From Prostheceraeus crozeri (taxonomy: Eukaryota > Platyhelminthes > Polycladida > Euryleptidae): DNA of 64,000 nt. Shown piece by piece: positions 1-64,000 of the stretch (within the stretch, counting starts at the first letter, position 1; every line of letters begins with the position of its first letter). The DNA is taken from contig CAJQUW010007105.1 of assembly GCA_907163375.1 (NCBI GenBank), positions 62,001 through 126,000 on the forward strand. The letters are read 5' to 3'. The notes beneath the pieces were generated by a model. It did no database searches, was not told where the DNA came from, and saw only the letters and a program-made list of their open reading frames with translations. Both the position numbers and the translations under genes were made by a program.

Positions 1-516
1 CTAGTAGCGCCCTATTATTTCAAAGGTATCTCATTCACAATGAATTTTCTTTGACTTCAAAATTCAAAGGGTATATTTCAATGCGAAAAAACCCGAAGGC
101 AAATTACAATGTTGACTTGCTGACGAAGTTTGCGACTATGACATCGCAATTACCCACGTAGATTTTTACAACAGCACGGAATGCTTCACTCAAACCGGTG
201 ATGCTGAAACGGACATCCAATGGTGCTGCATCCTTTGACCAGAGAAAAAATTGGGGGGGGGAGGACTGCACAAGAGCCGTATCGTGTAATAATATTTCCC
301 CAAATGTCATAGACCTGTGGATTTCAAGAATTTTCATTATTATTTTTTCCGTCTGTCAACACCTTGTGCTGATATCATGTTGACTTATATGTAAACAATA
401 AAAAAAGACTGAGACGCTCTCAATAAAGGCGCCTTTTGACATCCCTTTTCTATTGCCTATGACATTAAACCGCACGCGCATTCGAATGCTAGCAAAGTAG
501 ATGGGATTTCTGCTCG

Positions 517-852
517 GTGCTCGCAGTCAAATTTTTATTATGCATTGCACCCTGCAACATGCTGTGTGATACTCCCAGTTCAGTTTCATCAGCTTTGGAG
601 AAAAATATTGAAGCATTAAGAAACAGTGGTCGACGAAAAAGAGACCTCTGGAAGTTATTGGACAGCGAAGATAAGCAATATGAATTATGCGATGAATTGG
701 TACAGGCTAGAAAAATTGTATCTGCAATGCCGATATCACAGGTGTCCGTCGAAAGACTTTTTAGTTCCCTTAAACTTTTGCAGCCATCAAACAGGAGCTG
801 CATGAAGCTAGATCTCATCGATGCACTGTTGTTCATTAGAATCAATGAATAG
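517..852 (+). pseudogene. hAT transposase C-terminal dimerisation domain (hATC), fragment
   Basis: The 111-residue frame carries the hATC signature around residues 68-110: MPISQVSVERLFSSLKLL followed by SCMKLDLIDALLFIRINE. The S-x-E-R-x-F-S block and the terminal leucine-rich helix are the conserved core by which hAT transposases dimerise. No ribonuclease-H core or BED zinc finger can be read upstream within the window, and a stop lies in the same frame just before 517, so this is a truncated or frameshifted relic. The first methionine is probably not a real start. The domain call is firm; the hAT subfamily is not determined. Confidence 0.75.
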
Positions 853-1884
853 TAGTATTGTTGAATGACATACATGCATAAGCCCTATCAGCAAGATTTA
901 GATTTTAAGATTTTGAATTTTGATTATAGGCTAAATAGTTGATTCGTATTCTATGTTTCTTGTTTTCATTTCATCAGCTTAACCATCATCAGAGGAATAG
1001 TGGTAATATGTTATACATAAATTAAATATAATAATATGCATGAATCATTGATGAATTATTTAGTGCAACTTTACGCCATAATGAAAAATAAGAAATTAAC
1101 ATAATGTAAGTTAAACCTTAACTTATTATGTATGCTGTATAGAATTACAAAACTCGTCCTAAGTTAGATATTCTTAATTTTTTAAGTATAATTTTCAATT
1201 GTACATTTCTAGCCTACACTGCAATGAGACTATCTAAATTACAATTTCTACAGATGATGAGTCGTGGGCTACCCACCGATCATATTATTCATGGACCAAC
1301 AGACTTTTGGATAAAGGCAATACCAAATAGCAATAACAACCTAAGCTAGCCGATATACACTTTAGTATTCAATAAAGCAATTGATATCTTTATTGATGCG
1401 GTATATTTGGCTATATAGCCTATAACCTTTCCATGTTCGAGTAGATACAGGCCCTATAAGCTATTTAGAGGCATACGCTATCCAGTTTCATGTTCAAGCT
1501 TTGTTAAAAAGCTTATACTACTATTCGGCCCCTGTGACGGCTAATTAGGTATATCATCATCACTCATGTGGTCTTATTTAATGTAGCCTCGTAGTAGACT
1601 GGTTGCAGGCTAGGCCAATTTATATTTAGCCAGTGCGGGAGATCTAATTTAACCAATATAACTTTACTTTATCTTTCAGAGATAGTCAATTCATGCAAAA
1701 ATATATGACAAGTATGTTATTTGTCATTATATTAGGCTATTATCATTTTTATTATTAACTTAAGTCGTTGCTTGTTAATGAAAACTAATTTGATGATTGT
1801 AGCAAGCCTCTATAGGCCACACCGTTATCCAAAAAACCCGTTCAACGGATCCAGGATAACCAGCATAGATGGAACCTGAATTTG

Positions 1885-1972
1885 AAGTCGGAGCCGGAGC
1901 CGAGCCGGAGCCTTTCACATCAGTGTCGTGGAGCCGGAGCCGATGAGATAACGCATCGGCTCCACAGCCCTG
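1885..1972. repeat. hAT terminal/subterminal inverted-repeat cluster
   Basis: GGAGCCGGAGCC-like units recur three times here. The segment GAGCCGGAGCCGATG is followed after a few bases by its near complement CATCGGCTCC, giving a short subterminal hairpin. GC content is far above the surroundings. This is the usual look of hAT subterminal transposase-binding repeats. Confidence 0.6.
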
Positions 1973-1980
1973 ATTCAAAG

Positions 1981-3640
1981 CAAATGAAAGTTTACAATTA
2001 CATGCTTGAATTTACATTTTACTTAAATTTATTAGGCTAGAATGATAAAAAAGTATTGTCCAGTGTCATCTTAAAGTGACAACACTCAACAAACGTAATC
2101 TATGTTTTCATTAAGGAAATAAAAAAGTGCACAAAACGATGAATTTTGTCACCCGGGTCGGACCCAGGTCTGACATTCTGGAGTCAATACTGGATGTTTT
2201 CAATGCCATCATGCATGTACATGCACTAATTCCAAAATCTGATTGAATTATTATTCTAGTATTTATTGCATGCAGCAATGACAAAAGTACGCCAAATGGT
2301 CCTAACATTTGTTATTTAGATGCATGTTACTTCACAGGTCATTTTTCATTCCTGATATAGTATTTCAATAAGAAATATTTGTTTGACAATATCATGAAGA
2401 ACATTTGTCAAACATCCACTGGTTTTGATGAGTCATTCGAACCTTTTGGCCACAACTGTACAAACTTGAAATGTTTCAAAAACTAGGAAGGTTCAAGTTT
2501 TGTTATTGATGCACGGAAATATGTAATCATTTGGCTTCCGTTTCAGAACATTCACTAAAAGATACAATCAGCTTTTTCCAAAATATTACAAAGCTTGGTA
2601 AGCCCTTATCAGGACATAAATGCGCTTTGAAAATTGCTATCTTAAGAGGACAAGACGATAATCTTGCCGCCATTTTTATCCAGGCTACCACTTTCGTTAC
2701 TCTTACGCCGATCTCATCAAACATTTTCGTTTACAACTATCGGCCAATTTCAAATGACTTTCTGATGTTATCAATCGATACATCGTTCTGAAAATGTCAA
2801 ATAATGATTTTTGATGGAAAGCGATGTAACGTGAACGCTAATGAAAATTTCATATCGCTCTTCAGGCCGTTATTGCTTCCACTATTTAGTTTGATTTTCT
2901 GGTTCCCAGTTCCCAAATTGCATTGATCTGTTCTACTCCTCGAACTCAACATATTTTGATAGGAAGAATCGCATTATTTTTAATCAACCTTCATTGCAAC
3001 TCTTTTCCATTCGATTTGATAAAATCTCGACTTTATCTTCTCACACTTTCTGTTCCATTTGCTATCTGGGCGACAATTTTAACTTTAGTCTAAATCAAAT
3101 TTTATACCAATTATCTCTCCCTGTTTATATTTATGCATCTGTACCAGTACAAACCAGCATATTTGCGTCAATTGCTTTTTCCAGACACTCATTATTCATG
3201 ATTTTTCGATGCGAGTTTATTCGCAATTTAGCTGATGAAAACAATTCGGTGGCTTGAAAGTGTTGTGTGTCCTTAAACTCCGAGGGTGAGAGCTGGTTTT
3301 GAAAGCTGCGAACAACCAAATGAGGAGACAACTATTCCTTTTTATTGTCCATTTTCTGCCTTGTGTGCTTCGAACTTAGAGTAGCTGAACTATGAATTCA
3401 TCAGTGCGGAAATTCGAAGCTTTCAGTCAATTTCAAACCAAAAATAGCTAACTCTATATGGAGATTGAAATTAAGTGCGTGACACGCTGCAATTTTTGAA
3501 GTTAATGTTAATCAGACGAAGGTTGCAATGTATTGAAGAGGGAATTGATCTGCAGTCTCCGAGATGAATATCAGCTTCCATAGTTAACTCCAAATTGCGG
3601 GGCAGTGTTTACTTCATCCTCTTTCCCTGTATGAACCACA
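1981..3640. other. Intergenic, nothing recognised
   Basis: AT-rich sequence with only short open frames (the longest about 87 codons on either strand) that lack recognisable motifs. I see no tandem or inverted repeat here. Confidence 0.6.
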
Positions 3641-3872
3641 TTTAGGAGCGCTTCGCAAGTGTTCCTTGTACTATAACTGCGTTCTGAGATGGCAATCCTA
3701 CATGAACGGCATTTAGAACAGGGATCGCATACGACTGGCAGAGATGCAGAGAGGGAGGGAATTGGAAAGGGAGATGCTGTGTCGAATCCGAAGAAAGGAA
3801 GCCATCATTTCTCCCATCTGCTCAACGGTCGTCGGGTTGGTCTGTGGCAGGATTCAGAGAACAATACACTTG

Positions 3873-3880
3873 TATATAAG
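3873..3880 (+). promoter_or_regulatory. TATA box
   Basis: TATATAAG is a perfect match to the core TATA consensus. It lies 69 bases upstream of the ATG at 3949, so a start site about 30 bases downstream would leave a 5' leader of roughly 40 bases. In-frame translation upstream of the ATG is blocked by a TAA at 3877-3879, inside the TATA box, which agrees with the ATG being the real start. A chance match in AT-rich DNA is possible. Confidence 0.45.
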
Positions 3881-3948
3881 TAGCTCCGCTTGGCAGGGAA
3901 GTTCTGATTCTTGTCGCTGTTGTCGGTTCCTCATCTGCCGTATGCGGA

Positions 3949-4617
3949 ATGTATTCAAAGACGGTGACAGGCGGAGGGCCTGGTGCAGGCGCCAATCCAT
4001 GGAAGTCGCGCAATACCCGTGGCGGCAACTTCATCGATGGTGGAGACGGAGGGCGGCGCGGCCGATGGGGCGACCAAGGTACGTCAGCGGCCGGATCAGC
4101 TACAGGCTCACGCTCTGGTCGAGTCAATGGCGGCAACGTCGGACTGTCTCAGAACTGTGGTGCCACAATCATGCCGGACCACATTGCCAAGAAAATTCGG
4201 CAATTCTACGAACAAAAAGTCGACTGTCACAAGTACGAACTGGTAGCGGCTTTTCAGGTCGAGCGTGGGATCGTGCAATCTTACTTCGTTTACAGACATC
4301 GTCTACCTTTCGAACTTACAGAGCGACGAAGGCAACTGATGAGTCGGTATTACAAACATGGGAGACAGGAAGTAGTCCTGTACGTCAACGGCCGTGAATT
4401 TGAATACTACGTGCCTGTTAGTTATCAACCGCTCAAACTTCCATCGTCGAACACTCATCCCAGTTCTTCGAACTCTTTTTGCAGCACCATCAGCCGTTCC
4501 AACACTGCCACAACGACCAGTCTGGCCGCTGCAACTGCAGCAAACTCTCCGACTGGCGAAGATGAAGGCAAGACAATAAAAAAATCGCGTTTCAAGCTCT
4601 TTAATCTTAAATCCTAG
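3949..4617 (+). CDS. Intronless orphan protein, 222 residues, Gly-rich N-terminus and basic tail
   Basis: I do not recognise this protein. Residues 1-68 are rich in Gly, Arg and Ser with RGG-like spacing (GGDGGRRGRWGDQG). Residues 70-164 look like a compact folded region of mixed charged and aromatic residues (IAKKIRQFYEQKVDC, VVLYVNGREFEYYVPV). Residues 165-205 are a Ser/Thr/Asn/Ala-rich linker, and residues 206-222 end in a basic tail (KKSRFKLFNLKS). No signal peptide or membrane segment is evident after this start. The frame is the longest clearly protein-like one outside transposons, and GC content rises over it relative to the flanks. A TATA box precedes it, and an ATTAAA-type poly(A) signal occurs about 100 bases after the stop. 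It could also be the last exon of a longer gene; an AG acceptor at 3893-3896 would allow that. Overlapping Arg/Trp-rich frames look like shadows. Confidence 0.5.
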   Translation: MYSKTVTGGGPGAGANPWKSRNTRGGNFIDGGDGGRRGRWGDQGTSAAGSATGSRSGRVNGGNVGLSQNCGATIMPDHIAKKIRQFYEQKVDCHKYELVAAFQVERGIVQSYFVYRHRLPFELTERRRQLMSRYYKHGRQEVVLYVNGREFEYYVPVSYQPLKLPSSNTHPSSSNSFCSTISRSNTATTTSLAAATAANSPTGEDEGKTIKKSRFKLFNLKS

Positions 4618-5445
4618 TGCAGAACGTTTTATTTTTAGACAGATTTCTTCTCAGATCAGCCAGAGCTTTCTTTTCCAAATTTTCTTGTGAATTTTTACTT
4701 CCAATTCGAAGTGATTAAAGTGCTGAAGGGAAGAAAGTGGACGATAACTTAATTTTTAATTCATTCGAATCTTTTGACAGATTCAACAAGTCTTCCTCTT
4801 TGCGATGACGCGTGAAGACTTCAGTTTTTTCTTCTCTATGTACACATCATCGATTCATATCTTATTCGATAGCTCAATCCGAAATACACAAATGAAGAAA
4901 TTGAATTCAGTATTCCATTAACGGGTTGCGTTCTGTCTTGTCTACTTATCTGCCTCAGCAGATGAACCGACTTTCACGGTATTTCGAAACTGTATATGGG
5001 CGTAATTAGTGCAATTCATGCAGAATAGGACATCGACTTATCGGTGTGTTCTCTTCGTTTGTGAAGACAAAATTGAATTATGAGGAGTAGTTTCACAAGA
5101 CTGAGTAAAATGGAAGATAATTTCCTTCAGTGCACTCAGTTTTGGTAAAACAAATGAAATATAATTGGATTGTTCCGAAATGATAGAAAATTAGCAATAT
5201 AATGGATGCTAATGGAAATAATTGATTTCATTTTCTGTCAATTATAAGAAAATTTAAAATTGATGGAATATAAAGGATATGAGAACAAAATGGTTGAAAA
5301 TTATCCAATGTGTTTCATGCGATTATGCCAGTAAAGTACATTGTAATGACGAATGTGAGTCTATTTGTCAACTCAAGTGTACAGCAAGTCCCAATCTTAG
5401 AACAGCGATGGCGCCACTGCACACGTATGTGGAAAGCGGATAACA
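4618..5445. other. 3' flank of the orphan gene and intergenic DNA
   Basis: GTGATTAAAGTG near 4711-4722 contains the variant poly(A) signal ATTAAA and could end the upstream transcript. Nothing else is recognised before the tRNA-like repeat. Confidence 0.35.
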
Positions 5446-5645
5446 TCATTGATTATATTTGCTATGACAACTGATGTGTGGTGAGGGTTCGCTCCTGCCA
5501 ATTGACACAGTCGCATAAAGGGCTCGTGGCTCGGTTGGTAGACCACAGATCTAGTTAACCTTGATCGCAGATTCGAATTCTACCAGTCTCATATCTTTTG
5601 CATGGCAATTTGATGAATCGTTTATTTCATTTCGTTGTTGTTAAT
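5446..5645 (+). repeat. tRNA-headed repeat, copy 1 (degenerate)
   Basis: This 200-bp unit matches the unit at 5733-5934 along its whole length: shared 5' part (TTTGCTATGACAACTGATGT), tRNA-like middle, and shared 3' part (ATCTTTTGCATGGCAATTT). The tRNA-like portion near 5523-5592 is decayed: the B box reads GATTCGAATTC and the acceptor stem no longer pairs well. It is a tRNA-derived SINE or a duplicated tRNA locus. Confidence 0.7.
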
Positions 5646-5732
5646 TGCATTCACGACATGGCTTAAGATGCTTTGGTGGACAATCGATCCTCGCTGCTGG
5701 CCTTAATGTCACAATTGTGACAAGTTATTTAT

Positions 5733-5934
5733 TCATTGATTGTATTTGCTATGACAACTGATGTGTGGTGGTGAGGGTTTGATCCGCCAATTGACACAGT
5801 CGCATAAGTGGCTCGTAGCTCGGTTGGTAGAGCACAGGTCTCGCAAACCTTGGTCATAGGTTCGAATCCTCCCAGCCGCACATCTTTTGCATGGCAATTT
5901 ATTCCATCGTTTATTTAATTTCATTGTTGTTAAT
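5733..5934 (+). repeat. tRNA-headed repeat, copy 2
   Basis: Second, better-preserved copy, in direct orientation 287 bp downstream of copy 1 (start to start). Similarity extends about 75 bases 5' and 55 bases 3' of the tRNA-like core, so the unit is larger than a tRNA. It ends around GTTGTTAAT in both copies. Other genomic copies would be expected if this is a SINE. Confidence 0.7.
5808..5880 (+). tRNA. tRNA-Ala(CGC)-like sequence, probably a SINE head or pseudogene
   Basis: The length is exactly 73 nt. The acceptor stem GTGGCTC/CAGCCGC pairs at 6 of 7 positions, counting one G-T wobble. The D arm is GCTC-loop-GAGC. The anticodon loop CTCGCAA gives anticodon CGC at 5842-5844. The B box GGTTCGAATCC is perfect and the A box TAGCTCGGTTGG is good. 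A TTTT run at 5884-5887 could terminate RNA polymerase III. Mismatches at the base of the T stem and in the anticodon stem, together with a degenerate copy in a longer shared repeat, argue against a housekeeping tRNA gene. Confidence 0.45.
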
Positions 5935-8254
5935 CTAAATGACAACTAATGATCAATGATCTTTTTAAAAGCCTTTGGTTGTTGAATTACCATTATTTTC
6001 AGTAATGATAATAGATTCTATATTTAAAGAGGATAGACACAGGTACAAATGAACGTAAGGATGAATTTCCTTACTTGCCGATATGACAAATTGCTGCAGA
6101 ACTAACTACCTCAAGCATTCTAAAGCTGACAATGGTGGGGTGAAAAGATCATGATATTATAACGCTAGGTCTAATACATGTACGACGCAAATTTGGCATC
6201 ACAAGTCTCAGACACAGTTTTGGCATGCTGACACGGCTGTTTACTTCGTTTTCTTACTTCTTCTTTAAATTTATTCTAGCTCTTCATCTCTCAGTATATT
6301 TCACTGATCATAATTATTCAAAGAGTGATACATTTGGAATACCATAATATCAGAATAATTCAAGCAATAATTTTCACTAGACATTCCATAACAGGTTCTC
6401 CAACTTCAGGTGAGGTTTTGGTTATTAACTTCATTGAACTGTGATTTTTAAATTGCAGTATATTTGCTAGACCATTGAGAACACTTAAATTGTGAATTTG
6501 TGCTTCTAAATAGACAGCAGATCATGAGCGAAACTGTATTTGACTTACAAGCTGAATTTCACTCTACGTGCACTTTAAAATTAGAAATTTCTAATCGTCT
6601 AAAAATATCATCAGACCCAAAACATAAGACAGCAAAACAAACAAATCGAATAATGTTGCCTACTGCGGTTTCAGTATAAATGGTGCCCAAAACACATTGA
6701 GAAATAATTTGGGTGCAAGTATACGCAATTGTATAACTGATGATTTCTTATCAAATTCATTTCAAAAAAGTGATAACTCATTTCCTATTTTTTTGAAATC
6801 GGCATTGAATTTCGTCCTAGAAGCGACAGGTAGGCGAAGACGATTTGATGTGAAAAAAGACAATAATTTGCAACTTCAGCCTTGTTCTTAAGTATAAGGG
6901 AAATCAAGAGTCAGAGTAGGCCTACTAAGTATCCTTAAAATTGATGTGTTTTCGTTCGCTCTAAACATGGATTTACACCGAAATTGTAGAAAATGCTAGA
7001 TCTTGGATTTCTTATTTCTTTTATATTGATATGATCCGAGGCCTCTTGATTATTTCTGAAGAAATGTCAATATCTTTGTTCTCAATTTCATTTAAGCTGG
7101 ATTGCAAATACAACAACTGCATACACTATTCACAAGATATTTAACTGATTTTTGAATTGCTGAAAATGTTTTGAATAGCAATTGTGAAGTTTTCAGAAAC
7201 TTAGTGCTTTTAATTATACTCATTGACAAAAGTTTTGAAACATTTACTTCTTTAACTTCTTTCATTTTTGACTGGTATATAGACATGTATGAATGATACC
7301 TTGATAATTTAGTCACAATCTCCACCAAGTCGCTAGCACAGAAAAACAATGCATGTAGCAGATTCAACTTTAATAGCGCGTGTGCCCCCCTCTAGCTCCA
7401 ATACATTCAGTAATCCGAGATGTATTAACATTCAGTATTTACAAGGTCCAACAAAATAAGTACATTGTGCCCGACAATTTGCGTTAAAAGCAATCAGGCT
7501 AAAGTTTGATTGCATGATAGGAATGTCATGAATATGCAAAAGGTCTTGTTTTTGATTTACGGGATTTATTTAGTTGCCTCTCATCTACCACTCCTCAAAT
7601 ACTCCTGCATGAGGAGATCGTACCTAGACAAAAATATCATGAAATTGCTAAAATAAATCCACATTTCTCAAAATAAGTTTCGGAAACAATATCAACTGTT
7701 AATGTTGTTCCGATGCATCAATAGTGAAATCAGAGTTCTACACAAATATATCAAAAAAATAGAATACATGCACTGATATGAAAATTTATCATATCATTGG
7801 ATAAATCATTTTTATTCATATCTTTCAAATTGAATTAATGGCCATCTATATACTATGACACCTCAGGACCGGGAGTGATTTCATTTCGTGGATATGCGTG
7901 TCAGACTTTGTTGAAGCAATAACACAAATGATAGCCAAAAGAGCTTTTTTCTTTTTTTCTAACTTTCCCAAGGAAAACCTTTGTGATTTTCAAAAAGGAA
8001 TTGCAGCACAGACGAATTATTTCACTTCATTGTTCTTTTCTATCAATGTTCATAATGTGCAATTGCGGCAATCTCTAGTAACATGTGTCAAAGAGTAATC
8101 ATTCTTATATCAAGGCTCAAACACTGCGTCCACTCACAGAGGTCGGATTGTTAGATATCTATGCTATCTACAGCGGACATGTAATGTCTCCAACATGTAT
8201 TCATAACGGAGACAAAATGAATTGAAAGCAGAGTCAAGATTGTGTCATTTAGTG
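5935..8254. other. Intergenic, nothing recognised
   Basis: AT-rich DNA with only short uninformative open frames. No repeat or coding relic was recognised. Confidence 0.55.
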
Positions 8255-8281
8255 TATATACCATAGAAGTAGATAACAGTA

Positions 8282-9943
8282 CAGGTTTTCCTACACGACA
8301 ACGGCAACTACCGAATCAAGAGCGGCACTTTGATTTCTAAAACGTTAAAAGATAAAATATTACGTCATTTCACAATTGAGAGCGACAACAATAAATAAAC
8401 TGCAGCAAAATAGTTCAATTGTGTCTCTATCAGATTAGTGAGCGGTATTTCACGTGAAGAATAAATGACATCTATTCGGTTTGATCCAAAGCCCTATATA
8501 GATGTCTTCACATCTGCTAAATTAACTTATCAATATGGAGCGCCAGCGAATACCTTCTGATGTTAAACGCAGAATCATATGGCTCACGAAGCCGGAGATG
8601 ATTATATTGAAGCCGCTCGAGTTCTCGGTGTAAAACGGGGTACTGCGTATTCAATAGTACATCGTTATATACTTGAAGGAGTCATTGAGCGTCCCAGAGG
8701 AGGAAGACGACACCAAAAGATGGACGAAGATATGGCAAATACTGTGGTAGAGATTGTTGAATCCCAACCGGAATTCACGTTAGCCCAAATCAAAGCTGAT
8801 CTACAAGCGCGGATGCCGGACAAGTCATCTGTCTCAATTCAAACTATCAGCACATGTCTGAGAAATCGTCTTATCATCTTAAAAAAAAATGGACTGTTCA
8901 AGTCAACCGCAATAGCCATGACGTCAAAGTGGAAAGTGCCGAGTATGCGAACTGGTATCTGCACACGATCAACGCAAACCATCCGCCAACATTTATTTTT
9001 GTGGACGAATCCGGCTTTAATTTATGGATCAGTCGCACACGAGGTCGCGCCAGACGGGGAGAGCGAGCTGTCAGGATTGTTCATGGACAACGCGGGCGGA
9101 ATTTTACTCTCATCTTGGCGGTCTCGAATGAATTTGTCGTCCATCATGAATTCTACGAAGGCGGAACCTCCTGTGAGAGATTTAACTCCTGGCTGGAAGA
9201 AGCGTCCGTTGCGGCTGGGGCTGGACCTCGTGTATTCGTCATGGATAATGCTCCGTGCCACAAGAGCCCGTGAAGTCAGTTTGCGGGAGGGACACTATTA
9301 GGTACTTACCGCCCTACTCTCCATTTCTCAATATCGCAGAGAACGCGTTTTCCATGTGGAAAGCGGCTTTCAAGAGAGAAGTAGCTGAGATTCGTGAGCA
9401 GTTACACAACTACACTGGACAACAGCGGAATCTGACCTTACTGCAACTCGCCTCCCAAAACATGAGTGCCATCACTGCAAATAAGATGGAAGGTCTTCCA
9501 GACGTATGGGCAGTTTGATGCCTAGACTAATTAATCGCGAGGATGTCTTACAAAACCATCAATGAATATTACGGCACTTGTTTTGTTATTATCAAAACTT
9601 TTTCGTATTGACTGACCTTTTCGTAAAAAAAAGTTTTTAATGACTTACTGTATTACCTTTATGAATTAAAATAATTATCAAACTTTTCCTTTTGACATAT
9701 TTCACAAAACTTTTTGTATTGACTTACCTGTTAAATAAAATATAATTGAATATGAAAGCCGTTTATGATTTCAGGCTGCCGCTCATTAAACTTATAAATC
9801 CATTGACAAACTCACTTATTATCACTACCGATTAAAAACAATATCATTCAATTGAAAACGCTGCTGATTAACAGAAATACCGTTGTTGCATCTTAAAACA
9901 TATTCTTTAATCTGATAGTCGCATTGTCGAACTGGAAAACCTG
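8282..9943 (+). mobile_element. Tc1/mariner-IS630 element with TA target duplication
   Basis: The left end TA-CAGGTTTTCC (8280-8291) and the right end GGAAAACCTG-TA (9934-9945) are perfect inverted repeats. Weaker complementarity continues for about 30 bases (CGACAA, ACTA blocks). TA dinucleotides flank both sides, as expected for this superfamily. Length is 1,662 bp with a single transposase relic inside. Short near-repeats of the type AAAACTTTTTCGTATTGACT recur between the gene and the right end. Confidence 0.9.
8534..9518 (+). pseudogene. IS630/mariner-type DDE transposase, frameshifted
   Basis: The reading frame starts at ATG 8534 (MERQRIPSDVKRRII) and shifts near 8577 into a helix-turn-helix region (ARVLGVKRGTAYSIVHRY). 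It shifts again near 8870 and near 9265. The DDE_3 catalytic core is visible: first Asp in IFVDESGFNLW, second Asp in VFVMDNAPCHKSP (Asp codon at 9244), and the Glu in LPPYSPFLNIAENAFSMWK (codon at 9339). About 31 residues separate the second Asp and the Glu, allowing for the frameshift. These enzymes cut and paste DNA at TA sites. At least three frameshifts make this copy inactive, while the catalytic residues remain readable. Total length of about 325 codons is normal for the family. Confidence 0.9.
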
Positions 9944-10419
9944 TACATCTATGGTACTTTCTATGGACTATGGACTTTCTATGGTGCTGTAAATTTCTAT
10001 GGTATATAGAGCTGATCAGTAAATAACGAAACACCTAAATTTCACTGAAGTTCAATCAATTTCCATGCCCTCCAATCGCATCGCACAACAACGTGCCATA
10101 CATCATATTTCAGCTTGCATTCTCAGCTTTGAAATCAACCATGATAGACTTGTATTCGCTATTGTATTTGCTGAGCAGTGCTCAAGATTTGAAAATGGTT
10201 CAATTTACAAATCGCGACTTTTCAAAAAGAAGATATGTGAGCACGATAATGAATCAGGCACGGGGAGAACGCGCATTTTCCGAGCTCTCTTTTGACATAT
10301 TGTTCATCAAAATCGGTGAACCAATAGAAGATTGAAATCGTGAAGCTATCACAAAATCATGACCTATGAAAATGACTATGAATGATTTATGAAAATGTTA
10401 TCACTTTTTCATCAAAAAT

Positions 10420-10786
10420 GATCATGTTTGGTATCCTCTGAATCCTTGCGATGTTAGGAGCACGAATATGGAAGTTATATTCATATAAAATTCATATGTA
10501 AGTTCCATTCAAACTTCGTCAACATTTTTTCTCATTTCTGCAAAAATAAACAAACAAAAGCAAAAGTAAAAGGTAACGAAAGGTTGACAAAAACAAGTCT
10601 ATTAGCAAAGGCATGTATTTTTCCTCTCATAGCGTCTGCCGATTGTTTACCTTCATTGTTGTGTACTTTTGCGGAAATGAGAAAATATTGAAGAAGTTTG
10701 AAAAAGTTCTATTGAACTTAAATGGATATAACTTCCATATTCGTACTCCTAACATCGCGAGGATTCAGAGGATACCAAACATGATC
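10420..10786. repeat. Foldback element with arms of about 150 bp
   Basis: The left arm (10420-10575) starts GATCATGTTTGGTATCCTCT. The right arm (about 10645-10786) is its inverted, slightly diverged copy ending GATACCAAACATGATC. Roughly 70 bases separate the arms. No open frame of note and no clear target duplication. It is a MITE-like foldback. Confidence 0.75.
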
Positions 10787-12357
10787 CTGCAGTGATATTT
10801 GTGGACGATTAGTCATGAAAAGTGTACAGGAAAGAACAGAAAATCCAGGATGAACTGGTAGACAAGTGGATGTTTTACAGAATGAGACTGGTGTCTTGAT
10901 AACATGACAGATAATTCATTCGAAACGATGATGAAAATTTATAAAAAATATTTAATTAATATAATAAAAAATTCACTAATGAAAATCAAAGACATGACCG
11001 ACCAATAAAGATGAAATCACTAAATCGCATGTGGAATCGCCTGAAAGCACACTGGAATATCACTCTGCTCAGGATCGTTTGCAATGGATTATGAAGATCA
11101 ACCATGCAAAAAATGGAAACATGAATCAGAAGTCTGTGGGTACAGGATTAATTTTTATAATTTTCTTTCCTGTCGTCTACAGGCTTTGTTAACGGTCCAA
11201 TATAATTCATATTCAAACAGGCGACATTTCTCATTTGCATCTTATTCTGAATGAAAAATGAAGGTAATACGGCATTTACATCAGAAGTTATCTCAAATTA
11301 AAGACAGAGAAGTCCAAAACTAGAACCGCTGTCAGAGTCCAGACTGGTGCCATCGTAGTCATCTAGTGTGCTCTCTAGACAAGAGAGGACAATAGCATAG
11401 ATATCTGATCTCTATGCGTCTACTTGTCGGCTGTCGCACAGCAACAGTGCAAGAAGTCACAGCCCAGCGTGTTCTAATTCACTTGCGCACCCACAGTTAT
11501 GAAACTGACAAGTATGACAGGCATGACAAGTGTGACTTTTTTGAAAGTGTGATGCAGCACATTGAATCGATTTCTATGTAATTGCAGAGACTCTACCTCA
11601 ACAATTCAACAATTAGATCCAAAAATGAATGAGTTTCAAACATAAAGGTCTTTTAACTTTGTTTCCTGATATATTGCCTAAGATGAACATTTCAAAGATT
11701 AGAAGACCGTCTGAACTGCTGATATCGAAGCAGAAATGTTTTTTGATTGCCATGTCTAAAGGGAAAACATTTAAAGGCATGCTCTAGTTGATCATTTTAC
11801 GACATAGAAGTCCATCATAACAATAACAACTGTCAACCGGTAAGTTGACAGAGCATGATCCCCCTAAGTCATTAAGTCATGCATTTCTGTCTAAATACAG
11901 CAATCTTGGGTAGAAGTTGAGCATTATGAATGTATGACAAACCAAACAGACAATGAAATTCTGTCTGTCGACAATTTAGAAACGATTTCAGAAATTATTG
12001 GTCACGCGGTTCGACATGCAGATGATTCAACATTGAGGAAGTAATGTCAGTTTGGCACAAAACTGTGGCGACAATGCGGTTATACCACTCTAGATTCAAC
12101 TTGTGTAATCACTGGTGGTGTGACCTTTAATTCTCAACTACTGGAAACCTAGAAGCTTAGATATCGTTATGACAGCAACGCGTGTCCGCGATAGCATTGC
12201 GGGGGGGGTTCATCAACTATTTATTGATTATTGCAGTGTTGGATTTCTATGATTTCTACTATTATCTTGAAATCGCTGCTATAAAAAAACATCTTCGGCT
12301 GTTGATCTGAATTTTCATTTACTGTTCTGCTCACAGAATAAGGCAGTTTGTCTCTAC
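10787..12357. other. Intergenic, nothing recognised
   Basis: No coding relic or repeat recognised. A homopolymer run of G occurs at about 12201. Confidence 0.5.
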
Positions 12358-12855
12358 TTCTGCTTGACTAGAAAGGAAGCATTGGAACATGTAATGCTAA
12401 TAAATGGCACAATCTGCTGACATAATACCATAGCAATCGAACAATGAGCAGCCAGTTCAACATTAAACACGCCAAATTGTGTGAAGTTTCAGTGACTGTT
12501 ATCAACCGGATCACACAGCAAAGAGACACAGTCGATATTAAGTTCTACAGAAGAAGTTTGCGAACGTTTTTTGTGCGCCTGCTATCTATTTTAATAACGA
12601 TCGGAAGGACCAACATTATCGAACAATGATCTGAATTCCTCGAAAGTGAAGGAATCGTGGCGATCAGAGCATTTTGAAGGAACTCACAACAATCCGCAAA
12701 CGACGTACGACTATTTTTTCTATCTCTGCAAGGCACTGATAATTTCTTTTTGCCCACTTGCTAAGTTCCAGCATATGCCATCGTTTTGAATCAGTTTGCA
12801 CTTCTAGAAAAGTGACACGCTTAAACAATATAATTCTGTGATTCTGATAGTTGAC
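12358..12855 (+). repeat. Dispersed repeat R1, copy 1
   Basis: This segment is homologous, in inverted orientation, to 24517-25035. Matching anchors include AAAGGAAGCATTGGA, ATAATACCAT, GAGCAGCCAG, CGCCAAATTGTG and AAGTGACACGCTTA with their complements in the other copy. Neither strand gives an intact protein. I do not recognise the family; it could be a decayed DNA transposon or a non-autonomous derivative. Confidence 0.7.
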
Positions 12856-14092
12856 GTTTTTGGCCGATGAAACCTGCATGAATCATAGAAATTAAACGGA
12901 TGAGTAGATCTCTCTTCCCGACACTCCATAACAAAGAAGCATGGACATTAAAAGCAATCAGATGTCGTGGACAAGAGTTGTCGCGACAACAGTGTCTACA
13001 GTGGCTTTCTTGATTGGCAATAGAAAGGTGCTGGCAGCTTCTCATTGTACTATGTCAAGATTCCGCTGTTATTGCTTCTCCATTAATACAAAAATGTTTT
13101 GATAAAATATCTTGCAATAAATCACCTTCCGACAAGAATCTGCAACAGCTGCATGTTTCAGTAATTTACTTCTTCTCAGGACATAGCAACATTGACCAAA
13201 ATCGGTGCCTAAATGAGCGACTGAAATGCATTCGTCTGAGTTCGGTTGTATTATAACAAGATACATGAGTTGACAATGTGACATAGGCTGAAGGAATTTG
13301 TAGTGACAAACATTGTCTTCTAATCCAATCATCAAAGGCAGCTGCAGGATCGTATCTTTAGGTTCTATTGAAATTGAAATATCGGACATCAGTCATTCTA
13401 TATGAAGAAAAATAGCCTATAAATTGGGTGTCTATTCCTTTGTGTGTATGTAGATTCTGTGGGGATTCCATGAAAGTCTCCTTTTCGGCTTCGCTTCCTG
13501 TCACTCAGCCTATAATGCTGCTTTTCAATTGGTGTTTGCAATCTTTGAGTTAAAGATATTTGAATATTAAATACAAATAGCTGAATGTTAAATACAGTAC
13601 AATTAAATGCTGGATGAAGAACTCAAAATATGAATTGCATGACCTGACTATTAGATGCGATGTCTGTATATTAGTCCAACTAATAGCTTACTCCAGTTTT
13701 ATCATGATTAAACACACTTGAAGAGCAGATATTATCTATGTATACAGAAAACAGCGTTATAGGCGTTTAGAAGAATAATGGATTGTGACGTTGAAGGTTC
13801 TTACTTTCTATTTCCTATTCTATTATTATTTTGTGAATTTCTTTCATCGCTTGCATATTAATGTTGATGTCACAGGCCTACCTATCAACTACTTTTTAGT
13901 TAGTTCTCTTCATTTTCTCGTGACAATGGACATTTTGTCTCCAACTCACTGTTTCTGGATATACATGTAGTATTTCCTGCTATGTAGATCTATCTGAACC
14001 GCAAGAATATGCTCTGGAAAGTCGCTGAGTGTAGGTCTTCGTTAAGCATATACAAAAGAAAATGCTAACAGTAAAACAGAACAAATACTAAT
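12856..14092. other. Intergenic, nothing recognised
   Basis: Only weak overlapping open frames on both strands around 12.9-13.4 kb, none with motifs. A 14-bp perfect palindrome TTGTCGCGACAA (plus flanking bases) occurs near 12976. Confidence 0.45.
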
Positions 14093-14157
14093 GTTTGACC
14101 TAGGAGACCTTTCTTCCGCAATAAGACATTTCGGACGAAAGGGCTCCTAGGCCAAAC
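14093..14157. other. 65-nt imperfect hairpin, pre-miRNA-like in size
   Basis: A 5' arm starting GTTTGACCTAGGAGACCTTT pairs with a 3' arm ending CTCCTAGGCCAAAC. Over 26 positions, 23 are complementary, with three isolated mismatches and a 13-nt loop. Stem length, isolated mismatches and total size fit an animal microRNA precursor. The same geometry would be produced by a tiny inverted-repeat insertion. No expression evidence is available. Confidence 0.35.
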
Positions 14158-16900
14158 ACTTACATTTGAAATGTAGCTCCGCAATGTCCACTAAATACAA
14201 GTATTTACAAAACATGGTTAAGACAGCACACATTGCTGAAAGAAATACATAGAATTCAAGACAGTCCTAAAACGATTTTGATAGCAAAGTTTGCGACATG
14301 CATTGATGATTTCATGGAATGAGAGAGACACTTGCTTCTTAATACATGCATGTATACTACTTAGACGCAGCATTACCTGTTCCACCGGGTCTCATCAATA
14401 CAGCACTCAATGCCACTATATAACCAAATATATCTACGAATAATTTTTCTGGACACACTCCTGATTTACCAAAGTTCAGTATTATTTCAAAGTGTCCTTC
14501 TCATTTTCGATAACCATCGCAATGTAAAAATGCTATGATAACTCTATCTTAGCACCACATAGAATTTGAGCGTGACGTCTGTGTTTCGGTTGCCTGGAAA
14601 GGAAGAATTACATCCTGCATTGCTAGTGAAAGTGCTATTTGTCAACGAATGTTCAGTGAAAGAAAGAAAGAAGAGAATATATCAATGAAATTCTTCTAGT
14701 TGCCACGGTATGTAGGCAACTCACAAAGAATGCATGCTTTTCTTACCGTAATGAAGATTTCATTTTGATACGTAATTTTTGAAATTTTAAATTGTGATTC
14801 AATATAATTAACTATCACAGATAGATAACAATGACATTTTACTCAGATTGCTTTTTATTCAGGAATCCTTTTATTGACAAACTTCTTTGGATAAACAAAA
14901 TCGTTCATTATTCAAGACCATTCATTATTTAACAAAATTCAAGGTCACACTATTTTAGACGTATTAATGACGTCAATCGTTATGAGCAGAAAAAACCAAT
15001 TTCAAATTAATAATTATGTAAACCTGTATTTTAGCACTAGATAGAAAACATTGATATATTTGCGCTCAGATTGCTTTTGCTGAGAGAAATTCACAATTTT
15101 TACATAACCTTATTATTTGCTCTTCACTTTGCTTTGCATTTTATTGACATGGCACCACCGGAGCAGCGACCGTTCAAACCTTGGTTGGGTCAAATCTAAG
15201 ATTTCAAAATTGGTGTCTAACACTGCATCAACATTCACAATACACTACCGGTACCAAATCTTAAATATACCCGTATTCTTCTATACCAATAAAAAAGCAA
15301 CATGAATTTCCCAAAATTCACATTTTTGCAATTATGATAGCCTAAAAATATGAAATAATTCTATAAAATATGGTCATACGAAATACTTACTTACTAGTTC
15401 AAAAAGTATGGTGCAACATTTCGCATTCTCATGACTCAATCTCATATAGACGGAAATCAATATACTTTCAAATTCTAAATCCATGAATCCTTTTGTTGAA
15501 GTTCCCCAATTTTCCCTTTCCACTAATTTGCATAAATACTTTTACCCTGCAAAAGTTGTCAATCCACTTTTGTTCATCAAGTGCACCAAGCTTCACCTTT
15601 GACCGATGATCGACACTTGGCTATTCCAAAGAGAATATCCTAAAGGATTGGATAAATCAGACTTGAAATGGAAAATCGTATCTGTGGCAATTTTGACACT
15701 AATTTTGCTTTGACAAGAGGTTATCACAACATTCATAATTCAGGCGCTGTTTACATCCTTATTCCGATTATTCAATCCTTGGCAACAACTACATACATTC
15801 TCCACAAAAATTTAAGTGACCAACCTTGGGTAGATAATGTGATAAAAGATGCATTCGTCTTCATTCAAGGTATAGAAGGCGTAATTTTTGAATTTAGCTA
15901 TAATGCTTTAAATGAACATTCAAAGCGTAGAATAACATATTCTTATATAATCATTTACAAGATGTCGGTGATGAACCATCCAGCATTCGCATATGATTGT
16001 CCCATGAAAAATTTTCATTACAATTTGATTGAGCTTTTCATCTTCTACAATGAAAGCTCATCTCGGGCCAGTTAGGTTCAGGAGGATATCTACGATTTGA
16101 CAAATATTCTGAATTAACGAATGCGACATCATCTACATAGCCTATGTAATATTCAAACTATAATCTATCATTTTGCCTATGCTAACTTCAATCCTACAAA
16201 GGCTAGCTGTCCCCCCCCCACTGGAAGTAGAAGACGTGTGCAGGGAGTAAAGGAGACATCTGTTCACCGCTACGTCCGTTGTTAACATGGCAGGTGTTGA
16301 TTGCTAAAGTCAAAGAGCCGTTCGATGGAATGCTAACTCTCGCCTATTCCAGTCCGATTATCGAATCAAAATGCGTATTTGCTCGGACTACTGTATAAGT
16401 TCCCCAATTTTTATTTCTGGCTTCGCACCGGGAGCTTCTTGATAATCGGATACAATAAACATTGCAGAATTCCATTCCGAACTCTCTTCGTCAGGATGGC
16501 GAGTTTTCCGGATTAACGAAGTTAAATTTGCATACACACTAACTGTGTATTAGCTGCACAGGATGAACAAACGCAGAGTCGCGGATCAATCAAAATTTAC
16601 TGGAAAGGTAATACAAGGTTTTGGGTAAAACATGCGTTTCTGAGAAAGAAATTGAACTTCTACCAGAGATTTGCTGGTGGGTTGGTCATCTGGGTTAGAC
16701 AACGTAAAGAATAATAATAACATCATTGTGAAAGCGGGAGTTGGCTTTTAGGGACAAGCATTTGGCACTAAATGTCTGTGCCACGGGACAAAGCATTTAA
16801 TAATGGCTCATCGTGCTCGATGCGATTTCATTATTTATGCTTTTTCTGAAATAGTCGTATGCCGACTTTTGGCGAATTTGAGATAATATATCCCTAAGCG
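14158..16900. other. Intergenic; possible pogo-like terminus near 16390
   Basis: A 135-codon open frame at 15668-16075 (+) has no motif, no coding-like composition and no promoter, and I do not call it a gene. Around 16340-16395 the sequence ends CGGACTACTG-TA, which read in reverse begins TA-CAGTAGTCCG, reminiscent of a pogo/Tigger-type terminus. Its partner end was not found, so this is only a hint. Confidence 0.25.
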
Positions 16901-16923
16901 CATGAGTGTCCAACACTGAGATG

Positions 16924-16980
16924 GAACCGGTTTACCGCTGCCGGTCAACCAATAACACAGGTAAACCGGTACCGGTTCCG
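16924..16980. repeat. GGAACCGG inverted repeat, hAT-terminus-like
   Basis: GGAACCGGTTTACC is followed about 30 bases later by GGTAAACCGGTACCGGTTCC, its complement with an extra CGGTAC. Similar GGAACCGGTAC sequence occurs at 63333. GC-rich palindromes of this sort are common at the ends of hAT elements, but no transposase lies nearby. Confidence 0.4.
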
Positions 16981-17363
16981 CCAACGCATAATGCTTCAGG
17001 CTCCATCTCTGATCCTACAATATCTAAAGTTATACTTATATTGTTCTGCGACCTTTCATGAGTGAAAAACAATTTTTTAATGGTCTTTTCCCAAAAATGA
17101 TGATTATCGATCAATTGTACTGAATGAAAGTTGAATATATGTTGCTTTGATGAGAATTATTAAACACTGCTAATGCAAATGATGTTATGCTGCAAAACAT
17201 GGGATGAAAACTGAAGGAGCAGCGCTAAAATAGTATCTTTTTAAAGACTTTTATTGAAAAACATTTATTTTTATTCTTCCAAAATTCTGTGAAAAAAGTC
17301 ATAGCAAAGTTATTCCTCGATAAAAGTTATTTGCTGTCCAATGTGACAAACGGGACCTTTCAG

Positions 17364-17473
17364 TTGTCGATTTGGCCATCCAACAACGAATCTTCAGCCG
17401 ACATTCGGCTTCCTTGTCGCACGCATTATATGCTCTACCCAACAGCATCTATTGATATTGGTAACCTTTCCAG
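17364..17473 (+). CDS. Candidate internal exon of an unknown host gene
   Basis: The segment is bounded by an acceptor-like GACCTTTCAG (ending 17363) and a consensus donor CAG|GTAAGT (17471-17479). It is open in one frame and encodes 36 residues with protein-like composition (LSIWPSNNESSADIRLPC...). The open frame continues upstream to 17289, so the acceptor could be earlier. Splicing directly to the candidate exon at 18164 would be out of phase, so an intervening exon would be needed. No family recognised. The evidence is only splice signals and open frame. Confidence 0.25.
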
Positions 17474-18163
17474 GTAAGTTAACTCCATGGGCGTTTCATA
17501 TATGGTCTGTCTTGCACACCATCAGCTTAATTGTTCAGCCTTTATAGATATTAAAAAGTGGTTTGTGCCCAGAGCCCCTCTCCTCTAGAGCCATATTGAA
17601 AGTCCATGTAGAAAGAAACGCAGCGCCTACGACTGCCAAAATAGTATGCAGTTTTCATCATTTAAGTGTGTAGACTTGTTTTATAATCAACAGATATGCG
17701 TATCACATGTTTAAAGGGCCTACCAAAGACTACACCACAGTCCAAAAGCTGTCAAATCAAACTTGATCAGAATCTCCAAGAGATTGCTTTATTGGTAATT
17801 CCATAATTTATATAATTTCATACCAGGCAGCTGCCTCGGTGTGTAAATATACTAGCAAAAAGATTTAACTAGGATAGGCGAAATTTTCATCTTTCAGCAA
17901 TGGTGCAGCAACAACAGAAGACGCGACAAAAACAGTGCAATTTCGGTTACTCTATCAGTTAAAGCACAATTTGATGAAACCCAGAATCCTATCTTAAAAT
18001 ACATCGCAGTTGTGTTTTCATTTATGCATACCTATAGAGCTTCAATGAATTTGTTACGCTTACACATCCGTTTGAAGTTTTTGTTTTACTTTGGTTTGGC
18101 ATGGACATGCACGCTTATTCATAAAACTTCCAAAATTATTTACTGCTGGGGTTTTTCTCGCAG

Positions 18164-18307
18164 GCTGTAGATCCTAGACTCGAGCTTGCCTTTACGCAAC
18201 CGTTTCCTTTACCATGGGCCAATAAGACGGAATCGGTGCCGTTTGCGCCCTTCTCCTGTCAGGATGAGACGGTTAAAAAATTCTTTTGTATACAGTTTTG
18301 CGCATGA
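18164..18307 (+). CDS. Candidate terminal exon of an unknown host gene
   Basis: GTTTTTCTCGCAG (ending 18163) is a strong pyrimidine-rich acceptor. It is followed at once by a 47-residue open frame with balanced composition (AVDPRLELAFTQPFPLPWAN...) that ends at TGA 18305-18307. The other two frames close within a few codons of the acceptor. Local GC content exceeds the surroundings. It could belong with the candidate exon at 17364 if another exon restores phase. No domain recognised. Confidence 0.25.
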   Translation, partial: AVDPRLELAFTQPFPLPWANKTESVPFAPFSCQDETVKKFFCIQFCA

Positions 18308-19440
18308 TTTGGTATTTCCTGCCCCCTTCCTGCTTGATTTCTGTCTTTCTTGTCCATGATACTTGTGATCAGAGCTGGAAGTGGACACATGCCGGGCTTG
18401 GGACTAAAAATTTCGATAAGCACCCAGGACGATATCTTTTCATCTGAAATAAATAATATTTTCGTTATTTGATCATTTAAGTTGAAAAAATAAAATGAAA
18501 TAAATTACGTCATGCGACGAAATAGGTAATAAATAAATGAGCAGCCGTCAACTGACTGATAGTCCGCGTCAAATGAGGTGACTCCTTAGCTAACTCAATC
18601 ATCCAAGGAAATTAAGGGAGATACGGCGGGCGCAAGCCAGCACAGCATCAGAGATCGCAAAGGCACCAAACGAAGACTTTGCATCTAAAAGAAGCATGGT
18701 GGATAGATAACATACTTTAGCCAGACCAGTTTGCTTGCATTGGAGAATAATCCTCTTCCATTGACAGATAATTCATGCGTCCAAATCCTATGTAAGGAGT
18801 TTCATGCCTTGTGAGTTGAGGTATAAATTGAATAGATGCGGAAATTGAGGATAAAGTCTGGTCAAGCACCACATTAATGCATTTTTCCTCTAAACGCTGT
18901 AAATAAGCTTTTAAATTGAAGGGTGTCAACTAAGTCACGTGGAAATGATGTTAAACAACAATTGATAAACGATTAGCAAGGGATTTTTCTCTGGAATTTT
19001 GGTCAAAAGAGCCGATTGAACATTTATTTTAACTTTTGACTTAACGGCTCCATTTTCTCAGAAGCATGCCATCAGTGTTTTTGCTCTCCCTCCTAAACAT
19101 GAAAATAACCTGCAAGAATAGGTAGGTATCGGTGCATTAAATGAGTTCTAAATTAAACGCGATAGACAAGCGATCCACAATATTTAAAACAAGTGAAAAT
19201 TTGCTGAGCAGGTGATGGAAACGCGAATGGATTCATAGATAATACGAGTACAGGGGTTTATGTGCCTATATCACGTCATGCTGCCGAAGCAGTTTACTTT
19301 TAAGAGCGGAAATCAAAGAATGTCAATTGAATTTTCAGTGCCATCTGGATGATTGAGTGCTGTGCTGGATAAGTCCTGTAGTCGACATTAGAGAGGCGCA
19401 AAACTCATGAGCGATCTGAATCTATGATCAAACAATTTAC
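18308..19440. other. Intergenic, nothing recognised
   Basis: No repeats or coding relics were recognised. Confidence 0.5.
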
Positions 19441-19447
19441 TGGAATC

Positions 19448-19528
19448 AATCAGTCAATTAATTGACATAGGAAATTGATGCAATCAATTAATTGATGATC
19501 GAAATGTTAAGCAATCAATTAATTGAAA
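19448..19528. repeat. Three spaced AATTAATT palindromes
   Basis: TCAATTAATTGA occurs three times at intervals of about 30-35 bases (GTCAATTAATTGAC, then CAATCAATTAATTGATG, then CAATCAATTAATTGAAA). Each copy is a perfect palindrome at its core. It is a short degenerate tandem array and resembles homeodomain-type AT-rich sites, though function is unknown. Confidence 0.55.
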
Positions 19529-20665
19529 TCCAATGTATATTTGATAATCAATGCATTAAATTACCATCGCTTACATAATATAAAATGAGCCGTCAGCTTT
19601 TATTCTGCATTAAACCTGAAGTTATCATTTTATTTTTTTATTTATGAATTTTTTGACAATGTTAAAAGTAAATAATTTAGAATTCATTACATAAGGCTTC
19701 ATGTTGAGTTAGATTCTTATCATATATTAGCAGTTTCAAACTGTTTTCATTTGGCCATCTGCAGCAATATTTCAATGATTCCGAAATAGATATAATTAGA
19801 GATTCTCAGTTCATTGTTCTCTGTCATTTGCTGTCATGGTTACATTGATAAATAATACTTTGGAAATTCGTCGCTATCTGCGATTTTATCAATTTTAGAT
19901 TGGGAATTGGTTTATGACGTCAATAGATGATTTCCTAATCACCAGATGTGATTCACCTCCGTTGTAATCAACAAAGTACGGCATCATATTTGCTAACACA
20001 TCTTCCCATTTAATACATAAGCAAAATGCTTGTAGATGTGAGTAATCGTATTGTTGAAAATAGAGTATGTATCAGCGGGTCAGAAGAGAATAAAGATAGA
20101 GCTAATGATGACTGTGATATTAGAATATTGAACTTTATCACGTGAAATAGTTGATTTAATCAAATTTTGACGAAAAATGAAATTTATTCGCGTACCAAAA
20201 AGTTTGTTTTCAATTATATTTTGACCATTGGCACATGAATCACAGAAAAAAAAGCGCAATGCAATTATTCAGTTTTTTGCTTTCACTCATCGCTGCTATA
20301 GGATAATACAAGAACAACATTTTTAGGAAAGTTAAGTCCGTTTTTAAACATTACAGCAGGTCTATACCGATTGTCATTGAATGTTGATTTATATAAACCC
20401 TGTCACTCATCAAAGCATGATAAATTGAATTGCTCTGCTTTCAATTAATATCCGGTAATATGACACATCAATACGAATGTGATATTTTCTGATCATTTTC
20501 AATATCACCGATGATGAATCTTGAGCTATCTTTGAACTAAAAAATCGAACTCAAAACTTGAGAACAATCAATCGGCATCGACTTTTAATGTAATAAAGAA
20601 CAGCTTTGTTAAGATTCAATTAAATTGATTAGATTGATGTTCACAACGATTCATGACGATTATGG

Positions 20666-20770
20666 TTACCATCGACCGATAGAAGGCGCAGAACGCCGAA
20701 TGCCCTTCTGGAGCGTGTTTTACTTTTTGACTTTAAATCATAAACCTCGACCAAACTTTGGGGAGTTTTG
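20666..20770 (+). repeat. Dispersed repeat R3, copy 1
   Basis: Shares conserved edges with 39614-39709: TTACCATCGACCG at the start, and CTCGACCAAACTTTGGGGAG at the end. The middle is less conserved. Both copies are in the same orientation. Too short to classify. Confidence 0.55.
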
Positions 20771-21905
20771 CTGATTCGACTTGTGAAAACATAAAATGAT
20801 CTCCCGTCGACTGGTCAATTATGTGATTAGATTGATGATTACTGATAAAAATGTATTGAAATAATTATATTGACACGAACAGGAAGGAGCACTATATGAA
20901 TGTGCCGCTTCAATTAGATTCTTTGACAAGCATTTTTTACAAGACTTTCGGGTCAACAAGACAGTGTTCGATGTGTAAATATATGATAAATGATTATGAT
21001 GTTATATACAGACTCAAATTTGCAAAGCACCACAGTGTACGCGGTTGCAAATCGATATGTTTATTGTAAGTTAAAGTGCAAGACGCTTTGAAAAAAGTGA
21101 CGCATTTCAGACTTTTGAAAAAGTAGCTCTCGGAATATCTTATTGTTATGTCCTTCTGTAGACCAAATTTACAGCTTCTTGTCGAAGTTTGTGAAAATAT
21201 GCCGAAAATGAGGAGTTACGAACGCCTAGGCTGCGCAGTTTGAATAGTTTGAAGCGGTCCAGAGAATAGAGAAAAAATGCCACAAAAGGCCGAATCACGC
21301 ATTTCCACCAAATGTTTAGGGAGCATTGAGCTTATAACTGAACTTGTGTTACCTACAGTGTAAATAGTCTGTTTGGTCTGAAGCTTTGAAGGACGCTTTG
21401 CTTAAAGCTCAAATTTTCCAAGCTGCTTAATGAGCTCCTCAGGAAGGACTTGTAGCTTATTGAATATTTTACAATTTCATTCCAACATGTATGTGCCATC
21501 AACAATTGCAAAAATTATCAATCACGTGAGAATTTAGACCTTTCGAATCGAATAGGTCCTGTTGGATTATCAGCGTCGGAAAAAGAAAAGTTTCAACAAA
21601 GGCCAATTAACAAACTACGGTTTAATGGAGTAATTTGGCGCGCAGCACACATTTTGATTGACTAACAGGGTTACACCACGCATTTTATATTCGGAACTGG
21701 GGAGAAGGATTTGCTATTTGATGTAGGGAGTGATGAAAAATTTAAAATTAATTCACGAAATAGCATAGTTGATGACAGTTGGAGAAGAAATTAAAAGCAG
21801 CCATAATAAAGGTTGTTTAACTGTGAACAACACATGAAGACAACATGAAATGAAGACACTCAGTACTCACACTGCCGAAACACATTATCTTCTTTTGTAT
21901 AATAT

Positions 21906-21930
21906 CATACATACATATATATATACGTAC
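21906..21930. repeat. TA-rich simple repeat
   Basis: ATACATACATATATATATAC-type simple sequence. Confidence 0.6.
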
Positions 21931-23634
21931 ATTGCAATAATGCCATTTAATTGCATAGTATTATGTAAAATCAGATTTGTAAATTGACATGTAAATAATT
22001 CACCGCTATTTATACTTGCATTCATAATAGAAATATAATACACAAGATCTTTTTGTGTAAACTATTCATCGAAATTAATATTGTGACACGGCCTCGAAAG
22101 TCGATAACTCGCACAAATGTCTGATATCCGCAGAGTGAGATTCCGCTTATCGACACAGAAATTTTCGTAGGCTGTCTATATTTGCTATGCTGCAACAAAT
22201 GTATATTTCAATTTTGATCTAAAACCCTTCCAATAGGAAAAATTGACATTTGATGGGAAGTTTGTGTCATTAATTAGTTATGTAAAATGATGGAGATTGA
22301 AAAACTTAAGATTTGTAAGTATTTATGAATAATTTTCTCGACGAAGTCGCTTTAGCTGATTGAACAGAAGACAGATTTTGGAAAACTGATTCAATTCTTG
22401 ACGACCGAACGGAATAATTCAAATAAGTCGATTCCTGGATATTGCATGCAAAGTCTCTGCGTTCACACTTGATATAAATTCATAGAAATATTTCGCTTTT
22501 TGATGTTTGTGTAATAAGAATCCGTTGCCTTGCAACTGCCGTCAAGTTGTCATTGAATGAGGCTACAATAATGGGGCATATTTGCGATCGCGCTTTGCCT
22601 TAAAACTCGAACAGAAACTGGCAGTCAATAAAAGACTAGAATTGGGCGAAAGTCAATAATAAAATTTTACTTGCGGTGTTTGAGATTTATGAAAAATTCA
22701 TTGGACACGAGCTGTTCACCTCCGTTATTACCAAGTTATGTCCTTCATTCGATCTATCCCATAAAGAGAAAGTTTGTGATGAGATTTTGAGAGAGTGGAA
22801 TGCTTTTATTTGAAATTCGTCTGTAAATTCCTGCAACAAAAGCCGTCTGCCATTGTTTAATGACGGATTATCTTCATTGTTAGCGGTTATGGAAGAGTAT
22901 CTTGATACGAGAAATGTTAAATAGTCTGCCTGGAATGGGAGATTCGGACGAAGGGAAGCCATTAATATCGTGTCAAATCGACCCGTTTCCGAAACACGTT
23001 CGCCTCGCCTCATGAAATAGCAAGAACATCTTTTATGTCGGCTCAATCATTTTGAGAGCTTCAAAAAGCAGAAGCATACTTCAATTGACATTTTCATCAT
23101 TAGAACTGTGTGAGAAATGGCTTTGATGTTGCACGCTGAAGCGTGAAATAATATTTTCGTGAGTGCATATTTGATGGAAATATTTCGAAGCTTCGAAGAC
23201 AGTCAGAGAGGAGTCATTAGAGTTATAGCCGAAGACTTTTAGTGGAAAGAATGTGAAGTCAGCATTAAGTGAACGTAGATTGGCTTCATTGGATTCAAAT
23301 GCAATTAAAAGAAATGTGTTTCCTTCCGTCTTTGAAGTGGCGCTTATGTATTGATCTCAAACATCACTTAATATCGATTGATTATGTTTTTGAATGTATT
23401 ATTATTGATACCACCGATAATAGTATTGCTAGCAACGTATTAGAAAGTAACCAATTTTTCGTTATTTTTCATGCAGAGCTCCTAGGTTGTAAGCCAATTG
23501 GGTACCAATAAGTTAGCCTGATATAGCGGCCATTCACTACAACTTCACTTTGTGCAATAAGATAATTGCAGAATTGTGAGCAAAGAAACTGTACAAGGCA
23601 CCCGGGCTGGTGGAGATTGAGCCTGACTGCTACT

Positions 23635-23885
23635 TTTTGAAGTTCTATTCAGGGGTAGCCGGACACCGAGCTTGTGTGTGTCATTTTGAAGTTCTATTCA
23701 GGGGTAACCGGACATCCAGCTTGTCCACTTCTTTTTGAAGTTCTCCTCAGGGGTAGTCGGACTAGTCTTGAGGGTCTATTTCAGGGGTAGCCGGGCACCG
23801 AGCATGTCTGCGTCATTTTGAGGTTCTTTTCGGGGGTAGCCTGAGACCTAGCCTGTCTTCTTCTTTTGAAGTACTTTTTTAAAGG
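23635..23885 (+). repeat. 49-bp tandem array (about five units)
   Basis: Units begin TTTTGAAGTTCTATTCAGGG and continue with GTAGCCGGACACCGAGC. Unit starts fall at 23635, 23684, 23733, about 23767 (a shortened unit), 23816 and 23865, so the spacing is 49 bp except for one internally deleted unit. 49 is not a multiple of three, so this is a non-coding minisatellite. Confidence 0.85.
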
Positions 23886-24516
23886 GTAAAATCAAGACTG
23901 CTATTTTTATCTTCTATTCGAGAATAGTTTATTAGTAAAGTAACAACTGTCGACTTTCACTTCAAAGACTTCCGCTCCCAAAACAAGCGAACAGCTCATT
24001 ATGGGAATTCCCCATATGATTATTCTGCATAAACGTTGTCTGCGAGGATCTGTGGGTTGAGACACCAAGTGCATGACATGACATTCTAACTTTCTGGATG
24101 CAAAGATAACGGCTATGCTATTGCACACTAAGCACACTAGTGCTATTGTATTAGGGCTATTGTATTTCTTGCTTGTCCCACGCACAGCAATCAATTGCTT
24201 TGTCTGGGTCTTCGTGTCTAGAGATGACTTTCCTCACAGTCAGAACAAGTCTCAAGGGGTAAAATCAATTTTCCATTGAACGCAATGCAAATTCAAGTCC
24301 GCATTATGACGAACTAGAAGACTGACATCACATTCAGCGTACACAGTCAGTAAATTTGCTGATAATGTGAGCAATGCACGCGCTAGGCCAATCACACAAG
24401 CCAAAGAGAGAAGAATATCTATGTCAATCTCTATCGCTTGCTATAAATGCATGCAATGGGTGGGAAAGGATTGTGTCCGCTCTAGACTAACCCATCCTGT
24501 AAAAAAATATCTCTGT
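23886..24516. other. Intergenic, nothing recognised
   Basis: Short open frames only, with no motifs. Confidence 0.45.
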
Positions 24517-25035
24517 GGTCCCAAGTGATCACATGATACAGCCACAGAATTAGATTGTCTAAGCGTGTCACTTCGCCAGAAGTGTAAGGTGATTAAAAGC
24601 GATGGCACACGCATGAACTTGCTAGGTGGGCAAAAAGAAATGCTAAATTCCTTGCGGAGATAGGAAGACAGTCGTGCGTCGCTTGCGGATTGCTGTGAAT
24701 TCCTTCAAAATTCACGATCGCTTGCGAATTGCTCCAACCGCCACCATTCCTCCAGATTCAAAGACTTCAGATCATTGTGCAAAAGTTTTCTCGATAATAT
24801 TGGCAATTCCGATCATTATTAAAAAAGACAGCAGGCGCACGAAAAGACCTTCACAAATTTCTCTGTTGAACGTGACTTCGTCTGCGTCTCTTTCCTGTGT
24901 AATCCGGTAAATAACAGTCACTGAAACTTCGCACATAACAATTTGGCATGTTTAATATGAGCTGGCTGCTCAATTTTCGATTGCCATGGTATTATGATAG
25001 CAGATCGTTCTCCAATGCTTCCTTTCACAAGCAGC
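24517..25035 (-). repeat. Dispersed repeat R1, copy 2 (inverted)
   Basis: Inverted copy of 12358-12855, with the same ordered anchors (GTCTAAGCGTGTCAC, CAATTTGGCATGTTTAATA, GAGCTGGCTGCTC, TCCAATGCTTCCTTTCAC). Copies lie 12 kb apart. It includes an internal near-duplication of CGCTTGCGGATTGC/CGCTTGCGAATTGC that is absent or deleted in copy 1. Confidence 0.7.
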
Positions 25036-26274
25036 ATGGATTGCAATCCTGGGCACTTTTCTGGGACGTCAGGGTTTCGGACAAATCGTTTTATAGTGTA
25101 GTAGAGGAAGGAAATTGCTTTTTCCTGTGGAATTCACTGTTTTCCATGATCTGATGAATGGTCATGGGTATATCCTATAAATCCAATAATATCCATATTA
25201 TGAATATTCTAATATTGCCAAACGTTTAGCCTATTCGAATTATAGGTTTGCATTATAAATTTAATTTAATATTCACAATGCATTACTACTACGTTACGTA
25301 ACTGTGTATTACCATTAATGGCAGAAGCTACTATTCTGCCCCTATAAAGCACCCTCGCAATAAGGCAAGCATGGTTATTTAATGGTATCAACATTTATCA
25401 CAGTACTTGAAACTGCTGGAGTCTTCGATGTACATGTGCGTACCATTTGCTAGTCTAAATTCATTCTTTATCAAGGATAATATAATCGATTGCAAATTTA
25501 ATTAAAGAGCGGAAGACATCTATTCAGTTTAGATTCTTTCCGGAAAGTTTTACCAAGCTCTTCAAACTATTGTCCACTGACATGCGGCTTGTTACATTCG
25601 AAACTAGAGGTCTGCGTTTGCGATGCGAACGCGATGCTGACACGATCTTTTTTCATGCCACATTGAGTCCTGTCATTCGTGTCGTGTTCGTGTTTTGAGA
25701 ATTAGAGTCGTGGTTTATTTCCGATTTGACAAAGATTCATTGCAAATTTTCATCTTGAGATAAATTGGTAACTTAACCTGTTCTAGCTAAAGACAAATTA
25801 TGGTCCAATCTATTCTACGACGACGACAGAATACTTTTTTGCACTTGCACGACCAGATCGACTAAGGACGATTCAACTGATCTGCTGTGAGAACCCTCTC
25901 CTCTGCGATGGTGGCCTGAGCGCGCTGCCCAGTATCCGACCTTGAGCAGAACTCTGCGAGCTATTCATGCAAGCCTCTGCCATTTCCGCTACAAGCGAGC
26001 GTTTTCAACAATGCAAATAATGTATAACTGCGAGCATGCTTGAAAAGACAATGTAAAGACGAGGCTGCAGTTCCGAATTGCCGTGCAGTTTTCGACATCA
26101 TAGACTTCCGTGACAAGAGACATAGAGACTAGTAGCAATGCGTTGTTGTACTCAAAATTCACACAGCAATCTCATCCGCTAACGCGCTCGCAATCTATCC
26201 CCTCGTATCATTGCTGTTGTGATTACATGATATTAGATAACGCATAGTTTAGTGCAGATATCTCTGTACTTCCA
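25036..26274. other. Intergenic, nothing recognised
   Basis: GC content rises around 25.6-26.2 kb, but I recognise neither coding motifs nor element ends. Confidence 0.45.
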
Positions 26275-27291
26275 ATGATCTTGGTGTATTATGTGAAAAA
26301 ATATTACACGGAAATTTTCATGAATATTTAGATGACTAAATATCACATATACATAATTTGTGAAGCTGGTGTTCAACGGAAAAGGTATGTTAGTGTGTCG
26401 TTAAGCATAAAAAAGAATTGTTTCAAAATTTTGCGATATGGAAGCTTGGATTGGAGGCTTGTTGTTTCTTATTATAGGGACTATCGGCGAATTCCATCTT
26501 AAATGAGCGCATACTGTAATCTGCCACTGTCAATATCGGTGTTGTTACCCTGTGCGGAATTTGCTTGGTTGTATGTATTGCTCCATGACTTGCAACAGCA
26601 ATATTTAATTATCTCTGCCTTGTGTGTTGATCAAATTCCTCAGAATTTTCTTCATTCATTCAGCAAAGACGAAGCCATATGTTTCATTCTTTATGCTGCT
26701 ATAATTGGTTTACCCATTCTTCTTCCGAGAGGAAGTCGCAAATATCGACACAATTTTTAGTTGACAAACTTTGAATGTCATCAGAATTAGACTGACCATT
26801 GAACCATTTGTTTTTTATCAAGCCTAATTCATGCTATCTTGGATATGATGACATATATCATGCTATATGTCAAGAATGTCGAGATTCAAAATTTTCTTCC
26901 TATCCATGCCTTTCATTAGGATCTAAGTATTAAGCCACAAAACAACAATTTGACAACATTGATGTGAGGGTATAAACACAATCAATGGAAATCATTCCCA
27001 CCATCTTCATGCGCTAGATGACATGAATGGAAATGAATGGATTTTGATATTTCCATGGACTTCTGCATGGATTTCTACAGCATTTAGAAATACATGGCTA
27101 TTGCTTGATATATTCCGTGTATTATGTACATAACAAACGAAAACCATCAAATATCACACTCTTAATTACAGGTAAAACTATGCTTTATGATAGATATCAT
27201 ACCCTATTTTCAAGCATTATCCTATAACAAACTCCGGACTGCGGCCGTCGTTTGTCATGTTGATAATGCCTTCAAATATCGTTTGATATTT
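26275..27291 (+). repeat. Dispersed repeat R2, copy A (uninterrupted)
   Basis: About 1 kb that matches 29515-33142 after removal of the Harbinger element and a 54-bp palindrome from the latter. Shared blocks include GAAATTTTCATGAAT, GAAGCTTGGATTGGAGGCTT, TTTGATATTTCCATGGACTT and ATGATAGATATCATACCCTA. At 26386-26388 it retains the empty Harbinger target TTA. No coding capacity recognised; family unknown. Confidence 0.85.
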
Positions 27292-27424
27292 TACACACAT
27301 TACATGATATTTTCTATATTACAATGCGATACACCAAAGACTACTACAATTTCTGTTTTGCAGACAATACACACAAAATACGAAATTGTGTTTAGCAAAC
27401 TTCATCATTCATAGATTCTATATC

Positions 27425-27880
27425 TTTTTTTCAGTCATAGAACTTTATTGAAGTCAAGAACGTATGAAATTACAGCAAGATACAAAAGAGAGATAAAAAA
27501 TCACAGGTTAAAAACTTCATCTAATCCTGAAGTCTTTGGCAATGTGCCAAGAACGGATATAGCATTCCCCCTTTGAACGGCGATGCTTAGTCTCTGGAAG
27601 AGGAAAGTTGCTGATCGCTCTTCCCTGGTCTTCTCCTCTATACGTGCGCCGATTTGTCACGCAAATTTAATTGCAGACGGATCCCATGCTCCCATCGTTT
27701 CTATGCAGAAGGAGATGACTTCATAAGTAGATGTGAATTAAGTCTGCATACCTAGACAACTTGCGGTCTTCTGCTTCAGATTCAGTTTTGCCTGCAACAT
27801 GCGATGATGAAGCGATGTAGCTCGGTGACATAGTATCTCGGCAAATGAAGTCCCAGACGGCCGATCGTCCGCCTTTCCAT
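27425..27880 (-). mobile_element. 3' tail of a reverse-transcriptase-type retroelement, 5' truncated
   Basis: On the minus strand the frame contains FCIETMGAWDPSAIKFA and FLFQRLSIAVQRGNAISVLG, a block I associate with the region C-terminal to the reverse transcriptase in some animal retroelement proteins. Upstream, in a shifted frame, the block AGKTESEAEDRKLSRYADL fits the same region. The element ends with AATAAA (27444-27449 on the complement) and a seven-A tail (27425-27431), as expected for a 5'-truncated retrotransposed copy. Stops and frame changes show it is dead. The exact class (LINE or another group) is uncertain, and I identify the family from memory of the motif. Confidence 0.55.
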
Positions 27881-27884
27881 GGTA

Positions 27885-27965
27885 TTTATATATTCCACCA
27901 TAGAAATCAACAATACCATAGAAAGTACTATTATCTACTTCTATGTATTCCACCTTTTTCTATAT
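27885..27965 (-). repeat. CCATAG-type small repeat, second copy
   Basis: Related, in reverse orientation, to the target of the mariner element at 8255-10008. It shares CCATAGAAATC/CCATAGAAAGTA and TATCTACTTCTATG. It abuts the retroelement tail. Confidence 0.55.
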
Positions 27966-29514
27966 CTTGGACGCAAAAATCATAGATAGAGGATGATTAG
28001 TAAAAGAAATGATAATGCAAAAAATTTATTACACTAATTCAAATTACTTTGTAATTTCTTTAATCTGCTGTAGTCTCTCTCATCCACTGAACTATTGTAT
28101 TGCATCAAATTACACGTTTTTCATAAATCCCTCTCAAGATAAATTTCGTGTTACCTTCGTGTCAGACGCAGGCGGTCTCTACTTCTCGTGTTGAGGGTAA
28201 ATTTCCGACGACTGAAGACCTGTAAACTGAAAAATGAATATCATGTAGACTATCACCTGCACGCGTATTGCCTGTTGCTGACAGACTTTGTGACGCCGGT
28301 GAAGTAGTGATCCTCTGTTTGATGGAATTGACTTCGAAGAATGGATTGCAAGGAATGATACCATACAATCATTGCAATATTTTCTGTAAATTTCTTAGTC
28401 GGCTTACCAATTATTCGAATGGATGTAAGGCGTAAGAATATAACATCAAGCATACATGTATCCAGACTCACGTGTGATATACACAACAGGAATAGTCATT
28501 GAATGTACAATGTCAAAATGTTTTCGAAATTCCATTCAACATCTACTTCTTAATTAAAAACTACTAAATTAATTCGGAGTCCCATGAGAAAAGCGAGGGA
28601 TTTCAATATCTACAAAAACCTAAGGAGTTGCAATACCTAGAGGAAGTCGATTCCTGTTTCCTATAGATGCTTTCTCCATGATACATGCAAGATGTATGAT
28701 AAACGAAAAGATTTGTAGACTTAATTTACTGCAAACCTACATTAGGCATGGTTCCTTCCATTTTCACAGTTAAACTTAAAACCTCGATTAGTGAAAACCC
28801 TTGAAATGTATCCTTGTTGGTCAACAATTAGAGCGAATATGCACCTCTTTGAATTGATTATTTAACTTGAGTAACTATTCAATTAGCTCAATACTATTAT
28901 TTGTTTTGAATTCTCAAGTGACACGTGAATGAATGAGAACTTTCTCACGAAATCATTTAGATAAGTGAGATGAAATTGAGAGTCATGCAAAGGCAGGAAT
29001 AATAACTATATCGCCCTTTCATCTCGTGTTGATGTTAAGACATTCTTGTGTTGCTATATTCAGAATGAACAGTTTAGACGCCACGATGGCGAGACCGATA
29101 TTTTGAAAACAACGCTTCCGACAGACGTGATGAAAGATGCGCCTGGAATTTGTGTGTCAATTTAAATTTGGAATGTAGCATCATCGTCCCGATTAAACAA
29201 TTAGATGATCATCAGACGGATGACGGAAGGATAAGAGACTTGTTTTCGGCTTTTCTCGTACCAATATTGCTGTCTTTTGGGGCTGATTAGGTTATCAGAT
29301 ATACAGACTGCAAACGATGCTCGCCTTGGCAATATCCTGTAGCACATTTTCAATAAAGGGCACTTATGTTTAAAGTCATGTCATTTCTGTTTGCTTGCTT
29401 GTATCTCTGTGATGTATGATATAGTTGTATCTCTTCTTAAGTAGGGATAGAGATATTCAGGCTGCAATGTTAAAGCTGCTTCAAAGATATCGAGAAGCAC
29501 GTAAAACTATATCA
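27966..29514. other. Intergenic, nothing recognised
   Basis: A few overlapping minus-strand open frames near 28.16-28.49 kb have no recognisable motifs. Confidence 0.45.
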
Positions 29515-29630
29515 CAATATGATCACTATATGAAAAAATATCACACGGAAATTTTCATGAATTCCTTGATGACTAAATATCACATATACATAGTTTGAAG
29601 AGCTGGGGTACAACGAAAAAGTTCTGTTAA

Positions 29631-29905
29631 GGGGCTTTCACAATAGTCGTGCGACAGATGCGACCTTGCGACCGTGCGCTCAGAAGCGATCCAATGTCAG
29701 TCTCACAAATAGTCGCAGTGAAAAATCTAGTCGCACAACAGTCGTATGCTCGAAGGAGACTGTTGTACGATCAGTCGTGCGACCTCTCGCATGGTCGTGC
29801 GATAGTTGCACGACCTAGCAATTGCATTGTTCGATGGCTGAGTCAATCGTACAACCGATCGCAAGACTATGTGACTGTTGCACGAGCAGTCGCCACCTTG
29901 ACATC
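29631..29905. repeat. Left subterminal TCGTGCGA-type repeat cluster of the Harbinger element
   Basis: Variants of GTCGTGCGAC, TCGCACGAC and AGTTGCACGACC recur many times on both strands. The equivalent cluster occupies about 31895-32204 at the right end. These are likely binding sites for the element's DNA-binding protein. They also create a spurious 93-codon open frame at 29649-29930. Confidence 0.75.
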
Positions 29906-30564
29906 GTCAATCGGTAGCCTAGACTCTTGACTGCTACGGTGTTGTACGCTATCATGTTTAAAAAAATTATCATGTTTAATTTTTCTATATATCAGACTTT
30001 TTTTCTAACAGGGTGGACAGAAAACTAGCTGTTTTAAAACCGCACCTCCTATTAAGTAAATTATTACTACTACTACTCATATTACTACGGGTACTTTTTC
30101 ATGATGCAGGCCTAATATGATGCATGCCTGATTACTGCACACGCTCAACCTAACACATGAGTCCTGGAGGAATGCCAGCAAAGGCTAGACTAGTGTTGAA
30201 GACGTTAAAGTCATCCCTATACGTAGAAATTAAAAGTCACGCGGCGGCAATGCCGTAGCTTGTAATGAAAATTTTCCACAAGCCATAATTACGCTATCCG
30301 TGACAATTGTCATGGGGTGCCCAGTAGAAGGGTTAATGATTTCAAGAGTTTAGCCTACCGCTGACTAACTTAGTAGACTACTTCAGCTTCCTCTAATGAA
30401 TGAAATAAACTTCCCTGACTTTTTTCGTATAGCCTATGGCCCTCTTTAGCCTGTTAGTGACATAAAAGCAAAATAAATAATCTGATAGAACTTATTTTAA
30501 AAGACAACAAGACACAATCAGCTACAGAAGATAGCATCATATAATACTTGCAAACACGAGGAGC
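29906..30564. other. Non-coding interior of the Harbinger element
   Basis: No open frame of note and no second Harbinger gene recognised. Contains short direct repeats (CATGATGCAGGCCTAATATG, then GATGCATGCCTGAT). Confidence 0.5.
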
Positions 30565-31792
30565 TTATATCATCCTGTCCTGCCAGGGTAGCTTTCCCAC
30601 ATCACTGTTGTAGTAGTCCTTCAAGTACAGTCGGAGTCTCTTGCCCTCTCGATTGGCTTGGTTAGCGCCACCAACATGTGCAATGTCGTGTAATTGTGTC
30701 TCTCGCCAAGCACCAGGGATGAAGCTGCCGTCACCAACAGGTTGGTCCAGGTCACCGGTCTGCAAAGAACGATGCTGCAGTCGCATCAAGTTCTGTAGGC
30801 ACATGGCTGCCATGACTATGACCTTGACTCTGATCGGATCTTGCTGCATGGTGGTCAGCAAGCATCTCCAGCGATGTGCAAGTATACCAAAGCTGTTCTC
30901 CACCACACGGCGGGCACGGGATAGGCGATAGTTGAATATCCGCTGTTGGTCCGTCATCTGGCGCTGGGAGAAGGGTTTCATCATCCACGAACGCAAGGGA
31001 AAGGCGTCATCTCCGACCACGAAGTATGGTGTTGGCCTGTCATCATGTGGTAGAGGCTCGGGATCTGGCAAGCGCAAAGTTCCCTCTTCCAGCTTTCTTC
31101 TCAGTTGTCCGTTGTTGAAGATTTGCGCATCTGAAGAAGAACCTTGGCATCCCACGTCTGCCCAGATGAACTTGTAGTCAGCATCCACCAAACCTAGAAG
31201 GATAATACTGAAGAAGCCCTTGTAATTGTGATAGAGAGTACCAGACTTCCTGGAACATCTTATGGCCACGTGCTTGCCATCCAGAGCTCCGCAGGTATGG
31301 TGAAAATTCCATTTCTCACCGAACTTCCTTGCAATGTCTCTTCAGTCATCAGGGTTCCTAGGGAAGGCAAACACCTGAACCTCGTACTCGTCAGCTATGG
31401 TCTGACAGACCTCCGAAATGAACAGTGCTATACTGTTGTGGGCAACACGGAACGAATACTGGAGTGTCTTGTAGCTTGCACCAGTAGCCATGTATCTAAG
31501 AGTGATAGCTAACTTCAGACCTTCTCGATTCTTGAGGATATGCGCGTCAGTATCTCGTAGAACATCTCCGGAGGCATTCTCAAGTAGTTGAGAAGTCCTC
31601 TGGGGATTGCAGCTCTAATTCTGCCATCAGAGTGTGGTACTGGCCAAACCCCTCACGCTTCGCAATCCAAGGCTTGACCCACCAACGTCTTCTGCGTCTT
31701 CTATTACGTCGTCGAAGTCAAATAAGAAGCACCAACGCAGCAATGTCTCTATCAGGTGAGTGCAGAACGTCACGGGGGCGAACAGAGGACAT
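30565..31792 (-). pseudogene. PIF/Harbinger DDE transposase (HARBI1-like), inactivated
   Basis: Reading the minus strand, the protein starts at ATG 31792 (MSSVRPRDVLHSPDRD) and passes an Arg-rich stretch. It then shows the domain core: RYMATGASYKTLQYSFRV, GALDGKHVAIRC (first Asp), YFVVGDDAFPLRSWMMKPF (second Asp) and RLSRARRVVENSFGILAHRW (Glu). All three catalytic acidic residues remain. It is broken by two in-frame TGA codons (one shortly after the N-terminus, one at 31342-31344 where the family usually has Trp before RDIA) and by two single-base frameshifts between about 31480 and 31590. The last 234 codons form an intact frame. The enzyme would have catalysed cut-and-paste transposition at TTA/TAA targets. 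Confidence 0.93.
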
Positions 31793-33057
31793 GATACAAT
31801 GATTGAAGCTGATAGCACATGTGCGGCATATATATTGGCGTGAAGTCGTGAGACCAGTCTCACGTGTACAAGAGACTGTTGTAACAATGGTCTCATAGTC
31901 GTACGATGGTCGCATCAAAGCATACTTTTGGAAGGAAAGCAAACAAGTAGTCGCAAGATGGTCGTGCGACTTCTGATACTGTTGCACGACTATACGCGAC
32001 CGTTGCACGAGCGATCGCGCGAGCTAGAATCCCGAAAGTGGTCGCGCCTGAATTTTGTGCATGCACAAAATTCAGATGCGACTACAGGAGACCATGAGAA
32101 GTCGTGCGACAGCAAGAGACTGGTCGTGCGATAGATGCGATCGATCTTACGACCATGATCGTAAGAAGTCGTAAAGAGGTCGCACGACTATTGTGAAAGC
32201 CCCTTTAGTATGTCGCTATAAGTACATGAAAGAATTGCTTCATAATTTTGCGAAATTGAAGCTTGGATTGGAGGCTTGTTTGTTTCTTATAATAGGGTCC
32301 ATCGACGAATTCCATTTTAATTGAGCGCATGCTGTAATCTGCCATACTGTAATTTGTCCATTGATGTTGATACCTCGCTTGTTGGTGTGTTATGCTCCAT
32401 AACCTGCAACTGCAAGATTTCACGACTTCGGTCTTGTGTATTGATTAAATGGCGCAGTATTTTTTTCTATCTTTGAGCAACCCGGAAGGACATGTTTTAT
32501 TCTTGATGCTGCTAAAAGTTCACTCATACGAGTGAACTATCACTCGTACTTAGAGGAAGTCAAAATGCATAATTTTTGACTGACAAACTTTGAGTGCCAT
32601 CAGAGTTAGACGAACCATTGAACCAAATGCATTTTATTAAGCTTGAGTCATGCTATATTTCAAGAATGTCGAGATTCAAAATTTTCTTGCTTTGCATGCC
32701 CGTCATTGGGATCTGAGTGGTAAGTTAGAAAACCACAATTTGACACCATTGACGTACATGTAGTGGTAGGCTATAAACAGGATTGATGAAAATTCACGCC
32801 GTCTTCATGCGCTAGATGACTCGAATGGAAATGAATGGATTTTGATATTTCCATGGACTTCTGCATGGATTTCCATAGCTTTCATAAATACATGGTTATT
32901 GCCTGATATATTCCGTGTATTATGTACATAACAAACGGAAACCATCAGATATCACACTCCGAATTACAGGTAAAACTATGCTTTATGATAGATATCATAC
33001 CCTATTTTCAAGCATTATCCTATAACAAACTCCGGACTGCGGCCGTCGTTTGTTATG

Positions 33058-33111
33058 TAGATACACGGAGGTCTAGATATCTATAATTGTAGATATCTAG
33101 ACCTCCTTGTG
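33058..33111. repeat. 54-bp palindromic insertion, absent from repeat copy A
   Basis: GGAGGTCTAGATATCTA and TAGATATCTAGACCTCC are perfect complements separated by six bases. Comparison with repeat R2 copy A (CATG-TTGATAATG at 27256-27268) shows the sequence is an insertion. TGT can be read on both sides and may be a 3-bp target duplication. It is far too small to encode anything. Confidence 0.85.
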
Positions 33112-33142
33112 TTGATAATGCTTTCAAATATCGTTTGATATA

Positions 33143-33986
33143 GCGTACTTACTATACATAGCGCTGAAAATGTTGCTTCAATTGAACTAACTTTTCTATA
33201 TGAAATAATCTTCTAATTTGCATCCAAGTTTACAATGCTAAAAGTTGAACTCAAAAAATTACCTGCAATCAATATGAAAGCGTTCTTCGCTCACTCATCG
33301 CACCAGAATGACTATTACATGTTATGACACAGCCAGAAATTTCCTTCCTTCACATGACAAGATCATTCTCAGTGTAAACACGGTTTAGCGACGGCAGCCC
33401 GTTAAAATATATATATGATTTCACTAATATGGACCTACCAATTCCAAGAAATATTATTTTTTAAAAGTGAAGCCTGAAATGACAACTTCAGAGCATTGCC
33501 CAAAGGCAGTCAAGGTTTCGTGACTGTACTCGAACAGGAAGGGTCTCTAAATTCAAGAAAGAAAAGAGTTAGAAAATACGCCGTCATGTTTTATGGCCAA
33601 CTGCGTATCACAGCATCTGAAGAGATCTACCACTGATATTCAAAGCATGCAATGACAGCAGTTTTTGGGAATTGAACTTGTGAAATTTCAACAATTCAAC
33701 ATGCGTATACATATATGTATACCTACATATATATATGTGTATACACTGGAAAATCCGAGTCGGTCTTGAAACCATTCTTACCTTCTTTCCTGAATTCATA
33801 GAATGCTTATTTACTACTCAAACCAGGAATGTTGAATCAGAGTCGTAAAAAATTTTGCGACTCCAACATTCGGCTTTCAAAGTCCACTTGGTAAAATGTC
33901 GAAGAGCCTTATTTTCCTCATTTTTCAAACTTTATTGTTGTTTTTTTATTTTGGCATTTTTGATTTGCCTTCAAGAGACTGTTGAC
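33143..33986. other. Intergenic; TA-rich repeat and a small hairpin
   Basis: TA-rich simple sequence occupies 33703-33744. At 33827-33868, AATGTTG...GAGTCG pairs with CGACTC-CAACATT to form an imperfect hairpin. Nothing coding. Confidence 0.5.
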
Positions 33987-36222
33987 TAGGGGTCGCATTA
34001 CTGGGGTACTTTTGGAAAACCGGTAATTCGGTAATCCAGTTGCGACAAAACCGGTAATACCGGTAATTACCGGTTTTCTGATAGTTAATATTATATCTAA
34101 CAAGGCAGATAAAATACTGATTACATGTACATGCACGTTAGAAGACCCTACATGCAGTACGTGGAAAAAACCTATTTTTCGAAACAGACACTGATTTAAA
34201 TTATTGCAATCTACAGAAGACTTATTTCACTGCTTGCCTCATGCTACGGATCATCGAAAGAGTAACACAAGGAAAAGCTTTTTGCGAATGCGTTTCAGAA
34301 AAGTCTAATTATGAGAACAAAATATCGGTGCATCAAGCAATACGACAACAAACATCAAACATCACTGGCAATCACTTACAACATTCCTTCAAAAGCAAAT
34401 TCGCTCGAAGAAAGCATAGCACGTCCAACGTTTTGTCGGAAAGGCGACTGCGCAGTTTATTACAGAAGTATCCGGCTGTAGAAAATGCTCTCTCAGACTC
34501 AACTGATGTGGGTGGTATGGTGAGCAAATGGTCATAGACCCGCTGAAGATAGACTCCAAGTTTGCCGCTTTGCTCAGCAGATGTGAGCTCAGGTGCAATG
34601 ACTGCACTGAAATCACTGGTGCCGGTGATTTACGAATCTGTAACATTCTTCTTCAGTTGTCTGCGATCGCCCGTTCAAGATTTTCTTGTAGGGAAAAATT
34701 TGGCTCTTCAGAGGATTCCTGTATATCGTTGCAATTGCTATGCTCAGGTGCTCGTACATCAATTTTCGGCGAATTCATCCTCTTCAAAAGTTCACAGCAG
34801 TACGCTTTTACAGCCGCCTTCTTTTGTAATTTGGCTTGAGGATTGTGAAGGTATTGCAATATGACAGATTCTTTGGTGTATCGATCTTGTACAACACGCT
34901 CTTCAATAGCCTGTTTCATTTGTTTGGCCAATGTGCTTCCTTCACTGTCAAGTGCATTGAATACAAACTTGACGACGCGGTCAGCAGTAAGAAGGTTTGC
35001 ATCTCGACGAGAGAGGGAAGTAACAGCCAACTTCACCGGTTTCAATGCATTGAAAATTTGTTGCACAGTTTTGAAATCCTGATCGGATAGTTTCTTCTCC
35101 TCTGGCAATTGTATGTCGATCTGCGCTTTTAGAATGCACTGGCGGGAAACAATTATACGCTCTAGCATATCGGCGAGACTATTCCAACGCGTTTTACAGT
35201 CTAGAATGAGAGGCGACACACTGAGACCGTCGTCAGACATATAACGCCGTAGAACTTCATTGTTCTTGGGAGATTTGCGGAACGTCTTGATGATTGAACG
35301 AACTTTATCGATGGCTTCTTCAATAGTATCGTCCTTGAATGGAAGTGGAACATCAGTGTAGGATTCTTCTAAGACAAGATTACTTGAGGAATCATCCACG
35401 TCTGAGTCAGATTCAAAGTCCTCAACAGGTTGAAAGTCATCTGCATCACAATCTTGAGCAGCTTTCTTTCGGCACAGAACGTCTAGAACAGCAAGTTGTA
35501 TTCCATGATTGTAGCACAGTTACTGAGGACATGAAAGCAGTCTACCGAGTTTGATCATCATGCTGCATCCGTCTGTCGTCTCACAAACAGCGTCGGTGGT
35601 ATCCAGATTAAGATGGAACTCTCGCAGTTTGACTCGTAATGCCGACTGGCATTGTTCAGCAGAAAACGTTCACATTATTCTCACCAGTCCGAGATTATAC
35701 ACCAATCGCGAAGAAGTGGTCGAATGTAGATTAATGTTCAGGTGTCTGACGTTCCGAATCGAAGTCTACTCGTCGAATGTGAGACTGAACCGTTTTCCAG
35801 CTCGTAAATCCTCGTCAATTTGCGTCGTGATAGTCTGTCTAAGTTCAGTAGCATAAGCGTAGACACGGAGCTTCACACCATTCGCAGACGTTGGTAAGTC
35901 CTTATACAGGCACAAAAGAGCACGACGTAAATCCTTTGATGTTGCAAACACACTGAAGGGAATGCCATCAAGCAAGTTGTGTGCAGCGCACAGTGGTGTG
36001 TGAGTGTGTCTCCTCTAATCGAACAACTCAGATGATCTGCATTATTGTACTTTGATCGCCTTCCATGTCACCTTTGGCGGCAATGAATAAGTAGGATGAA
36101 TGGTTTGAATTACACCATCGAAAACCGGTAATTTCATTTGAAAAAAACCGGTAATTCGGTAATGAAAAAAATCACAATTACCGGTATTACCGGTTTCGGT
36201 AATACCGGTAATGCGACCCCTA
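33987..36222 (-). mobile_element. hAT element with perfect 8-bp target duplication
   Basis: The left end TAGGGGTCGCATTAC and the right end GTAATGCGACCCCTA are perfect inverted repeats. CTGTTGAC occurs immediately outside both ends (33979-33986 and 36223-36230), a textbook 8-bp hAT duplication. Both ends carry clusters of ACCGGTAAT/ATTACCGGT, which make the termini strongly palindromic and probably bind the transposase. The body contains one disrupted transposase gene on the minus strand. Length is 2,236 bp. Confidence 0.95.
34372..35975 (-). pseudogene. hAT transposase, frameshifted
   Basis: On the minus strand the catalytic core begins around LLDGIPFSVFATSKDL, followed by RFSLTFDEWTS (first Asp). 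Then come TTDGCSMMIKLGRLL (second Asp region), GIQLAVLDVLCRKK and CKTRWNSLADMLERI. The hATC dimerisation domain IPPTSVESERAFSTAGYF...DVLCFLRANLLL ends at TGA 34372-34374. A 248-codon stretch (34653-35399) is open; frame changes flank it on both sides. I cannot read an N-terminal BED finger. The copy is inactive, but its domain order is complete enough to place it firmly in hAT. Confidence 0.92.
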
Positions 36223-36230
36223 CTGTTGAC

Positions 36231-37957
36231 CCAACAATCCAACTGTATTTTCATTCATGCAAGGACCAAAACACAAAATACCAAAGACTACTCAGGCATT
36301 TCACATGTACACTTACCAGATGAATTTCTTGTTGTGCTGATGCCTTTTCATTCAAGTCTTAATTGTCTGCTGCCACATTATACATCGTACAGTATATACG
36401 CTTACATTGGTTGTTGTTTTCAATTATTATCACTTCTTGACTGATTTATTTGGCATGACACTGAATTTTTAATAAAACTTCCGAAGCACTTTCTATTACG
36501 GAAAGCTTCGCTTTAATAGCAGGTGCATGACGACATTGTCTTCATTTCATTACATTTACGACAAATCAGTTGTTGATCATCACTGATAAAATATTTGAAA
36601 TAATGTAAGTCTTTCAATGCACAGAATTATAAAAAGTTAAAATCGATTTTGACGGTCCGGCCTGATCACTTAGTACATAAACTTTGAAGCAAATTCTTTT
36701 AATTATGCAGAGATCAAATGCTAAATCATTTGAAATCATACAAGTTCACGTACATGTATCATAAAAAAAGTCAAAGAAGTAGAAAATAGGTCGTGACGCA
36801 GTTCAATGTTGAAAATTAATTCTTACGAACAACTACACTTGCCTAGTACTGATCCATCACTTCTTTCATTATATTTTTCTAAATAATGGTCAGAAATGAA
36901 CATGTTCATGGTCAGAAATGTTCATTTAAAATAAATGAACAAACGACGCAACTTTCCGCAAGTAACAAAAGTTTAAGAACAAAAGTAACAAAATCAGCGT
37001 TAAATGCATACAATAACTGCTCGAAGAAGACAAAAGTGAAACCAGACAGTTGTACCGACCAATGGAATAGAAACCAATAGGCCGAAAGCAAGAGAAAGAA
37101 AGGAAGAAAAATGGTGCAACAAAAATATGTATGTTGACGCTCTTTTCATCTAATTTAGTGATTTGAGAAAATAATTTTCGCCCAAACGACTCCAGGCGAC
37201 AGATCGGATAAGCGATGCGTAATTCTTAAATATGAAAATTTCGCCAAAGACAAAAACTGAATTGATAATTTTATCTCTACATGTTTCAATTGGCAAAAAG
37301 ATGAAAGAGATTGACCAATCTTCGTCACGAACAATATCATAGGAAAGAAGAAGTGCGAAGACATCAAATATATATACAATTTTAAACTACAAGCACCTAT
37401 AAAAAAATTTCACTATTCACATGCATAGACCTAGTACAAGATATTCTATATCATAGAAACAGAAATCACAAAAATCATGGAGATGTTGGATATTTAGGTT
37501 CATAACACACTAACCTTTGTAACACATGCTGCGTATTAAGGGCATGAGGCCAGTCAGTCATCACTATGCCTCTGAATCTCAGTTTCTCTACTTTTCATCG
37601 TTGATCATTTCTTTCTATTTCTCTCAATATTGTCACCCTTACATGCAAATCTTCTTCCAGATGTTGTATACAATGATGAGTACCCACAATTTCTTCATCT
37701 CCATGGTGAACGTCAAATCGATGATCCTTCCTCTCAAAGCTCTTTGGATTTCTTCGTGTCAATGAAGAAGTAAAGATTAAAATGAAAAATTTATTTTGAA
37801 TAAAAACAGTAATCAAAGTGAAACTGAAAGTAAAGCCTGGAGAAACATTGAAGGGAAAATTTGCAGAACTATAATCCAACCAACAGAGAAAAATATAATG
37901 AAGGTACATGGTTCTTCTGCGACAGTTATGGCAAGGTAATACAATGACCGCGGATAG
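36231..37957. other. Intergenic, nothing recognised
   Basis: Open frames on both strands near 37.5-37.96 kb overlap each other and show no motifs. Confidence 0.45.
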
Positions 37958-39132
37958 CACGGATTGCTGATCCCGGATCCTATTATCATAAGTGATAAAA
38001 TCACATGTAATTCGTTTTCATTATCATGAAATATTGAATAGTCTGATTGCTGAGATTAAGTTTAAAATATTCGTTTCATAATACATAGCCTACAGTACAG
38101 TACTAGCCTAATTAAGTGATATTGAAATCCTAGGATTTTGCTATCGCCAACTACATTTGTTACTCTGGTACTCAGCTGTTATTACTTTTTTTACAATTTC
38201 AAATGATGTGTAACATTGCAAAACATAAACGAATGATTTAGAACTTTACAAATTATAGAAATTTATGTAGTCCTTAAGAGGACTAAACAGCGTTACCACA
38301 GGCAAAACAGGCAAAGTCAAAATTTCTATCAGATCACACAAATTGAAGGCTATCATAAAGCAATGGGCGAGCGAAAATTGCATGCTGTCAAGCACAAATC
38401 TCGACACCAGTGAGTGACATTGTAGGTTCGTCAGCAGGAAAACCAACCAGCCGGAAAACAAATTACCGTCATTACTAAATATCAATTATTACGAATATAT
38501 AAAATGACGTTAATACAATCTGAGACTGATTATAAAGAAAAGTGTTCTCTTTCTTAATTTCTGTATTAATTAAGTTTATATTCACCATGATTGTCAATCA
38601 AAAAAGAGATTAATACAGAACAATTTCAATAACGATAAACAAGTGCATTTGATTAAAAGAAAGGAAAAGCAGAAAACTTGCTTTTATTTGTGCTTAAGTT
38701 TAACTAATATGCGCATATCCCACTATCATAAACCTATCAATAATTACAGCTATTGTTCATCGAAATTAAATGCCATTTCCGTGATGGTATTTCAACTTCA
38801 CGTGCATTAATCACGTTTTTCGTAAATTTTGACATGCCATCGCATAAATGCAAGACTGTCCGTGTTGTTTTACTGCGAATTGCGCAGCGGCAGAGAATGT
38901 CCGTTCTGCTTCACGGTTTGTACTTTGGATAGTCATCAACTGTCTGTGGAATTTATCAAGAGAAACTCCATTACATGTCTTTGCCTCAAACAATGTGAAT
39001 TATAATTTCCTTTGAATCAATCAAATTGTCCACTTCAGACGACGTTTCATTTTATCATAAACGCTCTTCACTGGATCCGGGCGGATCTCACACCGGATCC
39101 CGGATCCGGATCTTGACCCGGTGCAATCCCTG
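37958..39132 (-). mobile_element. Decayed, internally deleted hAT relic
   Basis: The right end 39117-39132 reads ACCCGGTGCAATCCCTG, i.e. CAGGGATTGCACCGGGT inverted, and is preceded by GGATCCGG clusters (39070-39115). A similar CACGGATTGC with CCCGGATCC lies at 37958-37980 and may be the other end. The proposed 8-bp duplications do not match, so the left boundary is tentative. A hATC remnant lies inside. Confidence 0.4.
38811..38993 (-). pseudogene. hATC domain remnant
   Basis: The minus strand encodes MTIQSTNREAERTFSAAAQF, matching the hATC pattern (S-x-E-R-x-F-S-A-A). A frame change downstream scrambles the final helix. Only about 140 bases separate it from the element end at 39132, so most of the transposase has been deleted. 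Confidence 0.6.
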
Positions 39133-40387
39133 CCACGGAATAATGTATCGATATGAGATGATATATGAAGGTTGCACAGCCAGCGGTTAACCTACGAGGA
39201 AATGAAATCTGGATCTACCTTCAAGTTTGCAAGTGTCTTAGTTTGTATAGTATTATTTTGATATTGAACATGATAAGTAAATCAAGGGTCATACTTGGTG
39301 CCTCCATTAGTGATTATGTGCATGATTTAGAGAGGAGGGAGAGGAGAACTCTCAATTAAAGACATATAACTTTTTGTAGAGGAAAAGCGCACAGAATACT
39401 TTCGAAGTCATATGTAATGAAGTGAAAATCAAAATAATAATTTTGTAAAATAAATTTGTCAAAAGTGGGAATTTGTAAAATTGTCACTTGCTGGGTTACC
39501 TTTGACAAGACCAGTCAAAACATGTCAGGTTGATTTTATTTTGATTTATAGTGCATCTATGACTCTATTATAGGCACCATATGATATGGATTTATTGGGT
39601 CAATGGAAAACCTTTACCATCGACCGTTTGAAGGTCCCGACACCGAAGGTCCGTTTGACTTTACTCTTAATTTAAGAAGCACTCGACCAAAACTTTGGGG
39701 AGTTTTTTTCTAACGTACTTTTGATGATATAAACTCCTTGATTTTGTGCCATGAAATTTTATTAACAGCATGAGCTGTTTTTGCAAACACATGAAATGAA
39801 CGTCAAGTTGAAAAATGGGAGCAAGACTGTGTGAATATTATTCAGAGATGCTAAGTATACTAATAAATCCTGACATTGGATAAAATGGCAGCTATTCAAA
39901 TCTGCTCCCATTTTTTAAATGAATATAATATTCAATATTTCTATTTACTAATTTTAACTAATTAACTGATACTTCTATATGCATTGTGGTTGCAATTAGC
40001 GGCATTTATTAATTATTACAATAAGTGCACTAACTTATACGACATATCAGTCATCTGTTACAGGAAATAAACGCGCAGTAATGAGCTTAGTTTAACAGAG
40101 GTTAATAAAAAAGCAGCTACAATTGCATTCAATGACCAACTTTAAATCGGTTGCTGTGTCGATGTTGAGACATGTTAACTACGCCCACTGATGATTCCTG
40201 ATATTGGATAAAATGACAGCTCAAGATCGTTAATTGCCTTGCACGGGAGGAAATTCCCTTTTGTTGCCATTTTTCTTTTTATCGAAAAATTGAAAACACT
40301 CCCTTGTAATGGCGATGTTTCTGATTTATAAGACAAATGAAAATACAATGTCAAAACCGCCCGACGTTTCGTACGCCGCGGACTTAT
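39133..40387. other. Intergenic; contains dispersed repeat R3 copy 2
   Basis: A phrase of the type CCTGA-ATTGGATAAAATG-CAGCT occurs at about 39868 and again at about 40196. No genes recognised. Confidence 0.4.
39614..39709 (+). repeat. Dispersed repeat R3, copy 2
   Basis: Matches 20666-20770 at both edges (TTACCATCGACCG and CTCGACCAAAACTTTGGGGA). Confidence 0.55.
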
Positions 40388-40738
40388 TCATGGACAAACT
40401 GGCATTGGTAAGCGATGTTTTAAATATCGAAAATGACTTCCAATCAATTTGTGTTTCCTATTCATGGATGGACAATGGATCCTGATGCAATTTGCTTCAG
40501 CCACCCTAGTATGAATACGGTTGCTGAAGCGATCGATGATATCGACATCAAAGTCGTCCATACAAAAAGAACGATCAGAACGACGGAGGACAATATGATC
40601 TGAGATAGCACTCGTTCTGTCTAGGTTATCAATACTTCTACGATGTTCAGCAAAACGGACGCCGAAGGGTCGATTCGTAGAGCCAATTTAACACTCATTG
40701 CATAATCTGCAATGATTAAGACCTGACAACGTCAGGTC
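40388..40738 (-). pseudogene. GIY-YIG endonuclease domain relic (Penelope-like element C-terminus)
   Basis: The minus strand reads C-x2-C-x2-C, then a stop where the family has Tyr, then IGSTNRPFGVRFAEHRRS. It continues open as DFDVDIIDRF and VAEANCIRIHCPSMNRKH down to a TGA at 40388-40390. The YIGST motif (with Tyr mutated to TAA), the catalytic Arg in RFAEHRR and the Glu in VAEANCI are the hallmarks of the GIY-YIG nuclease. In animals this arrangement, with Cys pairs just before it, is typical of Penelope-like retroelements. The reverse transcriptase is not present upstream. A stand-alone GIY-YIG gene is a less likely alternative. Confidence 0.75.
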
Positions 40739-41342
40739 TGTTCCTATTTTTCAATTGAGGATGCAACTAAATATTCAATTGTTATCTGTTTTTTCTGCTT
40801 ATGGTTTGCTAGAGTGGCAGATGCGAAGGTTATGAAAACTAGTACTTCTAAGAAACTGGGTTGATTTCGGCACAGAGGGAATGCAAACATGCGAAATAGT
40901 GAACTCACGAATAGAATGACATCAATAATGCTCAATTTCATTCACACATCAAAACTGCTTGTATTGAGGTTGCCGCCTCATTTAAAATTTACTCTAATGA
41001 AAAGAACCGTTGTAAAACGTTGGAACAAAATCAATAAAAGCAGAAAGACATCATGTTATTTTGATAAAAGACATTCCAAAAACAGGACTCATGACTTTTT
41101 TAGTACTAGGCACAATTGCATAATGGTACAAAGAAACAGGATATAAACGATATCAAATTTAGTCATGTAAGTGGAAAATAAAAGTCGTCGTAAAATCATC
41201 TTTGCTCTTCTTTGCTATCTAGCTACACCTTTTCAGATTCAACTGACAGCGAGCTTCCTGCGAGCTTCCCGTGTAGCCCTGCAGATCATTCATTATCGCA
41301 ACAAAAAGGCTTACACACAGACAGAAAAGTGACGTCACTAAC
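40739..41342. other. Intergenic, nothing recognised
   Basis: Short open frames only. A CRE-like palindrome TGACGTCA lies at 41331-41338, inside a sequence repeated at 42472-42479. Confidence 0.45.
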
Positions 41343-41345
41343 TAC

Positions 41346-42093
41346 TAGTCCGGGAGCTAGCGTGAAGTTGTGCAGGGAACGAGGTAGTACATAAAACTTT
41401 CACATAGCATAGTACACCTCTAACCTACTGCAAAACTTCGCGTCTGCCGGATCAGATCATTTGCTTTTCAGAAATAGAGAGGATAACACAATCCTATGTA
41501 TTTCCAGTGGTAAAATTGTGACATTTAAGGTGTTGACTCCATTTTTTCGAATTTTCACTCATAAAAGTTACACAAATTAGTATTTTGTTGAACTGGTTAT
41601 TATAGAAATCATCTACAGATCATGATCTTTCAAATGAGCTATCATTCAGTGACAGAGAATGAAGTAAAGTGTACAAACAGACACTTTTCGTTGAAGTATA
41701 TCAACAATTTTCCTGAAATTTCTATGTTAAAATTTGCATTTACACCAACGAAAAGTGTCTGTTTGTACACTTTACTTCATCCTCTGTCACTGAATGATAA
41801 CTCATTTGAAAGATCATGATCTGTAGATGATTTCTATAATAACCAGTTCAACAAAATACTAATTTGTGTAACTTTTATGAGTGAAAATTCGAAAAAATGG
41901 AGTCAACACCTTAAATGTCACAATTTTACCACTGGAAATACATAGGATTGTGTTATCCTCTCTATTTCTGAAAAGCAAATGATCTGATCCGGCAGACGCG
42001 AAGTTTTGCAGTAGGTTAGAGGTGTACTATGCTATGTGAAAGTTTTATGTACTACCTCGTTCCCTGCACAACTTCACGCTAGCTCCCGGACTA
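41346..42093. mobile_element. 748-bp foldback element with 348-bp arms and TAC duplication
   Basis: The left arm (41346-41693) starts TAGTCCGGGAGCTAGC. The right arm (41746-42093) is its near-perfect inverted copy ending GCTAGCTCCCGGACTA. The arms are equal in length and the spacer is 52 bp. TAC lies on both sides (41343-41345, 42094-42096). The same flanking phrase (GACGTCACTAACTACTGGGA) occurs uninterrupted at 42474-42493, which provides an empty site with a single TAC. No transposase. The near-identity of the arms implies recent origin or arm homogenisation. The 3-bp duplication does not by itself fix the superfamily. Confidence 0.9.
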
Positions 42094-42096
42094 TAC

Positions 42097-42495
42097 TGGG
42101 AAACCCAGAAAGACATCGTTTTAGGATCAGCATCGCGTTCACTGGGTTTAATAAAATCTGCGAAATATTGGTGGCAAAAGCATGTACTTGGACGTAAATT
42201 GGTATCCTCTTGATGGACCGTCAGCTGGATTCCCACTGTGGCAGATGGGCGAACGACGCCAAGCGGTTGTAAAAGTTTATAAGGAGAAGGAAAGCGCTCC
42301 AGGGCGCGGAATTAAGGGCCTTCCCTTTATTTTCAAAACAACAATTTACAGACAGCTTAGATTGCCACAGCAAAACGGTTGCGATTTAATTTTAGTTACA
42401 TAGTCCTCCTCTACAAAAAGTTCCTAATCGCAACGAAGTAACGATACATAATGAGATTTTATCATAAAAAGTGACGTCACTAACTACTGGGAAAC
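42097..42495 (+). repeat. Segment bounded by a 45-bp direct repeat
   Basis: GTGACGTCACTAACTAC-TGGGAAACCCA occurs around the foldback (41330-41345 plus 42097-42107) and again intact at 42471-42497. Between them lies a GC-richer stretch with a 73-codon open frame at 42182-42403 (+) (MYLDVNWYPLDGPSAGFPLW...) that I cannot assign. The frame could be coding or chance. Confidence 0.4.
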
Positions 42496-42867
42496 CCAAA
42501 AAGATATCAAAAAATATTTATACATCAAAAAATATCAGAAAATTTTTAGTCGTTTTTCGACACCAACTTTCAAGCATTCGATTCATATTGCCAGTAGAGA
42601 TGGGCGTGATGAACACTAACTGTAATTAACCGGTTAAATCCAGGAATAATTTGTGAGTCTTGACCATGGTTGGGTACGTCGTAGATGCAATTAAAAAAAC
42701 GGTCAATCGACGAATAACATATTAAATCTAAAAGTACAAATGACTCAATATCTCACGTACAACTTGTGCGCATCATCAGGTGAATGAAATATTCCAACTT
42801 TCAGTCAGTTTCATGAGATGCTCGAGACCACTCGAGACATTGTGTCCTCTGCACTTTTTTGACTTAA

Positions 42868-43107
42868 CCCTTTCATGCACACTGTTTCCTTTTGAGGACA
42901 TTTCGACCCACATCTTTTGGGACAGCTTTGAGCAGTAATGTTAATCCATCAGCGGTAAAAATTTATCACCAAAAGAAAGAGAAGAACAATGCGATTCTAA
43001 TAACACCACTTCCAACCTCGTCCGATGCTTAGAACCCTCGCGAATTGCATTTAGAAACATTTTTTTTAAAAAAAGTTTAATTTTGAAATAATTTAAGAAT
43101 GAAAGGG
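42868..43107. mobile_element. 240-bp TTAA-type (piggyBac-like) MITE
   Basis: TTAA-CCCTTTCAT at 42864-42876 and ATGAAAGGG-TTAA at 43099-43111 form perfect 13-bp ends including the TTAA target duplication. A TTAA target plus termini beginning CCC are diagnostic of piggyBac-family transposition. The interior has no open frame. The ends differ from the full piggyBac element at 50780 (CCCGTATTC), so another transposase would have moved it. Confidence 0.8.
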
Positions 43108-43111
43108 TTAA

Positions 43112-46100
43112 TACATTACTCGTCAATTGACCGGACTTTTTACATTTTGCACGTTCTACTATTGATATTTTATTTCATCACATCTGATTCGAAGGGCCAT
43201 AATCTGCGATCCGCTTAATGGAGGCCTGCACATGTCAAAAGAGGAATTATTCCTTTCCCACTAGATTCCTCATTCGGAAAGGAAGCATTACATAATGCAA
43301 GTAAATTTCAATCCGACACGAATGAGTTCAATAAATACGTGAGACTTTATGTGATTCATTGCAATGGTGGAAAACGCAAGTCAGTAGTTTTCTAAGCCTG
43401 TCTTTGCTAGGCAGAAAATAACTACAAATTCCCACAACATCCGCCCGTTCATAGAAATCTGTCAGTGCATTCAGAAATATATATTCCGAGAAGCGGATGA
43501 AATTTAAAGAAGAAGCAGCACAAAGTATCTTGTTCCTACTTATGAACTATTTTTGAAACATTCTGTTAAACCTACTTGTTTGTTTGTTATAGTCATATTT
43601 GATGACGACTTTGATGCAGAGAAAGTTACATGTATACATTGCATCTGGTCGATATATAGATGAATACTACATTATACATAACTGGTATGTATTACCTACA
43701 TTGTCTAAAACTACCGTAATCAAGATCCTTCCTAAATCACCTCATTTGATGCACACGATGCTTCGCCTGACCTGTCTATATCACGTAGGCCTCTATAAGC
43801 AGAAAATGGAGAGCATTTAGAAGGTATCAACTAAACCGGCATGATCAATATTCAGACTGGTAGTGAGTTCGTTTATTGATTAATGTGCGATTTCTTCTTA
43901 GAGCTCGCAAAACATCATTTTCAATAGAGTCAAAACTCATTCCACTAATTTCAAAGTGTTCACTTTCTTCTAAGTGTCTGTCTATCTTTAACCACTCCAA
44001 TTATCATGAAGGCCATTCAACACTTCAATTGACTTTCACATTGACTTCATGTCGAATTAGACAACTATCCCATTAGGAAAAATTTTCAAATCAACTGCCC
44101 AAAGTATTGCGATACATGCATGTAAATCTAAGAGAAATTTTCAATTCCAAAATCGTTGAATATTGTAAAAGTTAACATATCTGTGAATTCTGAAGTCCGC
44201 AAAAACTGTAGGCCACACTCAGAGGTTTGAAATGATACGTCGCATTTAAAAAGTGGATGGATTTTCACAAATCTACTACACTTTGTAAAATAGGGATATT
44301 TAATATGACATACCCTGTACATTAGGATCAGTAGCTCAAACTACTGTAATTTAAAGGAGACAAGCTAAATTATCAAGAATAGCCAAACAGGACTCATTGT
44401 AAGAAATGCAAAAGTGTGATTAATGATATTGATGCAAAGTTCATCAGTTAGTTTGTTAAATATTTTCTAACTGCGCCTGAAGGAAACGATTATAGTATGG
44501 ATATCCGACTCAATTCACCAATATTTTCTCACTCGCTTAAATTTCACTCGTTCGGGTCCTTATCCTGCATCGAATGGAAACTTTCTTGTTTCCATCTAAC
44601 ATTGACTTCGCTCGACTTTATCAGTATTTTACATTATCAAGTTTTCTTCCATATGTCCGACAGAATACACTTAAAGAATCTTTCAGAACTGATGAGAAAA
44701 TGTAACCGAACAGTCTTGATTTGAGTTTTGAATAACTGAGGTTAAGACGAGTGCACATTATCAGCGTACGATTTTTATTTCCTTTTGATAATTAAACATG
44801 ACCTTGATATAGGATAAAATCATTGACAATTTTTCGTTTCCGGTACTTGAAGCATTTTAACACAAAATTTCCTCTTCCAACTGTCTATCAAACTTAGAAA
44901 TTTATCTTAACACGAAAGAAATAAATTCGATTAAGATTCATTATCTACTTCGGCTTCATCAGTTTAGTGATAAGAAATATATTTAACCTGCATGTAGCCA
45001 TTCATTAAAAGCACTTTGAATACTTTGAATATTTGTGATAATATCGTCTACATCGTTATGGTATTTCAAACAATTGATAAGTTTGAACGGTAACTTCTGT
45101 TCCATGAATTGGGAATCAGATATTAATGTCAGTCGGAAAAGTTTTGCCATTGATAAATCAGAAGACTTTGAAAGACAGACTTGATATGAGTGCATAACAA
45201 ATCAATGTAATGAATCATGTTGAAGATGCAATATTCATACCTTCCTGAACTAGTCAATTGTAATACATGTATACCAACAGAAGGCAAACACGACAATGAA
45301 TGGAGGACAAATGATTACAGCCATTAAATCATCACAGTTGTGACAGCAAATTTTGCTGACAGACACTGGGGAATGTCTGATATTTGTAAACACATGAGAA
45401 TTACGCTTGTCACGTGAACTATTGATGCCATGTACTAAGTGTATATCAATACTACAACAAAATGGATGGAAAAAGTAAGATAACTAACTCTGTGAGCGCA
45501 AATCTATCAGACAATAAAGATATGAGAAGTTCTCACAGAATTGTGATGCAGAAGAATGGGAAGGGCTACAATTGTCACAAATTATACTAATCATTCTCGG
45601 GATATCATTGTGGGAAATAAAGAAAATTGGAAATATACGAATAGATGAAGACATATAGGATGGTGAAATATGAAATGGAGAAAGAGTTAGAAACAGTTAG
45701 AGAGAGAGAGAGAGATGCAATTTTGTTTTTATCTGAATAACACCCGGTGCTACGGTGCTCAGTATTCCAATATCTAAGGTTCCCCGTTGGAAAATCAAAA
45801 ACTGCTTTAAAGGGTCCGGCATGAAAATTGACCTTTGATGAAAATGAAACTTTCCTCTTAAGTCGCAAATCCCCTGTGGTTTACTGGTTTTCTAACAATA
45901 TTGGAAAAAAGTCGGAAATGCTCATATTGAAGGGCAGAAATGCGTGAAATGTATAGCATTTCCCGCTTTTGTTACCAGAAAGTGGAATCAAGTTACCGGG
46001 ATTTGCAAACAATTTGACATACATGAGCTATCACGCTTTCAGTTTAGCAGGAATTTTCACTCAAGTTGCTGGGATTTGCAATCGTCTTAACACCAATCTT

Positions 46101-46528
46101 GAGTTGTGCAATCAGTTTACCAAATAAGACTATTAACTTGTCAAATTTTGTATTCAATTTCATGTAATCAAGTAGATTCATGCACAAAACATATTCTAGC
46201 ATATTCGCATACATGAAGATTCGCATATTAAGAAAGTCATTGATTTTCTTTGTGATATATCGTCTAAAGTCTGAGATTAAACCAAATCAGTAAATGTAGG
46301 CCTGAAAAGCAAGAGCGATAATTTGAAAGTGAATCCCTTCCCAACTATAATAAGAACCAAAATGCCATGAAAATTAATAAATTATAGGAGAAAATCCACG
46401 CTTCAATCTATATTTCATAATAATTGTAAAAGCATTTTATCTTTCAATGTTTTGTTTCTTCAAACTTAGTGAGTTAAATCGATCAACACGTCGACACTAA
46501 TGGGAGCATTTCGTAGGCGCAATTTCGT
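43112..46528. other. Intergenic, no firm gene
   Basis: Two minus-strand frames have somewhat protein-like composition but no motif: a 49-codon stretch near 43.87-44.0 kb (HFEISGMSFDSIENDVL...) and 44983-45195. (AG)n simple sequence occurs at 45699-45715. A phrase like TCAAGTT-C-GGGATTTGCAA is repeated near 45988 and 46060. Nothing can be called a gene. Confidence 0.4.
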
Positions 46529-47025
46529 TCAAAGCACTGTTCCGAGAAGAATCCTTGCTCGCCATGCCGACTGTGACAGTCCATGTAAAATGCGTTCAGC
46601 ATCGCTTACTAGGACTTGTTGAACTTGCTTAGTTGTTAGCTGTCTACTTAGAGCGGCCTTAAAGCAACTGTGTGCTTGCTCCACTGGGTTGAGAAAAGCG
46701 CTGTGCGGAGGCTGAGTATGTACGTGGAATCGATGTTGATGTTCCTATGGCACTACAGTATTTAGATGTGGTCGGGCACCATCGTCTACTATATGAAGAG
46801 TTCCTTCAAAACGCGATGACCAATGAACAATGAGAAAATGAGATGATCAATGAACTCTTGATATCTCAAATGATCAACAGTTTGCTGCCTTAAATCAAAA
46901 TGGATGAGGCCCAAATCTGCATTGATAGCCATGATGAGATTGATATTAGCCATTCTGGTCCGACGACAAGTTGCCGCACCGCTTGTCCCACTGGTGCTCT
47001 ACCCTGTGCTCTTCTTGTAAAAAGA
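46529..47025 (-). pseudogene. IS630/Tc1-type DDE transposase relic
   Basis: On the minus strand, RRAQGRAPVGQAVRQLV is followed, after a one-base shift, by MANINLIMAINADLGLIHFD. A TAG stop follows, then VDDGARPHLNTVVP (second Asp) and, after another stop, PPHSAFLNPVEQAHSCFKAA (Glu) through to GTVL and TGA 46529-46531. This order is the C-terminal two thirds of a DDE_3 transposase. It is a different lineage from the element at 8282 (DDGARPH and NPVEQ versus DNAPCH and NIAEN). Terminal repeats were not found, so this is a decayed fragment. Confidence 0.82.
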
Positions 47026-47033
47026 TTGATACC

Positions 47034-48023
47034 GCATTAGTAGATGATGTGGTCATGGACATTTAATGACATCAACCAAATAGCGTATATGTAGCGCGCC
47101 TCCTTCGTTGCCTCCGTATTTTGATCCACATTCTGCCGAGCGAAGGCAGAAGCACGTAGTTTAAAATTCTCTGTTTTTCAGAAATTGAGTTGAAAAATTT
47201 CCACCATTTCACATAGTTTACTGTGTTTGAGTTTCATTCCTTATATAAATATTATATTCATCTGAATCCAGAGATGATGACAATTACAAATATGTGTAAA
47301 TTTTTATGATGTAGTGCATATTTACATGCGATATTTACTATAATTTGTTTAGTTCTACCAAAACATGCAACGTAATGAAAGAATCGCTACGCTATAATCA
47401 CGTACTTTGAAATACGTTTTGATGATTAACGATTTTCCCAGGCTATCACTACGCTAAAAACACACTGTTTTGTAATGCGTTGTACATGCAGCATAAAATG
47501 TGCGAGATTTGCTGCGACAAAAACACTTATTTCATGTTGGGTCATAAAGCAAGTCAGGCTATGTGACCTAATATAAGAATATTTTGATTGAATTTATTAC
47601 CGGTACTGGTATTTTTACTGTCTACATTGGCCCAACATTTGAAACCTGCACCTATTTTCTACGCTTATGTGATCTATTGATCCTTAACATGATTATTGTA
47701 CATTAATCGAAACCGATTCACATAGTTAAGTTTTTTAGAAAATGATTGTTAGAAAGCCGTTGATTTAAAGAGATGTGGACGACTCGAATTATTCGAAGCA
47801 TGTTTCCATGAGAACACATATAAGTAGAAAAATACATTTGATTAGAGTTGAATGTTTGGGAACCTCAGCAATACCTATTCAGAAAAAATAATCCAATCTA
47901 GATAAATTTCTTAAAACCCCGATGACTAACTGTAAGATAAAAGACGTCTGCCATCTTGCAATATATTTGCTTGATCAAAAACTATAGAAATAGCTTGAGC
48001 TACTCGAGTAAAAATCTGTCTAT
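47034..48023. other. Intergenic with GCTACGCT-type palindromic repeats
   Basis: Around 47375-47460, CGCTACGCTATAATCACGTA and CACTACGCTAAAAACAC resemble the repeat that surrounds the piggyBac insertion at 50.75 and 53.4 kb. No genes recognised. Confidence 0.35.
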
Positions 48024-50264
48024 TCAAAAATCAATGTCTCTTTCCACCGTCAGGTCAGCCGAGCTTTCATTAATTGTCAAATTGTGATAGAATGGTTGTC
48101 TGTGACGAGGAATAAGCTTCGACAACTTCATTAGATCGTTGTACTTCTCTTCACATATTCCACGTTTAGTGGCTTGCCTCGGAACAACTTGATTCAAAAA
48201 ATCAAGCTGCACATTCCTCCTTAAGCAAGAGATTTCCTCAAATTCATCATCCTACTCTTGTTTGATGAAAACTTTAAGCGATCCCCTACGAAATTGAATA
48301 ATGCGGAAATGAGATAGCCCTGCGATTCTGGATTTGGAATCCTTAGGATTAAAATTTAGCATGTCAGAATATTGGAGGACAACTGCTTTATTCCTTTTTC
48401 TGCAAGAGTCAATTGTTTTAACGTAATCTGAGAAGTCAAACATCTCCAAGTTTCTGATTTTCTGGGAAATAGAAGCATGTATGCTGTCGGCAGACATGTA
48501 CGTGTGACCCGCTTCCAAGAATTTTAGCGTGATTGAATGTGCGCCAATGGAATCACAGTTCACGAGACGAAGCAATGCAGTCAGAAGAATCCTATTCTTA
48601 TTTTGCGAATTGCAATTATCTGCATAAAATATTATCTCTTTTGCATCTTGGCAAAAAGAGGAAATGAAGTGATGATAGGCGGAAGCTACATTCGACGCCT
48701 TTCTCCCCGCCTCTTCCTCGTGCCATAAAAAACAAAAAGATTCGCCCTTTTCACCAACCTCAGCAAATGTCTCATTGAAGAGATTTAACTTCTGACTAAA
48801 AAAAGCTTCCTTGAAACCTAGTTTTGGGATCTGTAGAACCTTTTGTATGTCGACAGAAAAGACCTTACTATCTCCTACAGATGTTGCAGATTCAGCTGAA
48901 TCTTGTTTCATTGATTGGCGAGCGACATTACTTCGACTTTTATGCTGTTCTAATCTGCATTGACCAGGGCTACATTCATGTGAGCACCCACTATAATGAG
49001 TATGACAGAAACTGCATTTGTCAACAGGGTGGTGAAGCAAATGAAATGTTGAAAGAATCGAATACATCTTCAAAATATTTCCTCGAACACTTTGCATTAC
49101 CATTCAAAAAAGTTTTATATAGTTCTGCCTTTGACAAATATGGCGGTAAATATCTGCGGTTTGGTGCATGCAACAATCTGTAGTGTGAAATGCTTGGCTT
49201 GTACGATTCAATAAAGACGATAATTGATTCTCTGTATTCTTTCGAGAATTTGTTGGTTGGTTCATGTCTTCCTCTTTTGTCAGGCGGAGCACCATCAGTG
49301 GAATCAAATTCATTAGGGACATCTGCAAAGACTGATCGAAGAACCGAATCGTTAGAAATGCCTAAGGTTTCTAGGAAGAAAGCTTTACAAACTACTTTTC
49401 CAGATATTTTGTAAGTGGCTATCGTGTCACCTTTTTCGACTTGCTGTCACGCATACAACATGTCACCGAATGAAATACGAAGTCTCTACGTTCTTGTATT
49501 GTTTTGCCCCAATATCTGTCGTGAATCGTCTGACGGTCTTGGATTAATATCTCAGAACATTTGAAATTTCTAGCTCGATGTGAATTTTCATCGTGAGTGC
49601 AAGCAATCTCTACCATTGGATGTCTTGCTGATTTTGAAACTGTTCCATCAGTTATCTTAGTCGATATTTGTTCTGGCTCGCTTCTTGCTGACGCATCATC
49701 AACACCGTCACGCTGATTAAGTTCTGGTTCAGAATCTCTCAATGTATATGATACTTCGTAAGCGCTAGTTTCCGGTATAGGCCTACATGTAGAGAACTCA
49801 TTAAACTGTTTCCAAGACGCACGAGCGACATCATCATCTTGATTAAGTTCTGGTTCAGAATCTCTCAATGTATCTGATACTACATAACCGCTAGTTTTCG
49901 GTATAGGCCTACATGTAGAGAATTCATCAAACTGTTTCCAAGACGCATGAGCGACATCATCATCTTGATTTAGTTCTGGTTCAGAATCTCTCAATGTATC
50001 TGATACTCCATAACCGCTAGTTTCCGGTATATAAGTAGAGAACTCATGCAACTCCTTCCACGGCGCACGAGCGACATCATTGATGTTTTCATTCATTAAC
50101 GTCGACCAAAATCCACATGGTGCTGCTGATTCTTTGAACGGAATGTGTGGATGATCAATTGGACTGGGCATATCATTGTCAATATTGGTTTCCAAGATGT
50201 GTGCATTAGGATCTGACGTACATATAATTTTTCGTACATATAAATGTTTCGGATTGTTTCGCAC
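48024..50264 (-). pseudogene. DUF7869-like large protein, lightly broken
   Basis: Read on the minus strand. Residues 1 to about 170 are a variable region with three 42-residue repeats. Next comes a conserved block, CSEILIQDRQTIHDRYW and VVCKAFFLETLGIS, then SHYRLLHAPNRRYLPPYL. A Cys/His cluster follows (DKCSFCHTHY, CSHECSPGQC), then the core SVDIQKVLQIPKL, LWHEEEAGRKASNVAS, IIFYADNCNSQNKNR and AGHTYMSADSIHASI. The C-terminus is GICEEKYNDLMKL. This order is what I know from uncharacterised multi-copy animal proteins assigned to DUF7869, which look like RNase-H-fold nucleases. Damage is slight: one-base shifts near 49430 (in an A run) and 49050, and an in-frame TAG at 48252-48254 after which the frame stays open to 48024. 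About 720 codons in all. Host gene or transposase is unresolved; no terminal repeats were identified. Confidence 0.72.
49700..50085 (-). repeat. 126-bp in-frame tandem repeat inside the DUF7869-like gene
   Basis: GATTAAGTTCTGGTTCAGAA recurs at 49715, 49841 and 49967, exactly 126 bp apart. This is 42 codons encoding units such as SDTLRDSEPELNQDDDVA. The third unit lacks the GGCCTACATG stretch. A period divisible by three keeps the frame open, which suggests expansion while the gene was coding. Confidence 0.9.
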
Positions 50265-50779
50265 GAATTGAGATCAGAATTTCCAAGGAGAAAGATCACT
50301 CAGCACGTAAATGTTCAGTCGTACAGAGAATCAGATTGTCATTGAATCGCAACTCAGAGATCACTTTTCACTAAAACACGTAGACGTCCAGTCGTTGACG
50401 CTGAGTCAGACTGAAACTCGCAGGCCGTCAGGTCAGATTGAACAGAAATGGTTTTAGTGAGAAACACATAGATTTCCTTCGCAGTGAGCACAATAGAATA
50501 CAACCCGTCAGCAATTTCAAAATAGTTACCAACGTCTACGAACGTTGGATTTCGCTCAATAAATTGACTAAGTGTGTGCGCGCGTGTGTGTGTGTAAGAG
50601 AGAGAGAGATAGAAATTGAGTGAGAAAGAGCAAGGAACTGCCCTGCATCTGTAGGCTGCACATGTGGACGACTTGAATATTCGCTGTCAGATATGAGTGG
50701 ATGTATTTCAAGTGTTTCTCCGCACCAGTAAATGTTCAAAATGCGATTGGAAATGCTACGCTAAAACCGCTCACTTTAA
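50265..50779. other. 5' flank of the DUF7869-like gene; GT/AG simple repeats
   Basis: Simple (GT)n and (AG)n sequence lies at 50572-50610. CAGTCGT/AGTCAGACTG-like phrases recur at 50.31-50.44 kb. The last 30 bases are one half of the palindrome into which piggyBac inserted. Confidence 0.45.
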
Positions 50780-51080
50780 CCCGTATTCAGCCGAAAGGGG
50801 TAATTAATTACCCCAGACTATTTTAACTCAACATAAAAAAAATTCTAATAAGGGCACAGCCCTGTCCTTACACATGTTTAAGTTTTTATTCACTGTTAAT
50901 AAGAAATAAGATCCTGTAATTCCGTACTATTCATACCTTACTTGTAATCGCAATAACGTTTAGTAGTGGGGTAACTTGTTACCCCTTTTGGTCGTTTGCG
51001 TGATTTTTTTGAAGACACGTAATTTTAATTGTTTGCACTTTCACTAGCATCTACATTTACCACGTAGCCACATTTCGCGC

Positions 51081-51130
51081 GTACACACACAGGAGCACAC
51101 ACACACACACACACACACGCACGCACGCGT
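51081..51130. repeat. (AC)n microsatellite inside the piggyBac 5' region
   Basis: ACACAC repeats with a GCACGC tail. This is simple sequence upstream of the transposase start. Confidence 0.8.
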
Positions 51131-51277
51131 TCGATAGTGGCATAAAAAGACACGCTTGACAATAGAAGCGCTTGCTGCCGCGCATCCAATGAGAAATGCG
51201 AGCTAAATTTACATGCGCTGTGAAGTAAGATAAACCTCGCAGTTGATCGATTTACAAGTCAGTTACTGATTAAGAAA

Positions 51278-53028
51278 ATGTCGCGCCGGCGTTATAATGC
51301 AGAGCAAATAGCTGACATGCTAACCAATATTCCATCAGATGAAGAAATACCAAGTGAAGACGATGCAAGTGTGGACGAAAGAGATAATATCGAAATGAAT
51401 GACTATCCCCAATCCGATGAATTTGAGATGGAGAGCCCCTCAGAACAATCCAGTGAATCATGTGACGATGATGATGACGACAATGACATCGTATGTGGCC
51501 GAAATGGTTTCCAATGGTCTAGAAAATCCCCTCATCGTGCTTCGTTCCGGCAACAAAACATAGTACGAGAGTCTTTGGGCCTTGCACCTCCAGTCAGAGA
51601 CTTAGAATCTGTGGACGATTTTTTTCGTTATGTGATTGATTACAGGCTTATACGAGACATACTTTTCAATACGAACAAGCGGCTACCACACGATGCAATG
51701 GAACTGGTTGAAAATGAAATTTATGCATATATTGGACTTCTACTTTTGTTTGGCCTATCCAAAAAGTGTGATGTCGAAATTCAGGACATATGGAAAAAAG
51801 ACAGTGTGCATTTTTTGCCTTTAGCTGTGCTTACAATGTCAAGAAACCGTTTCTTGCAAATAAATAGGCACATAACATTTGATGATATCGACTCAAGAAA
51901 TGAACGAAAAGTCAACGACCCAAAATGTTACAAAATTCGAGAAATGATGACCCACTTTCGAGACAAAATTCGACAAGCAATTGTACCATCTGAAGAACTC
52001 TGTGTGGACGAAACACTATACGCTTTTCGTGGAAAGTGCTCAGTGCGACAATACATGCCGAATAAACCCAATAAATACGGGTTGAAATACTGGACCATTG
52101 TTGACGGAAAAACTGGCTATGCACTTGACACAACACTTTACGCTGGAAAAGAACAGCAAGGAAACAGACGAAACGTGAACGTGGGTGAAAATGTGGTGCT
52201 CGAACTTTGCCGACCTTACTTTCGAACCGGTAGAGGAGTGACAGTGGACAATTTTTTCACATCAATTCCTTTAGCCAATCGTCTATGGCAGGAGGGATGA
52301 CTCTGACAGGAACTCTTCGTCAAAACAAGGTTGAGATTCCTGCCAGTTGTCTGACAAAGAATCGAGACTTATACAGTTCAGAATTTCTGTTTGCTGGTCC
52401 TTTGACACTGTGTTCATATGCTTGCAAACCAAAGAAGATGGTCGTTTTACTTTCCACCGAGCACCATACCTCAACTATCGATTCGAATGACAAAAAGACT
52501 CCGAAAATCATCGAGGCCTACAACGATTACAAAGGTGGAGTTGATGCGCTCGATTGGCGGATCGAAAAATACACGTGCCGGCGGAAAACAGCTCGATGGA
52601 CACTGAATGTTTTTTTCTATCTTCTCGATGTTGCTGCAGCAAATGCAGTCGTGCTAAGCAAATTGGTTTTTGTCCTGAAAAACGAGCCTCGAAACCTTTC
52701 ACCCAGATATCGGAAAGATGCATTGGAGAAACTTGCAAGGAGCCTACTTCAACCTTGCATTGACGATCGAATCAGCAAGTGGCAGGTGTCCCGGCAAGGG
52801 ATCCCGAGGGAGCTTCAGCATCTCGCTATGTCATTGGGCTTTCTATCGAGCACTCCTGGAGGTGCACATGGACAGCTGCAGGTGCCGAGAAATTCATCTG
52901 GCCGCTGCCATCTCTGCCCGCGCAGCCTTGACCGGAAAACCAGAATGAACTGTGTTTTTTGTGTTCGTTTTTGTTGCAAAGAGCATTGCTCGCAGTTGTG
53001 CGAAGATTGCAAACAGAGCTTCGAATAA
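51278..53028 (+). pseudogene. piggyBac transposase, single one-base frameshift
   Basis: The start ATG at 51278 is followed by an acidic N-terminus with a run of Asp near residues 63-69. The catalytic triad is present: Asp244 in ELCVDETLYAF, Asp324 in GVTVDNFFTSIPLANRLW and an Asp at about 423 in YKGGVDALD. Their spacing is close to the canonical enzyme. The C-terminus is a cysteine-rich zinc-binding domain (CHLCPRS, CVFCVRFCCKEHC, CEDC). One base appears to be missing at about 52295 (QEGG then TGA instead of EGMTLTG), splitting the protein into 340 and about 243 residues. The combined length, about 582, is near the usual 590. A poly(A) signal AATAAA lies at 53103-53108. A sequencing or assembly error at this base would make the gene intact. 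Confidence 0.95.
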
Positions 53029-53039
53029 ATTTTGAAAAG

Positions 53040-53115
53040 AATTGAAATTACATTGTTAATTTACAATGTTACAATGTAATTTACAATGTTACAATGTTAC
53101 ACAATAAATTACAAT
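53040..53115 (+). repeat. ACAATGTTA tandem repeats in the piggyBac 3' untranslated region
   Basis: TTACAATGTTACAATGT is repeated several times directly after the transposase stop and runs into AATAAA. Confidence 0.75.
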
Positions 53116-53370
53116 GTTAAGCAAATTTCAGTTTTTACTTCAGAACCAAAAAAAGTAGTATGCAAGATTACAGCAGTAAATTAATTAATAAATCAATTAA
53201 TTTAAAAAAAATTATCATTCAGCTATCTTATCGTATGGTATTGACTACATAAACGACCATAAGATCAACAAATCTAGATTTCGTAATTTATCATAATCGA
53301 AAAATGCATGGGGTAATAAATTACCCCTTTTGGTAAACAACGTTCGAAAAATGTTTTGGCTGAATACGGG

Positions 53371-53700
53371 TTAAACTACGTGCTTTTCGTGTAGCTTTTA
53401 GAAATGAAATATTTTCCTTAAGTGCTTCTGCTTTTCCTTTCAGGGATTAAACAAAAGATATCTATAACTCAGAAGCAATTACTTTAAAATATGTGCTTTA
53501 CTGCTTTTAGAGATGCAATTATTTCTAAAATTGTAAAGTACGTGTTTTTTGAAAAAAATATCTCCTATAGTAAACATGATTCGAACTTATGGATTTTATA
53601 AGATGATAGTATAAGGTGTAAAATTCATTTTTCGATATGCTACAGTAAAAAAACGTACTTTAAACTACGTGCTTTTGCCTTTGCACGGCAGCATTAGAGA
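53371..53700. repeat. Degenerate TTTAAA-centred palindromic repeat units
   Basis: CTTTAAACTACGTGCTTTT occurs at the piggyBac right flank (53370) and near 53658, and a variant TTTAAAATATGTGCTTTAC lies near 53484. Each is followed by an AGAGATGC/AGAAATG phrase. Together with GCTACGCTAAAACCGCTCAC left of the transposon, the first unit forms an imperfect palindrome centred on the TTAA target. Confidence 0.55.
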
Positions 53701-54232
53701 TGCCATTTCTGTTCAGCATATTCAACATCAAAAACTGAATGAGCACGTAAAGTGACCACATCTGCTTCATAGAGTAGGTGTATTAGGTAGAGTGGCAACT
53801 CAGCATTTTTTAAATCCCCAATATACAGCTTCGATTTCATCAAATGAACATGAGTCGAGACCCCGTACCACCTGTGAGATATGCAAGTTTCTACACTTTT
53901 GGAGAAATTAACACGAATCTGACTGATCATGATAGCAATACAAAATAAAGAATTGTATTCCTATGTACAAATCCTCCATTTCATGTCAATTTGGAGAGGC
54001 ATAGTTAGTTAAATTAGCTATTAGATGGGTTACCATCACTAAAAGCTCACCATTATTATAATTAGATTATTTTCTTAAGCGTGATCATATCACAAAGTGC
54101 CACTGAAAGAGCAAAACATCATGTAATCAAGGAAGCTTATCATAATTAACTTTAAAAGATGCCCATGGTCCACATCACTATTCTGACTCAAGAAATGACG
54201 CCTTGTGAATCATAAAATTGTGCCACTGAAAA
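53701..54232. other. Intergenic; unassigned open frame
   Basis: A 78-codon minus-strand frame (53694-53930) has balanced composition (ELPLYLIHLLYEADVV...) but no recognisable family and no promoter. It could be a fragment of a decayed gene. Confidence 0.3.
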
Positions 54233-54615
54233 TGAATTAAAAACATGACATCTCAGCTAAGAAGCACAATGAAATCTCAACTTTTCCTGGAAGACTTGCA
54301 CGAACTTGCATTATAATGTGGTTCATGAAATGCTCTAGATCATCAGCTTAATTTCCGCTTAATTAAGATGTTTGCTGGCGAATATTCATTCCTTTTGATA
54401 TGCAACTTGTTTCATACTACTTATAAAGGGGCTTCATCTCGGTAATATATAAATTTGCAAAATTTTAGCTTTTTAAAAATTGCTCAGATAATTTTTTGGA
54501 CCGCAGGTACATAATCTTTTCATATAAAAATTTTCACTGAATGCAGATACCTGTTTAAGTCGATACTCTACCTACATATACTTACTCTATGATCCGCTTT
54601 AAATATCGCGAAGCT
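54233..54615 (+). repeat. Dispersed repeat R4, copy 1
   Basis: Homologous in inverted orientation to 62791-63155. Anchors are GGTTCATGAAAT, TAATTTCCGCTTA, ATTCATTCCTTTTGATAT, CTTATAAAGGGGCTTCAT and TTTTTGGACCGCAGG. About 380 bp. Family unknown. Confidence 0.75.
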
Positions 54616-54773
54616 CAAATCACAATGAAAGGAAGAATTGGTATTATGATTGATTGAATTGTGATTTTGATTCCTAATACATGGATATTGCGTCCTCCTG
54701 TGTTAACTTGAATGCTGTCAATTGGTAAGTTGAATGCACAATCCGGTATCTTGAAAGCATATATTGGTAAACC

Positions 54774-54802
54774 AAAAGACTATGGATAGTCCATAGTCTT
54801 TG
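54774..54802. repeat. 29-bp palindromic insertion flanked by GGTAAACC
   Basis: AAAGACTATGGA and TCCATAGTCTTT are perfect complements around TAG. GGTAAACC lies immediately on both sides (54766-54773 and 54803-54810), like an 8-bp target duplication. This would be the smallest insertion-like unit in the window. A chance inverted and direct repeat combination is possible but unlikely at this length. Confidence 0.6.
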
Positions 54803-54810
54803 GGTAAACC

Positions 54811-56294
54811 TGTTAAACTACATTTCAGTTCCGGTATCTTGATTCAGCGCTTTGGTAACAAGAACGGGAAAAGCTATATAATCCCTATGATCAACATTCA
54901 ACTGCTTGACCAAATGTTGCTTTGATGGGTTAAGGTCCATTCACACCGGACGCGGCGCGGTCTCGCACGTCTCTGAATGAACAGCCCATAGGTTTATTTA
55001 AGTTTTGAACGAAAATTTTGACGCATGAGGACGCGCCGATAGAGTACACGTTATGTCGAAGACAAGACTGAAAGCCCGGTCATTACAGTTTTCGTTCTCA
55101 AATGTTTTTTGCTTTTCCTCTAAGTTGCATTTTTTGTTCTTCCGGAATCACATTCTTATCAGAACATCAAAAATTTCAAAAAAATTGTGAGTCAAAAATA
55201 CAGCAAGTTCTGGACAATGATGTAATCACATCATTAGATTGCCAGGGTTAAACGTGAAATAAGCGTTAACTATGGCATTGTTTTCATTGTCTTTCCTACA
55301 AGCATTAATTCGTTTTGATATTAAGAAACTGCTGAACCTATTTAAATCGCTTCTGTTAAATTATTTGATTCTCTTTTCAAATGAATTTAGATACATAAAT
55401 TCTGTGTTCGTGTTCCTACTACCAGCTTGAATCATGTAAGAATCAGCCCATTTCGAACGCAATCTATTGCATTTCATGCAAAAACTTTCAGTAAAACTAC
55501 ATTCAATACTTTGAAAGGGTACGTTTAAATCTCCTGCTTTAGACAATCGTTTAAAATCACCATTAAGCGTGTTCGGATGCTTAAGACAATTCATAAAAAT
55601 CTGTGGCGTATTACTTACATTACACTTATGAGTGGCAATGTACAACTGTTAGCCATGCGAACGGAAAAGTCCTTGGAAAATCAATTTTGTCAATTAGATT
55701 CTACCTTTTAAAAGCTATATACATTGGCGCTTATATTTAAAACTGATGTCTTAACAAAAAATTCATTTTTGAAAATGATTATTCCAAGGATTTTGTGCTG
55801 TGTCCACCGTGACCTTCTCTGGATTACAGAATGCAATTCGATCAGTTGTTGTATCAGATGGAGTGCTTCTACACAGTTATTACATCATCATTATGATAAC
55901 GGGTCTGATGTGCTTAACCAACTTCTTTATGTACTATATCAGCTGTCAAGGATTCAGAAGCACCTGTCATTCAATTTGGCAAGACAAGGAATGGCACGAA
56001 TAGTATACCGTTAAAAATATAAAACTGTTCAAGTGTGGTTATCTGATATCATGCTTTGTTTGGTTTACCGTCGGCGTCGGTAGTGACTTAAATCACATGA
56101 AAAAAAGATTTTGCGATTTTTTCGTGCGATTAATCAACCTTTTGAAAATGCGTTGAAGATGTCATATGTCGCACATGTAAGCTTCAGCGCAATTGCTTAA
56201 TAAAATCGGTTGCTTCGATAGAAGTAAAATTGGTTGCATCGCGCAATGTATTCTAATATCTGTTGTGCATAAGTAGTGTGAATCATGAGGAGGG
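54811..56294. other. Intergenic; solitary Harbinger-like end at 54933
   Basis: TTA followed by AGGTCCATTCACACCGGACG and more GC-rich sequence (54933-54966) resembles a PIF/Harbinger terminus of the kind at 29630, but no partner end was found downstream. A 94-codon minus-strand frame at 55361-55645 has no motif. Confidence 0.35.
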
Positions 56295-56440
56295 ATCCCG
56301 ATTAACCAAATTCAATGGCACTCTATGCCATTCTATGACACGCAATGGGAGTGCCATAGCACACCTCACCATTCAATCGAAGTCAATTGGATCCTATTGC
56401 ACTGGAAGTGGGAAAATATGAGTGCCATAGAAGCTATCCA
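56295..56440 (+). repeat. Terminal-type repeat R5, left copy
   Basis: Begins ATCCCGATTAACCAAA, then ATGGCACTC and several GCCATAG/CTATGGC phrases. The inverted counterpart ends at 61937. The pair could be the ends of one 5.6-kb element or two independent copies of a short repeat. Confidence 0.5.
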
Positions 56441-57460
56441 AAAGAAGCAAACGCGCAGCGACAGTTTTGACTCTGTAATCTGACTTTGTCCAATGATATT
56501 GCAACATTTGCATGTTCAGTATAATTTCAGATGCCTTTGGCATGTGCAACAGTCATTGTTAATCACATCCTTTGGTCGTGTCTCAGTGTCTCGCATTTTT
56601 ACGAAAATCCGTCGTTTGCTGAATCAATCATCTTATCCGGTTTGTCTCAATCATCACACCAATGGAGTAAGTTCAAATGAAACTTCAGTTGTTCAGTATC
56701 ATTTGTATAGTCCATCAGTCAAATCATCAAGTCCTCATTGTTCCAGCAATTCATTCACGCACTGTTTTATTGAATTGTGCAATTATTTAGATTTTTCGAG
56801 GTAGAATTAGAAGATTTATGTAGACAGTCTTATCTATTCCTCGTTCAATTGTCGTATGTGTAAAGTAGCCAGTTCAAAATACGTTCAAGTGCTATGCGAT
56901 GTGCGTTATCATAGCACAAAAATTATTGTAAATTTGAATATTTTAACTAGATTAAATTATTCAGGATATTAATTTGAAAATCGTAAACCTTTCTCAGCGA
57001 AGACCTACGCATAAATTTATGCTATAAGTTTTGAAGATAAGCTGTAATCACTTAAATGATGCAGCAGTTAGTTACATCGAAATTGGAACAGAATTTTTCT
57101 TATATTAGATACCGGGTGTATCTTTTGATTCCGCTTGTTTCATAGCTTTCTGACTGGCCCAAGCATATTATGTTTTAAATTTCAGTTCGGGCTAATCGGG
57201 TTCTTTCAACGAGTCTGCTGCGTCATCTGAGAAATCCACGTTTGGTGAAATCCTCGAATCGGTGTTTTAAGCCATGAAGTAAGTTATCAAGTCCTCGGTG
57301 TTCCAACAATTTATACACTACTATCTGATTGAATTACAGTCCAATTATTTTTGGTCTTTTAGGTAACACTTAGAAAACCGTTCTTTAATTTCACTTTCAA
57401 AACCTTTAATAGGTGTGCCATCAGGTTGACTCCACTGTTTCACAAGTGGTTGGAAAGATC
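56441..57460. other. Intergenic, nothing recognised
   Basis: TAAGTTATCAAGTCCTCGGTGTTCCAACAATT near 57279 resembles a phrase near 56731 (CATCAAGTCCTCATTGTTCC), a weak internal duplication. No gene recognised. Confidence 0.4.
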
Positions 57461-58768
57461 AACTCGAGAAAATGAGAAATCGAACACAGATTTTCTTCAA
57501 CCAATTAAGAGAAAATATTAAATTATTATTCTGTGTAACGCTTCGCTTTCTGCTTCTGCTGGTAAAATCATAAAAATAAAGGGAACTTTAAAATCTCATT
57601 GAACGAATTGTAACAGAGTCTGATGCATGGGAGCTGCTTTCTCTTGTTCCCACAGGCCGACGAATTTCTATGTTCTTTTCTGAGGTGCATAGTTGACCAT
57701 TGAATCACTTTCATAGAAGGATTGGCACTGTATGCAATTAGCAGTTGATAGACATGTGATATAGAGACAGTCACGTGAACTCACACTCTAGATCTTATTG
57801 TGCGAGCCGATTCTCCAACATATGTCGATGTGCAACCTGTACATTCAATGAGACATATACAAAACTTTAACAATCACACTTCAGATTTGTAAGACTGTGT
57901 ACAGTAGGCTATACACAGTTAGCTATCATGTATACACTCCTGTTGTGACATGGGTAGTAAAATATGAGATAGAGATTTATTAGGGAAACAGACATTCAAT
58001 GAGGTGGCAAACTACATTTGTACCATATTCTTTTTATTTCTCTTGAATTCTCAATTCATTGCTATTTGGTAATGATGACCACAACTTTTCTCTTTCACCT
58101 CTTTCTCACTCGATATACTCACTTGCTTCATGGCATGTCTGATAACTTTCTTTGGACAATCGCTCTTGCATTGCCGTTTGGAATTTGTGTTACATTCATG
58201 TCATTTTCCTTCAAAGCATCATTTTTTCACATTTCTTGAAGTTCACCTAAGTTCAATTTTCAATGGATTGACGAGGATATATAAAAAATGGCATTAGTGT
58301 ATATATGATAGCTATCTGTAAATACTGCACACAGTCTTACAAATCTGAAGTGTGATTGTTAAAGTTTTGTATATGTCTCATTGAATGTACAGGTTGCACA
58401 TCGACATATGTTGGAGAATCGGCTTGCACAATAAGATCTAGAGTGTGAGTTCACGTGACTGTCCCTATATCACACGTCTATCTACTGCTAATTGCATACA
58501 GTGTCAATCCTTCTATGAAAGTGATTCAATGGTCAACTATGCACCTCAGAAAAGAACATAGAAATTCGTCGGCCTGTGGGAACAAGAGAAAGCAGCTCCC
58601 ATGCATCAGACTCTAGTACAATTCGTTCAATGTGATTTTAAAGTTCCCTTTATTTTTATGATTTTACCAGCAGAAGCAGAAAGCGAAGCGTTACACAGAA
58701 AAAAAATTAATATTTTTTCTCAATTGGTTGAAGAAAATTTGTGTTCGATTTCTCATTTTCTCGAGCTG
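57461..58768. mobile_element. 1.3-kb foldback with GIY-YIG remnants in both arms
   Basis: The left arm (57461-57938) and right arm (58296-58768) are inverted copies about 475 bp long with a 357-bp spacer. Read outward from the centre, each arm encodes IECTGCTSTYVGESARTIRS (the right copy has Cys for the first Arg), followed by a stop and frame changes. Paired Cys then T-Y-V-G-E-S...R is a GIY-YIG nuclease signature as in Penelope-like elements. Tail-to-tail partial copies are a known habit of that group, but a later palindromic duplication would look the same. Confidence 0.7.
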
Positions 58769-60644
58769 ATTATTCAATGCTAGCGATTATAACTAAGTGT
58801 TATTGCGCTTTATCAGGGTTGTACTACAATAGTGCTACACTTGTTTATTACATTCGTGATGCACCGTGCGCAATATTCTGCGTAATAATGTGTTATAATG
58901 CTGTTCTTCTTGAAAATTAAGTAACCTTAATAAGTGTACCACGGCACTCTAACACGAAAAATTAATACACACATACGCAAGCATAATCGTAAAAGAAAAT
59001 AATTCTCTGGAAGTCGTCATTAATATTCAATTCGGTTGCCTTAAACTCATACTTCAAATTATAAGTTAGAATATTAAAGTCTAAACCAAAAATTGAATGG
59101 ACTAAGATGCACTGTATAATTTCTTTATTCTATAGATTGACGATGTTTCCCAAATACATGTGGTAATAACTTTAGATAGTCTAGGTAGCAAGGATTCCAT
59201 TCCAAAACGTTCACTCAGCTTTGTAGCCGCTGCACAACTTTCCCGCTTGTCTGTAACGCCTATCTTGTGTGATTCATTCATTGCGCTAGGTACATGGGCA
59301 GCATGTAACCAATACGTTGTCTGCCCCCTATGTGCATGCAATCTTAGTACAAACTCACAGGTTTCTCAAGTAATCGTCTTGAAATAGAACAGTGAAACTC
59401 ATGTTTACATTATGGATTATTTCCTCGAAACTTTGCAGACTTGCCTGCCATATTCATCAAATATAAGCTAATCATCTCAACATGCAGTCTGAGCAAATGG
59501 ATTTCGGGTTTTAGTCATTGTTCCATTATGCATTTCCTGTTCAAAATCCCGCTGGGCGCACAGATGTGGACGTCACTCGACAAATTTTCATCATATTTCA
59601 AGCGATTATCTATTAATTTTCATCCACTGCATAATTTGCATTCTTGCTTTTGCTAATAATTCTTGCAAAGCGCAAAGAGAAATATAAAAACTGCTGATTG
59701 TGGCAAATGATTGCGGAACTTTTCTTCTCTCTTCTGCAGGCCTGTTATATCACGGAAGTTGATACCATTTATCGCTACTTGACAAGTAAATCAGTTAAAT
59801 AAATTAACTATTGGTTGTTGAAATTTTAGACGGCCGCCTTAAATAAAGGAATGTAAATTCCGACATTTAGTTGTTCTGATAGGAAATAGATCAAGCAGCG
59901 TTTGTGATAAGAAAATGACACTTTGCATCTAAGAATTTTTAAATGATAAAAAAGATAAATATTTTATTTGAAATTCTCTCAGAAGGAAGGAAATAATTAC
60001 GAGAAAGTATTCATCTTTCGAATATAGTAAATAAGTGATGCTTCCTGTATTTGTCTTTATGCATGTATGTAATCAAGTATGCGTGATCCACTAATGTATT
60101 ATTGATGTACTAGCCATGATTCCCCATTCTATGTTATTCCCATGCTACAACTCCCATGAAACTGAGGTTTTCAGTTTTCAATACCGAATTTTTCGACCGA
60201 CTATCCAAAGAAAAAAAGAAGAGAATCTATTCATAAGGATGATGAGTTCCTCTCTAAATAAGCATGTATGGACCAAATGTAATGACAGAAATGTAATATC
60301 ACCGCCACTACAGTATACTAATTATCTATGAAGCTTGAATCCATTGTCCATAATTTTTGAAATTATTTTTATTATGTATTAAAATCAAAATTCATATTTG
60401 AATTTTAATGCAAACATGATAATTACTCTAATAAGCTTAACCTCTTTCGTTTCATCTGATGCGGTTTTAGTAGGTGAAAGCTTAGGAGCATAAATCTTAT
60501 CAATAATAGCAGTGCTTTTAATTCTAAAATTCCACCAGCATCGCAAGATGCTTGCAAAAAGTTAGAAAAGACAATAACTTTACATACTTACACCTTGAAT
60601 ACGCGCATACATGCATGCATGGAAACCAATATAATGTTTCATAA
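58769..60644. other. Intergenic, nothing recognised
   Basis: No motif-bearing open frames and no repeats recognised. Confidence 0.45.
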
Positions 60645-60999
60645 AGTTTCATTTTACTTGCTTATTGTCAAAAGCGCGTTTCGTCTGTTCTCAGTAAGTG
60701 TGACACGCAGAATGAATCAAACTGATTGAAACATGATTCCTGCTAGAATATCGATCAAGCAATGGACAGTCACTGGACAAGCAATCACGAAATGAATAAG
60801 TAGTAGCTAAAAAGTACATATACAGAAAATTTGCTAATAGGAGAAGAAGTGCATCAACAATTTGAATAAAATAAAGGATCATTGTTTGATCGATATTCTA
60901 GCAGGAATCATGTTTCAATCACTTTGATTCATTCTGCGTGTCACACCTACTGAGAGCAGACGAAACGCGGTTGTGACAATAAGCAAGTAAAATGAAACT
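60645..60999. repeat. Foldback element with arms of about 125 bp
   Basis: The left arm (60645-60774) contains TGACACGCAGAATGAATCAA and AACATGATTCCTGCTAGAAT. The right arm (60880-60999) is its inverted copy. The spacer is about 105 bp. AGTTTCATTTTACTTGCTTA at the left edge is matched by its complement at the right edge. No coding content; MITE-like. Confidence 0.85.
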
Positions 61000-61666
61000 T
61001 CTGGCATATTTTTCATCTGCAAGATCACAGCGGGGAGCAATTGCTTTATTATGCCATAATCCTATATAAATAATATAAATCTCCAATACAAGAAACATAG
61101 CAATTATCAAATATTCTTCAATTGTAGTATTTTGCATCATTTTTCATTTAAACGAAGTCTATCTTCCTATATGCAGAACGTCTATGTTCTATCATCAGCT
61201 TATCAATTATCGCATATTTATCATTTAATTCCTGTTTGTTGCAGATCAACTGCTACTACATTTCCCAATGGAAGAAAAAGAAATATGGAGAATGATTTCT
61301 GAGAAACTTTTCATCGAAACAAGTGTTCAAAAGACTAAAATGAGAAGATACTAAAAATCATTAGCTGTTTTTTGAATTAATGGCGTTTTGTGAATGATCA
61401 TGAAATTAGTTAAAAGGCAATGTTCCATAGTGTGATTGATTCTCAAACTATTTTTTTGAAATCTGGGCCGGACTTTCACCGACATGTCAAGCGGATTGAA
61501 AGCAAAAAGTACAAATACCTCATGCATATTGTTGTCTTTATATTGACATTATCACAATTTCTAATCTAAAGTGATTATTCTTTACAATCATGATCACATA
61601 AAGCGTCAGTATGTCGCGGAAAGGGCTAGACACGCTGTAGCATTAGGAGATGCCATAAACACTGAA
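61000..61666. other. Intergenic, nothing recognised
   Basis: No features recognised. Confidence 0.45.
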
Positions 61667-61868
61667 TTTCCCAAAATTCTATGGGACTGGTTTTCCAGAA
61701 GATCGATAGAATTGGATTTCCAGAAATTCGATAGGACAGGATTTCCCACAAGTCTATGGGACAAATTAGTCCAAGAGGCAATAGGATCAAAGTTCCCCAA
61801 AATTCAATGGGACAAAACTTTCCCACAGTGCCATAGAATAGAGTTCCATAGCAATAGCACTACCCGCT
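61667..61868 (+). repeat. 25-bp tandem array of small palindromic units
   Basis: Units of the form TTTCCCAnAATTCTATGGGA start at 61667, 61692, 61717, 61742, (degenerate 61767), 61793, 61819 and 61843, so the period is 25-26 bp. Many units contain TCCCA...TGGGA complementarity. The period is not a multiple of three, so the 107-codon open frame across it is not a gene. The array lies just inside the R5 right end. Confidence 0.8.
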
Positions 61869-61937
61869 ATAGGAAAATTACAATAATTCCGTAGGACGTT
61901 TCCTATAGGAGTGCCATAGATTTTGGTTAATCGGGAT
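61869..61937 (-). repeat. Terminal-type repeat R5, right copy
   Basis: Ends TTTGGTTAATCGGGAT (61922-61937), the exact complement of the first 16 bases of the left copy at 56295. It is preceded by GAGTGCCATAGA, matching the left copy's ATGGCACTC. Confidence 0.55.
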
Positions 61938-62369
61938 ATTCCCATGAAATTCCGCATTACTCCATTTCTTATGTCGTCACTTCAGTTTCAACAGATACCC
62001 TGTATTCTTGAATTTTATTTTAGGTTTAAGTTTCTCAAAATTGATTTGAACTTGATTATCGAATTTTTCTAATGGGTGATGCTGGCATGTGGCTCAATTC
62101 CTTACAGGAATTTAGCTGAAACGCTGCTGTGTTCGTCAGCACACATAGCTCTCAAATCAAATGTTGTGATTAAAAGCCCAGTTCGAGTTCTGCGTGTCGC
62201 AACAAAGATTGAGAAGTGAAATGATAACATCATTCAGTACATCGAAGCATTGGCCATTCTTCAGAAGGGTTTCTAACGTTTATCTATCATCCATGCCTGT
62301 TCATGCAAGGCTGAAGGGTAGGGACCGATAAATCGCTTGAGACTTGCAGCAAACGGAATTCCATGAAGA
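61938..62369. other. Intergenic, nothing recognised
   Basis: No features recognised. Confidence 0.45.
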
Positions 62370-62790
62370 GAAATACGTAACAATTTTTTTGATTATTTGG
62401 AGAGGAAGATAGCCTATTAGTGGTCAGCTGTTTGGTTTTGGAAAACTCCAAATTCGATAAGAGAGCGATGCATTTCGTGTAGATACGCTACCATGATCAC
62501 GCACAATAAAAAACATTGACACGAAATAAAGACAAACCAGTTCATGAGGTGGAGAAATCAATCAAACAATTCAATCATCAATTCCATAAATGTAAAAAAA
62601 TCAAGAAGTCAAGACACTACTGAAAAATAAGAAATGGGTAAATGTCAACAAGCGGCAGATAATTCACAGAAATGAAAAACATAGAAAATAAGAATTCAAA
62701 CTTATCGAATTTGGAGTTTTCCAAAAAAGCGACCACCAAAGGGATATCCTCTTCACCGCATAATCAAAAAAATGAATAATAACGGAGGAT
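62370..62790. repeat. MITE-like inverted-repeat element, about 420 bp
   Basis: The left arm (62370-62462) contains TTTTTTTGATTAT, GGAAGATA, GTGGTC and GGAAAACTCCAAATTCGATA. The right arm (about 62704-62790) holds the same blocks inverted. The spacer is about 240 bp and AT-rich without open frames. It directly abuts repeat R4 copy 2. Confidence 0.7.
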
Positions 62791-63155
62791 ATTTTCATTG
62801 AACACATAGAGGAAGCATAGGTAGAGTACATCGACACAAAAAAATTATCTATCTCTATTCAGTGAAAATTTTTAATTCGAAGGATTCAGTTTTCTGCCGA
62901 GATCACGTCCCTGCGGTCCAAAAAGCTAAAAATTATTTTATTATTAAAAAGCTAAATTTCTGTAAATTTCTATACTACCGACATGAAGCCCCTTTATAAG
63001 AAGCATGAAACAAGTTGGATATCAAAAGGAATGAATATTTGGCAATAAATATCCTAACTAAGCGGAAATTAAAATGATTGTCAAGGGAATTTCATGAACC
63101 GAATTTCTATGGAAGTCTTCAGAGAAAGTCGACATCTTTGTTGGCTGAAATTTCA
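62791..63155 (-). repeat. Dispersed repeat R4, copy 2 (inverted)
   Basis: Inverted copy of 54233-54615, with the same anchors in reverse (CCTGCGGTCCAAAAAGCTAA, ATGAAGCCCCTTTATAAG, ATATCAAAAGGAATGAAT, TAAGCGGAAATTA). Confidence 0.75.
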
Positions 63156-63324
63156 AGTTTTTAATTAAATTTTCATCGGTATGATCTTTTGATTCATTAA
63201 ATTTATATGTTTCATTTCTTGAATCTGAATAGTAATATGGACCCTTACATCATTCGAAGTTAATTGAAATCATAATCTTTGATTATGCTGTTTTGCTCAA
63301 GCGTTTGCAGGCTGCCTGTGATAT

Positions 63325-63395
63325 CAGAGTTGGAACCGGTACAGAATTCGTGACTTGAAAATCTTATACCGGTATCGGTGCCGGTTTGGAAGACC
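63325..63395 (+). repeat. hAT-terminus-like CAGAGTTGGAACCGG sequence
   Basis: CAGAGTTGGAACCGGTACAG followed by ACCGGTATCGGTGCCGG resembles a hAT left end, and the GGAACCGGTAC core recurs at 16924-16980. No transposase or partner end is visible before the window stops. Confidence 0.35.
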
Positions 63396-64000
63396 GCTTT
63401 TTGAAAAAATTCAATGATGAACAATGCACTCAAATACAAATACACAAAGCAGTATCAAGGATCAAAGTTTCCCACTATGATTGAATTTATGCTCTTTTTA
63501 TTATCATATTTACCTTTTAACAGTAAAATATTTTATGACGTACGTCAATGCAAATTAAAGGCTTCCATTTAAGCAGAAACTGTTATGAGCAATGGAAATT
63601 TTTCGACTATATTGTGAAGCTCCCAGCAGTTTACCAAACCAATTTCATAAGACGTTCTGAATTTTGATAAGTGATAGAGCGGATAGACTTTCCTACTCTA
63701 GATAGAATAATTTGTTGAGCAATTATTTTCATTAATATAAATCATTCAAGTTGCTACGCAGTGCAATACTATTGAATGATATGCATACCACAATTAAGAG
63801 TCCTACATATAAGTTCAAAATTTAACGCTGCATGTCAATCACGAAGAATTTAAGACGTTTTCTAAAGCACACAATTCCATCGCATACTATACTAATGTAC
63901 ATTGTACATCTATAAGTCCAGCACTTGCTGCGCAGTTGACAATTATACAAGCCTCCACTGACTCCGAGTGTAACAAGGAGAGGATTTCACCAGCATTGCT
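63396..64000. other. Intergenic, nothing recognised
   Basis: No features recognised up to the window end. Confidence 0.4.

Follow-up and report, generated by a model that had tools for sequence, protein, structure and literature searches.

A gene with a DUF7869 domain in the flatworm Prostheceraeus crozeri very probably encodes the transposase of a cut-and-paste DNA transposon

A damaged gene on the minus strand of a 64-kb stretch of Prostheceraeus crozeri DNA (the window) raises the question of whether it is a host gene lying by chance among transposons, or belongs to a mobile element, and if so to which kind. The initial annotation had read it as a DUF7869-like protein gene and suspected a transposase without recognised ends, which might define a new element type. 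We conclude that it lies in a cut-and-paste DNA transposon, whose transposase it very probably encodes, and that the copy in the window is dead.

The presence of a DUF7869-like gene was confirmed. As first read, one TAG and two frame changes connect the open minus-strand pieces at 50273-49422, 49446-49024, 49103-48255 and 48251-48027. The piece at 48255-49103 matches the Pfam family DUF7869 (PF25273.1) at E=8e-11, with 42.3 bits versus a curated cut-off of 26, and no Pfam match was obtained for the remaining three. The remaining coding region thus broken covers 48024..50239 on the minus strand, its 5' end being gone. The reading frame of the domain-bearing piece is wrong for its first ~24 residues; long matches from paralogues mostly begin at residue 22-27, and two short matches to its residues 1-27, in C40 and C1809, are ascribed to near-copy DNA similarity. 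The motifs VDIQKVL and SADSIHASI, quoted earlier for this protein, were found in the sequence, as was a Cys/His cluster (CSFCHTHYSGCSHECSPGQCRLEQH, 48942..49016, minus strand), which is zinc-finger-like and situated ahead of the candidate catalytic region. The corresponding evidence from paralogues is a weak zf-HC5HC2H_2 match in L003, below the cut-off. The N-terminus is indeed repeat-expanded, a 126-bp (42-codon) unit being present three times in tandem at 49690..50067 (minus strand), compared to two units in L010 and L011 and one in L013 and L015, counts that were derived from alignment gaps of 124, 126, 252 and 252 bp.

Calling the gene lightly damaged understated the damage, as a deletion of 1.8-1.9 kb including the start codon had been overlooked. 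Its junction lies at 50239..50240, where the paralogues L010, L011 and L013 have 1,832, 1,796 and 1,920 bp of extra DNA, respectively. This consists of the end of exon 1 (GAAG/GTAAGT, the slash marking the exon border), an intron of ~1.6-1.8 kb, an acceptor ending in TTTTTCAG, and an ATG, with exon borders predicted from the genomic sequence. The start codon is carried by ATGGAATCC, translated MESSFLAYLE..., and since the deletion took the end of exon 1, the first intron and this ATG, the window copy has no start codon.

By searching the 2.05-Gb assembly to which the window belongs with the DUF7869 piece, we found at least 143 matches at E<=0.001, a lower bound obtained from 137 scored out of 1,738 candidates, with fragments of one copy counted apart. 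Twenty paralogue regions, 7 to 9.9 kb each, were extracted. In three of these, L010, L011 and L013, similarity runs from window position 47131-47133 to 53691, i.e. these copies are full-length and share both borders, at 96.6-96.8% pairwise identity to the window copy, while L012, L014 and L016 share the left border only. Similarity that stops at the coding region had been named beforehand as an outcome speaking against a transposon; among close copies it instead reaches shared tips, and the paralogue alignment suggested for this purpose yielded both common boundaries and 4-bp target duplications.

The whole element, with borders common to L010, L011 and L013, occupies 47133..53691, with the gene on the minus strand. 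Its left terminal inverted repeat, CTGCCGAGCGAAGGCAGAAGCACGTAGTTTAAA, is found at 47133..47165 on the plus strand and its right one, identical at 30 of 33 positions, at 53659..53691 on the minus strand, with the target-site duplication CATT at 47129..47132 and 53692..53695. A first-pass repeat search around the gene had given an inverted pair of 69 bp (47130-47198 and 53627-53694), which at base resolution reads CTGCCG[A/T]GC[G/A]AAGGCA[G/A]AAGCACGTAGTTTAAA, with CATT immediately outside both tips. Under the rules used, by which the 4-bp flanks and the first 6 bases had to match exactly and no fewer than 22/33 positions had to be identical, the best pair in 20 block-shuffled windows reached 23/33. 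The earlier statement that no terminal repeats are evident is thus not upheld, and the ends, far from unrecognised, are plain once a nested piggyBac is set aside. They are easily overlooked because this 2,591-bp insertion separates the gene from the right tip.

The nested piggyBac (DDE_Tnp_1_7) spans 50780..53370 on the plus strand, flanked by TTAA at 50776-50779 and 53371-53374. It has the tips CCCGTATTCAGCCG, with the palindromic GGGGTAATTAATTACCCC just inside, and a transposase in two overlapping frames (51224-52297 and 52234-53025). It is missing from L010, L011 and L013, where window position 50779 is followed directly by 53371 (L011, L013) or 53394 (L010). Two transposons are thus clearly nested here, and the outer one measures 6,559 bp with the piggyBac, or 3,964 bp once this insertion and one TTAA are subtracted. 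An inner pair of repeats at 50751-50796 and 53354-53399 was considered as a separate element and rejected; we interpret it as the piggyBac tips together with copies of the subterminal repeat of the outer element.

This subterminal repeat is the inner part of the tips. Allowing up to three mismatches, AAGCACGTAGTTTAAA occurs at eight sites in the 64-kb window, all of them inside the element (47150-53674), where 0.9 would be expected, a count matched by none of 100 shuffles. One of the eight lies at 47396..47411 on the plus strand, and a cluster in both orientations is situated near the right end, at 53370..53664.

The same ends recur across the genome. With the left 348 bp as DNA query, 18 matches were obtained, 17 of which carry the tip at no more than 8 mismatches (7 in L042; L043 is the match without a tip), in 15 distinct flanks when each of the two copy pairs with shared flanks (C10991/C2114 and two C11810 copies) is counted once. 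A query of the right 318 bp returned 17 matches, among them one that is the tip of a left end. Beyond these close copies, which we refer to as subfamily A, two more distant groups were distinguished, subfamilies B and C, whose proteins share 48% and 58% identity with that of the window, respectively. The DNA of the window resembles theirs inside the coding region only, as expected at that distance, and their ends were located by comparing their own copies. Representative tips of the three subfamilies agree at 24-26 of 33 positions, the maximum in shuffles being 18-19, and given these protein identities, tips and protein diverge together.

Target-site duplications were read directly at the tips and tallied locus by locus. 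Among 16 elements with both tips, from all three subfamilies, 14 have a perfect 4-bp duplication and two agree at three of four bases, while random re-pairing of left and right flanks (20,000 trials) gave 1.1 perfect duplications on average and at most six. The perfect cases in subfamily A are CATT in the window, AACT in C40, AGCA in C13058, TGAA in C7743, TGCA in C8248, ACTT in C411, AACA in C11784 and AGGT in C5505; the two imperfect ones, C14037 (TTCA/TGCA) and C1809 (AGCT/AACT), also belong to this subfamily and were counted against the pattern. All five two-tip loci in subfamily B are perfect (ATAT in C2433, CTAT in C2444, ATTT in C3482, ATGT in C3724 and ATAT in C6212), and the sole two-tip locus of subfamily C, C12330, has TGGT on both sides. 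Left outside the 16 were C1086, a 99.9% duplicate of C6212, and C2544, where the right tip was absent from its expected place, which likewise counts against. Also outside the 16 are copies with one end or none found, namely C11810 (twice), C4384, C8141, C10991, C2114, C9031, L017, L018, L022, L023, L026 and L029, and the weaker right-end matches C2517, C7 and C10566.

Two further features of these copies were observed. In C8248 (12451-44240), the subfamily-A tips lie 31.8 kb apart with TGCA at both and a DUF7869 fragment in between; if this is one element, it therefore holds other insertions, and it seems to have been enlarged by nested insertion. Arrays of a ~51-bp unit occur near both ends in L020 and L028, and near at least one end in L024, L026 and L027. 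They adjoin subfamily-B tips, are inverted between the two ends and vary in copy number among elements, and may possibly represent candidate binding sites of the transposase.

For the protein, we aligned the window piece with 14 relatives hand-picked for length and spread from the 143 matches (28-89% identical to the window). Twenty-two columns are invariant in this alignment, including three aspartates that we propose as candidate catalytic residues, namely D85 (48849..48851), D162 in the motif DNCxxQN (48618..48620) and D206 (48486..48488), all on the minus strand, identical in 15/15 sequences and spaced by 77 and 44 residues. The choice of these three is a guess, because E129, D223 and 17 more columns are equally invariant, and L018, a decayed copy outside the alignment, has Asn at D85, which was counted against. 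All seven relatives tested match the DUF7869 profile, five of them, like the window piece, over the curated cut-off; Pfam gives this domain no function, whereas here it is found inside tip-bounded mobile elements. Between subfamilies, synonymous sites are saturated and changes are most frequent at third codon positions (e.g. 143/94/257 over the three positions), and the protein was therefore under purifying selection. Within subfamilies, dN/dS ranges from 0.30 to 1.14, on few changes.

Searches for a known fold or distant relatives added little. Two single-sequence AlphaFold models had pLDDT values of 34.7 and 36.5, too poor to judge the fold, and no PDB relative was found at E<=1 with either single-sequence or profile queries. 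NCBIfam returned no family for three gene pieces, and phage records contained no relative. A first pattern scan of viral and prokaryote sequences gave no match, and later ones matched 45 and 53 stretches, none of them confirmed. One pattern-scan match, L001, was dismissed as chance, as no open frame of at least 100 aa spans it on the match strand. Ten further frames of at least 110 aa in L010, L011, L013, L019, L020, L021 and L024 held no credible domain, most of their matches being below the cut-off. The only one above it, bHLH_INO2 at L021:2998-3516 (E=4e-6), is taken as a repeat artefact, being a translated subterminal tandem array in which no stretch passes alone, and a suspected GIY-YIG fragment in L019 lacked Pfam support. 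Within the elements checked, and apart from the nested piggyBac, a credible known domain thus occurs in the DUF7869 frame alone.

Together, the exact shared borders, the duplications of fixed length and the spread of the 17 tipped left ends over 15 distinct flanks are those of a cut-and-paste transposon with terminal inverted repeats, and the transposase suspected from the start is strongly supported by the many paralogues (143 matches) whose close copies share tips. Could the gene still belong to the host, as a domesticated or ordinary nuclease that came to lie among transposons by chance? Open frames of 579-717 codons do persist in several copies. However, the number of matches in this one genome (a lower bound in which pieces are counted), the tips common to copies in unrelated flanks and the 4-bp duplications make this reading barely credible, and for the window locus itself, the matches and shared ends rule out a host or single-copy gene. 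All four subfamily-A copies with both ends (the window, L010, L011 and L013) have broken frames, which we counted against the transposase reading. In its favour, subfamily B includes two elements, L020 and L021, with an open frame of 717 codons enclosed by both tips and target duplications.

It is also conceivable that DUF7869 is a passenger or accessory protein, and that some unrelated transposase, recognising the same tips, moves the elements in trans. The poor single-sequence fold models, which give no confident RNase-H fold, leave room for this. Nevertheless, all three subfamilies have DUF7869 frames in their tip-bounded elements, and these frames diverge along with the tips, the three aspartates stay invariant across relatives of 28-89% identity, and no other transposase domain turned up in the window pieces or the ten further frames. 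Trans-mobilisation is therefore very unlikely, though slightly less so than a host gene.

If the DUF7869 protein is the transposase, its N-terminal part and Cys/His cluster would bind the tips and the subterminal repeats, and an RNase-H-like core with D85, D162 and D206 would cleave the tips and attach them to the target. Target cuts 4 bp apart would then give the 4-bp duplication. The window copy would have landed at CATT, next to a probable IS630-like remnant. Later, in whatever order, it would have lost 1.8-1.9 kb with the start codon, gained two frame changes and the TAG, and received the piggyBac at a TTAA near the right end.

The IS630-like (DDE_3) transposase remnant lies at the left border of the element, at 46532..47129 on the minus strand (DDE_3 at E=0.003, below the cut-off). 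Its part at 46532-46744 resembles 9309-9383 in the same window (tblastn E=5e-5), the part at the border, 46959-47129, does so at E=0.17, and a continuous IS630-like frame across the empty target site was sought, with none demonstrated. The remnant is weakly suggested as the target of insertion, and with similar weakness as a third, outermost layer of nesting.

As to which superfamily the element belongs to, several with duplications of this length can be compared. piggyBac and Kolobok are cut-and-paste elements with terminal inverted repeats and 4-bp duplications, as found here, but they duplicate TTAA, which occurs in none of the 14 perfect duplications of DUF7869 elements, and the TTAA superfamilies are thereby ruled out for the outer element. 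The DUF7869 pieces match no piggyBac model either, the real piggyBac of the window being the nested one. Ginger, Chapaev/CMC and Academ also have duplications of ~4 bp; unlike for these, the DUF7869 pieces match no integrase or other transposase model in Pfam (E<=10, and E<=1 in further searches).

The closest agreement is with the Sola superfamily (Sola1/2/3), which reportedly goes back to Bao et al. 2009. We consider it likely that the DUF7869 element belongs there, judging by its features. According to PMC10741241, Sola elements have DDD transposases, 4-bp duplications, lengths of mostly 2-9 kb and terminal inverted repeats of 11-1124 bp. The DUF7869 elements likewise have 4-bp duplications, tips of ~33 bp, measured lengths of 3.75-6.1 kb (C8248, with tips 31.8 kb apart, falls outside this range and is assumed to contain other insertions). 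Their three invariant aspartates, which stand beside other invariant acids, may correspond to the DDD residues. Furthermore, Sola2 is characterized by AT-rich 4-bp duplications, e.g. ATAT and ATTT, in PMC3627910, which agrees with subfamily B (ATAT twice, ATTT, ATGT and CTAT), whereas strict AT-richness is not seen in the targets of subfamily A (e.g. TGCA and AGGT). Because 4-bp duplications and a DDD-like protein are already published for Sola (PMC10741241), the new element type envisaged in the initial annotation is not established.

The alternative is that these elements form a DNA-transposon superfamily of their own. Pfam labels the domain as unknown, and the literature searched had no mention of DUF7869, PF25273, PTHR10773 or IPR057191, the last two being presumed identifiers of this family. 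The pattern scans, too, confirmed no viral or prokaryote relative, although Sola has been reported from bacteria (PMC10741241). On the other hand, the duplications, DDD-like acids, tip length and element length all fall within the Sola description of PMC10741241, and the AT-rich duplications of subfamily B are as given for Sola2 in PMC3627910. A separate superfamily is thus rather doubtful. It would be an undescribed eukaryotic cut-and-paste group marked by DUF7869, with tips 5'-C[TG]GCCGT...GGCA.AAC.ACGTA, 4-bp duplications and a D77D44D core, a reading that we regard as improbable. In that case, the DUF7869 genes annotated in other places would encode transposases or descend from transposase genes.

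A Pfam family of unknown function gains a function that can be tested (transposase), a likely substrate (the exact tips) and a footprint (the 4-bp duplication). DUF7869 genes can look endless, the right end being masked here by a nested piggyBac and the start by a deletion, and where annotations treat DUF7869 proteins as products of host genes, they may in fact count transposons, as demonstrated in this one genome. Activity can be addressed directly in L020 and L021, with their 717-codon frames, both tips and target duplications.

Various other repeats were found in the window. The scan for tips returned 36 further pairs, which were discarded, as they fall into three palindromic regions (around 10.4, 41.4-42.1 and 57.5-58.8 kb) and every pair has a palindromic "duplication". 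The long palindromes at 41354-42085 and 57468-58760 show, at many nested positions, 33-base arms that match perfectly or nearly so, and are probably foldback or MITE-like repeats. Another IS630-like remnant, broken in frame, is situated at 8567-9383, with HTH_32 and HTH_29 in 8567-9298, DDE_3 in 8800-9270 and similarity extending over 9309-9383. A DDE_Tnp_4 transposase, presumably of Harbinger type, occupies 30568-31341 on the minus strand with 258 codons open, and a C-terminal hAT dimerisation region (Dimer_Tnp_hAT) is found at 493-849. Lastly, the right flank of the element contains an inverted dispersed repeat, at 54109-54517 and 62900-63298, whose two copies are 72% identical.
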